The position numbers and the translations under genes are program-made. This document shows positions 1 to 64,000 of a stretch of 64,000 nt of DNA, piece by piece (position 1 is the first letter of the stretch; the number at the start of each line of letters is the position of its first letter). The DNA comes from Sphingomonas telluris (GTDB lineage: Bacteria; Pseudomonadota; Alphaproteobacteria; Sphingomonadales; Sphingomonadaceae): assembly GCF_022568775.1 (NCBI RefSeq), contig NZ_JAKZHW010000002.1:66001-130000 (forward strand), in the 5' to 3' direction. A model generated the notes under the pieces. It did no database searches and was not told where the DNA came from. It saw only the letters and a list, made by a program, of their open reading frames with translations.

Positions 1-379
1 TGCGAATTGCGTACGTGAAGGTGTCGGGCAGGGTCTGTCCGGCATTGAGCGTCTGGAGCTGCGCACGGAAAGCTGCGGTAAGCGTCCCCGCATCGTAGCC
101 GACCTTGCCGTCGGACGTGATCCAGATCTTGGCGCCATTGGCGCTCTTGTCGCCGGACATGGCTTCAACCCGGGCTGTGTCCTGGGCGATGAGGTCCGTT
201 GAGGAGCTACCGTCGTCGAGGGACCACAGGATCTTGGCATTCCCGGCCAGATCGTTCGACATGACATCAAAAATTCTGATGCCGACGAAGTCCTCGGTCT
301 GGCCGGTGTAGATGTCCGTTTGCGCTTGTGGCGTGTTGTTCAACGACGCAGTGGTGCCGCCGCCCGTGTTTGTCGCCAT
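1..379 (-). CDS. VCBS-domain surface/RTX-type protein, N-terminal fragment
   Basis: The reading frame opens at an ATG (complement of 377-379) and runs off the left edge, so only about 126 N-terminal residues are visible. The segment starts with a Gly/Thr-rich stretch (MATNTGGGTT), and its later part has the VCBS repeat pattern: a DGKVGYDAG strand, then a LQTLNAGQTLPDTFTYAI strand. VCBS domains are Ig-like units repeated in large secreted adhesins and calcium-binding proteins, often exported by type I secretion without an N-terminal signal peptide, and none is seen here. Repeat number and C-terminal export signal lie outside the window. The family call is fairly safe. Whether it is an adhesin or an RTX enzyme cannot be told. 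Confidence 0.75.
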   Translation of the reverse strand, partial: MATNTGGGTTASLNNTPQAQTDIYTGQTEDFVGIRIFDVMSNDLAGNAKILWSLDDGSSSTDLIAQDTARVEAMSGDKSANGAKIWITSDGKVGYDAGTLTAAFRAQLQTLNAGQTLPDTFTYAIR

Positions 380-805
380 GTCAGCCCCCCAAGGCTACCG
401 AGCGTCGCCCCGACGACTCGGTTATCTTTCGTTAACTATTAGGATTTTTCGCGGCACGACAAGTGCTTAACGGCGCGCTCGTTCAAATATTTTGTTGATC
501 TCGTCTCAAAACGAGACTCACGCCTCGCCGATTCCTCTGGACTCAGCGGGTAATGTTTCATTTACAATCCGTTTTATGCCGACCTAGGCGCACGCACCGG
601 TGGAGAGAGCATTCGGCCGGGTTCCCGTGCCATGCGCCTCAGCCGCCGAAGGGTTCTGGCACTCGTCTGCCCCATCGATCTTGAACGAATAAGGCAGCGC
701 CCGCCTCCACGGGCGCTGCCTTTCCTTTTGGCTTGCGCACCGTTTGCCTGATCGGCAGCCCCGCTCTATCAGCGCCGCGATTCACGAAATTTATAAGCAG
801 GTTCC
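380..805. other. intergenic region, possible small RNA locus
   Basis: No convincing CDS lies between the divergently transcribed VCBS protein and the M14 carboxypeptidase. The region contains a strong plus-strand terminator-like hairpin (693-729) with no coding sequence upstream of it on that strand. A non-coding transcript ending near 729, or termination of a long leader, is therefore possible. The stretch 600-660 holds short GC-rich segments resembling parts of structured RNAs, but I could not fit any known RNA family. Confidence 0.4.
693..729 (+). terminator. intrinsic terminator-like hairpin
   Basis: An 11-bp perfect stem (GGCAGCGCCCG with CGGGCGCTGCC) and a 6-nt loop are followed at once by TTTCCTTTT on the plus strand. 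This is a textbook rho-independent terminator, although no CDS ends upstream of it. Confidence 0.75.
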
Positions 806-1948
806 ATGGCACTGACGATTTCGAGCGCATTCGACGCCGGCAATATCCGCGTTGTGAAACAGGACGGCGACAAGGCTGACCTGGAAATCGTCAAGGACCA
901 CATGTCCGACTTCTACCAGTGGTTCTACTTCCGGGTTGCCGGGGGAGAAGGCCGCGAGCTGACTCTGCGCATCACCAATTGCGCGGGCTCAGCCTATCCC
1001 AACGGCTGGCCGGACTACAAAGCAGTCGTTTCCCCTGACCGCGAGGAGTGGTTGCGGGTCCAGGACACGAGCTACGCCGACGGCGTCCTCACCATCCGCT
1101 TCACTCCCGACACCGACTGTGTCTGGGTCGCCTATTTCGCGCCTTACTCGATGGAGCGTCACCACGACCTGATCGCGACCTACGCGTCGCTTCCGATCGT
1201 CGACTATGCGTCGCTCGGCAAGTCGCTCGACGGCCAGGATATCGACTGCCTCAAGGTTGGTGACGGCGCCCTGAACGTCTGGCTCTACGCGCGCCAGCAT
1301 CCGGGTGAGTCCATGGCCGAGTGGTGGATGGAAGGCGCGCTCGAAAAGCTGTGCGACCCTGAAGACCCAGTCGCCCGCGTCCTCCGCCGCGACTGCACCT
1401 TCCGCATCGTTCCCAACATGAACCCTGACGGGTCGCGGCGCGGCCACCTGCGGACCAACGCCGTCGGCGTGAACCTCAATCGCGAATGGCATGCCCCGAC
1501 GGCCGAAAAGAGCCCGGAAGTCCTCGCCGTCCGCAACGCGATGGACGAGACGGGCGTCGACTTCGCCATGGACGTGCACGGCGACGAAGCGATTCCGGCG
1601 AACTTCCTGGCCGGTTTCGAGGGCATCCCCTCGCTGACCGACCGCCAGCTGGGTCTCTTCAACAGCTTTTCCGACGCGCTGGAACGCATCTCGCCCGACT
1701 TCCAGACCAGCCAAGGCTATGAAATCCCGGCGCCGGGCCAAGCGAACATGTCCATGTCCACGACGCAGCTGGCCGAACGCTACGGCTGCGTCTCGATGAC
1801 GCTCGAAATGCCGTTTAAGGACAATTTCGACCTTCCCGATCCGCTCTACGGTTGGAGCCCCGAGCGGTCGAAGTTCCTGGCCTTCGCCTGCCTCGATGCG
1901 CTGCACGCGATCCTGCCGGACCTCGCGAAGGCCAAGTCGGAGAAATAG
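806..1948 (+). CDS. M14 family zinc carboxypeptidase, cytosolic CCP-like
   Basis: This 380-residue protein has the layout of the cytosolic carboxypeptidase (CCP/AGBL-like) branch of M14: a beta-rich N-terminal domain (about 1-125) followed by the peptidase domain. Visible catalytic elements are the HPGE zinc motif (His165, Glu168), NPDGSRRG and NLNREW segments for substrate binding, the third zinc ligand in DVHGDE (His258), and the general base in TLEMPF (Glu334). There is no signal peptide, so it should act in the cytoplasm. The ATG at 806 is the first start that gives the complete N-terminal domain. gpmA follows after 2 bp, so the two are probably co-transcribed. The natural substrate of bacterial members is not known to me. 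Confidence 0.88.
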
Positions 1949-1950
1949 GA

Positions 1951-2643
1951 ATGCCGCAGCTCGTCCTCATCCGCCACGGCCAGTCCCAGTGGAACCTCGA
2001 GAACCGCTTCACGGGCTGGTGGGACGTCGATCTTTCTGATCAGGGCGTGGCCGAAGCGCGCGCCGCCGGCGCGTTGCTGAGGGAGCGCGGGTTCGAGTTC
2101 GACCGCTGCTTCACCAGCGTCTTGACCCGCGCGATCCGGACGCTCCACTTGGTCCTTCATGAGCTCGACAGCCTGTGGCTTCCGGTCGCCAAGGACTGGC
2201 ACCTGAACGAGCGTCACTACGGCGGGCTGACGGGCCTCAACAAGCAGGAGATGATCGACAAGGTCGGGGCTGAGCAGGTCAAGACCTGGCGCCGATCCTA
2301 CGACATCCCGCCGCCGCCGCTGCCCAGCGACAGCCCCTACGACGTCTCCACGGACCGCCGCTACAACGGCATCCCCGTCCCGGTTACCGAAAGCCTCAAG
2401 GACACAATCGCTCGCGCGCTGCCCTATTACGAGCTGGAGATCGTGCCGGCGCTCCGGCGCGATGAGCGCGTGCTTGTCGCCGCGCATGGCAATTCCATCC
2501 GCGGCATCATCAAGCATCTCTCGAAGATCGGCGACGACGAGATCGTCGGTGTCGAGATCCCGACGGGCCAGCCGCTCGTTTACGAGCTGAACGAGGACCT
2601 AAGCGTCCGGGAAAGCTATTATCTCAGCGAGCGCGCGGCTTAA
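1951..2643 (+). CDS. gpmA: 2,3-bisphosphoglycerate-dependent phosphoglycerate mutase
   Basis: It interconverts 3- and 2-phosphoglycerate in glycolysis and gluconeogenesis. The 230-residue protein starts [15 protein letters not shown] with the phosphoacceptor His9 in the RHG motif, continues with the FTGWWDV and [13 protein letters not shown] segments of the dPGM active site, and ends with the second catalytic histidine in [10 protein letters not shown] chose ATG 1951 although the frame is open further upstream, because homology begins there and a GGAG-like site overlaps the stop region of the carboxypeptidase gene. Slightly shorter than the E. coli enzyme (about 250 residues), normal for alphaproteobacteria. 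Confidence 0.95.
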
Positions 2644-2652
2644 GGCAGCACG

Positions 2653-3243
2653 TTAGGCAGCGACCGAGCTGCCGCCCTTCTGCAGGTACATCGACTCGTC
2701 GGCGCGGGCCATGACGCTTTCCGGCCCGTCGTTCGGCTCGATGGTGGCGATGCCGATGGCAACGCTCAGCGGCAGGCACGTCCCCTCGAAGCAGAATTCG
2801 CATCCCGCGACCAGCGACCCGAGTCTCTGCGCCGTTTCCCGCGCGCTGGTCTCATCAGCGCGCTCCAGCAGGATCGCGAATTCGTCGCCACCGATTCGGG
2901 CAACGCAGTCGCTCTTCCGCACCCCTTCGGAGAGAAGTTCGGCGACCTGGATGAGCGCTTGGTCTCCGGCTAGGTGGCCGAAGCAGTCATTGATCATCTT
3001 GAGACCGTCGATGTCGACGAAGAGCACCGCCGAGCAGTCGTCGTAACGAGCAACGCGATCGATTGCGGCCTCAAGCTGGCGCATGAATCCGCGGCGGTTG
3101 GGAAGCTCGATCAGGACGTCCTGGTGAGCTAGCAGATCAAGCAATTGGACCCGCTGCTGCAGCTGAGCGACCTCACCGCGCAGCCGGCGGAGTTCCGCGA
3201 GCAGCACTTCCGGATCGGTCACATCGATCACGACATCATCCAT
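2653..3243 (-). CDS. GGDEF-domain diguanylate cyclase
   Basis: This 196-residue soluble protein has a short N-terminal coiled-coil-like helix (about 11-40, rich in Leu, Arg and Gln) leading directly into a GGDEF domain. The active-site signature RIGGDEF is intact at 118-122, and RKSD (109-112), five residues before it, fits the RxxD inhibitory I-site, so an active, product-inhibited c-di-GMP synthase is likely. No transmembrane or sensory domain is present. The usual DxLTGLPNR segment reads DVLIELPNR, a small deviation. The gene converges on gpmA. A PilZ protein, a candidate c-di-GMP receptor, is encoded 2.5 kb away. Confidence 0.9.
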   Translation of the reverse strand: MDDVVIDVTDPEVLLAELRRLRGEVAQLQQRVQLLDLLAHQDVLIELPNRRGFMRQLEAAIDRVARYDDCSAVLFVDIDGLKMINDCFGHLAGDQALIQVAELLSEGVRKSDCVARIGGDEFAILLERADETSARETAQRLGSLVAGCEFCFEGTCLPLSVAIGIATIEPNDGPESVMARADESMYLQKGGSSVAA

Positions 3244-3387
3244 AGCCGAACCGGATTCCCCTTGTTCATGTGAGACATAGCCTGATTCGGGCCCTGTTTA
3301 AATCCTGACTTTGCCCGAGGCGTTGCACCCGTCCGTCCATGTTCCTAAACGGCACAGCTCCGGAGGCAGAGGGAAACAGGCTCGGAA

Positions 3388-3870
3388 ATGGCGCAGCCGC
3401 TCGTCGGGATCATCATGGGCAGCAGCTCCGACTGGGAGACGATGCGCCACGCCGCCGACACGCTGAAAGCGTTGGGCGTCGAGCATGAGGTAAAGATCGT
3501 CTCGGCCCACCGCACTCCGAAGCGCCTTTACGACTATGCGGCCTCGGCGAAAGAGCGCGGGCTAAAGCTCATCATTGCAGGTGCCGGGGGCGCCGCACAC
3601 CTGCCCGGGATGGCCGCTTCCATGACCAGCCTTCCCGTCCTCGGCGTTCCAGTCGAAAGCCAGGCGCTGAAGGGTATGGATAGCTTGCTTTCCATCGTCC
3701 AGATGCCCGCCGGCGTGCCGGTCGGAACGCTGGCCATCGGACGCGCGGGGGCGGTCAACGCGGGTCTGCTCGGCGCCTCGATCCTGGCAATTACAGACGA
3801 CCAATTGGCCGCTCGCGTCGAACGCTACCGCGAGGAACAAACCGCCGCGGTGGCCGATAGTCCGGAATGA
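3388..3870 (+). CDS. purE: 5-(carboxyamino)imidazole ribonucleotide mutase
   Basis: PurE (class I) converts N5-CAIR to CAIR in purine biosynthesis. The 160-residue length is normal, and the N-terminal [13 protein letters not shown] and SAHRTPKR segments form the characteristic nucleotide-binding active site. The later [11 protein letters not shown] loop is also typical. The stop codon overlaps the purK start by 4 bp (ATGA, 3867-3870), so the two are translationally coupled. Confidence 0.97.
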
Positions 3871-4931
3871 TCGTCCCGCCAGGTTCATCCATAGGCATTG
3901 TCGGAGGCGGCCAGCTCGGCCGCATGCTCGCGGTCGCGGCGGCGCAGCTTGGGTACAAGTGCCATATCTTCGATCCGCATGAGGACCCGCCAGCCGCGCA
4001 CGTCGCCGCCGGATTTACGCGCGGCGCCTATGAAGATGCGGAAGCGCTCGCGGAGTTCGCGACCCAGGTCGATGTTATCACCTATGAGTTCGAGAACCTG
4101 CCTGTCGGACCGCTCGCCGTCCTCGGCCCGAAGTTGCGCCCCGGCACCCGCTCGCTCGCGGTGGCGCAGGACCGCGCCGTCGAAAAGCAGTTCATCGAGG
4201 AATGCGGGGCCACAGTCGCTGCCTGGCGGTCCGTCGACAGCGCGGACGACGTCGAGCGCGCCGTCGCCGAGCTCGGCACGCCGATCGTCCTCAAGACCCG
4301 CCGCTACGGCTATGACGGAAAGGGCCAGGCGTGGATCCGCAATCCGTCCGAGGCGCAGTCCGCATGGGATTCGATCGGCCACGAGCCCGCCGTCGCTGAG
4401 GCAGGCGTCGAGTTCGACGCTGAATTCTCCGTCATCGTAGCGCGCTGGGAAGACGGACGGACGACGTTCTGGGACAGCCCGGACAACGTCCACCGTGAAG
4501 GCATCCTACGCACGTCGACCGTGCCGCCGCCACCGGTAATCGCGGGGCAGGTCGAGCACGCGCGGACGGCCGCCGCGAACATCGCGAGCGCACTCGATCA
4601 CGTCGGGGTCCTTACCGTGGAGTTCTTCGCCTCGCGCAACGGTCCCATCGTCAACGAGATCGCGCCGCGCGTTCACAACAGCGGCCACTGGACGATCGAG
4701 GGCGCCTTCACCTCGCAGTTCGAACAGCACATCCGCGCCGTCTGCGGCCTTCCGCCGGGCTCGACCGATCTCGCCTGTCACTCGGCGCGCATGGACAATC
4801 TCATCGGCGACGAGATCGCGGACTGGCAGGGGCTGCTCGCCGACCCCCACGCGCACGTGCACATTTATGGTAAGGGCGAGGCGCGGCCCGGCCGCAAGAT
4901 GGGCCACGTGACGAGGATCGACGTCGGATGA
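3867..4931 (+). CDS. purK: 5-(carboxyamino)imidazole ribonucleotide synthase
   Basis: PurK makes N5-CAIR from AIR, ATP and bicarbonate and supplies PurE. The 354-residue protein shows the N-terminal [11 protein letters not shown] nucleotide fold, the ATP-grasp lysine region ([17 protein letters not shown]) and the C-terminal [21 protein letters not shown] motif of the family. It overlaps purE by 4 bp and the downstream GST gene by 4 bp (4928-4931), making a three-gene operon. Confidence 0.97.
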
Positions 4932-5665
4932 AGATCATCGGGAGCTTCGTCAGCCCCTACGTCCGCAAGGTGCTGGCCTGCATGCACCTCAAGGGGCTCA
5001 GCTACGAGATCGATCCGATCACGCCCTTCTTCGGCAACGACGAGTTCCGCCGCCTCAGCCCGCTCTGCCGCATCCCGGTGCTGATCGACGGCGACTTCAC
5101 GACCAGCGATTCATCGGTGATCTGCGCCTATCTCGACGAGGCCTATCCCGGCCATCCGCTGTTGCCGGCCGACCCGAAGGATCGCGCCCGCGCCCGCTGG
5201 CTGGAGGAGTTCGCCGACACGCGCCTCGGGGACCTCTTCATCTGGGGCCTGTTCTACCAGAAGATCGTTCACCCGCTCGTTTGGGGCGAACCTGGCGACC
5301 AGGCGCGCATCGCCAAGACGCTGTCGGAAGATGCGCCGGCGGCGCTCGATTATCTCGAAGGCGAACTGCCCGAGACCGGCTGGCTGTTCGGCGACTTCGG
5401 CCTCGCCGACATCGCCATCGCCAGTTTCTTCCGCAACGCCGCCTATGCAGACTTCGAGCCCGACGCCGGCCGCTGGCCGCGTGTGGCCAGCTTCGTCGCT
5501 CGTGCCTTGGCCCACGACGCGTTCGCGTCCACGTTCCCGTTCGAGAACATCCAGCGAAGCGTCGACATCAAGGGCCGACGTCAGGCTTTGCTCGATGCTG
5601 GAGCCCCGCTTTGCGAGCTGACCCTCGGCGAGCCGGTCCCGAGGCGCGGCATGATGAGGCTTTAG
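4928..5665 (+). CDS. glutathione S-transferase family protein
   Basis: A 245-residue protein. Its N-terminal thioredoxin-like domain (about 1-78) has SPYVRKVLACMHLKG at the glutathione site, a cis-Pro segment (CRIPVLIDG) and the TSDSSVICAYLDEA glutathione-contact motif. An all-helical C-terminal domain includes FGLADIAIASFF, the N-capping motif region of GSTs. The substrate cannot be predicted. It overlaps purK by 4 bp, an association that need not be functional. Confidence 0.88.
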   Translation: MKIIGSFVSPYVRKVLACMHLKGLSYEIDPITPFFGNDEFRRLSPLCRIPVLIDGDFTTSDSSVICAYLDEAYPGHPLLPADPKDRARARWLEEFADTRLGDLFIWGLFYQKIVHPLVWGEPGDQARIAKTLSEDAPAALDYLEGELPETGWLFGDFGLADIAIASFFRNAAYADFEPDAGRWPRVASFVARALAHDAFASTFPFENIQRSVDIKGRRQALLDAGAPLCELTLGEPVPRRGMMRL

Positions 5666-5676
5666 CCGGGCCGATT

Positions 5677-5691
5677 TTAACCTTTCGTTAG
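5677..5691 (+). promoter_or_regulatory. possible CtrA-binding site upstream of the PilZ gene
   Basis: TTAA-N7-TTAG (TTAACCTTTCGTTAG) lies about 30 bp before the PilZ start codon. The alphaproteobacterial CtrA consensus is TTAA-N7-TTAA, so seven of eight conserved bases match. One short match in 64 kb is weak evidence, but its promoter position fits. Confidence 0.35.
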
Positions 5692-5721
5692 GCACGATCG
5701 GCGACCCTTCGGGCCGATCTC

Positions 5722-6174
5722 ATGTCGCTCCATGCACACCTCGACTCCAGCCAGCGGACCAACGAACGCCGCGGCTCTCGCCGTCGCAAGCTTTGGCTCG
5801 AAGCGGAAGGCGCCGGGTCGGCGAAGGGCGCCGACGTGGTCATCCATGATTTGTCCGAAGAGGGCATGCTCCTCGAATGCTCCGTCTCGCTGAATGTCGG
5901 CGAGCGGCTCGAAGTGCACATTCCCGAAGCGGGCGAGACGCTGGCCGCGATCGTGTGGACCAGCGGCAAGTTCTTCGGCTGCAAGTTCGACGACCCGCTG
6001 TCCTCGGCGGCCGTCAGCGCAGCGCTTCTTCGCAGTCCCTCCCCACCGTCTGAGACCGAACGGTCGACGGCGCTCTACGTGGCACTCGTGGAGCTGAGGG
6101 CGCTTGCGAAGGAGATCGAGCGGATCACCGATCGCGTCGACAGCGCGATCAACCGGTTGAATACGGAACGGTAA
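5722..6174 (+). CDS. PilZ domain protein
   Basis: A 150-residue soluble protein with a PilZ fold at about 12-95. The c-di-GMP-binding N-terminal arginine motif is seen as RRGSRR near residue 14, and the second motif (D/N-x-S-x-x-G) as DLSEEGM around residues 43-49. The C-terminal third is helical (ELRALAKEIERITDRVDSAINRL) and may form a coiled coil. Probably a c-di-GMP effector; the partner process (motility, cell cycle, polysaccharide) is not shown by the sequence. A CtrA-like site lies just upstream. Confidence 0.85.
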   Translation: MSLHAHLDSSQRTNERRGSRRRKLWLEAEGAGSAKGADVVIHDLSEEGMLLECSVSLNVGERLEVHIPEAGETLAAIVWTSGKFFGCKFDDPLSSAAVSAALLRSPSPPSETERSTALYVALVELRALAKEIERITDRVDSAINRLNTER

Positions 6175-6313
6175 TTCTCGGGCTCGGGGATGACGTCAAA
6201 GTGACGTCACTTCGGGTGAAACCACTAAGCGACCCCTGTGGACAGTCGGGATGGGACGCGCCCGGCGCTCGCATATTCTTCCGTCCGCGGGGATCAGAGC
6301 TCGAGAGGCGCAG

Positions 6314-6514
6314 ATGGAATCTGATGCCGTCTATTTTCGTCGCCGCGCGAGCGAGGAGAATCTCGCGGCGATCCGTGCGGATCACCCGCGGGCGCGCAAG
6401 GCGCATCTGGAGCTGGCCGGCCGCTACGATGACCTGGCCGACGCCATCGATGAGCAGGAACGCAGCGCCCTCCCGCGCAGAAGGAGAGGCAAGCGGACCG
6501 GCATGTGGCTCTAG
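6314..6514 (+). CDS. small conserved hypothetical protein
   Basis: A 66-residue soluble, charged protein (MESDAVYFRRRASEE...). The pattern of an Arg-rich start, an Ala-rich central helix (ARKAHLELAGRYDDL) and a basic tail recurs in small sphingomonad proteins, but I know no function. I take ATG 6314 rather than the upstream ATG because the upstream extension has non-coding character and homologous-looking sequence begins here. Confidence 0.55.
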   Translation: MESDAVYFRRRASEENLAAIRADHPRARKAHLELAGRYDDLADAIDEQERSALPRRRRGKRTGMWL

Positions 6515-6520
6515 TCCCGT

Positions 6521-7345
6521 TCAGACACCCATGATCTGACGCGCCGCCGCATGCCACGCCGGCGTGTTCCACAGCAGGTTGATCAGGATTGCGAGCGGCA
6601 CGTTGATCGCCAGCCAGATCCAATAGGCTTCGTGCACTCGCCGATTCCGCACCACGTCCCAGACGAACAGCGGCGACACGGCCAGCAACACGTACAGGTC
6701 CGTCGCGATCGGGCTCGCGGGCAAGGTCGTCGGCAGCCAGCTCATGCGGTCGATCGCCGCCGGCAGAGGCATGGCCGTCGCGAGGAAGATCATGCGTTTG
6801 TGTAGCCCCGAATTCCCGCGCCGGGCCTTCAACCCCATAGCCATGAAGAGGGGAAAAGCGATCCCGATCCGCATCTGCAGCAGCAGGATGTTGTCGAGCG
6901 CCAGCAGCCGCTCTTCCATCTGCGGCCGCACGTCAGCCGGTGCAGTCTGAGCGAAGTTCCACACCTGGTGATACATGGTCGGCGCGAGGATCAGGCCCAC
7001 CACGACGAGGGCGGGGACAAGCGCGAAAGCCGCCATCCCGAGGCGCATGTGCAGCTCCGCCCGCCCTGTCGCCATCAGCAACGACTGCGTCAGCAGCAGG
7101 AGCAGGAAAGAGCCCATCAGCACGGCATGGAAGTGGAGCACCGTCGGGAAAGGCGGCCTCTGCCCAGCTTGGACGGCGGCTACCTTCATCAACGAGTCGG
7201 GAATGAAGCCGGTGAGCACGATCACGATGAACCAGGCGGCCGTGAAGACGAAGATCCAACGATCGATCGCATGCGCTCGCGGCGTGCCCGAAAGCTCGTC
7301 CCGTCGTTGTTCCTGAGAAGAAAAACGCCCCGCTACAGTCGCCAT
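6521..7345 (-). CDS. multi-pass inner-membrane protein, unknown function
   Basis: The 274-residue protein has about seven predicted hydrophobic segments, the first at about 22-42 and the last near the C-terminus. Histidines sit at membrane boundaries (VLHFHAVLMG, LHMRLG, SGLHKRM), which could bind heme or metal, but no family-defining motif is recognisable. The overall look resembles DUF2306-like or cytochrome b561-like membrane proteins without being a firm match. ATG 7345 has an AAGGGG ribosome-binding site about 8 bp upstream; the longer open frame is non-coding in character. Confidence 0.7.
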   Translation of the reverse strand: MATVAGRFSSQEQRRDELSGTPRAHAIDRWIFVFTAAWFIVIVLTGFIPDSLMKVAAVQAGQRPPFPTVLHFHAVLMGSFLLLLLTQSLLMATGRAELHMRLGMAAFALVPALVVVGLILAPTMYHQVWNFAQTAPADVRPQMEERLLALDNILLLQMRIGIAFPLFMAMGLKARRGNSGLHKRMIFLATAMPLPAAIDRMSWLPTTLPASPIATDLYVLLAVSPLFVWDVVRNRRVHEAYWIWLAINVPLAILINLLWNTPAWHAAARQIMGV

Positions 7346-7515
7346 GGCGTGTCCCCTTCGCCTCAGACCGTTCCACGGCGTTAACATATTTATCAGGTCG
7401 CGGCACCCCTGCCGCCCGCAGCCGGGGATCCGTTCGGACTTTCTAAACGATCTCCCCATATTCGCTTTGATTGTGGGGGCGGTGGACCAGCGACAGTTGG
7501 TCAAAGGACACGTCC

Positions 7516-7659
7516 ATGAGGTTATCGAAGCGGGACACCGAGGAGGCGCTCTTGAGCGATTCAGCCCTTGCCCAGCGGCTGGAGACGATCGTTGGCCGCA
7601 CCCTGGTCGAGAAGGCCATTCACGAACGCCGGCAACCAATTCCGTCCGGCCGCGACTGA
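7516..7659 (+). CDS. small hypothetical protein (47 aa)
   Basis: MRLSKRDTEEALLSDSALAQ... is a short, charged, helical protein with an AAAGGA ribosome-binding site about 8 bp before ATG 7516. It precedes another small gene in the same direction (27 bp gap). No family is recognised. It would be divergently transcribed from the membrane protein gene at 7345. Confidence 0.45.
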   Translation: MRLSKRDTEEALLSDSALAQRLETIVGRTLVEKAIHERRQPIPSGRD

Positions 7660-7686
7660 TTGCCTAGCGCTGAAGGGGAGGCGCTC

Positions 7687-8040
7687 ATGCCACACTACAA
7701 TGTTTACGCCGGGAGCGGCGAGGGCGGCCGCACGTCGCGCGTCTACAGCTTCACCGCCGAGGACGACCTGGCCGCAGAGAAGTTCGTTCTCGCACGGCTC
7801 ACCGACAAGCCGGTCGCTCTGGTGCTTCTCGAGGCGGATCGCGCGCTACGAAGGAAAGAAGGCATGAACCGTCTCCTTCCGCTCGGGCTCATCGCGGCCG
7901 CGGCATTGACGATCACTGGCTGCGGGCAAGCGGACCAGGCCACCGCGCGGTCTACGGTCACCGTCAAGCTCCCGCCGGCGCAACCGGCTGCGGCCAAGCC
8001 TGGCTTTTCCAACGCCTCGGAGACTGGGTTCCGGCCGTGA
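7687..8040 (+). CDS. hypothetical protein with an internal lipoprotein-like module
   Basis: The 117-residue frame has two unlike halves. Residues 1-59 (MPHYNVYAGSGEGG...) look like a small soluble mixed alpha/beta protein. Residue 60 onward begins MNRLLPLGLIAAAALTITGC, a lipoprotein signal peptide with lipobox ITGC, followed by a short Ala/Pro/Lys-rich tail. A strong Shine-Dalgarno sequence (AAGGAAAGAAGG) sits just before the internal ATG at 7864. Two products from one frame, or loss of a stop codon between two small genes, are both plausible. Confidence 0.55.
   Translation: MPHYNVYAGSGEGGRTSRVYSFTAEDDLAAEKFVLARLTDKPVALVLLEADRALRRKEGMNRLLPLGLIAAAALTITGCGQADQATARSTVTVKLPPAQPAAAKPGFSNASETGFRP
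7864..8040 (+). CDS. putative small lipoprotein from an internal start
   Basis: If translation starts at ATG 7864, the 58-residue product is a small outer- or inner-membrane lipoprotein: signal peptide 1-18 and lipid-modified Cys in ITGC, then a 38-residue tail. AAGGAAAGAAGG ends 1-2 bases before the ATG, with its core at usable spacing. It is in frame with the longer ORF that begins at 7687, and I list it separately because the signal peptide only makes sense from this start. Confidence 0.45.
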   Translation: MNRLLPLGLIAAAALTITGCGQADQATARSTVTVKLPPAQPAAAKPGFSNASETGFRP

Positions 8041-8061
8041 CGGGCTAGTGGCAGCTAGGGC

Positions 8062-8658
8062 TCATCTGCCCACGCGGCCCTCTTCATCCATGCTCGCGGC
8101 ATGCTTATCAATTTTAGCGACGTAGTTGAGTGTTTCTTCGTGCCGCCACTTCGGAACATTGGGGGCCACGGACTGGATGCTCGGCCAGATACTCGGGTCA
8201 AGCATGCTCGTGCGTGCCGCCTTCTGAGCACGCAGAAGCGTCCCGCGCCCTGCGTTGTAGCTGGCGAACATGAAATGGTTCCGATCCTGACTGCCAGAGC
8301 CCCTCTCCCACTGGCCCCATAACTGCCGATCGTAATAAATCCCGGCGGCTATGTTCCACTCGGGCTGATCAATCGCAACTATTTCGGGGTTCTTGGATCG
8401 GATTTCCTTGAACGTCGCCGGCATCAATTGCATGATTCCGCGGGCACCGACCCAGCTCTTGGCGTCCATGCTGATGTTGCTTTCCGTCATGGCTTGGGCC
8501 TTGAAAATCCGCCAATCGTATCCCGGACCGAAAAAGCGCTTCGTATATTTACGAAACGTGTCGTCGTATCTGTCGGAGACTGTCTCTGCTCCAGCTTGTG
8601 CTGATACAGTCAGTCCCACGAGCACGATCAGTAGGTTTGCCCTAGAGCTCGTCGTCAA
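8062..8658 (-). CDS. lytic transglycosylase, SLT domain
   Basis: A 198-residue exported peptidoglycan lytic transglycosylase. After a signal peptide (cleavage probably after AQA or AGA, near residue 25) comes the SLT domain with the catalytic glutamate in AQAMTESNI, then GARGIMQLMPAT and the FASYNAGRG motif. I place the start at a TTG (complement of 8656-8658) that overlaps the stop of the DUF350 gene as TTGA and has a perfect AGGAGG nine bases upstream. The nearest upstream ATG would add a non-coding leader. The local GC content is lower than in neighbouring genes. Confidence 0.82.
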   Translation of the reverse strand: MTTSSRANLLIVLVGLTVSAQAGAETVSDRYDDTFRKYTKRFFGPGYDWRIFKAQAMTESNISMDAKSWVGARGIMQLMPATFKEIRSKNPEIVAIDQPEWNIAAGIYYDRQLWGQWERGSGSQDRNHFMFASYNAGRGTLLRAQKAARTSMLDPSIWPSIQSVAPNVPKWRHEETLNYVAKIDKHAASMDEEGRVGR

Positions 8659-8858
8659 TTGAGAGCACCTCCTATGATCAGCGCGATGGAGACAAAGATG
8701 GCCGCAATGAATATCGCTACCGCGACATTGCCTTGTTTCAGTTCTACCGGGAAATCGACCTGAGGGGTCAGCCAATCAAAGACACGATAAGACAGGAACA
8801 TCATTACGACACCCATGGTGGCGTACGCAAAATTCAGAAGAATGATTCTCCATTCCAT
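8655..8858 (-). CDS. DUF350 small membrane protein
   Basis: A 67-residue protein with two membrane-spanning helices (about 4-24 and 45-65) and the GxVxxMFxSYRxFDWLTP pattern of DUF350. DUF350 proteins are small inner-membrane proteins of unknown function, usually made of repeated two-helix units, and this one has a single unit. It is coupled to the transglycosylase by a 4-bp overlap. AAAGGA precedes the ATG at good spacing. Confidence 0.75.
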   Translation of the reverse strand: MEWRIILLNFAYATMGVVMMFLSYRVFDWLTPQVDFPVELKQGNVAVAIFIAAIFVSIALIIGGALN

Positions 8859-9016
8859 GTGCCGTCCTTTGGTCGTTCGATGAGAGGCTTCCTGCGGACG
8901 GGCCTCACAACCACTTCATTATCGCAGCGGAGAATTGGCTTCTTCGGGGTTGGCTGCGGCGCGTTCGTCCTGGCAGGAAGATCATCCTGAACTGGTATTC
9001 TGCACCACCGCAGCAT

Positions 9017-9498
9017 GGCTCCTCTCGCGCGAGGTCCTATGAGGCGGAAGCGCTCATTTGAGGATCGGGCTTTCTACCCAGCCTCCCCTCAGGTCATCCT
9101 AATGGGGGCTTCCGACTCATTCCGGACATTACCTGATCGCGCCTGTGACGAAGTCCTGCTCTCTTTTTTAGATGGACCGCTGTCCCAAGAACCCGTCCGG
9201 TCGGCACTTCGGGCTGGAGAACCCTGATCAGGCGTCAAGGCGAGCCAAGCGGCATCGCTGCCGCGACTGCGCGAGCGAGACGCGCGATCAAGGCTGGCCG
9301 ACGCGGAACGAGCCTGACGGCTCATAGGTCGAGGACGTCCTAGAGGTCGCGACCTTCCCGAAGGTCCTTTGATGGGAGCGCCGTCGCTAATCGCAGCTTT
9401 CGACCCATTCCTGCCACTAGCGATGTCAGCGACTAGTCGACTCTCTGATAGCTAACGGCCGCTTTCGCGGCCGCTTCGCTATCCTCGGCGGCTCTAGC
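9017..9498. other. non-coding region with degenerate repeats
   Basis: No convincing gene is present. A 51-codon Cys-containing frame (9172-9327) has no ribosome-binding site and is not called. Three related motifs of the form GGGCTTTCxACCCA occur at 9067, 9107 and 9395. They resemble a dispersed repeat I associate with sphingomonad intergenic DNA. A GAAA-loop hairpin lies near the right end. Confidence 0.4.
9456..9473 (-). terminator. hairpin downstream of the M16 peptidase gene
   Basis: On the minus strand CGGCCGC-GAAA-GCGGCCG forms a 7-bp GC stem closed by a GNRA tetraloop, 25 bp past the peptidase stop codon. It is followed by only two T residues, so it is a weak intrinsic terminator at best. 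Confidence 0.45.
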
Positions 9499-12351
9499 TT
9501 ACCTCGGCTGGACTTCCTCGACCGGCAGGCCGAGCTTTGCCAGCTGCGGCTTCACCTTCGCAGCATCGCCCACGACGACCCAGACGAACCCGGCCGGATC
9601 GACCGCCTTGCGCAGGGCGGCATCGAGGCTCGCCTGCGTTTGCGCCCGATACTTGTCGGCCAGCAACTCGTAATAATTGTCCGGACGGCCGTAGAGCGCG
9701 TTCGTCTGCATCGCGGAAAGGACAGCGACCGACGTCTCGAACTGACCCGGCAGCTGCTGGATACGGTTGGCGATCGTGCGCTGCAGTTCCTCTTGGGTGA
9801 CGCCCTTGGTCGTCAGGAACTCACGGATGTCGGTCCGCAGGGCCGCGATGGAATCGCCTGTGCGATCCGCCTGCACCGGAGCGCTGAGGATGTACGGCAC
9901 GGCCTTGGCGTTCAGCTGCGCCGTTCCGCGCACGCCGTACGACCAGCCCTTGTTCTCGCGCAGGTCCATGTTGATGCGCGAAAGGAACTGCCCGCCGAGC
10001 ACGTCATTGCCGCCGGTGATCGGCGCCATCTCGCCGCGCGGATCGATCTGCGTGACCTGGCCGGCGAGGATGTACGACTGCGGACTCCCCGGACGGTCGA
10101 TCAGCACGATGCGTTCGTTGTGCGGACGCGACGGGGTTGCGCCGAATGTCTTCTCGCCCTTGGCCACGCCGGCCGGCGCAGTCCACGTACCGAAGCGCTG
10201 CTCAAGCTGCTGCTGCACCTCTGCCAGAGGCAAGTTCGACACGACGAAGATCTGGAGATTGTCGGGGCGCAGCCAACGCTGCTGGAAGCCTACGAGATCG
10301 TCCCGCGTGAACGCCTTCACTGCGTCCGGACTGCCCGACCCCGTCGCCGCGTACGGATGGCCTTCGCCATAGAGCAGCGTCGGCAGCTCGCGCGCGGCCA
10401 TGTTCTGCGGATCCTTCTGCTCCTGCGCGATGCCGGTAAGGATCTGCGTGCGGACGCGCTCCACTTCGGCCTGGTTGAAGTCCGGCCGCTGCACGATGTC
10501 CGCCAGCAGGTCGAGCGACGGGCCGAGGTTTGCGCTGAGCGCCGACAGAGTGACGTTGCTGATGTCCGCGCTGCCCTGCGCGGCGATCTGCGCGCCGAGC
10601 TTCTCTTCTTCCTCGGCGATCTGCTGCGAGCTCTTGCCCGCCGCTCCCTCGTCGAGCAGCGCCAGCGTCATGCCCTGGAGGCCGCGTGCGTTCGCCGTAT
10701 CGGCCGAATAGCCGGCGTCGAAGCCAAGCGCGATCTGCGTCACCGGAACTGTCGTACGCTGCGCGTAATTCAGCTTCACGCCGTTCGACAGAGCAACATG
10801 CTGGACGGTGGGGAAGTCGAGCTGCGGATTGCTTCCGACGTTCGGCATGTCTCGCTTCACGATCGGCGTCTTGATGTCCGCGCTCTTGCCCTTCTTCGGC
10901 TTGAACTTCGTCTCCTCGTACGGGGGACGGTCGCCGGGCTCGAGGCGGATCGCGAAGACCGGACGCGACAGCCACTGCTGCATCGCCGCCTTCACGTCGG
11001 CGGGTGTCAGCGCCGCATAAGCGTCGAGGTTTTTCTTGTAGAAATCGGAATCGCCGACGAAGACCTGACCTTCGGCAAGCGCGACGGCCTTGCCGCCGAA
11101 GCCGCCGACTTGCTCGAGGCCGCGGATGCGTCCGCCAACCTCGCGCGTTGTCGCGCGGCGCACTTCATCCTCGGTCGGGCCGTTGGCGACGAAGTCGGCG
11201 ATGATCTCGTCGAGGCGCTTCTCGACAACCGCCGGATCGACGCCCGGCTTCACCGTCGCGTCGACCTCGAACAGGCCGATCCGCTGGAAGGGCTGCAAGC
11301 CAGCACTGACGCTGACGGCCAGCTTTTCCTCGCGCACCAGGATGCGGTCGAGACGCGAGCTGGCGAGGCCACCCAGGATCGAACCGCCGATGTCGATCGC
11401 CGCAAGCTGGGGCGACTGCATGCCCGGAACCGCCCAGTGACGCTGGATCTGCGTCGCGGCGACCCGATCCTTCATCACGATCGACTTGGGTGCGGCGAGC
11501 GTCGGAACGTCCGCTGCGGCGGGCGTGTTCACCGGGCCCGACTTGATCGTGCCGAAATACTTCTCGACCAGCGGCCGCGCTTCCGCCGCAGTGATGTCGC
11601 CGGCGAGGACGAGCACGGCATTGTTCGGGCCGTACTTGTCGATGAACCATTCCTTCACCGTGGCCAGGCTCGCCGCGTCCAGGTCCGCCATCGAACCGAT
11701 GGTCGAGTGTTGATACGGATGGCCGTTAGGGAAGAGGTTGCCGAGCACCTCATATTCGACGAGGCCGCCCGGCTGGTTGTCGCCTTGGCGCTTCTCGTTC
11801 TGGACGACGCCGCGCTGGTTATCCAGCTTCTGCTGGTCCATGACGCCGAGCAGGTAGCCCATGCGATCGGACTCCATGAACAGGGTCCGGTCGAGCGCCG
11901 CCTTCGGCACCGTCTCGAAATAGTTGGTGCGGTCGAACCAGGTGGTCCCGTTGTAATCGGTCGCGCCGATCTGCTGCAGATACGTGAAGTAGTCGCCCGG
12001 CAGATTGTCTGACCCGTTGAACATCAGATGCTCGAACAAGTGCGCGAAGCCGGTCTTGCCCTTCGGCTCGTCCTTCGACCCGACATTGTACCAGGTGCTG
12101 ACCGCAACCACGGGCGCCTTGTGATCCTCGTGCACGAGGACGGTGAGGCCATTCTCGAGCTTGAAGGACGTATGCGGGATCGCGACTTCCTGGACCAAAG
12201 CGGAAACCGGCGCCGGCTCGGCGGGAGCAGCTGGTGCGACGGCAAGCGGCGGTTCCGGCAGCGGCGCGACGGCTGCGGTTTGCGGCGCGCTCGCGCAGGC
12301 GGCGAGCGCAGCGGCACTCGTCAGCAGGAAGGTCAGGCTGCGAAATCGCAT
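9499..12351 (-). CDS. M16 family metallopeptidase, double-domain lipoprotein
   Basis: A 950-residue insulinase/pitrilysin-type peptidase anchored as a lipoprotein (lipobox LAAC, Cys19). After a Pro/Ala-rich linker (20-50) the first M16 domain carries the inverted zinc motif HLFEH (104-108). Domains continue with M16_C regions and a second M16 half (from about 525) that lacks the zinc motif, as usual for fused N/C pairs. It probably degrades peptides in the periplasm. The ATG at 12351 gives the lipoprotein signal; the longer open frame adds a non-coding leader. The gene upstream on the same strand ends 117 bp away. Confidence 0.93.
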   Translation of the reverse strand: MRFRSLTFLLTSAAALAACASAPQTAAVAPLPEPPLAVAPAAPAEPAPVSALVQEVAIPHTSFKLENGLTVLVHEDHKAPVVAVSTWYNVGSKDEPKGKTGFAHLFEHLMFNGSDNLPGDYFTYLQQIGATDYNGTTWFDRTNYFETVPKAALDRTLFMESDRMGYLLGVMDQQKLDNQRGVVQNEKRQGDNQPGGLVEYEVLGNLFPNGHPYQHSTIGSMADLDAASLATVKEWFIDKYGPNNAVLVLAGDITAAEARPLVEKYFGTIKSGPVNTPAAADVPTLAAPKSIVMKDRVAATQIQRHWAVPGMQSPQLAAIDIGGSILGGLASSRLDRILVREEKLAVSVSAGLQPFQRIGLFEVDATVKPGVDPAVVEKRLDEIIADFVANGPTEDEVRRATTREVGGRIRGLEQVGGFGGKAVALAEGQVFVGDSDFYKKNLDAYAALTPADVKAAMQQWLSRPVFAIRLEPGDRPPYEETKFKPKKGKSADIKTPIVKRDMPNVGSNPQLDFPTVQHVALSNGVKLNYAQRTTVPVTQIALGFDAGYSADTANARGLQGMTLALLDEGAAGKSSQQIAEEEEKLGAQIAAQGSADISNVTLSALSANLGPSLDLLADIVQRPDFNQAEVERVRTQILTGIAQEQKDPQNMAARELPTLLYGEGHPYAATGSGSPDAVKAFTRDDLVGFQQRWLRPDNLQIFVVSNLPLAEVQQQLEQRFGTWTAPAGVAKGEKTFGATPSRPHNERIVLIDRPGSPQSYILAGQVTQIDPRGEMAPITGGNDVLGGQFLSRINMDLRENKGWSYGVRGTAQLNAKAVPYILSAPVQADRTGDSIAALRTDIREFLTTKGVTQEELQRTIANRIQQLPGQFETSVAVLSAMQTNALYGRPDNYYELLADKYRAQTQASLDAALRKAVDPAGFVWVVVGDAAKVKPQLAKLGLPVEEVQPR

Positions 12352-12415
12352 GGTCTTGGAACTCCGGGAATAATTCGAAAATCGGCGGGACCTTAACGGC
12401 GAAGCCCCGCCGCGC

Positions 12416-12439
12416 AACTGCCGTCGACAAACGGCGGTT
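12416..12439 (-). terminator. weak hairpin between two minus-strand genes
   Basis: AACCGCCGT and ACGGCAGTT pair over nine positions including one G-T wobble, around a 6-nt loop. It lies 30 bp after the stop of the secreted-protein gene. No T-run follows, so termination is uncertain. Confidence 0.3.
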
Positions 12440-12468
12440 GGTTATCGACGAACGGCAGGAACGTTTCG

Positions 12469-13671
12469 TCATTCGCTCGGAATTCCGACCGCTCCCTTGA
12501 GCACGTCGCCGAGGCCGAACTTCTTTTTTTTCTTCGGCTGCTGCTGTTGCGTCCCTGGCTGTCCGGCGCCGCTGTCCATGCCGCCCATTTGCGGCATTCC
12601 GAGCATCAACGAAGCGGTCGTCTTGAAGCGCGCCTTCGCGACCCACTTCGGCGCCTTCGGAGCCTCGGCAAAATTCGCTTCCGGGCCGTAGCCGATCGCC
12701 ATGATCATGCCCGCCGGAGATGCGGTCACGACTTCAGCGGGAAGCACGCATTCGCTCGTTGTCGGCGGCATGACGTGACCCGTGCCGATCAGCCGCTTCA
12801 CTTCCGCAGGCGGCAGGTAATCCATCAAAGGCGTCATCGCGGGGCTCTTTGACGAGCTCCACATGAGCACGTCGCCGTTGCCGTTCGACCCGAACATCGC
12901 GAGCGCATAGCCGGTCGCGGTGGGCGCCGGAGTCCAGGCTAGCCGGGCCGCGCCCGACGGAAGCGATCCCGCCTGGTGCAGGTTCAGCCCAGGCATGAAG
13001 TCCTGCGCCAGCGTGAAGGCGATCGGCGGCGAGTAATTGCCCTCGACCTTGTGCGCGCCGAGCAGCGATCCCGTCGCCGGCACCTGGCGGTTGTCCTTGT
13101 TGTTCGGCCACTCACCAAAGCCCGGCGCCGTATGCGGCACGTTCGCCATCCGCGCGGCATTGGCCATTGCCGCCATTCCCGGAGGCACTTGCCCGGCGGC
13201 AAGCTTCGAGAAGTCGATCACCGTCGGCTGGCCCGCGCCCGCGTGCTCGCCGCAGCCCCAGTAGATCAGCATCCGGCCCTTCGGCTTCTCGTAGCCCTGC
13301 GGCATGCCGTAGGTTTCCTTCACCGGCTTCGCGACTTGCGGCGTGATCAGCGGCAGGCTCGCGCCCATCTGCAGTCCCGGCGGAATCAGGTGGTTGGCCT
13401 CCGGCGCCGTCGTCGGCTTCGTCTTCGAGGCGAGGCGGAGGTCCAGCGTGTGCATCACAGAAGGCGCACTGCCGCTCATCATGCCCATGATCTGGCTCAT
13501 GCTCGGCCGTCCGCCGCCTGGCGTCATGCCCGCGCCGAGCCCGCCCGCCGTCGAAACGTCCATCCAGTAGCTCGCGATCGGAGGCGGCGCGCTCGCCGGC
13601 GCTGCCGCATAAGCCATTGCACCGCACGCGGCCGCAGACACACCCGCAGCCAAGATGCTGATCTTGTTCAT
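12469..13671 (-). CDS. secreted protein of unknown function
   Basis: A 400-residue protein with an N-terminal signal peptide (about 1-25, ending AYAAAPA) and a long Pro/Gly/Met-rich mature part. There is no recognisable catalytic motif. The segment [15 protein letters not shown] is the only compact cysteine-containing stretch. The C-terminus has Gln-rich and Lys-rich runs ([20 protein letters not shown]). It looks like a periplasmic or surface protein found in related bacteria, without known function. The start at 13671 is chosen because the signal peptide begins there. Confidence 0.7.
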
Positions 13672-13748
13672 CGATTTGCCCCCTGTTGAGCGGCCTTTAT
13701 CCAACGGCCTCGCGCTCGCATCAATCCCCTGCTAGCGGCGACCCTGAA

Positions 13749-15566
13749 ATGAAAGACATTACTAAGATCCGCAATTTTTCGATTATTGCGCATATCGATC
13801 ATGGGAAGAGCACGCTTGCCGACCGGCTGATCCAGCGGACGGGCGGGCTGACCGAGCGCGAGATGACGCACGGGCAGATCCTCGACAACATGGAGATCGA
13901 GCAGGAGCGCGGAATCACCATCAAGGCGCAGACCGTGCGGCTGGAATGGAACGGCTATGAGCTGAACCTGATGGACACGCCCGGGCACGTGGACTTCGCG
14001 TATGAGGTCTCGCGGAGCCTCGCGGCTTGCGAGGGCGCGTTGCTGGTCGTGGACGCGGCGCAGGGTGTCGAGGCGCAGACGCTCGCCAACGTCTACCAGT
14101 CGATCGAGCACGACCATGAGATCGTGCCGGTCATCAACAAGATCGATTTGCCGGCCGCTGACCCGGAGGGCGTCAGGCAGGAAATCGAGGAAATCATCGG
14201 CCTGGACGCGAGCGAGGCGGTCCTGGCTTCTGCGAAGAGCGGCATCGGCATCGACGAGGTTCTTCAAGCCATCGTCGACAAAATTCCGCCTCCAAAAGGA
14301 GACAGGGACGCGCCGCTGAAGGCGATGCTCGTCGATAGCTGGTACGACCCGTACCTAGGCGTCGTCATCCTGGTGCGCGTGATGGACGGGGTCATCCGCA
14401 AGGGCGCGCAGATCAAGTTCATGGCCGCCGGCACGATGCACCTGGTCGACCGCGTCGGCTGCATGCGCCCGAAGATCGAGCAGCTGCAGGAGCTCGGCCC
14501 CGGCGAGATCGGCTTCATCACCGCGCAGATCAAGGAAGTCGCGGAAACCCGCGTGGGCGACACGATCACCGATGCGAAGCGCCCCGCCGCCGAGCCGCTT
14601 CCCGGCTTCAAGGAAGTCCAGCCGGTCGTCTTCTGCGGCCTGTTCCCGGTCGACGCCAACGACTTCGAGAAGCTGCGCGACAGCCTCTACAAGCTGCGCC
14701 TCAACGACGCCTCGTTCAGCTTCGAGATGGAAAGCAGCGCGGCACTCGGCTTCGGCTTCCGCTGCGGCTTCCTCGGCCTATTGCACCTCGAGATCATCCA
14801 GGAGCGGCTGACCCGCGAATACGACCTGGACCTGATCACCACGGCGCCGAGCGTCGTCTACAAGATCCACCTCAGCCATTCGAAGAACGAAGCGGCGAAG
14901 GTCATCGAGCTGCACAACCCCGCGGATATGCCCGACCCCAACCGGATCGAGATGATCGAGGAGCCGTGGATCGACGCGACCATCTACGTCCCCGACGAAT
15001 ATCTCGGCTCCATCCTGAAGCTGTGCCAGGACCGCCGCGGCATCCAGAAGGACCTGACCTACGTCGGCACCGGAAGCCATGCGCGGGCGATGCTGCGCTA
15101 CGAGCTGCCGCTCAACGAAGTGGTGTTCGACTTCTACGACCGGCTGAAGTCGATCAGCCGCGGCTACGCCAGCTTCGACTATCACCAGATCGGCCACCGC
15201 GAGGGCGACCTCGTGAAGATGAGCATCCTCGTCAACAACGAGCCCGTCGACGCGCTGAGCATGATCGTCCACCGCGGCAACGCCGAGGCACGCGGCCGCG
15301 GCATGTGCGAGCGCCTGAAGGACCTGATCCCCAGGCACATGTTCAAGATCCCGATCCAGGCCGCGATCGGCGGCAAGGTCATCGCCCGCGAAACCATCGC
15401 CGCTTTGCGCAAGGACGTGACCGCCAAATGCTACGGCGGCGACGCGACGCGGAAGCGGAAGCTGCTGGAGAAGCAGAAGGAAGGTAAGAAGCGGATGCGG
15501 GAGTACGGCAGCGTCTCGATCCCGCAGGATGCGTTTATCGCGGCGCTGCGGATGGGGGAGGAGTAG
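13749..15566 (+). CDS. lepA: elongation factor 4 (LepA), ribosomal back-translocase
   Basis: A 605-residue translational GTPase. It shows the G1 motif [10 protein letters not shown], the switch [10 protein letters not shown], the [10 protein letters not shown]4 motif, and the LepA-specific C-terminal domain with the [26 protein letters not shown] region (about 555-578). ATG 13749 gives the standard [18 protein letters not shown]-terminus; upstream frame is non-coding. It marks the conserved chromosomal side of a lower-GC insertion that begins about 110 bp downstream. Confidence 0.97.
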
Positions 15567-15678
15567 CCGAGCGCAGCGCCGCCGACGCGAAGCGTCGCCG
15601 AAGCAGCGCGTAGAGACTACGACGACCCGGCCGGCGCGCGAGCGAACGGCCTAAGCCGAGAAGCGAGACGCGTCCGAC

Positions 15679-15701
15679 GTCACGGGATTTAATCCCGTGA
15701 C
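15679..15701. repeat. perfect inverted repeat at the island edge
   Basis: GTCACGGGATT-T-AATCCCGTGAC is an 11-bp perfect inverted repeat around one base. It lies between the lepA stop and the stop of the ABC ATPase gene, so it could terminate either transcript. It sits exactly where the base composition changes, so it may also mark an integration boundary. Confidence 0.55.
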
Positions 15702-15707
15702 GATTGT

Positions 15708-17633
15708 TCATCCCTCTATCCAGTCGTCCGGGATGAGTTTGTTTCCACCTCTCCATCGTTCGACCACCGACGATTGGAACCAATCTCCGGCTTCGTCGGC
15801 GTGGTCCACGACAATGATTTGAAAACCATCAGTAGCGGCGCGATCCCACAAGAACCGGAAAAGCCGGACCACCGCCTTACGATCATCGTCCTCAACAGCC
15901 AGCTGATCTAGTTGATCGTCGCTCACCGGGTAGTGAGCCTTCGACGGCTGGTCCAAAACCAAGAAAGCTGGCACCGGTCGATTACGAATCCTAAACCAAA
16001 GGTGGAGCGCCACATGGGTGATGATATGGCAACCGACCCAATTGTCGCCGCTACCCATCTGTTCGAGGCGAATTGCACCATTCGGAGTGTCCGCGACGAC
16101 GGTTAGCCGCTTGAAATCCAGCCTGGTTCGCCCTTCGGAATGTTCAAGCTCAAGGGCGCGTGCATAGTCCGTCATGAAGTTCGAGAGATTTGTCTCAGCA
16201 TTGCGCAGACGGTCTTCAAAAGTGTCGCCGGCGAGCTTTGATTCAAGTTGCTCAATACGATAGCGAAGCAGTTCAATTTGAGAGTGCAGATCGCCCTCAT
16301 TGCTTTCGCTTCGATTTTCCAAAAACGAGGTGATCCGACCCTGCACTCGCGACCGCTGCAGTGCCTCTTCTCGTAGACGCTTAATCGCGTCTTGCTGATC
16401 CACGACCGCATTGACCTGCGCTTGGTTCGTTGAAAGACGAGACTCCAAATCCCGCCTTTGTTTCCGAAGTTCAGCCACATATGACTGGAGGCGGGGGTTA
16501 TTCTCATGCAGTGCCGATATTCGCGCGCCTACGTCAGATAGCTCGTTCTTTAGATCCGCAAGCGTCGAAGTAAGCTGAGGCACGTGAGAATCGCACAAGG
16601 GACAGATGGTAACACCATTGCTGTCCGTCGCGACAATCGAAAGAGCCCTCAGTCGCGCTGTTTGTTCGGAGAGTTCTCGCTGATATGCGTCTCTATTAGA
16701 CGCGAGGAGAAGCGCTTCCTCTATCTTCTGTCCGATATCAAAGAATTCGCTACGGAGAGCTTCACGTTCCAGCATCAACTCGTCGAGTTCGGTTCGCTCA
16801 CCGCTAGTTACGTCATTCCTGATCGGCGCCTCCGCGGCCAGTGACAATAGTTCGAAGGTCTGATCCGCACTGGACGGGCGAGCTTCGAGAGCAATCAAAC
16901 CAACGTCGCGAGCCTCAGCGAGCAGTGAGCCTGCTCTAGCTAGGCTTGTTTCTTCCCAACTGATCGTCGCATCGAGTTGTCGCTGGATGAGCCGGAGATC
17001 TCTACGCAGCTGATTGAGTTCGAGCTGCTCTTGTAGCTCAGTTTCCGAGACCGCACCGACGAAGAAAGGAAGAGTGTCTTTGATAGCTTGAGCTACAAAG
17101 CTATCTTGTTGATTGAAGAATAACTGATTCTTGTTGTCGATCAGACTCTGGTCCTGAAAGCAGTAAATCCGAGAATGTGAGAAGTTCGCTTCTAGCGGCG
17201 GACGGTGATAGCCTTCTGGTGCAACAAAGAGGTTTTCAGGGAGGCCTACGTATCTGGACAGCGTGAGCTTGAGTGAATCTATGGTCGCGTTCTGTGAGAG
17301 ATTCTCAAGCGCTGGTGCCTCATCAGAGTCTTGAAAGCGCACGTCGATTTCGGAACTTGTTGCCTTACCTCCAGTGGGATTGCGGCGCGCTATTAAGAGG
17401 TATTTTTCGCCGTCGGTCAAAACGACCGCATACCACGCAACCTTCCGCCGGATGACACCCTGAGGAACGTGACATTCACCGGAGCCCAAACAGTAATCGA
17501 TAATGTGAATTAGGGCCGATTTACCGGTCTTTGACTCACCAGTGATTATGCTCAGCCCGTGAGCGTTGAACTCGACGGAGCGGACTTCTCCTTGGTGGCC
17601 GTAGACGAGCAATTTACTTATAGTGATCTTCAA
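15708..17633 (-). CDS. ABC-3C system ATPase, DUF3732-like (SMC/Rad50 type)
   Basis: A 641-residue SMC/RecN-like ATPase and the probable motor or sensor of an ABC-three-component system. Walker A is GESKTGKS (32-39). Two coiled-coil arms (about 200-330 and 355-500) flank a zinc-hook-like CPLC (344-347). The C-terminal lobe has the signature-like QMGSGDNWVG (near 525-534), the Walker B-like FLVLDQPS (557-564, with Q after D as I recall for DUF3732) and a switch histidine in VVDHADE. Translation starts at TTG 17633, overlapping the middle-component gene by 20 bp. GC is clearly lower than in flanking genes: the 60 bases from 17101 have 23 G/C. Confidence 0.85.
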   Translation of the reverse strand: MKITISKLLVYGHQGEVRSVEFNAHGLSIITGESKTGKSALIHIIDYCLGSGECHVPQGVIRRKVAWYAVVLTDGEKYLLIARRNPTGGKATSSEIDVRFQDSDEAPALENLSQNATIDSLKLTLSRYVGLPENLFVAPEGYHRPPLEANFSHSRIYCFQDQSLIDNKNQLFFNQQDSFVAQAIKDTLPFFVGAVSETELQEQLELNQLRRDLRLIQRQLDATISWEETSLARAGSLLAEARDVGLIALEARPSSADQTFELLSLAAEAPIRNDVTSGERTELDELMLEREALRSEFFDIGQKIEEALLLASNRDAYQRELSEQTARLRALSIVATDSNGVTICPLCDSHVPQLTSTLADLKNELSDVGARISALHENNPRLQSYVAELRKQRRDLESRLSTNQAQVNAVVDQQDAIKRLREEALQRSRVQGRITSFLENRSESNEGDLHSQIELLRYRIEQLESKLAGDTFEDRLRNAETNLSNFMTDYARALELEHSEGRTRLDFKRLTVVADTPNGAIRLEQMGSGDNWVGCHIITHVALHLWFRIRNRPVPAFLVLDQPSKAHYPVSDDQLDQLAVEDDDRKAVVRLFRFLWDRAATDGFQIIVVDHADEAGDWFQSSVVERWRGGNKLIPDDWIEG

Positions 17634-18123
17634 ATCTAACCCCCAACGCCGTGAACACTGTTGCGGGAGTTCCAGCGGCGGCCAGCCACTTTCCTACAAA
17701 GTGCGATTTTTTCAGGATGTTCTCGACTTCGGTTGAGCCGCTTTGCCCAGTGTACCTCTTTAACGAGGCATTCGGCTTGGCGAAAAGAGAAGCGTCCCCT
17801 GAGAGTTCTGCCAGTCCCCCGAGTGTCGCGAGAAGAATGCCTTTGGAAGAGTAAGGTGAGAGTTCTGCAACTCGCTGAGGGAACGTAGCAATGACCTCCC
17901 CGAACTTTTCAGTCCAAGGCAAGAGCCTGGTCGCAAGCGAACCAGGCAATTTTGATCGGGTTTCCGAATGCAGAACAAATGGCGCGATCAGATATGCGTA
18001 GGCGAAAGGAAGCCCGGAACCCGTAACTTCAACATATCCTTCTGTTGCCCGCGCAATTGTCGCGCCGGTGAAGGCGGGGTTGAGCAAACGTATGCGTTCG
18101 CGACCTGCCCATTGATCAGCCAT
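17614..18123 (-). CDS. ABC-3C system middle component
   Basis: A 169-residue protein between ATPase and effector genes. The N-terminal LLNPAFTGATIARATEGY and the later APFVLHSETRSKLP match the pattern I recall for ABC-3C middle components of the type paired with DUF3732 ATPases. These are thought to bridge the ATPase and the effector. ATG 18123 overlaps the preceding stop as ATGGCTGA (8 bp); a longer frame to 18159 is possible but would overlap more. No membrane segment. The function is inferred from family and gene order. Confidence 0.75.
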   Translation of the reverse strand: MADQWAGRERIRLLNPAFTGATIARATEGYVEVTGSGLPFAYAYLIAPFVLHSETRSKLPGSLATRLLPWTEKFGEVIATFPQRVAELSPYSSKGILLATLGGLAELSGDASLFAKPNASLKRYTGQSGSTEVENILKKSHFVGKWLAAAGTPATVFTALGVRFEDHYK

Positions 18124-18550
18124 CTTTGAAAAGCGCCTCATAGTCTGGGTGCCAGCCAACCTTCATCTGATCGGCGAGCGCGTGATAAGATCCACTCGTC
18201 AGGAACTGTGCTCTTGCGTTTCGAATGGGCACTTCCTGCTCTTCGGCCCAGCCCAGCAGAGTCCGGCCCCATTTGCATTTCGCGACGTCATCCGCGCTGC
18301 TATCTAGCTCGTCGCGAAGAATGGCAGATTTTCTTTCCCATCGCTCAGCCAGCGATTGGTCGTAAGCGGCCAGTTCATCAGGATTTACCTTGAACTCGCG
18401 AACCCATTTTGACCGTTGAGCGCCGGACTTGAAAAAGTCCTTCTGCGCCCGGCGAATTCTAGAAGACCCAGCGTTAAGAGCCTTGATCTGCCTGACGAAG
18501 ATCCGACCATCTAGCGGTTCCAGCGCCTCTTCGTCCTCGACGTCTTTCAC
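18116..18550 (-). CDS. ABC-3C effector, C-terminal domain part (after frameshift)
   Basis: This frame encodes the conserved ABC-3C C-terminal domain: LDGRIFVRQI near its start, then AQRSKWVREF, GRTLLGWAEEQ, and the closing FLTSGSYHALADQ...VGWHPDYE. The domain normally lies at the C-terminus of the effector. Here it is in the +1 frame relative to the nuclease-like half encoded just upstream (18474-19265). A GTG at 18550 could serve as an independent start but has no good Shine-Dalgarno, so I read both frames as one gene broken by a single extra base, or decoded by frameshifting. Confidence 0.75.
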   Translation of the reverse strand: MKDVEDEEALEPLDGRIFVRQIKALNAGSSRIRRAQKDFFKSGAQRSKWVREFKVNPDELAAYDQSLAERWERKSAILRDELDSSADDVAKCKWGRTLLGWAEEQEVPIRNARAQFLTSGSYHALADQMKVGWHPDYEALFKDG

Positions 18551-19265
18551 GAAGATAATCGATGCGTCCGCTCAGATCCAAAAGCTGTATCTTCGCTCCT
18601 GACCCTTTCGCCCATTCGCTGAAGACTTTGTCCGTCCACCAGCCTTCCAACTCATTCCGAAAGCGCGGCAATTCTTCCTGCGTGCAGACGAACGCAATTT
18701 CTTGTTCGATCTCGTCGCCGAGCGCAGAAAGTCCGGCGAATCCATGCACGGCGGTGACGACGCTGACCATTGCTTTCCGAACTGGCGGTGGCAGTTGGAG
18801 GAAATCACGTCGGTCATTCTTAGTGGTTTGATTCGTGGAGGAATTGGCGGCTTCAATCAGCTTTGTAAGCGCCGCTACTTCGTCATCAGTCGTTCGGTCC
18901 GGTCCGAGCAGGGCCATTCCGGAAGTCGGCACGAGTTGACCGTTTGTCACAAGAAACAGACGACTGCCGGGCACAATCGCACCGTCTCGAATCTGGCGAC
19001 TCCAGTTGCCGAGAGTCCGCCATACGGCGGCGTCGACATCCGAATATTCCTTATCTGTCTGAAGCGAGTGCTTGAGCTGCTCGAGGTCGGACTTCCCGGA
19101 TTCATATTCAATGGCCACGTCCTCAAGTCTCTCGATCGAGACCGCGGCTGTGGGATGTCTTTTTAGTGCCCTCAGCGCCCGCAGGAGCGCGTAACGGAGC
19201 TGGTAATAATATCCGGCCGCAGGACCTGACGCCTCGGAAGGCAGTGTATTTGGATTTACGGGCAC
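18474..19265 (-). CDS. ABC-3C effector, nuclease-like N-terminal part (frameshifted)
   Basis: A 263-residue frame starting at GTG 19265, 7 bp after the previous gene. Residues 12-70 resemble the DUF4297/Cap4-type restriction-endonuclease fold: an aromatic GYYYQLRYALL helix, an acidic strand SIERLEDVAIE (Glu45, Asp49) and the core SDLEQLKHS (Asp60, Glu62, Gln63, Lys65), fitting a PD-(D/E)xK or QxK active site. The last 25 or so residues (after YLRE) are out-of-frame, Arg/Gly-rich read-through, because the true continuation lies in the +1 frame (18116-18550). The cut is at or near the AAA at 18545-18547. Confidence 0.75.
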   Translation of the reverse strand: MPVNPNTLPSEASGPAAGYYYQLRYALLRALRALKRHPTAAVSIERLEDVAIEYESGKSDLEQLKHSLQTDKEYSDVDAAVWRTLGNWSRQIRDGAIVPGSRLFLVTNGQLVPTSGMALLGPDRTTDDEVAALTKLIEAANSSTNQTTKNDRRDFLQLPPPVRKAMVSVVTAVHGFAGLSALGDEIEQEIAFVCTQEELPRFRNELEGWWTDKVFSEWAKGSGAKIQLLDLSGRIDYLRERRRGRRGAGTARWSDLRQADQGS

Positions 19266-19272
19266 CAGTCGC

Positions 19273-19611
19273 CTACGATCCGCGATCCGTACTCGACGTC
19301 GACCCGATCTCAGAGAGCGGATTACGGCTGATCAGCCCCCACAGCCGCCCGTCTGTTTCAGAGCCTCTCGCGCCGAGCTCGATCAGATATTCTTTGGCAT
19401 GCTTCTCACTGAGACCTGTCACGCTCGCTAGCGTTTCGAGCTTCCGCCACCTCGGTCCGTCAGCAAGCATTTTCTTGAGCAGTTCTTCGACTGCGCGATC
19501 AAATTTTGGATATTTGCTCTGACGGCTGAGATGTGACGAAAGCCATGTGGTCGACAATGATCCTAATGTGCCAAGGGCTGCACCCAAAAGCACCCAAACG
19601 CCTTCGGCCAT
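19273..19611 (-). CDS. membrane-anchored winged-helix-like protein of the ABC-3C operon
   Basis: A 112-residue protein with one N-terminal transmembrane helix (about 5-24), a short basic linker and a C-terminal helical domain. The pattern FDRAVEELLKKML...LASVTGLSEKHAKEYL looks like a helix-turn-helix followed by a wing-like segment (GRLWGLISRNP). The start has a strong GGGGAGGGG site. It is the first gene of the four-gene operon and lies 7 bp before the effector start. It is not one of the three canonical components, and its role is unknown. Anchoring or sensing at the membrane is conceivable. Confidence 0.65.
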   Translation of the reverse strand: MAEGVWVLLGAALGTLGSLSTTWLSSHLSRQSKYPKFDRAVEELLKKMLADGPRWRKLETLASVTGLSEKHAKEYLIELGARGSETDGRLWGLISRNPLSEIGSTSSTDRGS

Positions 19612-19702
19612 GTCCCCTCCCCAGGAAACAAGTCGTCACTCGGCACGAACGCTTCATGGCCGTTATTTAGATTTTGTTCAACCAGCGGGGTTTGCGGGAA
19701 TC

Positions 19703-19867
19703 TCACCCAATCCGCCCCGCCTCCACATGCGCCAGCCATCGGCTGAACGCATCCGCCTCCTCCAACCCGTCCTCCGGCAGCTTCGCCCCGCCCGTCGCCA
19801 GCGGCTGCGGCGGCGGGTTGTGCGGGCGGCGCTCATATTCCGACGGCAAGGGCTTGCGGTTCTTCAT
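19703..19867 (-). CDS. small hypothetical protein (54 aa)
   Basis: MKNRKPLPSEYERRPHNPPP... is a short polar protein with a Pro-rich first half and an acidic/helical end (EEADAFSRWLAHVEAGRIG). Its ATG overlaps the stop of the preceding gene as ATGA (19864-19867), indicating translational coupling. Returning to high GC, it marks the right-hand end of the lower-GC island. No function known. Confidence 0.65.
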   Translation of the reverse strand: MKNRKPLPSEYERRPHNPPPQPLATGGAKLPEDGLEEADAFSRWLAHVEAGRIG

Positions 19868-20823
19868 GCCTGCTCTCCCTGCCGGATGAGGAAGTCCGCC
19901 TGGGCTTTCGCTTCCCATTCGATCTGTCTCGCCGCCTCCGCCGCCAGCTCGTCTCGTCTCGCCTGCCGCTGGGCCTCCGTGGTCATCTCGCTCCATTGTT
20001 CCTCGCTGTAGCCGGCGGCGGGCGGGGTGGTTGCTCCGACGTGGGCTCGGCTCGGTTCCAGGGCGTAATCGAAGAGATGCTGAAGGAAGCGCCGGGGCGG
20101 GTGTTCGGGGCGTTCGGGCTTGCCGGCCGCCGCCCATAGCTTGCGCCGCTGCTCGTCGAGCGCCGCGCTGAACGGTGTCTCCGCAATCCGGATCCAGCCG
20201 TGGCCGTCGCGGCGGAAGCTCGCCAGCAGGTCGAAGGCGGAGATGCTCAGCTCCGTCGCGGCGAGGTCGAGGCCGATCTCGATGAAGGTGATCTGGCGCA
20301 GGTAGAAATCGGCGGCGACGATATTGCCGGCGAGGCGCTCCTCCCGCTCCATGCGGACCTTGCCGAGATATTTGCGGACGATGTTCTCGATCACCTCCAG
20401 CTTCTGATCGTCGCTGATGGCGGGGTCGGGCTCCGGCTCGGCGCCGCGGAGGCGCGAGGGCGGGGCGAGCTGCGCATTGCGGGCGGCGGCATCGGCGACG
20501 CCCTGGGCGATCTTCATGCTGCCGTTCGCTTTCGCGATGGCCTTTGCGCGGTCGTAGGCGATGCGCAGGCTGGTGCTGCCGGGGCGCTTCAGAAGCTGGT
20601 CCATGCCGTAGGCGTTGCGGCCGATGGCGAGGGCGGCGCGGCGCTTCGACCCGGTGCTGGCGAGCAGGGCGATGAAGGCGCGCTGCGCATCCGCGTCCCA
20701 GCCGTTGACGCGCTGGCGGACGGGGACGGGCTCGAAATCGAGGAGGTCGCCGAGGTGGGAGAAGTCGCCCTGGCGGGCGGTGCCGGTGGCGCGACAGCGG
20801 TCGCAGATGACGGGGATGCTCAT
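19864..20823 (-). CDS. hypothetical protein with N-terminal helix-turn-helix-like segment
   Basis: A 319-residue soluble protein. Near the N-terminus is a single CxxC pair (ICDRCRATG). At about 40-95 comes an HTH-like segment (WDADAQRAFIALLASTGSKRR then AALAIGRNAYGMDQLLKRPG), a pattern recurrent in sphingomonads, where a tandem of short helices precedes a basic DRAKAIAKANG region. The remainder is helical, with charged linkers. It may bind DNA, but no target is visible. I start at ATG 20823, where the conserved part begins. Coupled to the small downstream gene. Confidence 0.65.
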   Translation of the reverse strand: MSIPVICDRCRATGTARQGDFSHLGDLLDFEPVPVRQRVNGWDADAQRAFIALLASTGSKRRAALAIGRNAYGMDQLLKRPGSTSLRIAYDRAKAIAKANGSMKIAQGVADAAARNAQLAPPSRLRGAEPEPDPAISDDQKLEVIENIVRKYLGKVRMEREERLAGNIVAADFYLRQITFIEIGLDLAATELSISAFDLLASFRRDGHGWIRIAETPFSAALDEQRRKLWAAAGKPERPEHPPRRFLQHLFDYALEPSRAHVGATTPPAAGYSEEQWSEMTTEAQRQARRDELAAEAARQIEWEAKAQADFLIRQGEQA

Positions 20824-21100
20824 CCGCGAGGGTGGATCAGACGAAATCCAAATAGGACAGCGGAAAGTGGCGTGAAGCTGCCCTACGGAGCGCTGCGGCT
20901 CAACACGCCAAGACAAACCGAAGTCGCGATTCTGTATCATCGCGGGACATTTTAATGGAGTGCCCGGAAACAGCCGTTATGGTAAATAAATCCCGCTCGG
21001 TACCGTGCAACGCGTGAAGTTCCGCCAAGGTGAACACCGCGTCCCAACCGGGCTCCACGGCACGATCCTCTGCGGCTTCACTCTGCAGAGGAGACTGGAA

Positions 21101-21502
21101 ATGGCTACTGTTTCTAACGTCACCCTACAGATCGGGCGCGAGGAGGGCGATCGTCGTAGAGTGACGGTCAACTACCGCATCTGCTTTTCGGGATGCGAGG
21201 CGCTCGCTGGAAGCACATTCGTCGAAAAGGTCACGCTTCGCGGCGACGATCCGATCTGGGACGACCATCTCATCACGCTTCGCAACGCGTGCGTCAAAGC
21301 GGAGCGGGGCTGCGTCGACCGGTCGGTCTCGACGATGGTCAGCGAAAGCACGCTGGACGAGGACGGGGACACGATCATCCTCGGCTGGGTCATCAACCGC
21401 GACCGCGACGAGATCTACGCGCGGGTGACGCTCGTGCCCTTCGCGCCCACGGGCTCGGAAGCGGATTCGAACATCGTGACGGGTCAATTCGGCCCGGATT
21501 GA
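21101..21502 (+). CDS. hypothetical protein (133 aa)
   Basis: MATVSNVTLQIG... is a soluble, mostly beta-type protein with two cysteines in the CFSGCEAL segment and acidic residues throughout. An AGAGGAG ribosome-binding site lies about 8 bp before ATG 21101, favouring it over the upstream start at 21005. Regular alternation of hydrophobic residues suggests a beta-sandwich. I recognise no family. It is transcribed divergently from the HTH-like gene, and a long inverted repeat follows its stop. Confidence 0.6.
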   Translation: MATVSNVTLQIGREEGDRRRVTVNYRICFSGCEALAGSTFVEKVTLRGDDPIWDDHLITLRNACVKAERGCVDRSVSTMVSESTLDEDGDTIILGWVINRDRDEIYARVTLVPFAPTGSEADSNIVTGQFGPD

Positions 21503-21512
21503 TCGGCGAGTG

Positions 21513-21561
21513 CACTTCGGAACGCACCTGCGCCCCCGCGTGACAGGTGCGTTCCGGAGTG
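21513..21561. terminator. long inverted repeat between convergent genes
   Basis: CACTTCGGAACGCACCTG and CAGGTGCGTTCCGGAGTG pair over 18 positions with one wobble/mismatch, around a 13-nt loop. Placed between two convergent genes, it is a likely bidirectional terminator although neither side has a T-run. Confidence 0.55.
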
Positions 21562-21603
21562 GCGGCCGGGCGCGCCCCAACAGGCCCGGCCTGGGTGACT
21601 TGG

Positions 21604-22527
21604 CTAACCCGGCATTCCTGTCATCGGATCGAAGCCCTGCACAATCACGTCGGCCGCGTTGGCCATCGTCAGGCCCTGCAGCACCACCTCCCCCAGCGGG
21701 CTCGGGTAGTAGTCGACGCCGTAAACGATCTTCAGCGTGCCGTTGGCCGCCGCCTCGAAATGCCAGTCGAAGTCCTGGTTGATCCAGATGCGGTCGAACG
21801 ACGCGTCCGCGTCGCCCGCGCGGGTGTCGAAGTCGTCGACGGTCGTCACATAATAAGCGCCCGTCGTCCCGCCGCCGAGCACCAGCGTGTCGTTGCCCGC
21901 TCCGCCCGAGACGAGGTCGGTGTCCGCGCCCGTCAGAATGAAGTCGTTGCCGGCGCCGCCGATCAGGCGATCGTCCCCGCGCTTTCCGGTGATGTAGTCG
22001 TCGCCGGCGCCACCCTCGATGTAATTGGCGCCCCAGTCGCCGCTGAGGAAATCGTTGGCCGAGCCGCCGATCAGTCCCTCGATGCTGACGGTCACTCCCC
22101 GAAGGTCGTTCGCTTCGTTTAGCGCGATGTTGAGGCCGGTCGGGCTGTCCATCGAGAAGTTGGTGTAGAAGCGGTCGCGGTCGCCCGAGATGTTGGTCGT
22201 CCCAAGGTCGATCGCAACGCCCTGCGTCCACAGGCTGAAGTCGAGAATGTCCCGATCGAGCCCGCCGTCATAGGCCGCCGTGCCAGAAGGAGTTCCGAGG
22301 ATGTCCTCGGATTGCGCCCTGATAATGTCGAAGCCCGAGCCGCCGCTGATGCGATCGACGCCGATCCCGCCAGCAAGGACGTCGTCGCCGTTGCTTCCGT
22401 CAATGACGAAGCCGCGGTTCTGGTCTGCTGTTGAATAGACGTACGGGCTCTCGCCGATGACGATGTGATCGGCACCCTTGCCGCCCTTGATGCTGATCGG
22501 CCCGAGGCTGGGAGATGGCTTCGGCAT
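21604..22527 (-). CDS. RTX-type calcium-binding protein
   Basis: A 307-residue protein with several RTX nonapeptide repeats (GGxGxDxUx): [32 protein letters not shown], and the block [37 protein letters not shown] at about 185-230. No signal peptide is present, as expected for type I secretion, with a C-terminal non-RTX region of about 70 residues that could hold the export signal. No enzymatic domain is visible, so it is probably a small secreted calcium-binding or surface-layer-like protein. Confidence 0.85.
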   Translation of the reverse strand: [307 protein letters not shown]

Positions 22528-22805
22528 GTGCGTCCCCTTCGATGCGGGCGGCCGCGGCTCACCCGATGGCGCGACACCGGTGTCCGGCGCGAGAAAGCGA
22601 GACGCGCCGCAGGATCGTGAGGTTAAGGCGGGCTGGAAACGACGTTACGCATACGCGCCCCTCTGCGAGTCGTTATGCTATGGCTTTTAGCACAAGGGAT
22701 GTTGACCCGCAGCGTTGCCGCACGCGTGTCGCCACGTCGAAACAAGTTGGCAGAATCACGAAAGAAATGGATTATTGATCTTCGGCAACTCAGCGGTCCC
22801 AAGAC

Positions 22806-22970
22806 TTAATGGTGATTGCTCCGCGTAATCATTCCCGCGGATGCCGCGATGCTCCGCGAGATGGTCACACCGACTATGGTGAACCAGATCAGCGTCAGGA
22901 TCACCGCGAGGATCCAGACGCGCCCGCCTTCCTGCGATTCCCGGATCGGACCGCTGCGCTCTTCCCTCAT
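22806..22970 (-). CDS. small single-pass membrane protein
   Basis: A 54-residue protein with a charged N-terminus (MREERSGPIRES) and one transmembrane helix (about 18-40, VWILAVILTLIWFTIVGVTI). An alternative GTG start 27 bp upstream would add nine residues. No family recognised; its hydrophobic profile supports coding. Confidence 0.5.
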   Translation of the reverse strand: MREERSGPIRESQEGGRVWILAVILTLIWFTIVGVTISRSIAASAGMITRSNHH

Positions 22971-23114
22971 ACCTTCGCCCCCCGGCGCAGCGCTCACTTC
23001 GCGCGAAGGCAGAGTACGCGACTCGCGAGCGGCAACAATTTAACTTTGGATAGCCATCCCGCTCTGGGACAGGCGGCGCTTGCTCTTGCCGCCCCCGCCT
23101 GCTTGTGAACGCAG

Positions 23115-26100
23115 GTGGCGTGGCATTTCGCGATAGACCGGGGCGGGACGTTCACGGACGTCATCGCCTGGGACGAGAGCGGCAACTTCCGGACCGAGAA
23201 GCTGCTGTCGGAGAACCCGGGTCAGTATGACGATGCCGCGCTGGAAGGCATCCGGCGCATCGTCGCGGAGGAAAGCGGAGAGCTCGGCGAAGTGCGCATG
23301 GGCACGACGGTCGCGACCAACGCCTTGCTGGAGCGTAAGGGCGCCCGGGTGGCGCTGGCGATCACGCGCGGGTTCGGGGACGCCCTGCGCATCGGATACC
23401 AGGCGCGGCCGGACATCTTCGCGCGGCATATCGTATTGCCGGATCAGCCCTATGAGGCCGTGATCGAGATCGCGGAGCGGGTCGGGGCAGGCGGCGAGAT
23501 CGTCACGCCGCTCGATGAGGAGGCGGCGCGGGCGGAGCTGAAGCGCGTGCGTGACACCGGCATCGACGCGCTGGCGATCGTGCTGATGCATGGCTGGAAG
23601 TTCGGGGAGCATGAGCGGCGCGTGGCCGATATCGCGCGGGAGCTCGGCTTCGAGCAGGTCTCCGTCAGCCACGAGGTCGCGCCGCTGATCAAGCTGATCG
23701 GACGCGGCGATACGACGGTCGTCGACGCCTATCTCTCGCCGATCCTGCGGCGGTACGTCGACCGGGTCGCGGGAGGATTGCCGCCAGGAACGAAGCTGCA
23801 GTTCATGCAGTCGAACGGCGGCCTGACCGACGCGGGCGCCTTCCGCGGTAAGGACGCCATCCTGTCCGGCCCGGCCGGCGGCGTTGTCGGCATGGTCACG
23901 GCGTCCGGCGAAGACCGGCTGATCGGCTTCGACATGGGCGGCACGTCGACGGACGTCTCGCATTTTGCCGGCCGCTACGAGCTGGCGGACGAGAGTACGG
24001 TCGCGGGCGTGCGCATCCGCGCGCCGATGATGCAGATCCACACTGTCGCTGCCGGTGGCGGATCGGTGTGCCGTTTCGACGGCATGCGGTTTCGCGTGGG
24101 CCCGGAGTCCGCGGGCGCGAAGCCGGGACCCGCGTCTTACCGGGGCGGTGGGCCTTTGACCGTTACCGACTGCAACCTGTTCCTGGGCCGCATCGTCCCC
24201 AACGAATTCCCGGCCGTGTTCGGACCGCAGGGCGACGAGCGCCTCGACCCGGCAGCGTCCGAGGCGCGGCTGCGGGAAGTCGCGGACCATGTGGAGCGGG
24301 CGCTCGGGCGGCGCATGGAGCTTGCCGAGATTGCGGAAGGCTTCCTGCGCATTGCCGTCGACAACATGGCCAACGCGATCCGCAAGATCTCGATCGCGCG
24401 CGGCCATGACGTCAGGCGCTACACCCTGGTGAGCTTCGGCGGAGCGGGCGGCCAGCATGCGTGCCGTGTGGCGGACTCGCTCGGCATTGAGCGCATTCTC
24501 GTGCACCCGCTAGCGAGCCTCCTGTCGGCCTATGGGATCGGCCTGGCGGACGTGAAGGCGATCCGCGAGGCTGGCGTCGTGAAGCCGCTGAGCGAGGACT
24601 TTTCCCTGCCCCTGCAGGTGCTGGAAGATGCCGCGACCGAGGCACTGATCGAGCAGGGCGTCGAACGCGACCGCGTCGAGCTTCATCGTCGTGCGCGGCT
24701 GCGGCTCGCCGGAAGCGACACGACGCTGGAAGTCGAGGTCGGACCAGAGACGCAAATGCGCGAGACCTTCTCCGATCTTCACCGCAAGCGGTTCGGCTAT
24801 GTTGACGAGGCGGGCGAGGTCATCGTCGATGCGCTGATCGTCGAGGCGGTCGCACCTACCGGGACCGAGGCGGTTTTCACGCAGCCGCCGGGCGGTGGCG
24901 CTGAACCGCGCGACTTTGGCGATTGGAAGGTCTTCGCGCGTAACGGCTTATCTGGCGAGCAGCGCGTCGAAGGACCGGCGCTCGTCACGGACCGCTCGTC
25001 TGTCACCGTGGTCGAACACGGCTGGAGAGCCGCACGGATCGAGGACGGAACGCTCGTCCTCACGCGTCCCACGCCCGTCCAACGCGCGCATGCGATCGGC
25101 ACCGACGCCGATCCGGTGATGCTTGAGATCTTCAACAATCTGTTCATGGCGATCGCCGAGGAGATGGGCGTTGCGCTGCAGTCCACGGCGACGTCTGTGA
25201 ACATCAAGGAGCGGCTCGACTTCTCCTGCGCGATCTTCGACGCAGAGGGCGCGTTGATTGCCAATGCACCGCACATCCCCGTGCACTTGGGGTCGATGGG
25301 CGAGAGCATCCGCACGATCATCGAAACGCGCGGCGGCAATCGCGACGGCCGCGGAATTAGGCGCGGCGATGCCTATGTGCTGAACGACCCCTATCGCGGC
25401 GGGACGCACTTGCCCGACATCACGGTGATCGTGCCGGTGTTCTACGGCGGCGAAGACGAACCGTCGGCGTTCGTCGCGGCACGCGGGCACCATGCCGACA
25501 TCGGCGGGATCGCGCCGGGATCGATGCCGCCGGACAGCCGCTCGATCGACCAAGAAGGCGTGCTGATCGACAATGTGCTGCTCGTGGATGAGGGGCATTT
25601 CCGCGACCCCGAGATCCGTGCGCTGCTCGGCCTGGGCGAATGGCCGGCGCGCAACATCGATCGCAACATTTCCGACCTGAAGGCGCAGCTGGCGGCATGC
25701 GTGCGGGGCGCGGAAGTGCTTGCGGCGACGGCGCGCGATTACGGTCCTGACGTGATCGCCGCCTACATGCGGCATGTCCTCGCGAATGCCGAAGAATCCG
25801 TGCGGCGGTTGCTGGACAGACTCGACGATGGCGGGTTCGAATATGAGATGGACAATGGTGCGCGCGTCGCCGTGAAGATCGCCATCGACAAGGCAAGCCG
25901 CTCCGCAACGTTCGACTTCACCGGAACGAGCGCACAGCTGCCTGACAATTTCAACGCGCCTTATTCGATAGTGCGCGCGGCCTCGCTTTACGTCGTGCGC
26001 ACGCTCGTCGACGATCCAATCCCTATGAACGACGGGTGCCTTCGTCCGATCAGGCTGGTCGTGCCGGACGGCTGCATGCTGTCGCCTCGCTATCCGGCGG

Positions 26101-26654
26101 CAGTCGTCGCCGGGAACGTCGAGACGAGCCAGGTGGTCACCGACACCTTGTTCGCCGCGACCGGGCGGCTCGCGCCGAGCCAGGGGACGATGAACAATTT
26201 CACCTTCGGCAACGCGCGCCACCAATATTATGAGACGATTGCCGGCGGGTCGGGTGCCGGACCTGACCACGACGGGACGAGCGCCGTGCAGACGCACATG
26301 ACGAACAGCCGGCTGACCGATCCCGAAGTGCTGGAGACGCGCCTGCCGGTCCGGCTGGAGCGGTTCGCGATCCGGCGTCGCTCCGGCGGCGAAGGGCTGC
26401 ACCGGGGCGGCGACGGGGTCGTGCGCGACGTACGTTTCCTTGAGCCGATGCGCGCGAACATGCTCGCCAACCGCCGGCGCGTTGCACCGAAGGGCCTCGC
26501 CGGCGGCGGCGATGCACTGCCAGGCCGCAACTGGGTGGAGCGTGTCGACGGGAGCAGCGAGCAGCTGACGGCCACCGACGCGGCGGAGATGCAGCCGGGC
26601 GACCGCTTCGTCATCGAGACGCCGGGCGGCGGCGGCTTCGGAGCGCGCGCATGA
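23115..26654 (+). CDS. 5-oxoprolinase / hydantoinase, fused HyuA-HyuB
   Basis: A 1179-residue ATP-dependent 5-oxoprolinase (L-pyroglutamate to glutamate) or hydantoinase. The HyuA half begins with the RGGTFTDV motif and contains [13 protein letters not shown] and the [13 protein letters not shown] segment. HyuB starts near residue 665 with [18 protein letters not shown], and later has the [12 protein letters not shown] and [10 protein letters not shown] motifs. Fusion in one chain matches eukaryotic-type 5-oxoprolinase. The start is a GTG at 23115, chosen because homology begins WHFAIDRGG. It overlaps the next gene by 4 bp. Substrate specificity within the family is inferred from the DUF969/979 neighbours. 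Confidence 0.9.
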
Positions 26655-27322
26655 GCTATTGGCCGCTGCTGGGCATATTGCTCGTCGTCCTCGGCTTCGC
26701 GCTGCGGATGAACGCGATGCTGGTGGTGACCGTGTCGGCCATCGTCACCGGGCTGCTCGGCGGCATGGACCTGCACAAGGTCATTGCGACTTTCGGCAAG
26801 GCGTTCAACGACAACCGCATCATCGCGATCGTGTGGATCGTCCTGCCGGTCATCGGTGCGCTCGAACGCTACGGGCTGCAGCAGCAGGCGGCGGCAGTCA
26901 TCCGCAAGATGAAGGCGGCCACCGTCGGGCGATTGCTGCTGCTTTATTTGGGCCTGCGGCAGATCACCGCTGCGCTGGGACTGACGAGCATTGCAGGTCA
27001 CCCGCAAACGGTTCGGCCACTCGTGGCGCCGATGGCCCTTGCCGCGGCTGAGCAGCAGCATGGCGAAGTGGATGAGGAGACCGCCGAGAAAGTGAAGGCG
27101 ACGTCGGCCGCGACCGACAATATCGGCCTGTTCTTCGGCGAGGACATCTTCATCGCGATCGGCTCGATCGTCCTGATCCAGCAGACGCTGATCACTTACG
27201 GATACAATCTGTCGCCGCTGCACCTGGCCCTGTGGGCGGTCCCGAGCGCGATCGCGGCCTTCATCATCCACGGGACGCGGCTTCTGCTGCTCGACCGCAA
27301 GCTGGGCCGGACGCGCAAATGA
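26651..27322 (+). CDS. DUF969 membrane protein, probable transporter subunit
   Basis: A 223-residue integral membrane protein with about six helices, opening with [19 protein letters not shown]. The [20 protein letters not shown] stretch and the [10 protein letters not shown] segment fit DUF969. DUF969 and DUF979 proteins normally occur as pairs and are thought to form a permease, often next to 5-oxoproline or pyroglutamyl-peptide genes. Here it is coupled on both sides by 4-bp overlaps. Confidence 0.85.
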
Positions 27323-28272
27323 TCACGCTGCACTGGCTCTATGCGCTCGCCGGAGCGATGTTCGCGGCCTTTGCCTTGCTCAGCGTCCGCGACAGGTCGA
27401 ACCCCAAGCGGCTGGGCAATTCGGCGTTCTGGGGATTGATGGCGCTGAGCCTGCTCGGCGGCGATGTCATCGGCGATTTCGGCAACGGCCTGCTGGTGCT
27501 CGGGCTGGCGGCGCTGGGCGGCTTCGGCTTCATCGGCCGAAGCCATCCGGCGACCACCAGCGAAGGAGAGCGCGTGAGCTGGTCGGCGGAGCTGGGCAAC
27601 AAGCTTTTCCTGCCCGCGCTCATCATTCCCGCGACCGCGCTGATCGGTACGCTCGTCTACAACTACACGTCCGTGGGCTCACTCGGCTGGATCGAGGCGA
27701 AGCGCGAGACGTACGTGTTCCTCTGCCTGGGCGCCTTGCTGGCGCTCGCAACGATCTATGCCTGGCTTCGCGCGCCCGTGCTGGCGCCCTTGCAGGAAGG
27801 CCGCCGTCTGATCGACGCGATCGGCTGGGCCGCGGTGCTTCCGCAGATGCTGGCGGCGCTGGGCGTGCTCTTCGCCGCGGCGGGTGTCGGGACGATCATC
27901 GGGGACCTGACACAGTCGGTCATTCCGAAGGGCAGCATCTTCCTGACGGTGCTCGTGTTCGCGTTTGGAATGGTCCTGTTCACGATGATCATGGGGAATG
28001 CCTTCGCTGCTTTCCCGGTGATGGCGGCGGCGATCGGCGTGCCGCTGCTCATTCAGGCGTATGGAGGCGATCCCGCGGTGGTCGGAGCCGTCGGCATGCT
28101 CGCGGGCTTCTGCGGGACGTTGATGACCCCGATGGCGGCCAACTTCAATCTGGTGCCCGCGGCGTTGCTGGAGCTGAAGGATCAGTATGGCGTGATCCGG
28201 GCGCAAATCCCGACCGCGCTGCCGCTGCTCGCAGTAAACATCCTAATCCTGTATTTCGCGGCCTTCCGATGA
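27319..28272 (+). CDS. DUF979 membrane protein, probable transporter subunit
   Basis: A 317-residue protein with roughly nine to ten membrane helices and the GNAFAAFPVMAAAIGVPLL and AGFCGTLMTPMAANFN segments typical of DUF979. I start at ATG 27319, which overlaps the DUF969 stop as ATGA; the longer frame is non-coding upstream. As partner of DUF969 it likely imports the oxoprolinase substrate. No transport data can be derived from the sequence. Confidence 0.87.
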   Translation: MITLHWLYALAGAMFAAFALLSVRDRSNPKRLGNSAFWGLMALSLLGGDVIGDFGNGLLVLGLAALGGFGFIGRSHPATTSEGERVSWSAELGNKLFLPALIIPATALIGTLVYNYTSVGSLGWIEAKRETYVFLCLGALLALATIYAWLRAPVLAPLQEGRRLIDAIGWAAVLPQMLAALGVLFAAAGVGTIIGDLTQSVIPKGSIFLTVLVFAFGMVLFTMIMGNAFAAFPVMAAAIGVPLLIQAYGGDPAVVGAVGMLAGFCGTLMTPMAANFNLVPAALLELKDQYGVIRAQIPTALPLLAVNILILYFAAFR

Positions 28273-29270
28273 GCCGCTTCAGCCTCGACTCGGACACTGC
28301 CGCGCGTTTCGCGAGGATCGCGCTCGGCCACGTGCGGCAGGAATATCCGCACAAGCTCGACCATGTGCTCGGGTCCGACGAGGACGCGCTTCCGCCGCAC
28401 GTGCTGCACCCCATCTTCTACGGCAGCTTCGACTGGCACAGTTGCGTTCACGGCTGGTGGACGCTGCTGACGCTGCGGCGTCTGTTCCCCGATACGGACG
28501 AGGCGCGGGCGATCGAGAAGCTCGCCGACCAGAGCTTCACCGCGGAAAAGGTGGAAGTCGAGCGCGCCTATCTCGACCGGCCGCTGAGCAAGGGGTTCGA
28601 GCGGCCCTATGGCTGGGCGTGGCTGCTGCAGCTCCATCTCGAAGCATCGCGGCACGCCGATGCAAGCTGGGCTGCCGAGCTGGAGCCATTGGCGCGGGCG
28701 TTCGCCAATCGGCTTCGCGAGCATCTGCAGGTCCTGACCTACCCCATCCGCGTCGGCACGCATTTCAATACCGCGTTCGCGTTGGTGCTCTCGCTCGAAT
28801 GGGCGGAGGAGTTCGACGAGCCGCTGGCGGAGGCAATCTGCGAGCGATCGAAGCACTGGTTCGAGAACGATCGCGACTGCCAAGCGTGGGAGCCGGGCGG
28901 CGACGAGTTCCTGTCGCCCGCGCTGATCGAAGCTTTGTGCATGGCGCGCGTGCTGACGGAGCCGGAGTTCCACGGCTGGTTCAGCGGCTTCCTGCCGCGC
29001 GTCGATTGCGGGGAGCCGGCATCGCTGTTCATGCCTGCGACGGTCAGCGACCGCAGCGACGGCAAGATCGCGCATCTCGACGGGCTGAACCTCAGCCGCG
29101 CCTGGTGCTGGATCAGCCTCGCGCCGCTGCTGCCGGAGGACTCACAGCTCGCCTACGACACCGCCGAAGCGCATCTCGCCTCGGCGATGCCGCACGTGGC
29201 GGGGGATTATATGGGCGAGCACTGGCTCGCAACGTTTGCGCTTCTCGCGCTGCTCGCTAGTGACACTTGA
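28269..29270 (+). CDS. DUF2891 family protein
   Basis: A 333-residue soluble protein. The N-terminal region has the DUF2891 signature FYGSFDWHSCVHGWW (about 51-65), and the fold is probably an (alpha/alpha) barrel like that of glycoside hydrolases or epimerases. A further conserved-looking motif is EPGGDEFLSPALIEAL. It overlaps the DUF979 gene by 4 bp, so it is the fourth gene of the operon. Its role with 5-oxoproline is unknown. The final 14 bp overlap the convergent PaaD gene. Confidence 0.87.
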   Translation: MSRFSLDSDTAARFARIALGHVRQEYPHKLDHVLGSDEDALPPHVLHPIFYGSFDWHSCVHGWWTLLTLRRLFPDTDEARAIEKLADQSFTAEKVEVERAYLDRPLSKGFERPYGWAWLLQLHLEASRHADASWAAELEPLARAFANRLREHLQVLTYPIRVGTHFNTAFALVLSLEWAEEFDEPLAEAICERSKHWFENDRDCQAWEPGGDEFLSPALIEALCMARVLTEPEFHGWFSGFLPRVDCGEPASLFMPATVSDRSDGKIAHLDGLNLSRAWCWISLAPLLPEDSQLAYDTAEAHLASAMPHVAGDYMGEHWLATFALLALLASDT

Positions 29271-29718
29271 AGCGGTCGAACGGCTCCAGGCAGGCATTGC
29301 ACCGCCACTGAGCCTTGCACGGCGTCGAGCCGAAGCGGCTGACCTCCACCGTGTCGCTTGAACCGCATTGCGGGCAGACCGCCTGCGCCTCCGGATGTGG
29401 GGGATCGATCCCGTAGGCCCTGAGCTGCCGGCGCCCGCGCTCGCTGATCCATTCGGTCGTCCAGGGCGGGAAGAGCACCCGCTCGATGTGAACGTCGTCG
29501 AGCCCGGCCGCATCCAGCGCCTCGCGCACGAGGTGCTCGATGGCGATCGTCGCGGGACAGCCGGTGTAGGTGGGCGTCAGAAGGACTCGCGGCGGGTTGG
29601 GTGCGAAACCGCGCACGATGCCGAGATCGGTGATCGAGACGACCGGAATCTCCGGATCCATCACATGATCGAGCACGGCCATGATCGCCGCCTCGTCCCG
29701 CACAGCGACGTCGCTCAT
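29257..29718 (-). CDS. paaD: PaaD-like protein (phenylacetyl-CoA epoxidase subunit D family)
   Basis: A 153-residue protein with an N-terminal MIP18/DUF59 domain (DPEIPVVSITDLGIVRGF, then TYTGCPATIAIEHLV) and a C-terminal zinc ribbon (CPQCGSSD ... CKAQWRCNAC). This architecture defines PaaD, the Fe-S/maturation subunit of the phenylacetyl-CoA epoxidase complex. It stands 10 bp downstream of the thiolase gene, but paaABC and paaE are not seen here. Start at ATG 29718, where the conserved SDVAVRDE region begins. It might serve a complex encoded elsewhere. Confidence 0.85.
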   Translation of the reverse strand: MSDVAVRDEAAIMAVLDHVMDPEIPVVSITDLGIVRGFAPNPPRVLLTPTYTGCPATIAIEHLVREALDAAGLDDVHIERVLFPPWTTEWISERGRRQLRAYGIDPPHPEAQAVCPQCGSSDTVEVSRFGSTPCKAQWRCNACLEPFDRFKCH

Positions 29719-29728
29719 GGCGCAGCTA

Positions 29729-30931
29729 TTACACCCGTTCGAGCGCCAGCGCGATGCCTTGGCCGACGCCAATGCACATGGTCGCGAGGGCGAGCTTCCC
29801 GCCGTTGCGCTGAAGCTCTTCGGTCGCGGTGAGCGCGAGGCGGGCCCCGGACATGCCGAGCGGATGGCCGAGGGCGATGGCGCCGCCGTTGGGGTTCACG
29901 CGCGCATCGTCGTCGGCAATGCCGAGCTGGCGCAGGACGGCCAAGCCTTGGGCGGCAAAGGCTTCGTTAAGCTCGATCACGTCGAAGTCGGCGATCTTGA
30001 TGCCAAGGCGCTTGGTCAGCTTCTCGGAGGCTGGTGCTGGGCCGATGCCCATGATGCGGGGCGGGACGCCAGCGACCGCGGCACCGAGGACGCGGGCGCG
30101 GGGGGTAAGGCCGTTGCGCTTGGCCGCTTCTTCGGAGGCGATGATGAGCGCCGCGGCACCGTCGTTGACGCCCGACGCGTTGCCGGCGGTCACGGTGCCG
30201 TCGGGACGGACGATCGGCTTCAGCTTTGCGAGCGCTTCGAGCGTGGTCGCGCGGGGGTGCTCGTCTCGGTCGACGACGACGGGATCGCCTTTGCGCTGCG
30301 GGATTTCGACGCCGACGATTTCGGCAGCGAGGCGGCCGTTGGCCTGGGCCGCGGCGGCCTTTTCCTGGCTGCGGAGCGCGAAGGCGTCCTGGTCCTCGCG
30401 GCTGACCTGGAAGTCCTGCGCGACGTTCTCGCCGGTGCTCGGCATGGTGTCGTCGCCGTACGCGGCCTTCATCTTCGGATTGACGAAGCGCCAGCCAATG
30501 GTCGTGTCGTACATCTCCGCATTGCGGTCGAAGGCGCTGGTCGCCTTGGCCATGACGAATGGGGCGCGGCTCATGCTTTCCGAGCCGCCGGCGATGATCA
30601 GGTCGGACTCTCCGCCGCGGATGGCCCGCGCAGCCATCGCGACCGCGTCGAGGCCCGAGCCGCACAGGCGGTTGAGCGTGACGCCGCCGGAGCTGTCGGG
30701 AAGCCCGGCGAGCAAGCCCGCCATGCGCGCGAGGTTGCGGTTGTCCTCGCCCGCCTGGTTGGCGCAGCCGAGGATCACGTCGTCGAGCTCGCCCCAGTCG
30801 ACGCCCGAGTTGCGGTCGATCAGCGCCTTGATCGGAATCGCGGCGAGGTCATCGGCGCGAACGGACGAGAGAGCGCCCGCATACCGCCCGATCGGCGTGC
30901 GGATGGCATCGCAAATAAAGGCTTCGGTCAT
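29729..30931 (-). CDS. pcaF: acetyl-CoA acyltransferase, 3-oxoadipyl-CoA thiolase type
   Basis: A 400-residue thiolase that splits a 3-oxoacyl-CoA. Active-site residues are visible: the nucleophile in NRLCGSGLDAV (Cys), the ELNEAFAAQGL segment, GGAIALGHPLG (His) and the C-terminal TMCIGVGQG (Cys). The PaaJ/PcaF-like N-terminus (FICDAIRTPIGRYAGALS) and the neighbours (HPD, PaaD) favour the 3-oxoadipyl-CoA type, which converts it to succinyl-CoA and acetyl-CoA. I start at ATG 30931; a TTG nine bases upstream would sit too close to its Shine-Dalgarno. It starts 6 bp after the HPD stop. Confidence 0.85.
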   Translation of the reverse strand: MTEAFICDAIRTPIGRYAGALSSVRADDLAAIPIKALIDRNSGVDWGELDDVILGCANQAGEDNRNLARMAGLLAGLPDSSGGVTLNRLCGSGLDAVAMAARAIRGGESDLIIAGGSESMSRAPFVMAKATSAFDRNAEMYDTTIGWRFVNPKMKAAYGDDTMPSTGENVAQDFQVSREDQDAFALRSQEKAAAAQANGRLAAEIVGVEIPQRKGDPVVVDRDEHPRATTLEALAKLKPIVRPDGTVTAGNASGVNDGAAALIIASEEAAKRNGLTPRARVLGAAVAGVPPRIMGIGPAPASEKLTKRLGIKIADFDVIELNEAFAAQGLAVLRQLGIADDDARVNPNGGAIALGHPLGMSGARLALTATEELQRNGGKLALATMCIGVGQGIALALERV

Positions 30932-30936
30932 CCGGC

Positions 30937-32025
30937 TCAAATCACTCCACGGCGCATCTGGTCGAGCTCGATGCTTTCGAAGAGCGCCTTGAAGTTGCCC
31001 TCGCCGAAGCCCTCGTTGCCCTTGCGCTGGATGATCTCGAAGAAGATCGGCCCGATCACGTTCTGAGTGAAGATCTGCAGAAGCAGGCCCTGTCCTTCGG
31101 TCGGTGCGCCGTCCATCAGAATGCGGCGCTTCTCGAGCTCGGGAATGCTTTCCTCATGGCCTTTGATGCGGTCCGGAAGCATCTCGTAATAGGTGTCGGG
31201 CGTGTCCTGGAAGGGAATGCCGCGGTCGCGGATGACGTCTACGCTCGTGTAGATGTCGGAGGTCCCGAGCGCGATGTGCTGGATGCCCTCGCCCTTATAC
31301 TCGCGCAGGAACTCCTCGATCTGGCTCTTTTCGTCCTGGCTCTCGTTGAGCGGGATGCGGATCTTGCCGCAGGGCGAGGTCATCGCCTTCGAGAAGAGGC
31401 CGGTGACCTTCCCCTCGATGTCGAAGTAGCGGATCTCGCGGAAGTTGAAGAGCTTCTCGTAGAATTCGGCCCACGTCTTCATGTTGCCGCGGTTCACGTT
31501 GTGCGTGAGGTGGTCGATGTAGGTGAGCTTGGAATCCGCCTGCGCCATCCGCTCCCGCCAGTCGGGATGGAAGTCGAAGTCGACGTCGTAGATCGAGCCG
31601 TTGCTGCCGTAGCGATCGACGAAGAACAGGCGCGAGCCGCCGATGCCCTCGATGGCCGGGATGTCGAGCTCGCCGTCGCCGACGTTCACATCGACGTTGG
31701 TCGCACCGAGGCTCAGCGCGCGCTCGTGCGCGGCCTCCGCATCCTTGAACCGGAACGCCATCGCACAGGCGCTCGGCCCGTGGTCGCGGGCATATTGCTC
31801 GGCATAGCTGCCGGGCTCGGCATTGATGATGAAGTTGCAGTCGCCCTGCTTGTGCAGCGTGACGTCCTTGCTCTTGTGCCGGGCGACCTCGGGGAAGCCC
31901 ATCTTCGTGAACAGGTCGCGCAAAAGAGCGATGTCGGGGGCTGTATATTCGACGAACTCGAAGCCGTCTGTGCCCATCGGGTTCTCAAGGCCGAGAGGAC
32001 CCTTCTCGGCGACTTGGGTAGCCAT
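30937..32025 (-). CDS. hppD: 4-hydroxyphenylpyruvate dioxygenase
   Basis: A 362-residue Fe(II) enzyme that converts 4-hydroxyphenylpyruvate to homogentisate in tyrosine catabolism. The 2-His-1-Glu metal site is visible as IDHLTHNVNRG (His), IQHIALGTSDI (His) and FFEIIQRKG (Glu), along with the C-terminal NFKALFESIELDQMRRGVI helix. Start ATG 32025 has GAAGGAG nine bases upstream. It heads an operon with the thiolase and PaaD. A pterin dehydratase (35791) that supports phenylalanine hydroxylation is encoded nearby. Confidence 0.95.
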   Translation of the reverse strand: MATQVAEKGPLGLENPMGTDGFEFVEYTAPDIALLRDLFTKMGFPEVARHKSKDVTLHKQGDCNFIINAEPGSYAEQYARDHGPSACAMAFRFKDAEAAHERALSLGATNVDVNVGDGELDIPAIEGIGGSRLFFVDRYGSNGSIYDVDFDFHPDWRERMAQADSKLTYIDHLTHNVNRGNMKTWAEFYEKLFNFREIRYFDIEGKVTGLFSKAMTSPCGKIRIPLNESQDEKSQIEEFLREYKGEGIQHIALGTSDIYTSVDVIRDRGIPFQDTPDTYYEMLPDRIKGHEESIPELEKRRILMDGAPTEGQGLLLQIFTQNVIGPIFFEIIQRKGNEGFGEGNFKALFESIELDQMRRGVI

Positions 32026-32117
32026 GGATGATCTCCTTCGCGGCCCAACTGCTCTTGCGGCCGTTCCATTGCAAGATTGGCTGCGAGCAGTAGTTTTCAA
32101 CGAAAGGGGACTTGAGA

Positions 32118-32603
32118 ATGCGCACACTGACCATCGGACTGCTCGGCATACTGGCATCGCCGGCCGTTGCGGGCGTTCATCCGCCCGAGGTGGAGCAGCA
32201 GCTGTCGTTCATCGCCGGCGACTGGACCATCAGCGGCTACGAAGGGAAATATCGCGACCATTGCACCTGGTTCGACAGCCGCAGCTTCGTCGTCTGCGAC
32301 ACGGACGACCGGCGCCACGGAACGCACCACAGCATCGCCATCCTCGGCTATTCGGCCGCCGACGGCCGCTACACCTATCAGCAATATGACGATTCCGGAC
32401 GGGGGCGGACGGAGCCCTGCTACGCCAATTCGGAGAAGGGCCTCACCTGCCTTGGGCAGATGCAAACCAAGGACGGTTTCGTGCAGACCCGCAGCTACAT
32501 CTGGCCGACGACAACCGGCGTGGGCATCCGCCAGGAAAAGTCGGTCAACGCCGGTCCATGGACCGACGTCGGGCAGGTCGCGTACATCCCGAACAAGAAG
32601 TGA
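32118..32603 (+). CDS. exported protein of unknown function (161 aa)
   Basis: The protein begins with a signal peptide (about 1-19, ending PAVAG). The mature part, with WTISGYEGKYRDHCTWF and DGRYTYQQYDDSG, is a beta-rich domain with three cysteines. It looks like a lipocalin-like or DUF1579-type domain found in periplasmic proteins, but the match is loose. An AAAGGGGA site precedes the ATG; a TTG two codons earlier is less likely. Confidence 0.62.
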   Translation: MRTLTIGLLGILASPAVAGVHPPEVEQQLSFIAGDWTISGYEGKYRDHCTWFDSRSFVVCDTDDRRHGTHHSIAILGYSAADGRYTYQQYDDSGRGRTEPCYANSEKGLTCLGQMQTKDGFVQTRSYIWPTTTGVGIRQEKSVNAGPWTDVGQVAYIPNKK

Positions 32604-32687
32604 TGCCGTTCGTCGAATGAGCCGGACGTTCATCGGCGGCGAACCGACATTGGTCTAATTCCGCTCAGCGCCAAGCAGGCCTCACCT

Positions 32688-32702
32688 ATGCCTTTAAGGC
32701 AT
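32688..32702. promoter_or_regulatory. palindrome covering the start region of the DUF6445 gene
   Basis: ATGCCTTTAAGGCAT is a perfect palindrome overlapping the start codon at 32701 and the only Shine-Dalgarno-like AAGG. It could be an operator or a short hairpin limiting translation. Confidence 0.3.
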
Positions 32703-33309
32703 GGGTACCGCGTTGGTGGTGGTCGACGATTTCCTTGGCAATGCCGAGGCACTCCGAGCCGCTGCGCTCAAGCTCGACTACTCGCTGAAAGGCCCCTATC
32801 CCGGCCGCAATTCGGTCGAGCAGATCCCCATTCCGGGCCTCGACGATGCGGCATCGGCGATCCTGCGCGAGCCGGTTCGGGCGATGCGGCCGCCGGGCTC
32901 GCACGGCCATTGCCGGCTAGCGCTGGCGTCCGATTCCGAGCCGGGGAAGATCCACATCGATCCCAGCCACTGGTCGGGCATCCTCTATCTCAGCCTGGAC
33001 GAGGATAGCCGCGCCGGGACGGAATTCTACCGTCACCGCCGGACCGGCATGGAGAGCGTGCCGAAGACTCTCGAGGCGCTTCAGGCGGTCGGCTTCCATT
33101 CGTACGGGCATCTGCAGCGCGAAGTCGTGGACAAGGACGCGCTCGACCCGTCCGAGTGGGAGCGGACGACATCCATATCGATGAAGTTCAACCGGCTCGT
33201 CCTGCTTCAGCCGCAATATTGGCACACGTCCGGACCGGGCTTCGGCGACAGCGTCGAGAACGGACGCCTGATCTACGTGATGTTCTTCCGCCGCGCCGAC
33301 GAGGTCTAG
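32701..33309 (+). CDS. DUF6445 family protein, 2OG-Fe(II)-oxygenase-like
   Basis: A 202-residue protein with a double-stranded beta-helix oxygenase look: the HIDPSHWSGILYLS strand carries a possible HxD metal pair (His85, Asp87), and YWHTSGPGFGDS near the C-terminus could supply the distal histidine. Similar proteins annotated DUF6445 occur in sphingomonads, sometimes near TonB or halogenase-type loci. No substrate known. The start is not certain, since AAGG lies only one base before the ATG; a downstream GTG is possible. It overlaps the convergent sensor kinase gene by 4 bp. Confidence 0.72.
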   Translation: MGTALVVVDDFLGNAEALRAAALKLDYSLKGPYPGRNSVEQIPIPGLDDAASAILREPVRAMRPPGSHGHCRLALASDSEPGKIHIDPSHWSGILYLSLDEDSRAGTEFYRHRRTGMESVPKTLEALQAVGFHSYGHLQREVVDKDALDPSEWERTTSISMKFNRLVLLQPQYWHTSGPGFGDSVENGRLIYVMFFRRADEV

Positions 33310-34697
33310 CGCGGCGGAATCGCCCCCGGCGGTTCGACGTTTTCGCCCCGTCCACGGATCGGAAGTTGAAGCAAAGCAATCAGTCCGGGCGCGTTGTCAG
33401 CAAGCACCAGCTCGCCCTGATGGAGATGGGCGATCGCCTGAACCAGCGAGAGGCCGAGGCCTGCGCCTTCGGCGGTGCGGCTCGGGTCGAGCCGGCCGAA
33501 GCGCCGGCGCGCCTCGCTGCGCAGCTCCTCCGGAATGCCGGGACCGCGGTCGGCAACTCCAAGGCTGAGGGTGGAGTCCTCGTCTCGCACGACCACCGCG
33601 ATGGCCTCGCCGGACGAAGCATATTTGATGGCGTTCTCGATAAGGTTGCTGAGCGCCTGGGCGAGCAGCTGGCGATGCCCGAAGATCGGCAGGATCATCT
33701 TGGCGCGGTCGAGCGTGACCACGGCGCCGCCCTCCTCGGCGAGCGGCTCGTACATCTCGACCAGCTCCTCGGCGAGCTGCGCCGGATCGAACCAGGAGAA
33801 CTGGTTCTGGCTGGTGAAGGCCTCGGAACGCGCGATCTCCAGCGCCGTGGACAGAATGCGCATCAGCGAGTCCGACTGTCGAATGACCGCGCCGAGCATT
33901 TGGTCGCGCTCCTCGCCGGTCTTTGCCGACAAGGCCGCGTCGGCAGCCGCACGGAGCCGGCCGACTGGCGAGCGAAGGTCGTGCGCCAGACTGTCGGTCA
34001 GCATCCGCAGCTCGCTCATCAGCGTCGAGATGCGGTCGAGCATGTGGTTGATCTGGCGCCCGAGCTCTTCGAACGAGTCCTTCGCGCCCGTCTCAGGCAC
34101 GCGGCGGGACATGTCTCCGCCGCTGATGCGGTCGGCGACACGAGCGATCTCGCGCACTCGGCGGTCGACATATTGGCCGAGCAACAGCCCGCACAGCAGG
34201 CCAAGGACGACGGAAACGACGAGCGCTACCCACAAGGAACGTTCCAGCGTGTCGCGCAGGCTGACTCCCTCGGGCACGGTGCGTCCGTTCAGGAGCCATG
34301 CTCCGGCCGACAGGCGGCGCAGGCTGACGGTGGCTTCCAGTGGGGTCTGCTCGTCGCTGATCTTCAGCAAGGCGGTGCGGACGCTTGCCGATAGCGGGGC
34401 TTTCGGCTGCAGCATCGCATCCACGTTGCCGAAGACCGGCCGTCCACTGCGGTCCAGGACTGCGACCGCGAGCTGCGGATCGCCGACCTCCACGGAATTG
34501 GAGATTTCCTGCTTTAGCCCCGCGAGACCGTGCGCCTCGTACACGTCGGCCATCGACGCGGATTCTTCGGCCACCTGCCGCCGCAAAGTGCCGACGATCT
34601 CATCGCGCGTCTGCAGGTGGATGAAGCCGATGATCGCCAGGTTCGACGCAAGGGCGAGCAAGCCCGCCAGGAGGGCGATCCGAAGCGTCGTCGACAT
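33306..34697 (-). CDS. sensor histidine kinase with HAMP domain
   Basis: A 463-residue inner-membrane kinase: TM1 (about 7-27), a periplasmic sensor region (28-155), TM2 (about 158-178), a HAMP domain, then the HisKA motif LAHDLRSPVGRLR with the phosphoacceptor His. The HATPase domain shows LIENAIKYA (N box), VADRGPGIP (G1) and GAGLGLSLV (G2). It follows its cognate response regulator gene by 17 bp on the same strand. The stimulus is unknown. The KdpD-like region downstream is separate. Confidence 0.92.
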   Translation of the reverse strand: MSTTLRIALLAGLLALASNLAIIGFIHLQTRDEIVGTLRRQVAEESASMADVYEAHGLAGLKQEISNSVEVGDPQLAVAVLDRSGRPVFGNVDAMLQPKAPLSASVRTALLKISDEQTPLEATVSLRRLSAGAWLLNGRTVPEGVSLRDTLERSLWVALVVSVVLGLLCGLLLGQYVDRRVREIARVADRISGGDMSRRVPETGAKDSFEELGRQINHMLDRISTLMSELRMLTDSLAHDLRSPVGRLRAAADAALSAKTGEERDQMLGAVIRQSDSLMRILSTALEIARSEAFTSQNQFSWFDPAQLAEELVEMYEPLAEEGGAVVTLDRAKMILPIFGHRQLLAQALSNLIENAIKYASSGEAIAVVVRDEDSTLSLGVADRGPGIPEELRSEARRRFGRLDPSRTAEGAGLGLSLVQAIAHLHQGELVLADNAPGLIALLQLPIRGRGENVEPPGAIPPR

Positions 34698-34714
34698 TGA
34701 GCGCCAGCCTACGC

Positions 34715-35395
34715 TCAGGCGGCGAGCATGTAACCCGCGCCGCGTACGGTGTGCAGCAGCGGCCGTTCGAACCCGTCCTCGAGCTTGCGCCGGAGGCGGC
34801 TGACGTGGACGTCGATGACATTTGTGCCAGGATCGAAGTGATAGTCCCAGACCTGCTCCAGAAGCATGGTCCGGGTGACGACCCGACCCTCGTTTCGAGC
34901 GAAATATTCGAGGAGGAGATATTCCCTCGGCTTCAGCTCGATCTTCTTGCCCGCGCGCTTCACGGTTCGGGCCATCGGGTCGATCTCGAGGTCGCCGACG
35001 GTGAGCCGCGGATCGGCGGCGACGCGCGCCTCGCGGCGGCGAAGGAGCGCATTGGTTCGCGCCAGCAGCTCGGCGAAGGAAAAGGGCTTTACGAGATAGT
35101 CGTCGGAGCCGGATTCAAGGCCCTCGATGCGATCGCCGACCGAGGCGAGGGCGGACAGGATCAGGACGGGCGTTTCGACCTTGGCGGCACGAAGCGCCTT
35201 CAGGAGGGAGAGGCCGTCGAGGACCGGAACCATCCGGTCGAGAATGATGAGGTCGAAGCTTCCATCCGTCGCGAGGTACAGGCCGTCCTGGCCGTTCCCG
35301 ACCTGCTCGACCGAATGGCCTTCCTGCGTCAGCCCGCGCGACAGGTAGTCCGCGGTTTCGGCGTCGTCTTCGATGATCAGGATCTTGCGGCCCAT
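34715..35395 (-). CDS. OmpR-family response regulator
   Basis: A 226-residue regulator with an N-terminal receiver (phosphoacceptor Asp in IILDRMVPVLDGL, near residue 53) and a C-terminal winged-helix DNA-binding domain (about 130-226, with LKPREYLLLEYFARN and the terminal VRGAGYML motif). Start at ATG 35395, where MGRKILIIEDD begins. First gene of the pair with the kinase at 33306-34697. It probably controls the adjacent small exported-peptide gene, an inference from proximity only. Confidence 0.93.
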   Translation of the reverse strand: MGRKILIIEDDAETADYLSRGLTQEGHSVEQVGNGQDGLYLATDGSFDLIILDRMVPVLDGLSLLKALRAAKVETPVLILSALASVGDRIEGLESGSDDYLVKPFSFAELLARTNALLRRREARVAADPRLTVGDLEIDPMARTVKRAGKKIELKPREYLLLEYFARNEGRVVTRTMLLEQVWDYHFDPGTNVIDVHVSRLRRKLEDGFERPLLHTVRGAGYMLAA

Positions 35396-35450
35396 GGGCA
35401 CTCCCGCGGTTTCATACGACGCAGCCGGCCGCCCCGGCAATATGGGGGGC

Positions 35451-35490
35451 CGCCCGGCGCCTCGAGGAGAAAGGGGGGTAGCGCCGGGCG
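35451..35490. repeat. inverted repeat between peptide gene and response regulator
   Basis: CGCCCGGCGC and GCGCCGGGCG pair perfectly over 10 bp with a 20-nt loop. It lies in the gap between the small exported-peptide gene (ends 35513) and the regulator gene (starts 35395). It may be a terminator for the former or an attenuator of the latter. Confidence 0.5.
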
Positions 35491-35512
35491 GAGAGGAATT
35501 GCGCGGACGGAA

Positions 35513-35671
35513 TTACTTGGCCTTGGACGTGTCTTCTTTGACGTTCTGCTTCTTGGCGTGGGAGTGCTTGGCCTTCGCCGTGGTCGTCGGAGCCTTGGCG
35601 GTGTTGGCCGCGAGGGCCGGGCCGGCCATCAGGCCGAGCGCGACGAAGGAAGCAATGAGCGGTTTATTCAT
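35513..35671 (-). CDS. small exported Lys/Ala/Thr-rich peptide (52 aa)
   Basis: MNKPLIASFVALGLMAGPALA is a clear signal peptide (residues 1-21), followed by a 31-residue basic mature peptide rich in Lys, Ala and Thr with two His (KAKHSHAKKQ). It has no cysteines. It is encoded on the same strand and immediately upstream of the two-component system. It may be a stress or metal-responsive periplasmic peptide, but no family is known to me. Confidence 0.65.
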   Translation of the reverse strand: MNKPLIASFVALGLMAGPALAANTAKAPTTTAKAKHSHAKKQNVKEDTSKAK

Positions 35672-35790
35672 GTGCTACTCTCCTGGTGCCGGCACGTCGC
35701 CGGTGGAAAGCTGACTAAAGCATCGGCTATTTCGCGCGGGTGGCGGGCGCATGAAAACTTGTTCATGCGTTTTGGCGGGAAGGAATGAAG

Positions 35791-36039
35791 ATGGAAGCTC
35801 CGGACGGCTGGTCGATCGAAGAGGGCGGCAAGGCACTCGTCAGAACCATAAAGTTCAAGGACTTCTCCGAAGCGTTCGCCTTCCTCACGCGCGTGGCCCT
35901 GCATGCGGAGAAGGTCGATCACCATCCCGAGTTCACGAGCGTGTGGAATCGCGTCGACTTCCGCCTGATCAGTCACGATTCGGACGGGGTTACCGAGCGT
36001 GACGTGAAGCTGGCGGAGGCGATCAACCGCCTGGTCTAG
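35791..36039 (+). CDS. phhB: 4a-hydroxytetrahydrobiopterin dehydratase
   Basis: An 82-residue pterin-4a-carbinolamine dehydratase, which regenerates the tetrahydrobiopterin cofactor during phenylalanine hydroxylation. The family signature is intact: HAEKVDHHPEFTSVWNRVDF and LISHDSDGVTERDVKLA. I prefer ATG 35791, which has AAGGA six bases upstream, over ATG 35785, whose ribosome-binding site would abut. The stop overlaps the convergent sulfotransferase by 4 bp. Phenylalanine hydroxylase is not in the window. Confidence 0.93.
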   Translation: MEAPDGWSIEEGGKALVRTIKFKDFSEAFAFLTRVALHAEKVDHHPEFTSVWNRVDFRLISHDSDGVTERDVKLAEAINRLV

Positions 36040-36809
36040 GCCAGCGCCGGCTGCGATTTCTGAACCGAGGATTCCAGCTCATAGTCGCGCTCGTAGAGGT
36101 CGTGGATCATGCGCGACGTCTCATTGTTCCTGAGCGCGCGCACGCCCGGGAGCTCGCCTGTACGGTCGTAATGCTGCCGGAGCTCGCGCACCGGAACGTC
36201 CTCGCTCGGGTCGTTGAAAAGATGCTCTGAAGATTGGTTGGCGGGCATCAGGAAATAGCGGTCGGCGATCTCGCGGCCGAAGATCTCGCGGGCATGGTCC
36301 TGGAGACACGCCATCGACCAGGCGCAATTGTAATGGACCGGCAGCAGGTGATCCGACTGCGCCCAGACGTGCGGGTCGGCGTATTTGGCGGGCAGGTACC
36401 ACCGCACGAACTCGGTGAAGGTCGCGTCTTCCGGGTCGCTGTGCATCACGCGGACGAAGTTGGCGAGAAGGTCGTCGGCGTCCTTCTGCATCACCAATTT
36501 GTTGCGGAAGAGCGACGCGGCGCGCTCGAACGGGTCGCGGTAGACGTAGACGCGCCAGCTGGCGGAGCGGACATCTTCGACCGACCCGACCCCGCAGTTC
36601 TGCTTCATGAACGCGAAGGCGCCGCTCCACGGACCATCATAGCCGTGCTTGTCGAGCATCATGCGTTTGAATGCGGAGGAGGCGTTCTTGCGGATATAGC
36701 AGTAAGCGATGGGCCGCCCATCAAGCTCAAACTTGAAGTGCGCGTTGACGCGCCGCCGCCATGATCGGCGAAAGGACGCGAGGAAGGGGACCGATGGTTG
36801 CGACACCAT
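36036..36809 (-). CDS. sulfotransferase family 2 protein
   Basis: A 257-residue protein with the PAPS-binding pattern of Sulfotransfer_2: a 5'-phosphosulfate loop-like IRKNASSAFKRMM (about 39-51) and a 3'-phosphate motif YRDPFERAASLFRNK (about 89-103). No transmembrane helix. Substrate unknown, possibly a surface glycan or lipid. Start ATG 36809 gives a basic N-terminus without signal. Similar genes often lie in polysaccharide clusters, but none is seen here. Confidence 0.8.
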   Translation of the reverse strand: MVSQPSVPFLASFRRSWRRRVNAHFKFELDGRPIAYCYIRKNASSAFKRMMLDKHGYDGPWSGAFAFMKQNCGVGSVEDVRSASWRVYVYRDPFERAASLFRNKLVMQKDADDLLANFVRVMHSDPEDATFTEFVRWYLPAKYADPHVWAQSDHLLPVHYNCAWSMACLQDHAREIFGREIADRYFLMPANQSSEHLFNDPSEDVPVRELRQHYDRTGELPGVRALRNNETSRMIHDLYERDYELESSVQKSQPALA

Positions 36810-36875
36810 TTCGACCCAACAACGTTCGAGCCCGCGAAGCGACGCTTTCTCTAACCGATATTAACGCCGTGGCGC

Positions 36876-38786
36876 TCATATTCTCAGCTGGCTGCCGAGC
36901 TCGATGACGCGATTGATCGGAAGCTTGAAGAATTCCATCGCGCTCTCGCTGCTCTTCATCATCCAGGCGAACAGCTTCTCGCGCCACAGCGCCATGCCCG
37001 GCTGAGCCTTGGCTGCTATCAGCTTCTGGCGGCCGAGGAAGAAGCTGGTGCTCATCATGTTGAAGCCGCCGCCGCACGTTTCGATGCGGGTGAGGTCGGT
37101 GGGTATGTCGACCTCGTCCATGAAGCCGTAGTGGAGGATCACGCGATAGAAGCCCCTGCCGGCCTCATGCACCTCCAGCCGCTCCTTGGGTGGGACATGA
37201 GGTACGTCCTCGACCCTCACGTTGAGGATCAGGACGCGCTCGTGCAGCACCTGGTTGTGCTTCAGATTGTGCAACAATGCGGAGGGGATGCTGTCGGCGG
37301 AGGTGGAGAGGAAGACGGAAGTTCCACGCACCCGATGCACCGAAGCCGCCGACTTGATGAACACGTCGATCGGAAGCGCGTCCTCCTCAAGCCGTTCGCG
37401 CATCAGGCGGCGGCCCGTTGCCCAGGTGGAGAGCAAGGTGAAAATGACGAGGCCGACCACGATGGGGAACCAGGCCCCTTCGAACAGCTTCTCCGACCCC
37501 GAAGCGATGAAGACCAGGTCGATGGCAATGAAGAACAGGAATCCGACGCCTGCCTGCCACAGCGGCCGCTTCCAGATGCGGAACACCACGACATATTGCA
37601 TCAGCGTGGTGATCAGCATGGTGCCGACGACCGCCAGCCCGTAGGCGGGCAGCATCGCGGAGGAATGGCCGAACGCTACGACGAGCAGCCCGACCATCGC
37701 CGCGAGCGCCCAGTTCACTCCGGGAAGATAAATCTGTCCGATCGCTTTCGACGAGGTGTGCAGTATGCGCATCCGCGGAAGGAAGCCGAGCTGGATGGCC
37801 TGGTGCGTCACCGAATAGGCGCCTGATATCACGGCCTGGCTGGCGATGATGGTCGCAAAGGTCGCAATGACAAGCAGCGGGACCGTCAGCGAAGGCGGCA
37901 CCATGCGGAAAAACGGATTGTCGACGAATTCCGGATGCTGAATCAGCATCGCCGCCTGGCCGAGATAGTTCAGAACCAGCGCGGGCAGGACGATGTACAG
38001 CCACGCTGCCGTGATCGGCTTCCGGCCGAAGTGACCCATGTCCGCATATAGCGCCTCGGTGCCCGTGATCGCATAGACCACGGCCCCCAGCGACAGGAAT
38101 GAATAGAGCGGGTGGGCCTGGAAGAAGCTCCAGATGTAGACGGGGTTCAGAGCGCGAAATACCTGCGGATGACCGGCGATGTGAGAGATCCCCATCGCGG
38201 CAATCACGGCGAAATAGAGCAGCATGACGGGGCCGAACAGCTTGCCTACGCGGTCGGTGCCGTGCCGCTGAATCGCGAACAGGCTGATCAGGATCGCGAG
38301 TGCGATCCAGACGATGTACGGCTTGAACGCACTGCTGACGACGCCGAGACCCTCGACCGCCGAGATCACGGAGATGGCCGGCGTCAGCATCGCGTCGGCA
38401 TAGAATAATGCGGTCGCGAACAATGCGGCGACAAGCAGCCATCGCGGCAGGGCATCCGAACCAAGACGCCGCTGGATCAGCGAGTAGAGCGCAAGACTGC
38501 CGCCCTCGCCGCGATTGTCGCAGCGCATGACGATGAAGACGTATTTGATCGTGACGACAAAAACGAACGACCAGAAGATGAGGCTGGCGATCCCGTACAG
38601 GTCGGTTACCACCAAGTTGAGATGGTAGCGCGGATCTAGCGTAGCCTGGAATGCGTAGAGCGGGCTTGTACCGATGTCGCCGAAGACGACGCCAAGCGCA
38701 CCGAGCGTAAGCGCGGCGCGGTTGTGCCCCTGGATTTCATAATGAGTGTCTGTCGGCGCATCGAACTTTTGTGCGAGAGTAGCCAT
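36876..38786 (-). CDS. kup: low-affinity potassium uptake protein Kup
   Basis: A 636-residue K+/H+ symporter with twelve membrane helices followed by a cytoplasmic tail. The N-terminal GVVFGDIGTSPLYA motif and the DNRGEGGSLALYSL segment are diagnostic. Start ATG 38786. Divergent from the KdpD-like regulator at 38912, with a 125-bp shared upstream region holding a small CCCTT-AAGA-AAGGG inverted repeat at 38843-38856. Confidence 0.96.
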   Translation of the reverse strand: MATLAQKFDAPTDTHYEIQGHNRAALTLGALGVVFGDIGTSPLYAFQATLDPRYHLNLVVTDLYGIASLIFWSFVFVVTIKYVFIVMRCDNRGEGGSLALYSLIQRRLGSDALPRWLLVAALFATALFYADAMLTPAISVISAVEGLGVVSSAFKPYIVWIALAILISLFAIQRHGTDRVGKLFGPVMLLYFAVIAAMGISHIAGHPQVFRALNPVYIWSFFQAHPLYSFLSLGAVVYAITGTEALYADMGHFGRKPITAAWLYIVLPALVLNYLGQAAMLIQHPEFVDNPFFRMVPPSLTVPLLVIATFATIIASQAVISGAYSVTHQAIQLGFLPRMRILHTSSKAIGQIYLPGVNWALAAMVGLLVVAFGHSSAMLPAYGLAVVGTMLITTLMQYVVVFRIWKRPLWQAGVGFLFFIAIDLVFIASGSEKLFEGAWFPIVVGLVIFTLLSTWATGRRLMRERLEEDALPIDVFIKSAASVHRVRGTSVFLSTSADSIPSALLHNLKHNQVLHERVLILNVRVEDVPHVPPKERLEVHEAGRGFYRVILHYGFMDEVDIPTDLTRIETCGGGFNMMSTSFFLGRQKLIAAKAQPGMALWREKLFAWMMKSSESAMEFFKLPINRVIELGSQLRI

Positions 38787-38911
38787 GGCCGCTATGTGCG
38801 GTTCAGCCCCATAAAGATTCCATGTGGATTAAGGCCGTTCCCCCCTTAAGAAAGGGCGGTGGTTGGCGAAATCCACTCGACGCGGGCCACGGCGAGTATC
38901 ACTTAGCGCCG

Positions 38912-40243
38912 ATGGCCGATTTGCGCGCCACCCACTCCGCTGCCGCCCCGTCGCGCGGCTATGCCGAAGCCCTGCTCTTCGTTGCGGGCTCCACTTTGCT
39001 TGGCCTCGCACTGGCGCCGAGTTGGGGCAGTTCGGCAGTCGACATGCTCTATCTCCCGGCAGTCATCGCCACAGCCGTCCTGGGCGGCCTGTGGCCCGGC
39101 ATGTTCGCGGCATTGCTTGCGGCGCTAGCCTACAACTTCTTCTTCACCGCGCCGCACATGACGCTGAGAATCGACAATCCGAACGACATCGTCACCGTGA
39201 TCGTCCTGTTCGCCGTCGCCGTGGTGACCAGCCAGCTGGCGGCCTCCGTTCGCCGGCAGGCGCGTCTCGCGGAAGCGCATGCGGCACGCAGCGAGGCGGT
39301 GGCCGGCCTGGCCGGGCGGCTGCTCACCTGCACGACGGAGCAGGAGGTCGCGCAAATCAGCGTCAGCGAACTGGCCGGCGTGTTCGAGTGCAATGTGGCG
39401 CTTCTGACAGGGTCGCCTGAGCCGCGCTTGCTGGCGAGTGCGCCGGTGCCGATGCGCCTCACGCCCGGCGACATCGCCGTCGCCGCGCTCGTCATCGATT
39501 CCCGCGGCCGGGCCGGTCGGGGGGTGGACCGGGCGGTGCCTACCGAGTGGCAGTTTCATGCGGTGAAGTCCGGCAGCGGGGCCATTGCCGCGATGGGGTT
39601 CGCGCGCGACGATGGGGTGCCCGCGGTAGACCCGCGATTTTTCGCCTTGCTCGACAATTTGCTCGACCAGGTGGCGCTCGCGCTCGAGCGCGCGCGCCTG
39701 GAAAGCGAGGCGCGTGAGTTCGCGCGCACCCGCGAGCGAGACCGGGTGCGCTCGGTGCTCCTGTCCACGATCGGCCAGGACATCACGCCGTCGCTGAAGG
39801 CGATCGCCGGCGGCGTCCGCGCGCTCAGGCGTGACGGCGCGACCGACAAGGAGGTCGTGTCGGGCATCGGCTCGGAGGCGGCGAAGCTCGAGCGTTACGT
39901 TTCCAATCTGCTCGATACCGGGCCGGACTCCGACCAGCGGCCGATCGAAGTGGACGGGCTTACCATCGACCTCTTCCGGCGCCTCGTCCTTCGCGACGGG
40001 GAGGAGGTCCACCTCACGCCGAAGGAATATGCGGTGCTCGCGGAGCTAGCGAAGCATCCGGGGCGGGTCCTGACCCACGCCCATCTGTTGCGGACCGGTT
40101 GGGGCCCGGCGCAGGAAGGGCAGATCGAATATCTGCGCGTCGCCGTCCGCGCGCTTCGCCAGAAGATCGAGCGCAATCCCTCGCGGCCGGAGATCATCCT
40201 CAACGAGCCGGCCGTGGGCTACCGGCTCCAGCCCGGCTCATAG
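38912..40243 (+). CDS. KdpD-like sensor fused to a winged-helix DNA-binding domain
   Basis: A 443-residue membrane regulator. Residues about 12-120 form the four-helix DUF4118 membrane module of KdpD, followed by a GAF-like domain (about 125-265). The next segment, RDRVRSVLLSTIGQDITPSL (270s-290s), aligns with the KdpD dimerisation helix, but the phosphoacceptor His in SHD is Gln289 (GQD), and the HATPase domain is missing. From about 348 to the end is an OmpR/KdpE winged helix (DLFRRLVLRDG, LTPKEYAVLAELAKHPG). It looks like a one-component, membrane-bound potassium regulator. Start ATG 38912 is not certain. Confidence 0.82.
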   Translation: MADLRATHSAAAPSRGYAEALLFVAGSTLLGLALAPSWGSSAVDMLYLPAVIATAVLGGLWPGMFAALLAALAYNFFFTAPHMTLRIDNPNDIVTVIVLFAVAVVTSQLAASVRRQARLAEAHAARSEAVAGLAGRLLTCTTEQEVAQISVSELAGVFECNVALLTGSPEPRLLASAPVPMRLTPGDIAVAALVIDSRGRAGRGVDRAVPTEWQFHAVKSGSGAIAAMGFARDDGVPAVDPRFFALLDNLLDQVALALERARLESEAREFARTRERDRVRSVLLSTIGQDITPSLKAIAGGVRALRRDGATDKEVVSGIGSEAAKLERYVSNLLDTGPDSDQRPIEVDGLTIDLFRRLVLRDGEEVHLTPKEYAVLAELAKHPGRVLTHAHLLRTGWGPAQEGQIEYLRVAVRALRQKIERNPSRPEIILNEPAVGYRLQPGS

Positions 40244-40353
40244 ACCCAGCCGCATTCTGGCGGCGGCAGGGGCGAGTCAGGCCTTTGCGCATTGGTCTTG
40301 ATCAGAGGCTGTTCGCTGGAATGACTGGCGCGGCCTGTTATAGCCTCGACACG

Positions 40354-40869
40354 ATGGCCGACGACGAGACGTTACGGGAGTATCGCACGGGTTCGGACCC
40401 GCGCACTTTGCGCGATGCGCTGGGCTGTTTCGCCACAGGCGTGACGGTGGTTACCTGCTTCGACGAACAGGACCGGCCGGTCGGACTCACGGCGAACAGC
40501 TTCACCTCCGTCTCCCTTGATCCGCCGCTGCTGCTCGTGAACGTGCACAAGCACGCCGCCTGTGCCCGGGCTCTCACGACGGCCACTCACTTTGCGATCA
40601 ACGTGCTGCAAACCGGCCAGCAGCCTGCCTCGATCCGCTTCGCGACGCGCCAGGAGGATCGCTTCGGGGCGAATGACTGGTCGCGCGGCGAGTTCGGAGC
40701 GCCGGTACTTCAGGAGTCGCTCGGCGTCTTCGAATGCGAGCGCTTCGCCGTGTACGAGGGCGGCGATCACCACATCCTTGTCGGGCAGGTCGTGAAGGCG
40801 AGCTTCAATCCCGAGCTCGACCCTCTCCTCTATTTCCGCGGACGCTACCGCAGGCTGCACTTCGACTAG
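40354..40869 (+). CDS. flavin reductase family protein
   Basis: A 171-residue FMN-binding split-barrel protein of the HpaC/flavin reductase type: FATGVTVVTC near the N-terminus, GLTANSFTSVSLDPPLLLV (flavin-binding region, about 48-66) and a C-terminal LLYFRGRYRRL. It supplies reduced flavin to a monooxygenase or acts on flavin itself; the partner is not in the neighbourhood. ATG 40354 or 40321 are both possible. The stop overlaps the convergent DUF808 gene by 4 bp. Confidence 0.87.
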   Translation: MADDETLREYRTGSDPRTLRDALGCFATGVTVVTCFDEQDRPVGLTANSFTSVSLDPPLLLVNVHKHAACARALTTATHFAINVLQTGQQPASIRFATRQEDRFGANDWSRGEFGAPVLQESLGVFECERFAVYEGGDHHILVGQVVKASFNPELDPLLYFRGRYRRLHFD

Positions 40870-41819
40870 TCGACGATCAGCTTCTCGGGATGCTTCGTCA
40901 CCTGACGGACGATGGCGACGATGACGCCCCCGACGACCAGGCCGACGATCGCTCCTCCAACCGCGTTGACGAGCCATGCGACCAGGCCCGAGCCGCCGAC
41001 AACCTCGCTGGCCGAATGCGACAGGCCATGGATCGTCTCGGGGATGAAGGTGAGGACGTGCATCTCCTCCAGGCCGTGGACGAGAATGCCGCCGCCGACC
41101 CAGAGCATTGCCGCGGTGCCGATTCCCGCGAGGCCGCTGAGCAGCGCCGGAACGACGCGCACCATGCCGCGCCCGACCGCGCGTGTTCCTGCACCCGGCT
41201 TCTCCGCGAGGTGCAGTCCGATGTCGTCGAGCTTCACGATCAGGGCGACGACGCCGTAGACGCCGGCAGTGATGGCGAGAGCCACCGCGATCAGGGCGAA
41301 CGCCGTCGTCACCAACGAAAGATGTTCGAGGCTCGCCAGTGAGATGGCCATGATCTCACCCGACAGGATGAAGTCGGTGCGGATCGCGCTCTTCACCTGG
41401 AGCGCCTCGAGCTCGCGGGGGTCGTCGATGGAGTCCATCAACTTGTCCTCGTGATCGTGGTCGTGGAGCAGCTTCTCCAGGATCTTCTCGGTCGCCTCGA
41501 ACGCCAGGTACGAACCGCCGATCATCAGCAGCGGCACGATCAGGAACGGGGCGAAGGCGGTCAGCAACAGCGCCACCGGGAGCAGGATCAGCAGCTTGTT
41601 CTTGAGGGACCCCCAGGCGATCTTGCCGATGATCGGAAGCTCGCGCTCCGGCGCCAGGCCGACGACGTAGCGGGGCGTCACCGCCGTATCGTCGATGACG
41701 ACGCCGGCCGCCTTGGTGCTCGCCTTGCCGGCCGCTCCGGCGACATCGTCGAGCGACGAAGCGGCGAGCTTGGCGATGGTGGCGACATCGTCGAGAAGCG
41801 CAATCAAACCTGAAGGCAT
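40866..41819 (-). CDS. DUF808 family membrane protein
   Basis: A 317-residue membrane protein matching DUF808 (YedI-like): N-terminal PSGLIALLDDVATIAKLAASSLDDVAGAA-type start (positions 2-30), then AGVVIDDTAVTPRYV and GGSYLAFEATEKILEKLL. About seven membrane helices. Function unknown. Divergent from serS, with only 54 bp between the two starts. Confidence 0.9.
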   Translation of the reverse strand: MPSGLIALLDDVATIAKLAASSLDDVAGAAGKASTKAAGVVIDDTAVTPRYVVGLAPERELPIIGKIAWGSLKNKLLILLPVALLLTAFAPFLIVPLLMIGGSYLAFEATEKILEKLLHDHDHEDKLMDSIDDPRELEALQVKSAIRTDFILSGEIMAISLASLEHLSLVTTAFALIAVALAITAGVYGVVALIVKLDDIGLHLAEKPGAGTRAVGRGMVRVVPALLSGLAGIGTAAMLWVGGGILVHGLEEMHVLTFIPETIHGLSHSASEVVGGSGLVAWLVNAVGGAIVGLVVGGVIVAIVRQVTKHPEKLIVD

Positions 41820-41873
41820 TCATGGCGCTTAGGCGAACTTGCGGTCCCGGCGCAATTCGCGCAGTGCCGCGCC

Positions 41874-43133
41874 ATGCTTGGACTGGACTTCATCAGGGCG
41901 AACCGGGCGGCGGTCGAGAAGGCGATCGCCGATAAAGGCGTGACGCTCGACCTCGACAATCTGCTCTCGCTCGACAGTGAGGTGCGCGCTCTCAAGACCG
42001 AGATCGAGGCGCTCAGGGCCGAACGCAACGCGATCAGCGCCCGCTTCAAGAGCGTCCCTCCGGAAGAGCGCGCGGAGCTTGGGCGGCGGGCCAAGGAAGC
42101 GGGCGCCCGTGCAGGTGAGCTCGAGAACGCCCTCGCCGAGAAGCAGGCGCTGCTCACCGAGCTGCAGATGCGCGTTCCGAACATTCCGTGGAAAGGCGCC
42201 CCCGTCGGGCCCGACGAGACCTTCAACACGGTCATCCGCAGAGAGGGCGAGCCGCCCAAGTTCGACTTCGAGCCGCTGGACCATGTCGCGCTGATCGAGA
42301 AGAACGATTGGGCGGAGCTCGGCCGGATCGTCCAGGTTTCGGGCAGCCGCACCTATTGCCTCAAGGGCCGCCTCGCTTTGCTTGAGCTGAAGCTGATGGG
42401 CTGGGCGCTGCAGCAGATCGCCGATGCCGGATTCACCGCGATAAGCGTTCCGGCGATCGCCCGCGAGCAGGCCTTTATCAACCAGGGGCAGTTCCCGGGT
42501 CATGTCGAGGAAACTTACGCGCTTCCCAACGACGACCTTTATCTTGCCGGGACTGCCGAGGTGGCACTGACCTCGCTCCATTCGGGCGAAATCCTGGAAG
42601 GCGACAAGCTGCCGATCCTCTACGCCGGAATCTCGCCGTGCTTCCGCAGGGAGGCCGGCAGCGCGGGCAAGGACGTCCGCGGGCTGCTGCGCGTCCACCA
42701 GTTCTTCAAGGTCGAGCAATATGTGATTTGCGAGGCCGACGACGCTCAGTCTGCCGAGTGGCATGCAAAGCTGCTCCAGCTGGCGGAGAGCCTGCTCAAG
42801 GCGCTCGAAATTCCCTACCAGGTGATCGAGACCTCGACCGGGGACATGGGTCTCGGCAAGTTCCGGATGAACGACATCGAGAGCTGGGTGCCGAGCCTCG
42901 GCAAGTATCGCGAGACGCACAGCTGCTCGACGCTGCACGACTGGCAGGCGCGCCGGGCGAACCTCCGCTACCGCGGCAGCGACGGGAGGGTGCGGTTCGC
43001 GCACACGCTGAACAACACGGCGCTGGCCTCTCCGCGTATCCTCGTGCCGCTGCTGGAGAACCACCAGACTGCCGACGGCCGTGTGAAGCTCCCGCCGGTG
43101 CTGCAGGAGTTGATGGGGGGCGAGTTCCTCTGA
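41874..43133 (+). CDS. serS: seryl-tRNA synthetase
   Basis: A 419-residue class II aminoacyl-tRNA synthetase that charges tRNA-Ser. The N-terminal long coiled-coil tRNA-binding arm (about 30-100) is followed by the catalytic core with class II motif 2 (FRREAGSAGKDVRGLLRVHQF, about 255-275) and motif 3 (NGRVRF-like region and NNTALASPRILVPLLEN). The first gene of the following alpha/beta hydrolase pair overlaps its stop by a few bases. Confidence 0.97.
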   Translation: MLGLDFIRANRAAVEKAIADKGVTLDLDNLLSLDSEVRALKTEIEALRAERNAISARFKSVPPEERAELGRRAKEAGARAGELENALAEKQALLTELQMRVPNIPWKGAPVGPDETFNTVIRREGEPPKFDFEPLDHVALIEKNDWAELGRIVQVSGSRTYCLKGRLALLELKLMGWALQQIADAGFTAISVPAIAREQAFINQGQFPGHVEETYALPNDDLYLAGTAEVALTSLHSGEILEGDKLPILYAGISPCFRREAGSAGKDVRGLLRVHQFFKVEQYVICEADDAQSAEWHAKLLQLAESLLKALEIPYQVIETSTGDMGLGKFRMNDIESWVPSLGKYRETHSCSTLHDWQARRANLRYRGSDGRVRFAHTLNNTALASPRILVPLLENHQTADGRVKLPPVLQELMGGEFL

Positions 43134-43831
43134 GTGCGGCGTTCGAGGGTGACGACCGGCCGCCTCCCGCGTGGCGCCGGTTCTACGAGGGCGCGTCGCT
43201 ATTCGCGCGGTTTTGGCATGGTTTCGGTCACCTTCGGCCGCGTGGCCCGGAGGATGGTCCGCCGGCACTTGTCATTCCCGGTTTCATCGCGACGGACCGG
43301 ACGACCCTGGCCCTTCGCCGCGCGCTGGCCGAGGCAGGATGGCGCGTGCACGGATGGGAACTCGGGTGGAACAAGGGCGCTCGGGCCGATACGTTAGAGC
43401 GGCTGAAGGCGCGGCTGGATGCCATTTCGAAGGATCGGCCTATCCTTCTTGTCGGTTGGAGCCTTGGCGGCCTGTTTGCGCGCGAGCTTGCGCGAGTGGC
43501 GCCTGACCGTGTGCGAGCGGTCGTGACCCTCGGCTCTCCTTTCTCGGGCGACCCACGGCAAAACAACGTCTGGCGGCTCTACGAGCGGGTTGCGGGACAT
43601 AGTGTCGTCAATCCGCCGCTTCCCCGCATCACGGACAAGCCAGCAGTGCCACACCTGGCGTTCTGGTCTCGCGGAGACGGCATTGTCGCGCCTCGTTCGG
43701 CCCGCGGCCTGGATCACGAACGAGATGAAGCTGTGGAGTTACGATGCACGCACATGGGTTTCGGCGTGTCGGTCCGGACCGTCCGGACGGTGGTGCACGA
43801 AATCGACAGGTTTCTGAAAAATCACGCTTAA
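43130..43831 (+). CDS. alpha/beta hydrolase (paralogue 1)
   Basis: A 233-residue hydrolase. Visible elements: PALVIPGF (oxyanion region), the nucleophile elbow VGWSLGGLFA (Ser), GSPFSGD, and a C-terminal acid/His region ending VVHEIDRF. It is about 45-50% identical by eye to the neighbour at 43880, which suggests a tandem duplication. No ATG/GTG/TTG start lies in frame upstream of the conserved PPPAWRRF start, so the nearest candidate is a CTG at 43130 overlapping the serS stop. The start is therefore unusual or the gene has been affected by mutation. Confidence 0.75.
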   Translation: MSAAFEGDDRPPPAWRRFYEGASLFARFWHGFGHLRPRGPEDGPPALVIPGFIATDRTTLALRRALAEAGWRVHGWELGWNKGARADTLERLKARLDAISKDRPILLVGWSLGGLFARELARVAPDRVRAVVTLGSPFSGDPRQNNVWRLYERVAGHSVVNPPLPRITDKPAVPHLAFWSRGDGIVAPRSARGLDHERDEAVELRCTHMGFGVSVRTVRTVVHEIDRFLKNHA

Positions 43832-43879
43832 TTCACGAAACTTATTGTTTCGGAAACGGAAAGACCCAATCTTCGGGTC

Positions 43880-44704
43880 ATGAAAGTCGCGCGTACGATT
43901 GCCGCCGCAGTTGCCGGTGAAGTTCATCCGGACGACCTTGCGCCGCCGGGCTGGCACCGGCTGCGCGAGATCGCGTGGCACATCCCAAGGCTTCTGGCGG
44001 GACTTGGCCCCGTCGGCCCCCGAGGCCCGGAGGACGGGCCGCCGGCGCTCGTCCTTCCAGGCTTCCTGGCCGGCGACCGGACGACGATGGACATCCGTCG
44101 TGCGTTGGCGCGAGCGGGCTGGCGCGTTCACCCGTGGAACCTCGGAACCAACCGGGGCGCGAAGCCCGACACGCTGAAGCTGCTCGGCAAGCGGCTGGAC
44201 GAAATTTACGACGGACGTCCGATCCTGCTCGTGGGGTGGAGCCTGGGCGGCATGTTCGCACGCGAGCTTGCGCATGCGCATCCCGACAAGGTGCGCGCGG
44301 TGGTCACGTTATGCTCGCCTTTTTCCGGCGACTTGAAGAACAACACGAACGTGCGCGAGCTCTACGAGCGGATCGCCGGGCACGACGTCAATGAGCCGCC
44401 GTTCGCGCGCGGGATCGGCAAGCCGCCGGTCCCGACTTTGGCCTTCTGGTCGCGGCGGGACGGCATCGTCGCGCCGAGTGCAGCGCGTGGTCGTGAGGGC
44501 GAGATCGACCATGCGGTGGAGCTCGATACCTATCACACCGGCGTGGTGCTCTGGCGCCCGGCGCTGACGAGGATCGTGAACGAGATTGCGACCTTCATCG
44601 GCAAGATGGAAGGACGGCCGATCGAGCTTCGGCCGAGGGAGTCCGGTGCTCCGGATTCGGCCGGTTTCAAAACGGCTTGGGCGCGTCTCGATTCGCGCAA
44701 TTGA
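43880..44704 (+). CDS. alpha/beta hydrolase (paralogue 2)
   Basis: A 274-residue hydrolase with an N-terminal basic leader, PALVLPGFLAGDRTT, the nucleophile elbow VGWSLGGMFA and CSPFSGDLKN. The acid and histidine follow the pattern of its upstream paralogue (DTYHTGVVLW). ATG 43880 has no strong ribosome-binding site. The two may act on the same type of ester or lipid. It lies 50 bp before the LexA box of the imuA operon. Confidence 0.85.
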   Translation: MKVARTIAAAVAGEVHPDDLAPPGWHRLREIAWHIPRLLAGLGPVGPRGPEDGPPALVLPGFLAGDRTTMDIRRALARAGWRVHPWNLGTNRGAKPDTLKLLGKRLDEIYDGRPILLVGWSLGGMFARELAHAHPDKVRAVVTLCSPFSGDLKNNTNVRELYERIAGHDVNEPPFARGIGKPPVPTLAFWSRRDGIVAPSAARGREGEIDHAVELDTYHTGVVLWRPALTRIVNEIATFIGKMEGRPIELRPRESGAPDSAGFKTAWARLDSRN

Positions 44705-44730
44705 CTCTGTGACCCGACTCACGAGATAAA

Positions 44731-44745
44731 GAACAAAAGCAGAAC
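44731..44745 (-). promoter_or_regulatory. LexA-binding site (alphaproteobacterial type)
   Basis: GAAC-N7-GAAC (GAACAAAAGCAGAAC) is a perfect match to the alphaproteobacterial SOS box GTTC-N7-GTTC on the other strand. It ends 9 bp before the imuA start, so LexA repression of the imuA-imuB-dnaE2 operon is very likely. Confidence 0.85.
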
Positions 44746-44754
44746 AGAAGCGTT

Positions 44755-45474
44755 GTGAGTCGTGTGGCGAAAGGCTTGTCCCTCGTCGCCGGCGACGGAA
44801 GTCGTGCGGCCAAATCCCCCGCGTCCGGATCCCCGCCGGACGCGCCCCTGCCGGGTGCGCGCTGGCATTTGCCGGCGCCGCCCGGCCCCACCTTGTCCGA
44901 ACTGTTCGCGGGTTCGCCGCGCGATGCCGGCTGGACGAATTTCCTGCTGGCCCAGGCCGACCGCGGCAAGCCCCTGCTGTGGATCCAGGACCGCATGGCG
45001 ATCCTCGAAAGCGGGCGGATTTATCCCCCGGGGCTTGGACGCGGCGAGCTCATCCACGTCGAAGCGCGCGATGCCCGTGCAGCCCTCTGGGCGATGGAAG
45101 AAGGCGTAAGATGCTCCGGCCTAGCCGCAGTCATCGGCGAGTTGTGGGGCGACCCGCAGGCGCTCGACTTCACCGCCACGCGGCGGCTTGCGGTCGCGGC
45201 CGAGCGGTCGGGCGTGCCGTGCTGGCTGGTGCGTCTGGGCGGCACCGCGAACCTCAGCGGAGCGCGCATGCGCTGGCGCATCGCGAGTGGCCCGAGCCTC
45301 GCCAATCCGTTCGATCCGCGCGCTCCCGGGATCTCCGCCTGGGATGCGGAGCTGTTCCGCGCTCGGGGACATCAGCCCGGCCGCTGGAGCATCGCACATG
45401 AGGCGGGTGCTTTCCGTCTGGTTGCCGCACCTGGCAGTGGAGCGCTGGAGCAAGTCGAGCGACTTCGGGCCTGA
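44755..45474 (+). CDS. imuA: ImuA, SOS mutagenesis protein
   Basis: A 239-residue RecA/SulA-like protein that works with ImuB and DnaE2 in translesion mutagenesis. The conserved core has GAGWHLPAP-like, LWIQDRMAILESGRIY and LVRLGGTANLSGARMRWRI segments. Start GTG 44755 follows the LexA box. It overlaps imuB by 77 bp, an arrangement I have seen in other alphaproteobacteria, which suggests translational coupling. Confidence 0.87.
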   Translation: MSRVAKGLSLVAGDGSRAAKSPASGSPPDAPLPGARWHLPAPPGPTLSELFAGSPRDAGWTNFLLAQADRGKPLLWIQDRMAILESGRIYPPGLGRGELIHVEARDARAALWAMEEGVRCSGLAAVIGELWGDPQALDFTATRRLAVAAERSGVPCWLVRLGGTANLSGARMRWRIASGPSLANPFDPRAPGISAWDAELFRARGHQPGRWSIAHEAGAFRLVAAPGSGALEQVERLRA

Positions 45475-46906
45475 CGATCCGGTCGTCCTGACCGTCGAGG
45501 GCACGCACGGTCCAATCATCCATGCCGTGACCCGGGCGGCCGCCGAGCGGGGTGCGCGAGCCGGTACGCGGCTGACCGATGCGCGGGCGCTCGACCCGGC
45601 GCTGGTGGCGGTTCCGGCCGACCCTGCGGGCGATGCGGCGCTGATCGAGCGGCTGGCGCGCTGGGCCGGGCGCTGGTCGCCTCTCGTCGAAGTGGACGGC
45701 ACGTATGCGCTGCGTCTGGACGTCACCGGCGTCGCGCATCTCTTTGGCGGCGAGTGGGAGCTGGTGGCGGACGTTCAGACGAAGTTCGCCGTCGCCGGGC
45801 TGTCGACGCGGATGGCAATGGCGCCGACCGCTGCAGCCGCCTGGGCGCTGGCGCATTACGGCAATGCCCCTGCGACCGTCTGCGGCAAGGATGCGGGCGC
45901 GAAGCTGGCGGACCTGCCGGTCGCGGCACTGCGGCTTCCACCCGAGGCGACGCGGACGCTCGAACGGCTGGGCCTCAAGACGATCGGCACGCTGGCCGGG
46001 ATCGAGCGCCGCTCGCTCGCGCGCCGGTTCCGCGATGCCGACAATCCCGTCGATGCGCTCGACCGCGCGCTGGGGCGCAAGCCGGAGCCGCTGACCCCCG
46101 TCCGCGCCGACCGGCCGCCGCGAGCCATGCTCAAGCTGGAGGAGCCGGCGACGCATCCCGAAGCGCCGAGCCAGGCGCTGGAACGCCTCATCCCCGACCT
46201 CGTCCGCCAGCTTGAGAAACGCCATCTCGGCGCCCGGCGGATTTCCATCATCGGCTTTCGCGTCGACGGCAGCATCGCCGTGGCGTCGGTCGCGACCGCC
46301 ATTCCCAGCCGCGAGCCGAAGCATCTCCAGCGCCTCATCGCCGACAAGGCGGCCGCGCTCGATCCAGGCTTCGGTTTCGACGCCTTCGCGCTGCAGGCGG
46401 ATTGGGCGGAAAGCCTCGCTTCCGCGCAGGACAGCCTGGTCGAGGAGCCGTCCGGCGAACGCGAGGTCGCGCGGCTGGTGGACCGGCTCAGCGTGAAGCT
46501 CGGCCCCGAAAAGGTGCGGCGGCCGCAGCCGGTCGAAAGCCATCTGCCGGAGCGGGCGAGCGGCTGGCGGCCGGCATTGGAGAAAGTCGACCCCACCGCG
46601 CTTCCGGCAGCGCAGAGGCCGCAGCGCCTGCTCGACCGGCCCGAAGCCATCGACGTCATCTACGCCACGCCCGAAGGCATGCCGCGCCGTTTTGTCTGGC
46701 GTCGTGCCGTCCACGACATCGCGCGCGTCGAAGGGCCGGAGCGGATCGCCCCCGAATGGTGGCGCGAGCGGTCGACCGCACGCCTTCGCGATTATTACCG
46801 CGTCGAGGACCAGACCGGCTGTCGCTACTGGATCTACCGCGAAGGGCTGGTCGGCGACGGTCGAGGCGGGCTGCCCGCCTGGTATATGCATGGGCTTTTC
46901 GGCTGA
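45398..46906 (+). CDS. imuB: ImuB, Y-family DNA polymerase-like protein
   Basis: A 502-residue Y-family polymerase relative (DinB-type fold) that bridges the sliding clamp and DnaE2 and is thought to be catalytically inactive. The N-terminus RRVLSVWLPHLAVERW starts the palm. Central segments include RLGLKTIGTLAGIERRSLARRF, and the C-terminal region has a WWRERSTARLRDYYRVE motif typical of ImuB. Start ATG 45398. The stop overlaps the dnaE2 ATG by one base (TGATG). Confidence 0.92.
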   Translation: MRRVLSVWLPHLAVERWSKSSDFGPDDPVVLTVEGTHGPIIHAVTRAAAERGARAGTRLTDARALDPALVAVPADPAGDAALIERLARWAGRWSPLVEVDGTYALRLDVTGVAHLFGGEWELVADVQTKFAVAGLSTRMAMAPTAAAAWALAHYGNAPATVCGKDAGAKLADLPVAALRLPPEATRTLERLGLKTIGTLAGIERRSLARRFRDADNPVDALDRALGRKPEPLTPVRADRPPRAMLKLEEPATHPEAPSQALERLIPDLVRQLEKRHLGARRISIIGFRVDGSIAVASVATAIPSREPKHLQRLIADKAAALDPGFGFDAFALQADWAESLASAQDSLVEEPSGEREVARLVDRLSVKLGPEKVRRPQPVESHLPERASGWRPALEKVDPTALPAAQRPQRLLDRPEAIDVIYATPEGMPRRFVWRRAVHDIARVEGPERIAPEWWRERSTARLRDYYRVEDQTGCRYWIYREGLVGDGRGGLPAWYMHGLFG

Positions 46907-49900
46907 TGCCGGAGCAGGAAGGCTTTTCCCGGCTGCGGCTGGTCCGCAATGACGACATGCCCCCGGCGCCGGTCGAGAAGGCGCCCTATGTCGAGCTTGG
47001 CGTCGCGACGCCTTTCTCCTTCCTGCGCGGCGCGTCCGACGCCATCGAGCTGACGCTGGCGGCACTACGGCTTGGCTACGACGCCATCGGGGTCGCCGAC
47101 CGCAACACCTTGTCGGGCGTCGTCAGGATGCACAGCGCGTGTGAGGGCGCGGGTCTCAAGCCTCTGATCGGCTGCCGCCTCGACCTCACGGATGCGCCGA
47201 GTCTGCTCGCCTATCCGATCGACCGCGACGGCTATGGACGGCTGTCGCGGCTGCTCAGCCTGGGCAAGATGCGCGCCGAGAAAGGCGAGTGCGAATTAAC
47301 CCTCGCCGACGTGGCCGGGCATTCGGAAGGCATCGCCTTCATCGCCTGGCCGCCCGACGATCTCGATGATTTCGAACAGGAATTGCCGAGGCTTCGCGAC
47401 GCATTGACGTCACTGCGTCACGTTGCGGCGAGCTGGCTCTACCGCGGCGATGACAGCGCTCGGATCGAGCGGCTGGACCGCATCGCGAGACGCCACGGCT
47501 GCACGACCCTGGCGACCAACGACGTCCACTATCACGCGCCCGACCGCCGGCCGCTGCAGGATGTGATGAGCTGCATCCGCGAGAAGGTGACGCTGACGAC
47601 GGCGGGCTATCTGCTCAATCCCAATGCCGAGCGGCACTTGAAATCGCCTGAAGAGATGGCGCGGCTGTTCGCCCGCTGGCCGCACGCGATCGAGGCGACG
47701 CGGGAGTTCGCGGACGCGCTGGACTTCAGCCTCAACGAGCTGCGCTACGAATATCCGAAGGAGACGGTGCCGGAGAACCGGACTCCGCAGCAGCACCTCG
47801 AGCATCTGACATGGGAAGGCGCGCACAACCGCTGGAGCAAGCGCATCCCCTACAAGGTGCTGACCCAGCTCAACCACGAGCTGAAGCTGATCGAGAAGCT
47901 CGACTTCGCGCGCTACTTCCTGACCGTCCACGACATCGTTGCCTTCGCGCGCGGGCTCGATCCGCCGATCCTGTGCCAGGGACGCGGGTCGGCGGCGAAC
48001 AGCGCCGTCTGCTATTGCCTCGGCATTACCGCGGTGGACCCGGCGACCAGCGACCTCCTGTTCGAGCGCTTCATTTCGGAGGAGCGACGCGAACCGCCCG
48101 ACATCGACGTCGATTTCGAGCACGAGCGGCGCGAGGAGGTGATCCAGCACATCTACGAGAAGTATGGCCGCGACCGCGCCGGGATCGCCGCGACCGTGAT
48201 CCACTACAGGCCGCGCTCGGCCGTGCGCGAAGTCGGCAAGGTGATGGGCCTCTCCGAGGACGTCTGCGCCGCCATCGCATCCAATTACTGGGGCAGCATG
48301 GAGGCGGAGGTTGCGGAGGAGCGCGCGAAAGATGCCGGGCTCGACCTCAACGATCCGCACCTGAAGCGGACGATGATGCTGGCCAAGCAACTGATCGGCA
48401 TGCCGCGCCATTTGTCGCAGCATGTCGGCGGTTTCATCCTGACGGAGCGGCCGCTGACCGAGACCGTGCCGATCGGCAATGGCGCGATGGAGGACCGCAC
48501 CTTCATCGAATGGGACAAGGACGACATCGAGGAGCTCGGCATCCTCAAAATCGACGTGCTCGCGCTCGGCATGCTGACCTGCATCCGCAAATGCTTCGAC
48601 CTGATTGCACAGCACCACGGCGAACGCTGGGAGCTGGCGACGATCCCGCAGGAAGTGCCGGGCGTCTACGACATGCTGTGCAAGGGGGATTCGCTCGGCG
48701 TGTTCCAGGTCGAGAGCCGCGCGCAGATGAACATGCTTCCGCGCCTCAAGCCGCGGAAGTTCTACGATCTGGTCATCGAAGTCGCGATCGTCCGGCCGGG
48801 ACCGATCCAGGGCGACATGGTTCATCCCTATCTGAAGCGGCGGTCGGGCAAGGAGCCGGTAACCTTCCCCTGCCCCGATCCCGCCCATGGCGAACCGGAC
48901 GAGCTGGAGAAGATCCTGGGACGGACGCTCGGCGTTCCGATCTTCCAGGAGCAAGCGATGAAGATCGCGCTCGATGCGGCGAAGTTCGCGTCGGAAGAAG
49001 CGAACCAGCTGCGCAAGGCGATGGCGACGTTCCGCAGCCGCGGGAACATCGAGGTGCTTCAGGACAAGATGGTCGGTCGGATGGTAGAGCGCGGCTACGA
49101 TCCCGACTTCGCCCAGCGCTGCTTCGACCAGATCAAGGGCTTCGGCGAATATGGCTTCCCCGAAAGCCATGCCGCCAGCTTCGCGCACCTCGTCTACGTT
49201 TCGAGCTGGCTGCGATGGAAATATCCGGCGGCGTTCGCCTGCGGCCTCCTGAACTCACAGCCGATGGGTTTTTACGCGCCGGCGCAGATCGTCAGGGATG
49301 CGCGCGAGCACGGCGTCGAGGTCCGGTCAGTGGACGTGAACCACAGCGACTGGGACTGCACGCTGGAGGATGGCGCTCTTCGCCTCGGCTTGCGACAGGT
49401 CGAAGGGCTACACCGCGAGGCTGCGGACCGGCTCACGGCCGCAAAGCCTTACGCCGCAGTAGATGAGCTGCGCAGCCGCGGCCGCGTTCCCGTCCACGCG
49501 ATCCAGCGGCTCGCGGCGGCGGATGCGTTCCGGTCGATGGGCCTCGACCGGCGGCAGGCGCTATGGGACGCGCGGGCGCTCAAGCAGGCGCCGGACCTAC
49601 CCTTGTTCGTGGCCGCGGCGGAACGCGATGAGGGCGCCGAAGCGACCGTCGCCAAGCTCCCGGCCATGCCGCTCGCCGAGCATGTCGTGAACGACTACCA
49701 GACCATTCGCCTCAGCCTGAAGGCGCACCCGATGCAGTTCCTGCGCGAGCAATACGGCAGGCAGGGCTTCATCACCGCCGACAAGCTCAACGCCATTCGC
49801 GACGGCAAGCGCGTGTCGATGGCGGGACTGGTGCTTATCCGGCAGCGGCCCGGCAGCGCCAAGGGTGTGTGCTTCATCACGCTGGAGGACGAGACCGGCA

Positions 49901-50187
49901 TCGCCAACCTCGTCATCTGGCCCGACGTCTTCGACACCCAGCGCAAGATCGTCATGGGGGCGCGGCTGATGTGCGTGCACGGCATCATCCAGAAGGATGC
50001 CGAGGATGGGGTCATCCATGTCGTCGCGCGCAGGCTCGAAGACCACAGCCACATGCTGCGGCACTTGAGCGACGAGATGATGCCCTCCACGCTCAATCAG
50101 GGAGACGGCGCAGGAAGCTGGCGCCCTCCAGCCGCGACCCACCCTCGAGACGTACAAATCATTCCGAAATCACGAGATTTCCACTAA
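46906..50187 (+). CDS. dnaE2: error-prone DNA polymerase III alpha subunit DnaE2
   Basis: A 1093-residue C-family polymerase that performs translesion synthesis with ImuA/ImuB under SOS control. The PHP domain begins YVELGVATPFSFLRGASD, the palm carries PDIDVDFEHERR (catalytic Asp pair) and GFGEYGFPESHAASFAHLVY, and a C-terminal OB domain is seen near residues 960-1040 (RVSMAGLVLIRQRPGSAKG). Length is typical for DnaE2, shorter than DnaE1. ATG 46906 fits the imuB stop. Confidence 0.97.
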   Translation: MPEQEGFSRLRLVRNDDMPPAPVEKAPYVELGVATPFSFLRGASDAIELTLAALRLGYDAIGVADRNTLSGVVRMHSACEGAGLKPLIGCRLDLTDAPSLLAYPIDRDGYGRLSRLLSLGKMRAEKGECELTLADVAGHSEGIAFIAWPPDDLDDFEQELPRLRDALTSLRHVAASWLYRGDDSARIERLDRIARRHGCTTLATNDVHYHAPDRRPLQDVMSCIREKVTLTTAGYLLNPNAERHLKSPEEMARLFARWPHAIEATREFADALDFSLNELRYEYPKETVPENRTPQQHLEHLTWEGAHNRWSKRIPYKVLTQLNHELKLIEKLDFARYFLTVHDIVAFARGLDPPILCQGRGSAANSAVCYCLGITAVDPATSDLLFERFISEERREPPDIDVDFEHERREEVIQHIYEKYGRDRAGIAATVIHYRPRSAVREVGKVMGLSEDVCAAIASNYWGSMEAEVAEERAKDAGLDLNDPHLKRTMMLAKQLIGMPRHLSQHVGGFILTERPLTETVPIGNGAMEDRTFIEWDKDDIEELGILKIDVLALGMLTCIRKCFDLIAQHHGERWELATIPQEVPGVYDMLCKGDSLGVFQVESRAQMNMLPRLKPRKFYDLVIEVAIVRPGPIQGDMVHPYLKRRSGKEPVTFPCPDPAHGEPDELEKILGRTLGVPIFQEQAMKIALDAAKFASEEANQLRKAMATFRSRGNIEVLQDKMVGRMVERGYDPDFAQRCFDQIKGFGEYGFPESHAASFAHLVYVSSWLRWKYPAAFACGLLNSQPMGFYAPAQIVRDAREHGVEVRSVDVNHSDWDCTLEDGALRLGLRQVEGLHREAADRLTAAKPYAAVDELRSRGRVPVHAIQRLAAADAFRSMGLDRRQALWDARALKQAPDLPLFVAAAERDEGAEATVAKLPAMPLAEHVVNDYQTIRLSLKAHPMQFLREQYGRQGFITADKLNAIRDGKRVSMAGLVLIRQRPGSAKGVCFITLEDETGIANLVIWPDVFDTQRKIVMGARLMCVHGIIQKDAEDGVIHVVARRLEDHSHMLRHLSDEMMPSTLNQGDGAGSWRPPAATHPRDVQIIPKSRDFH

Positions 50188-50293
50188 CTTTTATCAGTTC
50201 GTCTTCGAAACAAAGATTGACTCACTGCCGTTCGCCGATCAATTCCCGCTGCCACGACGCCGGCTCTCGTGCGTGTATCGGAGTTAATCCCCA

Positions 50294-51784
50294 ATGCTTG
50301 CGCGGGTCCCTAACCAGCTCGATTTCGAGGCCTTGTTCGGCGCATCGCCGAACCCTTACGTGCTCATGGCGCCCGATTTCACCATCGTCACGATGAACGA
50401 TGCCTATCTCGCCGTGACCATGCGCAAGCGGGACGAGATTACCGGCATGCCGATGTTCGAAGCCTTTCCGAGCGATCCGGAATCCGACAGCTACCAATCA
50501 CTCTATAATTCTCTGGAACGAGTCCTCCGCACCGGGAAACGCGATGAGATCGCGCTGATCCGCTACGACATCGCTACGCCGTCTGGCGGATACGAAGAAC
50601 GCTACTGGAGCGCGACGCACACACCGCTTTTCGATGAAATCGGCCAGGTCGCCTTCATCCTGCAGCACACAGTGGACGTGACCGAACTGCACCGGTTGCG
50701 AGAGTTCGCGGCCGAGGCGGGCCATTATGCCCGTGACGAGACGGGCGTTTTCCACCGCGCCCATGCGGTGCAGGCAACCAATCAGAGCTTGCTTCAGGAA
50801 ACTCAGCGGCTGAAAACCCTGTTCGAACAGGCGCCGGGTTTCGTGGCCGTGCTTGCCGGGCGCGAGCATCGCTTCCAGCTCGCCAACGCCGCCTACCGGC
50901 GGCTCGTCGGCCATCGCGACATCATCGGCAAGCCAGTCGCCGAGGCGCTGCCGGAAGTGGTCGACCAAGGCTTCGTCACCTTGCTCGAGCAGGTCCGCGC
51001 CACCGGAGAAGCCTATGTCGGACGCCGCGTGAGCGTGATGCTGGAGGCGGAGGGCGGCGGCCCGCTAGAGCAGCGCTTCCTCGATTTCATCTACCAGCCG
51101 ATCCAGGGCGCGGAGGGCGAACCTGCCTCCGGCGTCTTCGTCCAGGGATACGACGTCACTGAGCAGCGCAGGGCCGAAGAATATCAACAGCTGCTAATCA
51201 ACGAGCTCAACCACCGGGTGAAGAATACGCTGTCGATCGTCCAGGCGCTGGCGATGCAGTCGTTCAACGATGGCATAGATCCAGCCGTGGCTCGCCAGGC
51301 CTTCGACGCGCGACTGACCGCGCTTTCCGCCGCTCACAGCCTTCTCACCACGCAGAGCTGGGAGAGCGCCGGCCTGCTGGAGACGATCAAGGCGTCGGTC
51401 GCCGCAACGGCGGGCGCGAACATCGAACGTGTTCGGCTTCAGGGCCCGGACATCGTCGTTGCGCCCCAGACCGCGGTCTCGCTGGCGATGGCCATCCACG
51501 AGCTCTGCACCAACGCGATCAAATATGGCGCTCTGTCGAACGAGACCGGAACGGTCGACGTTCGCTGGACGGCCAAGCCGGGCGAGGAAGACTTCACCGA
51601 ACTCACGATCCAGTGGACGGAGGCATGCGGGCCGCCCGTCGAAGCGCCGACACGGCGGGGCTTCGGAACGCGCCTGATCGAGCGCGGCCTGTCCGCCGAA
51701 CTGCGCAGCAGCGTCACGCTCGAATTCCTGCCGAGCGGCCTCAAGTGCACGATCCTGGCCCGGCTCCTCGCAGCGTCCAAATGA
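50294..51784 (+). CDS. PAS-domain HWE-family histidine kinase
   Basis: A 496-residue cytoplasmic sensor kinase. It has two PAS domains (about 15-130 and 175-290) and a HWE kinase core with LNHRVKNTLSIVQALA (phosphoacceptor His307), a W-containing HWE segment (LTTQSWESAGLLETIK) and the N-box HELCTNAIKYGALS. HWE kinases feed into the PhyR-type general stress response in many alphaproteobacteria. A GUY-motif receiver gene overlaps its end by 4 bp, suggesting a functional pair. No PhyR is in the window. Confidence 0.9.
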   Translation: MLARVPNQLDFEALFGASPNPYVLMAPDFTIVTMNDAYLAVTMRKRDEITGMPMFEAFPSDPESDSYQSLYNSLERVLRTGKRDEIALIRYDIATPSGGYEERYWSATHTPLFDEIGQVAFILQHTVDVTELHRLREFAAEAGHYARDETGVFHRAHAVQATNQSLLQETQRLKTLFEQAPGFVAVLAGREHRFQLANAAYRRLVGHRDIIGKPVAEALPEVVDQGFVTLLEQVRATGEAYVGRRVSVMLEAEGGGPLEQRFLDFIYQPIQGAEGEPASGVFVQGYDVTEQRRAEEYQQLLINELNHRVKNTLSIVQALAMQSFNDGIDPAVARQAFDARLTALSAAHSLLTTQSWESAGLLETIKASVAATAGANIERVRLQGPDIVVAPQTAVSLAMAIHELCTNAIKYGALSNETGTVDVRWTAKPGEEDFTELTIQWTEACGPPVEAPTRRGFGTRLIERGLSAELRSSVTLEFLPSGLKCTILARLLAASK

Positions 51785-52146
51785 GGATCCAAGGAAGGTC
51801 GATCCTCATCGTCGAGGACGAGCCCATCATCGCACTGGCGCTCGAGGACCTGCTCGTCGGCCAAGGCGCGACCGTGCATCACGCATCGCACCTGGAAGAC
51901 GCTCATCGCCTGCTGGCGAGCGTAGAACTGGACGCGGCGATTCTGGACGTGAAAGTCCACGGCTGCCTCAGCTATCCCGTCGCCACCGAGCTGAAGGAGC
52001 GTTCGATCCCCTTCATCTTCGCCACCGGATACGGCGACGGTTCACATCCGGACGAATTCAGGTCTGTGCCGACGATCGCGAAGCCGTACAGCGCGGAAGA
52101 AATTGGCCGGGCCTTGGCGCAAAGTGCCGCCGCTCCGTCTGCATAA
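51781..52146 (+). CDS. single-domain response regulator with FATGY motif
   Basis: A 121-residue stand-alone receiver. The phosphoacceptor Asp is in AAILDVKVHG, N-terminal acidic residues in ILIVEDEPII, and IPFIFATGYGDG matches the FAT GUY motif of single-domain regulators that act in the sphingomonad general stress response (the SdrG type). It overlaps the HWE kinase stop by 4 bp. The partner output is not visible here. Confidence 0.92.
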   Translation: MRIQGRSILIVEDEPIIALALEDLLVGQGATVHHASHLEDAHRLLASVELDAAILDVKVHGCLSYPVATELKERSIPFIFATGYGDGSHPDEFRSVPTIAKPYSAEEIGRALAQSAAAPSA

Positions 52147-52191
52147 TTCTCCCAGTTTCGGAATATCGGTTCCGCGTGCATACCGGCCGGG

Positions 52192-52602
52192 ATGGCCTCA
52201 ACTGCCGTGTTCGCCTCTGTTGCTCTCGTTGCGTCGCCAACGCCGGCAACATCGCTCGAAGGTCATTGGCTGCATCCTGAAAAGAGCGTGATCATCCGCC
52301 TGTCGCCGTGCGGGAGCAACCTGTGCGGCACGGTGACCTGGGCGAACGCATCGGCGCAGAAAGCTGCCCATCGCGGCATCGACAAGCTCGTCGGCGCTGA
52401 GTTGCTCACCGGGTTCAAGCCAAACCGGAACGGTCAGTGGAAGGGCAATATCTTCATTCCCGACCTCAACATGCATGTCGGGGGCAAGATCCAGACACTG
52501 GATGCAAGGCGGCTGAAGGTGTCCGGATGTATCCTGGGGGGAATGATCTGCCGGTCGCAGACATGGACCCGGTCCGACGAGGCGGTGCCAAGCGGCGGTT
52601 AG
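52192..52602 (+). CDS. DUF2147 family exported protein (paralogue 1)
   Basis: A 136-residue protein with a short signal peptide (about 1-20) and the DUF2147 pattern: LEGHWLHPEKSVIIRLSPC (about 22-40), NLCGTVTW, a central strand pair, and VSGCILGGMICRSQTWTR at the C-terminus. Four cysteines probably form disulphides. A weak ribosome-binding site precedes the ATG. Its downstream neighbour is a clear paralogue. Confidence 0.8.
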   Translation: MASTAVFASVALVASPTPATSLEGHWLHPEKSVIIRLSPCGSNLCGTVTWANASAQKAAHRGIDKLVGAELLTGFKPNRNGQWKGNIFIPDLNMHVGGKIQTLDARRLKVSGCILGGMICRSQTWTRSDEAVPSGG

Positions 52603-52672
52603 CTACGGTCGTTCATGCGTGCGCAAGCTAATCGAACGATTCTTGCCGCAAAGCTTCTGTAGCGGAAATCCC

Positions 52673-53083
52673 ATGAAACGGATTCTTGCCAAGGCCGGAA
52701 TCGTCCTGCTGGCAGCTGCCATGCCGGTCACTGCGTCGGCGCAGGCCGCGCTGGAAGGCCAGTGGACGAACCCGAAGCGGAGTGTCGTCGTGAAGGTCGA
52801 GCCGTGCGGCAATGCCTTCTGCGGCACGGTCGTTCGTGCGTCCGAAAAGGCCCGGAAGAACGCGCGCGAGGGCGGGACCCGGGACCTTATCGGAACGCGC
52901 ATCCTGAGCGGCCTGAAGCCTGCCGGCCAAGGCCGTTACAAGGGCAAGGTGTTCGTGCCGAAGCGCAACATGTACGCGTCGGCGACCGTCCGCCAGGTCG
53001 GCCCGAACGTCATGGAAGTGCAGGGCTGCGCTCTCATCGGTCTCGTCTGCGACGAGCAGCGCTGGACGCGCGTCGGCAGCTAA
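52673..53083 (+). CDS. DUF2147 family exported protein (paralogue 2)
   Basis: A 136-residue exported protein with a signal peptide (MKRILAKAGIVLLAAAMPVT, ending SAQA) and a DUF2147 domain: LEGQWTNPKRSVVVKVEPC, FCGTVV, and VQGCALIGLVCDEQRWTR at the C-terminus. It is equivalent segment for segment to paralogue 1. Start ATG 52673 rather than 52619, because the signal peptide begins there. Function unknown. Confidence 0.87.
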   Translation: MKRILAKAGIVLLAAAMPVTASAQAALEGQWTNPKRSVVVKVEPCGNAFCGTVVRASEKARKNAREGGTRDLIGTRILSGLKPAGQGRYKGKVFVPKRNMYASATVRQVGPNVMEVQGCALIGLVCDEQRWTRVGS

Positions 53084-53228
53084 CCGCAAGGCGCAATTCT
53101 TACTGTTGTTAGCTTGTGCTAATGGAGCGCCGCTGCTCCGCCATGAGTCGCGTCCTTACGTGACGGGTGAGCCGGTCTGCCATGAGGCGGCCGATCCGGC
53201 GCGAAAGCGCCCACGAAGGGGGCTAACA

Positions 53229-53645
53229 ATGAAACTACCTTCCGTTGTCGCGGCGGCCGCCGCGCTTGCTTGCACGTTCGCAATTCCTGCGCATGCGCAG
53301 AACATGGGTCGCGCGACCGTATCTCTGTATCGCGCGGCGCCCGGGCATCAGATCGAGTTGCTGAGATGGCTCGCGCAGCAAGATCAGATCGCTGCCGCAG
53401 CGGGCGTAGGTCCGGGCCAGGTTTACGCGCACACCGACGGCGACAGCTGGGACTATATGGTCATCTTCCCCCAGACCACACCGGCACAGGACGATGCGCT
53501 GGACGCGGCCGCGAAGAAGATGGGCCTGCCCTACGGCCCGATGGTGGGGATCGAGCTCCGCAAGCATATCGCGCAGCACTCGGATACGTTGGTGCGCGGC
53601 CCCGCGACGGCGGCCGATATGCTGGCCAGCCTGGGGCAGAAGTAG
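53229..53645 (+). CDS. exported protein of unknown function (138 aa)
   Basis: A signal peptide (about 1-22, ending AHA) precedes a mature domain with APGHQIELLRWLAQQDQ and DSWDYMVIFPQ. The pattern resembles a ferredoxin-like/ABM-type fold, but I cannot assign it. A GAAGGGGG-type ribosome-binding site precedes ATG 53229, and a GGCGC-GAAA-GCGCC hairpin lies about 20 bp before the start. Its stop nearly touches the convergent hutH stop. Confidence 0.62.
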   Translation: MKLPSVVAAAAALACTFAIPAHAQNMGRATVSLYRAAPGHQIELLRWLAQQDQIAAAAGVGPGQVYAHTDGDSWDYMVIFPQTTPAQDDALDAAAKKMGLPYGPMVGIELRKHIAQHSDTLVRGPATAADMLASLGQK

Positions 53646-53649
53646 AAGC

Positions 53650-55155
53650 TCAGGCGGCTTCGAGCGGGAGAGTGAACAACTCTCCCGCCAGCACCGCCGA
53701 CTGAAGCGCGGCCATCTCTTCCGCCCAATAGCGGTCTGACACGAGGTGCGGGGAATGTTCGCGCACCTTATCGTGAACGGCCTGCAACTTGCCGGACGTC
53801 TTGAGCGGAGAGTGGCAATCGATGCCCTGCGCTCCGGCGATCAATTCGACCGCGATCACGCCGGCGGCGTTGCGAGCGATCTGCGTCGCCTTGCGCCCCG
53901 CGATCGGCGCCATCGACACATGGTCTTCCTGTCCCGCGGATGTCGGAATGGAATCGACGCTCGCCGGGAACGCCAGGCTCTTGTTCTCGCTGACCAGCGC
54001 AGCCGCCGTTACCTGCGGAATCATAAGCCCTGAGTTCACGCCGCTATCGTTCGTCAGGAAAGGCGGCAGGCCACTCATCTTCGGATCGATAAGGACCGCG
54101 GTCCGCCGTTCGGACAGGGACCCGACCTCGCACATCGCCATCGTGATGATGTCCGCCGCGAAGGCGACCGGCTGGGCATGGAAATTGCCGCCCGAAATCG
54201 CCGTGTCCTCATCGGGAAAGACGATCGGATTGTCGGTCACTGCGCCCGCTTCGATCGTCAGCGTGCGCGCGGCATTTTCGAGCAGGTCCAGCGCTGCGCC
54301 CATAACCTGCGGCTGGCAGCGGAAGCTGTAGGGGTCCTGCACCTTTCCGCAGCGGGTGTGGCTTTCGACGATCTCGCTTCCGTCGAGCAGGTCGCGCAAG
54401 GCAGCCGCGACGCGGATTTGGCCCGGCTGGCCGCGAAGGTCGGAAATTCGCGGATCGAACGGCTTCACGCTGCCCTTCAGCGCATCCACGGACAATGCGC
54501 CCGCGGCAATGGCAGCGGCGAAGACGCGCTCGCTGGCGAACAGCGCATCGAGTGCGATTGCGGCGGAAGCTTGCGTTCCGTTGATGAGCGCCAGGCCTTC
54601 CTTTGGGCCGAGCTGCAGCGGCTGCATTCCGAGCCTGCGCAGCGCCTCATCGGCCGCGAGCACATCGCCGCGAACGTCGATCCGGCCCTTGCCCATCAGC
54701 GCTGCAATCAGGTGCGCGAGCGGGGCGAGATCGCCCGAGGCGCCGACGCTGCCCTGCGCCGGGATCTGAGGCATGGCATCATGTTCGAGTAGCGCTTCGA
54801 GCGCTTCGATCACCAGCGGCCGAACGCCGGAATGGCCGCGTCCAAGGCCCAGAAGCTTGAGGATGATCATCAGCCGCGTGACGTGGCGCGGCAGCGGCTC
54901 GCCGAGCCCCGCGCTGTGCGACAGGATCAGGTTTGTTTGGAGCTCGGCGAGGCGCTCGTCGGGGATGCGCGTGCTGGCGAGGAGGCCGAAGCCGGTGTTG
55001 ACGCCGTAGACCGTCTCGCCGCCCGCAACGATGCGGTCCACCGAAGCAGCGGCTTCGGCAACGCGCTGCATCGCGCGATCGCCGAGGCTCGCATCCGCTC
55101 CGGCCCAGAGGCGACGAAGCGTCGCCAGATCGATGTTGGTGGGATCGAGCTTCAT
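53650..55155 (-). CDS. hutH: histidine ammonia-lyase
   Basis: A 501-residue MIO-dependent lyase converting histidine to urocanate. The MIO-forming Ala-Ser-Gly is seen in [14 protein letters not shown] (about 137-150, ASG at 139-141). Further typical segments are YGVNTGFG and the C-terminal QEDHVSMAP region. Start ATG 55155 overlaps the hutU stop as ATGA. Third gene of the hutI-hutU-hutH operon on this strand. Confidence 0.97.
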
Positions 55156-56825
55156 GCGCCGACCATCGGCAGATCCATGCCCTGCTCGCGTGCGCAGTCG
55201 ACGGCAATCGCATAGCCCGCGTCGGCGTGACGCATCACGCCCGTGCCCGGGTCGTTCCACAACACGCGCTCGAGACGCCGCGCGGCGTCGTCGCTGCCGT
55301 CCGCGACGATGACCATCCCGCTGTGTTGCGAATAACCCATGCCGACGCCGCCGCCGTGGTGTAGCGACACCCAGGTCGCGCCGCTCGCGGTGTTGAGGAG
55401 CGCGTTGAGCAGCGGCCAGTCGGAAACCACGTCGCTGCCGTCGAGCATGCTTTCCGTCTCGCGGTTCGGTGACGCCACGGAGCCGCTGTCGAGGTGGTCG
55501 CGGCCGATGACGATCGGTGCGCTGACTTCACCATTGCGAACCATCTCGTTGAAGGCGAGGCCAAGGCGGTGACGCTGGCCGAGGCCGACCCAGCAGATGC
55601 GCGCGGGCAGGCCCTGGAACGCAATGCGCTCGCGTGCCATGTCGAGCCAGCGGTGCAGATGCGGATCGTCGGGGATCAGCTCCTTCACGCGCTGGTCGGT
55701 GCGATAGATGTCCTCGGGATCGCCAGACAGTGCGGCCCAGCGGAACGGCCCGATGCCGCGGCAGAAGAGCGGGCGGACATAGGCCGGGACAAAGCCCGGG
55801 AAGTCGAATGCGTGGGTCACGCCCATGTCCTTCGCTTCCTGGCGGATGTTGTTGCCGTAATCGAAAGTCGGCACGCCCATGTCCTTGTAGGCGAGCATGG
55901 CTTCGACATGGACCGCGATGGACTGGCGAGCGGCATCGGCGACGGCCGCAGGGTCGCGCTCGCGCAGCTCCTGCCACTTGGCGACGCTCCAGCCTGCCGG
56001 GCAGTAGCCGTTGGCGGGATCATGCGCCGAGGTCTGGTCGGTCAACGCGTCCGGCCGGATGCCGCGCTTCAGCATCTCGGGGAGGATTTCCGCGGCATTG
56101 CCCAGCAGGCCGACGCTGGTCGGCTCGGTGGCAGTGCGGATGATCTCCAGCGCCTCGTCGATGCTCGTGGCTCGCTTGTCGAGGTAGCGCGTCTCCAGGC
56201 GCTTCTCGATGCGGCTTCCCTGGCACTCGATCGCGATGCAGTGGGCGCCCGCCATCACCGCCGCGAGCGGCTGCGCTCCGCCCATTCCACCCAGACCGGC
56301 CGTGAGGATCCACTTGCCCTTAAGATCGCCGCCATAATGCTGGCGCCCCATCTCGACGAAGGTCTCGTACGTGCCTTGGACGATGCCCTGCGTGCCGATG
56401 TAGATCCAGCTGCCGGCGGTCATCTGCCCGTACATCATGAGTCCCTTGCGATCGAGCTCGTTGAAGCACTCCCAGGTCGCCCATTTCGGCACGATGTTGG
56501 AATTGGCGATGAGCACGCGCGGCGCATCCTTGTGTGTCCGGAAGACGCCGACCGGCTTGCCCGACTGAACGAGAAGCGTCTGGTCCTGCTCCAGCCGCTC
56601 AAGCGTCTCGACGATCTTGTCGAAGCACTGCCAGTTGCGCGCGGCGCGGCCGATACCCCCATAGACGACGAGGCTCTGCGGATCCTCGGCAACCTCATCG
56701 TCGAGGTTGTTCATCAGCATCCGGACGGCCGCCTCGGTAGTCCAATGCTTCGCCCGCACGTCATTGCCGCGGCGTGCGCGGATATGGCGTGAGTTGTCGC
56801 GTCTATCGGTCAGTGTCTGCTCCAT
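55152..56825 (-). CDS. hutU: urocanate hydratase
   Basis: A 557-residue NAD-dependent urocanase that converts urocanate to imidazolonepropionate. Diagnostic segments are the N-terminal [21 protein letters not shown] stretch (as [18 protein letters not shown]), the NAD-fold [14 protein letters not shown] and the C-terminal [16 protein letters not shown] motif. Start ATG 56825 overlaps hutI by 23 bp and gives the expected N-terminus. Confidence 0.97.
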
Positions 56826-58020
56826 TGAAAATGCGCCGCTCGGGCCCCGGCAGGCCGATCCAGTAGCCCAGCTCGGCGAGAGTTTCGATTCGCCACACGC
56901 ACAGGTCCGCGGCCTTGCCGGCCGCAATGCTTCCGACCTCGTGAGCGAGGCCAAGCGCGCGTGCTGCGTTGACGGTCATTCCTGCGAGCGCCTCCTCCGG
57001 GGTCAGGCCGAACAAGGTGCACGCCATATTCATCACCAGCGTCGGCGAGAGCATCGGGGAAGTTCCCGGGTTGCAGTCGGTCGCGACGGCGATCCGCACC
57101 TTGTGCTTGCGCAGAAGATCGACCGGCGGCTTCACCTTTTCCTGCAGCGCGTAGCATGCTCCGGGAAGCAGGACGGCGACCGTTCCCGCCTTGGCCATCG
57201 CCTTGGCGCCCGCGTCATCGAGATGCTCGAGATGGTCCGCAGACAGCGCCTTGTGCTTCGCGGCGAGCGCGGCGCCGTTCTGGTTCGAGAGCTGCTCCGC
57301 GTGAAGACGTACCGGAAGGCCGTTCGCCTGTGCGGCGGTGAAGACGCGCTCCACCTCCTGTGGCGTGAAGGCGATGCGCTCGCAGAACGCGTCGACGCTG
57401 GTCGCCAGCTTCTCTCGCGCCGCGCGCGGGATCAGCTCGTCGGCGATCATCGCGACATAGTCCTCGCGGCGATCCTTGTACTCGGGTGGCAGCGCATGGA
57501 GCGCGAGCAAGGTCGGCACAATCCGGACCCCGCCCCCTTTCGCGAGCGTCGCCGCGCAGCGCAGCATTCGAAGTTCGCCCTCGACGTCGAGCGCGTAGCC
57601 CGATTTGATCTCGACCGTGGTGACGCCGCCGCTCTTCAGCGCATCGAGCCGGAGCGTCGCTGACGCCAGCAGCTGGTCGTCTGATGCACCCTGCGTCGCC
57701 TTGACCGTCGAGACAATCCCGCCCCCGGCCTTGGCGATCTCTTCATAGGTCGCGCCTGCTCGGCGCATCGCATGTTCGTTGGCGCGCGTTCCGCCGAAAA
57801 TCAGGTGCGTGTGGCAGTCAACCAAACCCGGCGTCACCCATGCGCCACCGAGCGCGACCACTTCCTTCGCCCGGAAACCGGCAAGCTCCGTCCGCTTGCC
57901 GACGCGCAGGATGCGGCCGTCCTGGATCGCGACCGCGCCGTTCTCGACGATGCCGAGCGGATTGCCCGGCGCGGGCACCATGGTGGCAATTCGGCAGTCG
58001 ACGAGGAGGCGGTCCCACAT
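56803..58020 (-). CDS. hutI: imidazolonepropionase
   Basis: A 405-residue amidohydrolase that opens the imidazolone ring to formiminoglutamate. Metal ligands are seen in [23 protein letters not shown] and [10 protein letters not shown], and the C-terminal [11 protein letters not shown] holds the conserved Asp. Start ATG 58020 has AAGG upstream. First gene of the minus-strand hut operon; the divergent hutG candidate starts 41 bp away, so both share one short promoter region. Confidence 0.97.
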
Positions 58021-58061
58021 GGTGCATCGCCTTAGGCGACAGCTGTTGCTACGGCAAAGGA

Positions 58062-58949
58062 ATGAGCGGCTGGCCCAACCTCTTCGAGCTTCTCGTCCTC
58101 CCCGAAGTGTCCACGCCAGTCGGCCTGATCGGCGCTCCGCTGGCTGCCGGATCGGTCACTCCCGGAAGATGCGACCTGGCGCCGTCGCTGCTCCGCCAGA
58201 CGCTGCGGAGGATCGGGCGTTACGACATCGAGACGGGCCGTGAGCTGTCGACGCGCATTGCCGATCGGGGGGATGTCGAAATCGAGGACCTGACCATCGA
58301 ACAGGCGACGGGTCCGATCCGCGATGCCGTTCAGGCGAGCACGGCGGTCCATTCGCTCACTCTGCTCGTCGGCGGCAATAATGCGGTTACGAGGCCCGGC
58401 GTCCTCGGCCTCGGAATGCCGCTGGAGGAGGTTGGGCTCATCACGCTGGATGCCCATTTCGACATGCGCGAGACGGACCGGGGTCTCGGCAACGGCAATC
58501 CCGTGCGGGCGCTGATCGAGGATGGGCTTCCGGGTGCGAACATCGCGCAAGTTGGCCTGGCGGCCTTCGCCAACAGCCAGAAGATGCATCGCGACGCGGT
58601 CGAGGCGGGCAATCACGTCATCACCATCGGCGAGATCCGGCTCAACGGTATCGAGCGTTCGATCGAGCGCGCCTTGAACCACGTCGCGCACTGCGAGGCG
58701 ATCGTCGTCGACTGCGACATCGACGTGATCGACCGCTCCCAGTTTCCCGCGGCACCGGGCGCCCGCCCGGGTGGGATGAGTTCGGCGGAATTCTTCCGCG
58801 CCGCTCGTCAGCTGGCGGCTGAGCCGCGCGTTCGCGTGATCGACCTGACCGAATGGGACCCGCCGCTGGACACGACGGATCTCAGCGCTTTGACCGCCGC
58901 CCGCTGGGTGGCCGAGTGCCTCGCGGGCTTCGAGATGCGCGCTTCGTAG
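58062..58949 (+). CDS. hutG: arginase-family hydrolase, probable formimidoylglutamase
   Basis: A 295-residue arginase/agmatinase-family protein that would remove formamide from formiminoglutamate, the last hut step. The second metal motif DAHFD (130-134) and the third DCDIDVID (217-224) are present. The first, normally GGDHS, reads GGNNA (104-108), so the usual first-motif His is replaced by Asn. The hut location supports the assignment, but altered metal binding makes the exact activity uncertain. ATG 58062 has an AAAGGA site. The last 68 bp overlap a convergent PRC-barrel gene. Confidence 0.78.
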   Translation: MSGWPNLFELLVLPEVSTPVGLIGAPLAAGSVTPGRCDLAPSLLRQTLRRIGRYDIETGRELSTRIADRGDVEIEDLTIEQATGPIRDAVQASTAVHSLTLLVGGNNAVTRPGVLGLGMPLEEVGLITLDAHFDMRETDRGLGNGNPVRALIEDGLPGANIAQVGLAAFANSQKMHRDAVEAGNHVITIGEIRLNGIERSIERALNHVAHCEAIVVDCDIDVIDRSQFPAAPGARPGGMSSAEFFRAARQLAAEPRVRVIDLTEWDPPLDTTDLSALTAARWVAECLAGFEMRAS

Positions 58950-59172
58950 CCGCGGCCGGCGCTACGACGATCGCCTTCGCCTCGATGCGCTTCACCCGCC
59001 CCCATGGAATGCGCTGACCTCCCCTCTTGGCGGTAAAGCGTTCCCACAGGCTTCCGGGCCCAACCATCAGTGCCGTCACCGTCCCGCGTTCGCAGTGCAC
59101 TTCGAAGATGCGGCCAAGTCGCTCGCCGTCGAGCGTACGGACCTCTTTATGGCGCACGTCGGTCAGGCGCAT
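58882..59172 (-). CDS. PRC-barrel domain protein (second)
   Basis: A 96-residue protein with a PRC-barrel at about 1-75 (MRLTDVRHKEVRTLDGERLG, then FEVHCERGTVTALMVG and RIPWGRVKRIEAK) and a very basic tail (about 76-96). Its ATG overlaps the stop of the preceding PRC-barrel gene by one base (TGATG). The 3' end overlaps the convergent hutG gene by 68 bp. Confidence 0.75.
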   Translation of the reverse strand: MRLTDVRHKEVRTLDGERLGRIFEVHCERGTVTALMVGPGSLWERFTAKRGGQRIPWGRVKRIEAKAIVVAPAAATKRASRSPRGTRPPSGRRSKR

Positions 59173-59525
59173 CACAGGGCTCCCCATTCGGGCACGTACT
59201 TGCCGGCTGCGATCTCGCTCTTGTGCAAGCCAAGGTCGCGGCCCGGACATTCGAGATGAACGGTGCTCGTGATCGCGCGCACCTTGTCCATCGGCACGCG
59301 GGTCATCCGATCGCCTGCCAGCTTCTTCACCAGCCACATAGTCCACGGCGGCAGCCGGCCCGCATACGCCCCCGGACCGACGAGCAATGCTTTCAACTTC
59401 AGCTCCTTGCCCGCCTGACCGGTGAACTCGACGTCGTCGACGACGCCGCAATATTTTCCCTCGGTGTCGAGCAGTGGCAGATCGAGCAATTGGCTCACCA
59501 GCTTGATGCGATTGTCGGGCGTCAT
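59172..59525 (-). CDS. PRC-barrel domain protein (first)
   Basis: A 117-residue soluble protein. PRC-barrel elements (VSQLLDLPLLDTEGKYCGVVDDVEF, about 10-34) and the ELKLKALLVGPGAY segment are clear. The rest forms a short helical extension. Overlaps the transporter gene stop by 4 bp, so it belongs to the same operon. PRC-barrels often act as regulatory or adapter modules; a role in controlling the NRAMP-like transporter is an inference from gene order. Confidence 0.8.
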   Translation of the reverse strand: MTPDNRIKLVSQLLDLPLLDTEGKYCGVVDDVEFTGQAGKELKLKALLVGPGAYAGRLPPWTMWLVKKLAGDRMTRVPMDKVRAITSTVHLECPGRDLGLHKSEIAAGKYVPEWGAL

Positions 59526-60757
59526 GCCTGCCCTCCGGATGTCAGGATGAAGAGCGGGATGGCCGCGACTGCCGCCAAGGTAATGATGGCGAAATAGAGC
59601 CAGCCAAGGCTCCTTGCGACGCGGCCGTTCACATGCTGGCGCATGTAGGTTTTGTCGCCAGCCAGCAGCAGCAGCGGCAGATAGGTGAGCGGCAGCACCA
59701 GGATGGAGAAGAGCACCGCATATTCGACCAGCTGCATCGGATCGATGCCAGTGAGGATGATTGCCAGTGCGAGCAGGAAAACGGCGATCCAGGTGAGCGT
59801 GAAGCGCGGTGCTTCCCACGGTTTCTTGTGGCGCCCCCAGATCCAGCCGAAGAATTGCGAGACGCAATAGGCGTTCGCGAGGCAAGTCTCGACCGCCGCT
59901 CCTGCGACTGCGAAGAACATGCCCAGCAGCGCCAGGATCAGGCCCCACTTTCCGAAGGGGATGGCCGCCTCGAGCGCGGCTGTGCCGGGAACCGCGGGAT
60001 CGACGTTCGCCGGACCGAACAGGACCGCAGAGTTGGCGAGGATGGCAATCGCCAGCAGCGACCCGAGCGCGAAGCCGACCACACAGGTGAGCCGGTTCGT
60101 CAGGAGATCCTTCGGGCCCCAGCCTTCTTCAATGCCGCCCGACGAATAGAAGTAGACCTCGTAAGGGAACATGACCGCGCTGAGGATCGCCACGCCGAAA
60201 TAGGCGAACATCAGCAGCTCCTTGGTGCTGAGCCCCTGCGGCACCTGCGGAACGAACCCGCCGGCGATCTCGTCCCACGGCGGGTGGATCGCGACGAGCG
60301 CAACCAGGAAGACAATCATGAACAGGCCCAGCAGCCCGTAGACGCGCTCGATCCACTTGAATGGCAGCACCCAGATCGAGGCGATCAGCAGGACGACGAT
60401 CGTCACCGCCATCAACACGTACGGCGCTCCGGTCAGGTAATTGAGGATCAGCGCAGTCCCGCCGACTTCTGCGGCACAAGTGATCAGATTGCTGATGAAA
60501 GACGCGCACAGCGTGACCAATCCCAGCTTGAGCCCAAGCCGATGACGCATCAGGTTGAACACCGGCTGCTTGGCCACGGCCGCGACACGGCCGCTCATCT
60601 CGCCGAAGACCATGATTCCGATCGTGCCCAGCGCGAAAACCCAGATGAGCGCGTAGCCGAAGGTCGACCCGGCCTTCGCCGCGAACACCAGTTCGCTGAT
60701 GTCGACGAACCCGCCGACGGCGGTCATGATTCCGAGTGTCAGCTCAAGCGGATTCAA
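59522..60757 (-). CDS. NRAMP-like divalent metal transporter, atypical motifs
   Basis: A 411-residue membrane protein with about eleven helices and NRAMP-like topology. The first-helix metal motif, normally DPGN, reads GGFVDIS (15-21), and the sixth-helix MPH-type motif reads MFPYE (196-200). Hydrophobic helices align with the family elsewhere. It may transport a different ion (as in NRAMP-related magnesium transporters) or be a neutral APC-type carrier. First gene of a tightly overlapped set with two PRC-barrel proteins; the lipoprotein gene overlaps its start by 14 bp. Confidence 0.78.
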   Translation of the reverse strand: MNPLELTLGIMTAVGGFVDISELVFAAKAGSTFGYALIWVFALGTIGIMVFGEMSGRVAAVAKQPVFNLMRHRLGLKLGLVTLCASFISNLITCAAEVGGTALILNYLTGAPYVLMAVTIVVLLIASIWVLPFKWIERVYGLLGLFMIVFLVALVAIHPPWDEIAGGFVPQVPQGLSTKELLMFAYFGVAILSAVMFPYEVYFYSSGGIEEGWGPKDLLTNRLTCVVGFALGSLLAIAILANSAVLFGPANVDPAVPGTAALEAAIPFGKWGLILALLGMFFAVAGAAVETCLANAYCVSQFFGWIWGRHKKPWEAPRFTLTWIAVFLLALAIILTGIDPMQLVEYAVLFSILVLPLTYLPLLLLAGDKTYMRQHVNGRVARSLGWLYFAIITLAAVAAIPLFILTSGGQA

Positions 60758-61079
60758 GCTGGTCCTCGATCTGCTTCAACCGTTCCGAGCTCTCGCGCAG
60801 CTGCTGTGGTGGCGCGTCGTCGGGCTGGGTCACCAGGTCCTTCACGATCGCGCTTGCCGTGGGCTCCGAAAGTTCTTCCGAGATGGTCGTCAGCTGATCG
60901 CGGAAGGACGCCCGCATCGTCTTCGCGTAAATCTTGGTGACGTTGGCCTCGAGTGCCTGCTCATTGACCAGCGCCCACTCGGCGGCGAGCGAACGCGCCT
61001 CCCCTATCGAGGGAAGGTCCTTTTCCGCTCCCTGCGCGCAACCGCTCAACGCCACGCAAAACAGCACGAGCCGTTTCAT
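60744..61079 (-). CDS. small lipoprotein of unknown function
   Basis: A 111-residue protein with a lipoprotein signal (MKRLVLFCVALSGC, Cys14) and a helical mature domain (EARSLAAEWALVNEQALEANVTKIYA) ending in an amphipathic stretch. No family recognised. It overlaps the NRAMP-like gene by 14 bp and is probably co-transcribed with it. Confidence 0.7.
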   Translation of the reverse strand: MKRLVLFCVALSGCAQGAEKDLPSIGEARSLAAEWALVNEQALEANVTKIYAKTMRASFRDQLTTISEELSEPTASAIVKDLVTQPDDAPPQQLRESSERLKQIEDQLESA

Positions 61080-61116
61080 GCGCCCATAACTCGTTACGAA
61101 GGCGGAGCGTTCCGCT

Positions 61117-61695
61117 TCAGTTCTGCGCAGCTTTGCGGCGCCCGAGGTCGGACAAAGTCCGGAAGGTGATGGAGAAACGGAGAGTCTCGCCCGGCACGAT
61201 GCTGTGCTCCCAATCGTGGCGAGCCTCGCCCGACAGGAGGTAGGCGGACCGCGGCTCCACGGGCAGGCTGAAGCGCTTGAAGCCGGCGCCAGTCCGCTGG
61301 CGGAAGCGCAGGTTCGCCGGTGAGTTCAGCGACACGCCGACGACGCGCTCAAACACTGAGCGATCGCGATGCCAGCCGATGCCGGCACCTGGGTCGTAGC
61401 GCGCAAGGAGCGCATGAGCGATCTCCTCGCCTGCCAGCTCCGCCGCTCTCCGGCTCAGCGGCTGCAGCCAGTCCGGAATGGGCTCGGCCGGACGGAAGCT
61501 TGCGTCGTCGAAGTCGTACCGCCAGCCGTAGCTTTGCGTCTTGCGGTTGCCGGTCCAGCCGTGAAAGCGGAAGGGCGCGAGATCGATCATCTCGAGTTGG
61601 CGCAGCAGAGATGCCTCTTCATCGCGGCTGATGAAGTCCTCCCGATAGTCGAGGCCTTCGATCAGGGGTTCGGCGAAGAGATCGGCCTGGGTCAT
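61117..61695 (-). CDS. AlkB-like 2OG-Fe(II) dioxygenase
   Basis: A 192-residue AlkB-family protein. The metal triad is visible as WHRDRS (His109, Asp111) and the distal WEHSI (His164), with the 2-oxoglutarate contact TLRFSITFR (Arg173/Arg179). AlkB proteins reverse alkyl damage to DNA or RNA; specificity is unknown here. Start ATG 61695 overlaps the ligase stop by 4 bp, so it is coupled to the ATP-dependent DNA ligase gene. Confidence 0.9.
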   Translation of the reverse strand: MTQADLFAEPLIEGLDYREDFISRDEEASLLRQLEMIDLAPFRFHGWTGNRKTQSYGWRYDFDDASFRPAEPIPDWLQPLSRRAAELAGEEIAHALLARYDPGAGIGWHRDRSVFERVVGVSLNSPANLRFRQRTGAGFKRFSLPVEPRSAYLLSGEARHDWEHSIVPGETLRFSITFRTLSDLGRRKAAQN

Positions 61696-62714
61696 GCGCC
61701 GAACAGCTCCCGGATCTCGGACGGCTTCAGCTCCGGAGCCAGTTGCTCGAAAGTGCACTGCTCCGGCGCCTTGTCGGGCCTCCAGCGCAGCAGTGCCGTG
61801 CCATGCCGGAAGCGCCGCCCAGTAACCTGGTCGTAGCGAACCTCGACAACCAGCTCGGGCTTGAGCGGTTGCCACTGAGCGGTGCGCTCGGTGTTCCAGC
61901 GGCTAGGGCCGCCAGGCGCATTGCCGGTGAATCCGGGCGGCCCGATCAGCGCTTCCAGCCTTTCGGTCAGTTCCGGGCGCTCCTTCGCCGGAATGGCGGA
62001 CGTGAAGCCGAGGTGGTGCAGTAGCCCTTCGCCGTCATAGAGACCGAGGAGGAGTGAACCGACTTCGCGCTTCTTCTCAGCATAGCGAAACCCGCCGACC
62101 ACGCAGTCGGCGGTCCGCAACTGCTTCACCTTGACCATCGCCCGCTCGCCGAAGCGGTAAGGCTGATCGAGGCGCTTCGCGACGACGCCGTCGAGTGCGC
62201 CGCCACTGCGCTGCAGCCAGCCGAGCGCCATCTTCCGGTCCGTCGTCGCGGGCGACAAAAGCAGGCCGTCGACAGCGTTCACCCTGTGAAATTTCTCGAG
62301 AGCAAGGCGACGATCCGCCAACGGCTTTTGGTCGAATTCCTTCGCGCCGATCCGCAGCACGTCGAAGAGCATCAACTGGGCAGGGGTCTCTTTCGAGAGC
62401 TTGCGGACGCGGCTCTCGGCCGGGTGCAGCCGCATCTGCAACGCCTCGAAGTCGAGCCGGTCGGCGAGCGGAAGGATCAGCTCTCCATCGAGTGTGAAGC
62501 GTTGCTCCTTCACGCGTCCGAGCAACTCCAGCACTTCGGGGAAGTAGCGGCCGAGGGATTTGCCGGAGCGCGAGATCATCTCGATCGTCTCGCCGTCTCG
62601 GCGCGCGATACAGCGAAAGCCGTCCCATTTGGGCTCGAACTGCCAGCCTTCGCCATCCGGCAGCTCAGCGGCCAACAGCGCTTCCATCGGTGAGGGTTCA
62701 GTAGGCTTTGCCAC
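61692..62714 (-). CDS. ATP-dependent DNA ligase
   Basis: A 340-residue ligase of the LigC/LigD-ligase type. The nucleotidyl lysine motif is EPKWDGFRC (Lys29), with TLDGELIL and DGVVAKRLDQPY as further nucleotidyltransferase motifs. A C-terminal OB-fold runs from about 215. It has no primase or 3'-phosphoesterase domain, so it is not a full LigD. It may serve in repair alongside the AlkB-like protein. Start ATG 62714. Confidence 0.92.
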   Translation of the reverse strand: MAKPTEPSPMEALLAAELPDGEGWQFEPKWDGFRCIARRDGETIEMISRSGKSLGRYFPEVLELLGRVKEQRFTLDGELILPLADRLDFEALQMRLHPAESRVRKLSKETPAQLMLFDVLRIGAKEFDQKPLADRRLALEKFHRVNAVDGLLLSPATTDRKMALGWLQRSGGALDGVVAKRLDQPYRFGERAMVKVKQLRTADCVVGGFRYAEKKREVGSLLLGLYDGEGLLHHLGFTSAIPAKERPELTERLEALIGPPGFTGNAPGGPSRWNTERTAQWQPLKPELVVEVRYDQVTGRRFRHGTALLRWRPDKAPEQCTFEQLAPELKPSEIRELFGA

Positions 62715-62804
62715 TCGCGGACAATCCCCTGCGCCTCGCAGTCGTTCCCGTTGCGCCTGTTATGCCTCGCGTTAGTCTGTCGGCGTTGGGGGAGAAGAAG
62801 CGTA

Positions 62805-63974
62805 ATGGCGTTCGATCCGAAAGCAGCGACGGCCCGGTACATCGACAGCCTGGGCGCCGCCAATCTCGACAAAGCACATGACTATACTGTTGGCGGCCAC
62901 TGGCTGCTGCTCTGGGGCATCGTGGTTTCCGCGATCGTCACCTGGGTGATCGTCCGATGGGGCATTCTAGACCGGCTCGATCGGCGCATCGGCGAGCGGC
63001 GTCGCAACCTGCGTGCGTTCCTGGTCAGCGGCGCCTTCATCCTGCTGTCCACGGTGATCACTCTGCCGTGGACAATCTATGAAAGCTGGTGGAGGGAAAA
63101 GAGCTACGGCCGATCGAGCCAGCCCCTTGCGGACTTTCTGGGCCAGGCGGCCCTTGCGGCGGCGATCAGCACGCTCCTCACGGCCGTCTTCATGATCGGC
63201 GTCTATTGGTTGATGCGGCGGACGGGCAAGCGATGGTGGCTGTGGTCGGGCGGTCTTGCCGGGATTGCGCTGGCGGCCGTGATGCTGCTGGCGCCGATCC
63301 TCATCGAGCCGATGTTCAACAAGTATGAGCCGGTACCGCCGGGGCAGGTGCGCGATGCGCTTGTGTCCATGGCTGGGCGGGCCGGCATCCCGCCGAACAA
63401 GATCTACATGTACAACGGCTCACGGCAGTCGAACAATTTCACGGCCAACGTGTCCGGGATCGGCAGCTCCGCTCGCGTTGCGATCTCGGACGTCGCTTTC
63501 AAGAACGCATCGCTCGATGAGGTCCGTGCGGTCACGGGTCATGAGATCGGCCATTATGTCCTGAAGCACATCTGGTACGCAGTCGCGCTTTTCGCGATCC
63601 TTGCGCTGTTCCTCTTCTGGCTGGCGGACCGCTTGTTCCCGCGTTTCGCGCGAGCTTTCGGGACTGACGCGGGCGTAGCGGAACCGCGCGCCGTTCCAGT
63701 GCTCTTGTTCCTCGTTTCGCTGTTCGCGATCCTGGCATCGCCGATCATCAATACATTCTCGCGAATGCAGGAGGCCCAAGCCGATCTTTACTCGCTGCGG
63801 ACGGAGAACCGTCCGGATGCATTATCATCGGCGCTCGTGAAGACGGCGGAGTATCGTTACCCTCGCCCCGACCCAGTGGAGGAAGCGGTCTTCTACGATC
63901 ATCCTTCGGTCGAGCGGCGCGTGCACACCGCGATGGAATGGAAAGCGATACACCCGGACCCGCCCGCGCGTTGA
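62805..63974 (+). CDS. M48 family metallopeptidase, STE24-like
   Basis: A 389-residue inner-membrane zinc protease with about six membrane helices. The catalytic HEIGH (246-250) and the third ligand region FSRMQEAQADLYSL are both intact. The architecture, with a large N-terminal membrane part, is that of STE24/CAAX prenyl-protease-type M48 enzymes. Start ATG 62805 has a GGGGGAG ribosome-binding site. It is divergent from the DNA ligase gene. Confidence 0.93.
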   Translation: MAFDPKAATARYIDSLGAANLDKAHDYTVGGHWLLLWGIVVSAIVTWVIVRWGILDRLDRRIGERRRNLRAFLVSGAFILLSTVITLPWTIYESWWREKSYGRSSQPLADFLGQAALAAAISTLLTAVFMIGVYWLMRRTGKRWWLWSGGLAGIALAAVMLLAPILIEPMFNKYEPVPPGQVRDALVSMAGRAGIPPNKIYMYNGSRQSNNFTANVSGIGSSARVAISDVAFKNASLDEVRAVTGHEIGHYVLKHIWYAVALFAILALFLFWLADRLFPRFARAFGTDAGVAEPRAVPVLLFLVSLFAILASPIINTFSRMQEAQADLYSLRTENRPDALSSALVKTAEYRYPRPDPVEEAVFYDHPSVERRVHTAMEWKAIHPDPPAR

Positions 63975-64000
63975 GCGCATGGCGGTTGGCCGCAGCCGAA

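Follow-up and report, generated by a model that had tools for sequence, protein, structure and literature searches.

A probable horizontally acquired and degraded type II Lamassu operon downstream of lepA in Sphingomonas telluris

ABC-3C, Lamassu and DdmABC systems belong to one superfamily, in which both anti-phage and anti-plasmid activity have been demonstrated (PMC10586767, PMC12409362). According to the descriptions given there, abnormal DNA is sensed by LmuB together with LmuC (PMC10586767, PMC12409362); on activation, LmuA is freed and assembles into a tetramer, which switches on its Cap4 nuclease (PMC12409362), and LmuA is proposed to dock through its C-terminal domain (PMC10586767). 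From these accounts and from homology we infer that, in an intact system, LmuB and LmuC would hold LmuA, probably via its C-terminal domain, and that the LmuA tetramer would cut DNA indiscriminately, leading to cell death or plasmid removal. Here we describe an island that we read, with a probability of about 0.82, as the degraded form of a type II Lamassu operon that was acquired horizontally and whose effector is a Cap4-like nuclease.

The island lies in a 64-kb stretch of DNA, analysed as a whole and referred to below as the window. In its ORF map, a minus-strand block at 15708-19611 is flanked by lepA on the plus strand and orf358 on the minus strand. The original prediction of four genes was right about the minus-strand block and wrong about a single effector gene, which is represented by two ORFs, making five in total (in 5' to 3' order: leader, nuclease ORF, CTD ORF, LmuC and LmuB). 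The features of the region are as follows.

13752-15566, plus strand: lepA, left border of the interval
15678-15702, plus strand: terminator-like hairpin of 11 pairs between lepA and lmuB (the region holds five terminator-like sites where 5.0 are expected, and the class is therefore not significant)
15708-17633, minus strand: lmuB, intact, encoding a DUF3732, Rad50/SMC-like ATPase of 641 aa
17614-18159, minus strand: lmuC, intact, ABC-3C middle component 3; start uncertain (a later ATG would give 169 aa)
18116-18550, minus strand: 3' piece of lmuA, CTD7 docking domain, in a frame different from that of the nuclease and with a GTG start only
18474-18568, minus strand: frame-break region, with a 46-nt linker against 24-32 in-frame residues in 15/15 comparators
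18474-19265, minus strand: 5' piece of lmuA, Cap4-like nuclease with QxK kept (EQLKH) and an out-of-frame tail
19273-19611, minus strand: leader gene, 112 aa, co-directional, with a hydrophobic N-terminus and a winged-helix-like domain
19864-20940, minus strand: orf358, a 358-codon ORF, right border of the interval

The genes are as closely spaced as had been claimed, with a gap of 7 bp between leader and nuclease ORF, an overlap of 20 bp between LmuC and LmuB, and an overlap between CTD and LmuC of 44 bp for the longest LmuC ORF, or less if translation starts at the later ATG. They keep the Lamassu operon order lmuA-lmuC-lmuB, and their identity as Lamassu/ABC-3C components is supported by curated and PADLOC models alike. 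LmuB matches Pfam PF12532 (DUF3732) at 4.1e-51, the PADLOC LmuB model at 1e-130 over residues 1-638, and, among the solved Lamassu structures with matched chains (9hqu, 9ny5, 9nxx and 9uxh), chain 9hqu at 5.5e-59. All three motifs from which an SMC/Rad50-type ATPase had been predicted were located in this protein: Walker A GESKTGKS at residue 32, CPLC at 344 and VLDQPS at 559. Thus, the zinc hook (CPLC, followed by D and not G) and the E-to-Q change in Walker B, which is usual but not universal in Lamassu, are both present, and the two motifs agree with LmuB as described in PMC10586767.

LmuC matches Pfam PF20131 (ABC-3C Middle Component 3) at 6.6e-32, PADLOC LmuC at 3.4e-5 and solved Lamassu C chains at 3.8e-4, while the CTD frame matches Pfam PF20283 (ABC-3C C-terminal domain 7) at 2.3e-35 and solved Lamassu chains at 2.6e-7. 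In the case of the nuclease frame, the matches were to PADLOC LmuA (3.5e-32), to Pfam Cap4_nuclease (2e-5, slightly below the curated cut-off) and to solved chain 9nxx (4.3e-5). The proposed profile searches with DUF3732, middle-component and C-terminal-domain models therefore all returned matches, and the ABC-3C assignment stands. The description of the system as uncharacterised does not, since Lamassu/DdmABC is already characterised, with tested activity and solved structures.

Where the island departs from Lamassu is in its effector. A Lamassu LmuA combines the nuclease and the ABC-3C C-terminal domain in one protein; here both domains match in different frames, so that we file the island as a degraded descendant rather than as a complete member. 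The nuclease (18474-19265) and CTD7 (18116-18550), which had been predicted to form one effector gene, are two ORFs overlapping by 77 bp. A TAA at 18474 ends the nuclease frame, and a TGA closes the CTD frame slightly upstream of the GTG that is its sole start, before which no ribosome-binding site is visible. The nuclease retains its QxK, aligned as EQLKH, which we take to be part of the active site. The genome holds one DUF3732 and one CTD7, with no second copy of either.

To compare this junction with others, we used the 16 relatives with an LmuB match among 22 mapped loci (the other six carry leader relatives). In 14 of them LmuA passes the nuclease-CTD junction without a change of frame (L002, L025-L033, L040 and L042-L044, with L030 and L031 being two copies in one genome); the ORFs listed for L002 and L026 start late, with the earlier part seen in the same frame for L002 and L026 taken as listed. 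The two exceptions are L041, cut by an IS66 element, and L024, which runs off its contig. When the 14 one-frame loci were combined with a remnant from the genus mate G400, the anchors LRE and FVRQ lay 72-96 nt apart and in frame in all 15 comparators, against 46 nt in the window, the anchors in distant rows being set by alignment. As the linker measures 24 residues in the two nearest comparators, L002 and G400, about 26 nt are missing, and LmuA appears to have been inactivated by an out-of-frame deletion of this size in its linker.

Could the break instead be an assembly or sequencing error in an ordinary, working Lamassu? LmuB and LmuC are intact, both LmuA pieces give strong domain matches and a single assembly underlies the frame break, all of which such an error would accommodate; however, it would have to account for the loss of about 26 nt of conserved linker, not one base, in an assembly of 3 contigs with 99.99% completeness, and for the fact that G400 carries a broken copy there too, and we consider it unlikely. 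Less probable still is a working split effector, in which overlapping frames would yield nuclease and docking domain as separate polypeptides. Both frames are indeed open and overlapping, with QxK and CTD7 retained, yet the only CTD start lacks a ribosome-binding site, residues of the linker are gone, and none of the 14 relative loci has such an architecture.

The degraded operon also stands out from its surroundings. Island GC is 0.541 as compared with 0.644 for the whole window, and none of 121 windows of the same size (3904 bp, step 500, across the 64 kb) was as low, the lowest reaching 0.548 and the mean being 0.645; at 17101-17160, G+C accounts for 23 of 60 bases. The low-GC block that had been noted between lepA and the neighbouring gene is thus confirmed. 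Within 15300-20100, none of the repeats reported exceeds 28 nt, none is inverted and none frames the island.

Relatives of the operon are scattered. Searches of 71 genus genomes recovered LmuB in two, the window's own and G400, and the LmuA nuclease in the same two; vertical conservation beside lepA, which had been named as an outcome that would refute the original proposal, is thereby rejected. LmuB relatives occur in 89 plasmid records, all below 60% identity, and a DNA search of plasmids returned a single 212-bp match. A scan of genome contigs recovered one relative (L002) among 34 candidate stretches; with LmuB, none of 6 candidates from viral contigs held one. L002, the Lamassu of Labrenzia sp. 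OB1, is the closest intact relative found, with identities of 51% for LmuB, 36% for LmuC, 43% for the CTD and 41% for the nuclease.

Like the island, the G400 remnant (L092) immediately follows lepA, is oriented alike and is broken; its lesion is a single large deletion that starts early in CTD7 and extends to about LmuB residue 380. The remnant keeps the nuclease, the linker and about 14 CTD7 residues; LmuC and the N-terminal half of the ATPase are gone. What is left of its LmuB shares 67% identity with the Labrenzia protein and 54% with that of the window, and in a tree of this part (17 rows, 263 C-terminal columns, with some long branches and one decayed remnant) G400 and Labrenzia were joined with support 99/100. 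A sister relationship of the window and G400 copies was disfavoured (p-AU 0.0053, for a pair named after the identities had been seen). The simplest reading of these sequences is that the site captured a Lamassu twice; alternatively, the genus may have acquired one long ago and the G400 line may later have passed it on to Labrenzia. Taken together, low GC, sporadic distribution and the conflicting tree support the predicted horizontal acquisition of the operon.

The region downstream of lepA could be fetched for 29 of 40 genus mates, the other 11 being left out mostly for short or partial contigs. An orf358 relative was present in 13 of these 29 and in the window (L111 being counted by an 82-aa ORF only, L104 and L113 being short, and G398/L100 being scored as lacking orf358, with a relative about 12 kb away). 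In the resulting 14 lepA-orf358 intervals, nine carry restriction, methylation or defence genes: a SacI-type gene in L085 (a Pfam match without a PADLOC match), PDC-S60 in L088, a C5 methylase with a restriction enzyme in L093 and L107, a D12 methylase in L094, an N6 methylase in L095, type IIG genes in L103 and L111, and Lamassu in the window. Cargo was weak or unknown in three (TPR in L086, an Hsp70-like gene in L097, PDC-M28C at 4.6e-8 in L110), and L089 and L102 held nothing large.

Intervals without orf358 were defence-like in 3 of 16 cases (L092; L104 with PDC-M41A; L109 with HNH), giving a Fisher p of 0.024 for defence cargo with versus without orf358, for a split chosen after the data had been seen. 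The cargo scan covered mostly the first large gene, and PADLOC was run on 11 of the 13 orf358-bearing mates (the remaining two being empty) as against 5 of the 16 without it, an unevenness that favours the hotspot result. Judged by eye from ORF lists, eight regions with other orf358-family copies are not obviously beside defence genes, and orf358 is therefore not a general defence marker. Our literature search listed no publication that describes a defence hotspot at lepA in such bacteria, although this does not prove that there is none. In this genus, the lepA-orf358 interval may be a hotspot that gains and loses defence genes, a pattern that we offer as a lead and not as a test.

The gene at the head of the operon had been described as a membrane-anchored, HTH-like part of the system. 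Its hydrophobic N-terminus and a model with the order helix-helix-strand-strand make the description plausible; however, that model is of low quality (mean pLDDT 54), and Pfam, PADLOC and NCBIfam gave no family match. A place for the gene in the system is not supported. In 17 other Lamassu loci (16 plus the G400 remnant), two of which, L024 and L028, are uninformative because their upstream DNA ends with the contig, none of the 15 whose sequence extends upstream of lmuA has a leader relative, so recurrent linkage to lmuA, lmuB and lmuC fails. A draw from the order contained leader relatives in 6 of 395 other genomes and one from the family in 10 of 396, the two draws overlapping; in the family draw, none came from the window's own genus. 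In the order draw of 396 genomes, LmuB occurs in 12 and the leader in 7, and the window's genome is the only one with both.

One of 29 candidate viral contigs (L122) holds a leader relative, and plasmids gave no match at E 1. Read by eye, the nearest relative (67%, G272) is close to a relaxase-like gene, and the others lie among housekeeping-type genes or, in L122, phage-like genes. That the leader serves this Lamassu as a fourth component, anchored in the membrane, would be in keeping with its co-directional position 7 bp ahead of lmuA, its share in the island's low GC (0.555) and the strong GGGGAGGGG before its ATG; given the distribution and neighbourhoods of its relatives, we regard this as very unlikely. 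The best reading of these comparisons is that the leader is a separate small gene heading this operon, and not a general part of Lamassu. A split-effector, membrane-tethered Lamassu, in which the Cap4-like nuclease, free of its docking domain, would work alongside that domain and a membrane-anchored winged-helix fourth subunit, seems as remote as the split effector itself.

What would the broken linker mean for the degraded operon? Its shortening parts the nuclease from the docking domain, LmuB and LmuC being intact; the nuclease piece could then be neither held nor recruited by LmuBC, controlled activation would fail, and loss of function is, on this analysis, the most likely current state. 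As the nuclease piece has not killed its host, it is presumably inactive, weak or little made. Against decay count the intact QxK, the fact that the break rests on one assembly of one strain, and the intact LmuB and LmuC, which a long-dead operon need not retain. So does one study discussed in the review PMC12409362, which reported remaining protection in strains with badly truncated ddmABC genes, a result that the review advises to treat with caution. With LmuA broken by a 46-nt linker and split frames, the island is a weaker candidate for phage or plasmid defence than had been suggested.

A defence operon that looks complete by domains can thus be wrecked at its effector, and domain-counting callers would still list it as present. 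Lamassu is a known kind of system; what makes this case worth keeping is the possible hotspot and that one genus has two Lamassu after lepA, both inactivated and apparently of different origin. If the pattern holds at a larger scale, the cost of an acquired DNA-cutting abortive system becomes testable.

Compared with known systems, the island differs from L002 in that L002 has its LmuA in one frame, has no leader relative and is not beside lepA. It differs from type II Lamassu/DdmABC (9hqu, 9ny5, 9uxh) in its LmuA, split over two frames, and in the 112-aa leader gene ahead of it, and resembles it in its A-C-B order, Cap4-like nuclease, CTD7, middle component 3, and a DUF3732 ATPase with a hook and a Q in Walker B.

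Restriction, methylation or defence genes lay between lepA and orf358 (window 15566–19864) in 9 of the 14 genus loci compared (the window and lepA downstream regions from the set L085–L113), while two of the 14 were without large cargo; in L102 (genome G416), the gap from lepA to orf358 was 25 bp. No integrase was in view in the window. It is possible that this interval represents a chromosomal defence hotspot.

At its right border lies orf358 (19864–20940, minus strand), a member of a family that corresponds to no Pfam family and whose N-terminal part is helical and conserved (DGWTPERQRAFI...). Genus genomes with at least one member numbered 23 of 41, and multiple copies per genome were common.

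At the left border, the lepA 3' end was present as a second copy in several genus mates, mostly a short distance downstream of lepA, the duplicated stretches measuring about 70–180 bp, or >1.1 kb in G398.

Duplicated lepA 3' ends in genus mates
G306, C1:2021871-2021953
G261, C1:561954-562025
G422, C164:39816-39994
G120, C2:389047-389200
G418, C112:172-237
G398, C1:70524-71672

Near the window's lepA, no second copy >14 nt was reported. The copies in genus mates hint at repeated recombination downstream of lepA.

Proteins related to the leader gene product form a small family with a winged-helix-like domain and a hydrophobic N-terminus, carried on chromosomal, plasmid-like and viral DNA; W55, R56, A81, R82 and W91 are among the invariant residues in an alignment of 12 sequences.

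Leader-type family members
L122, 4995-5318
L034, 9040-9366
Further loci, L035-L039 and L114-L117

Finally, on a Methylocystis iwaonis plasmid (L041, 1724-5501), lmuA is interrupted by an IS66 element at the junction between its nuclease and C-terminal domains, the same junction at which the window's lmuA is broken, with the IS66 element being the cause in the plasmid copy.
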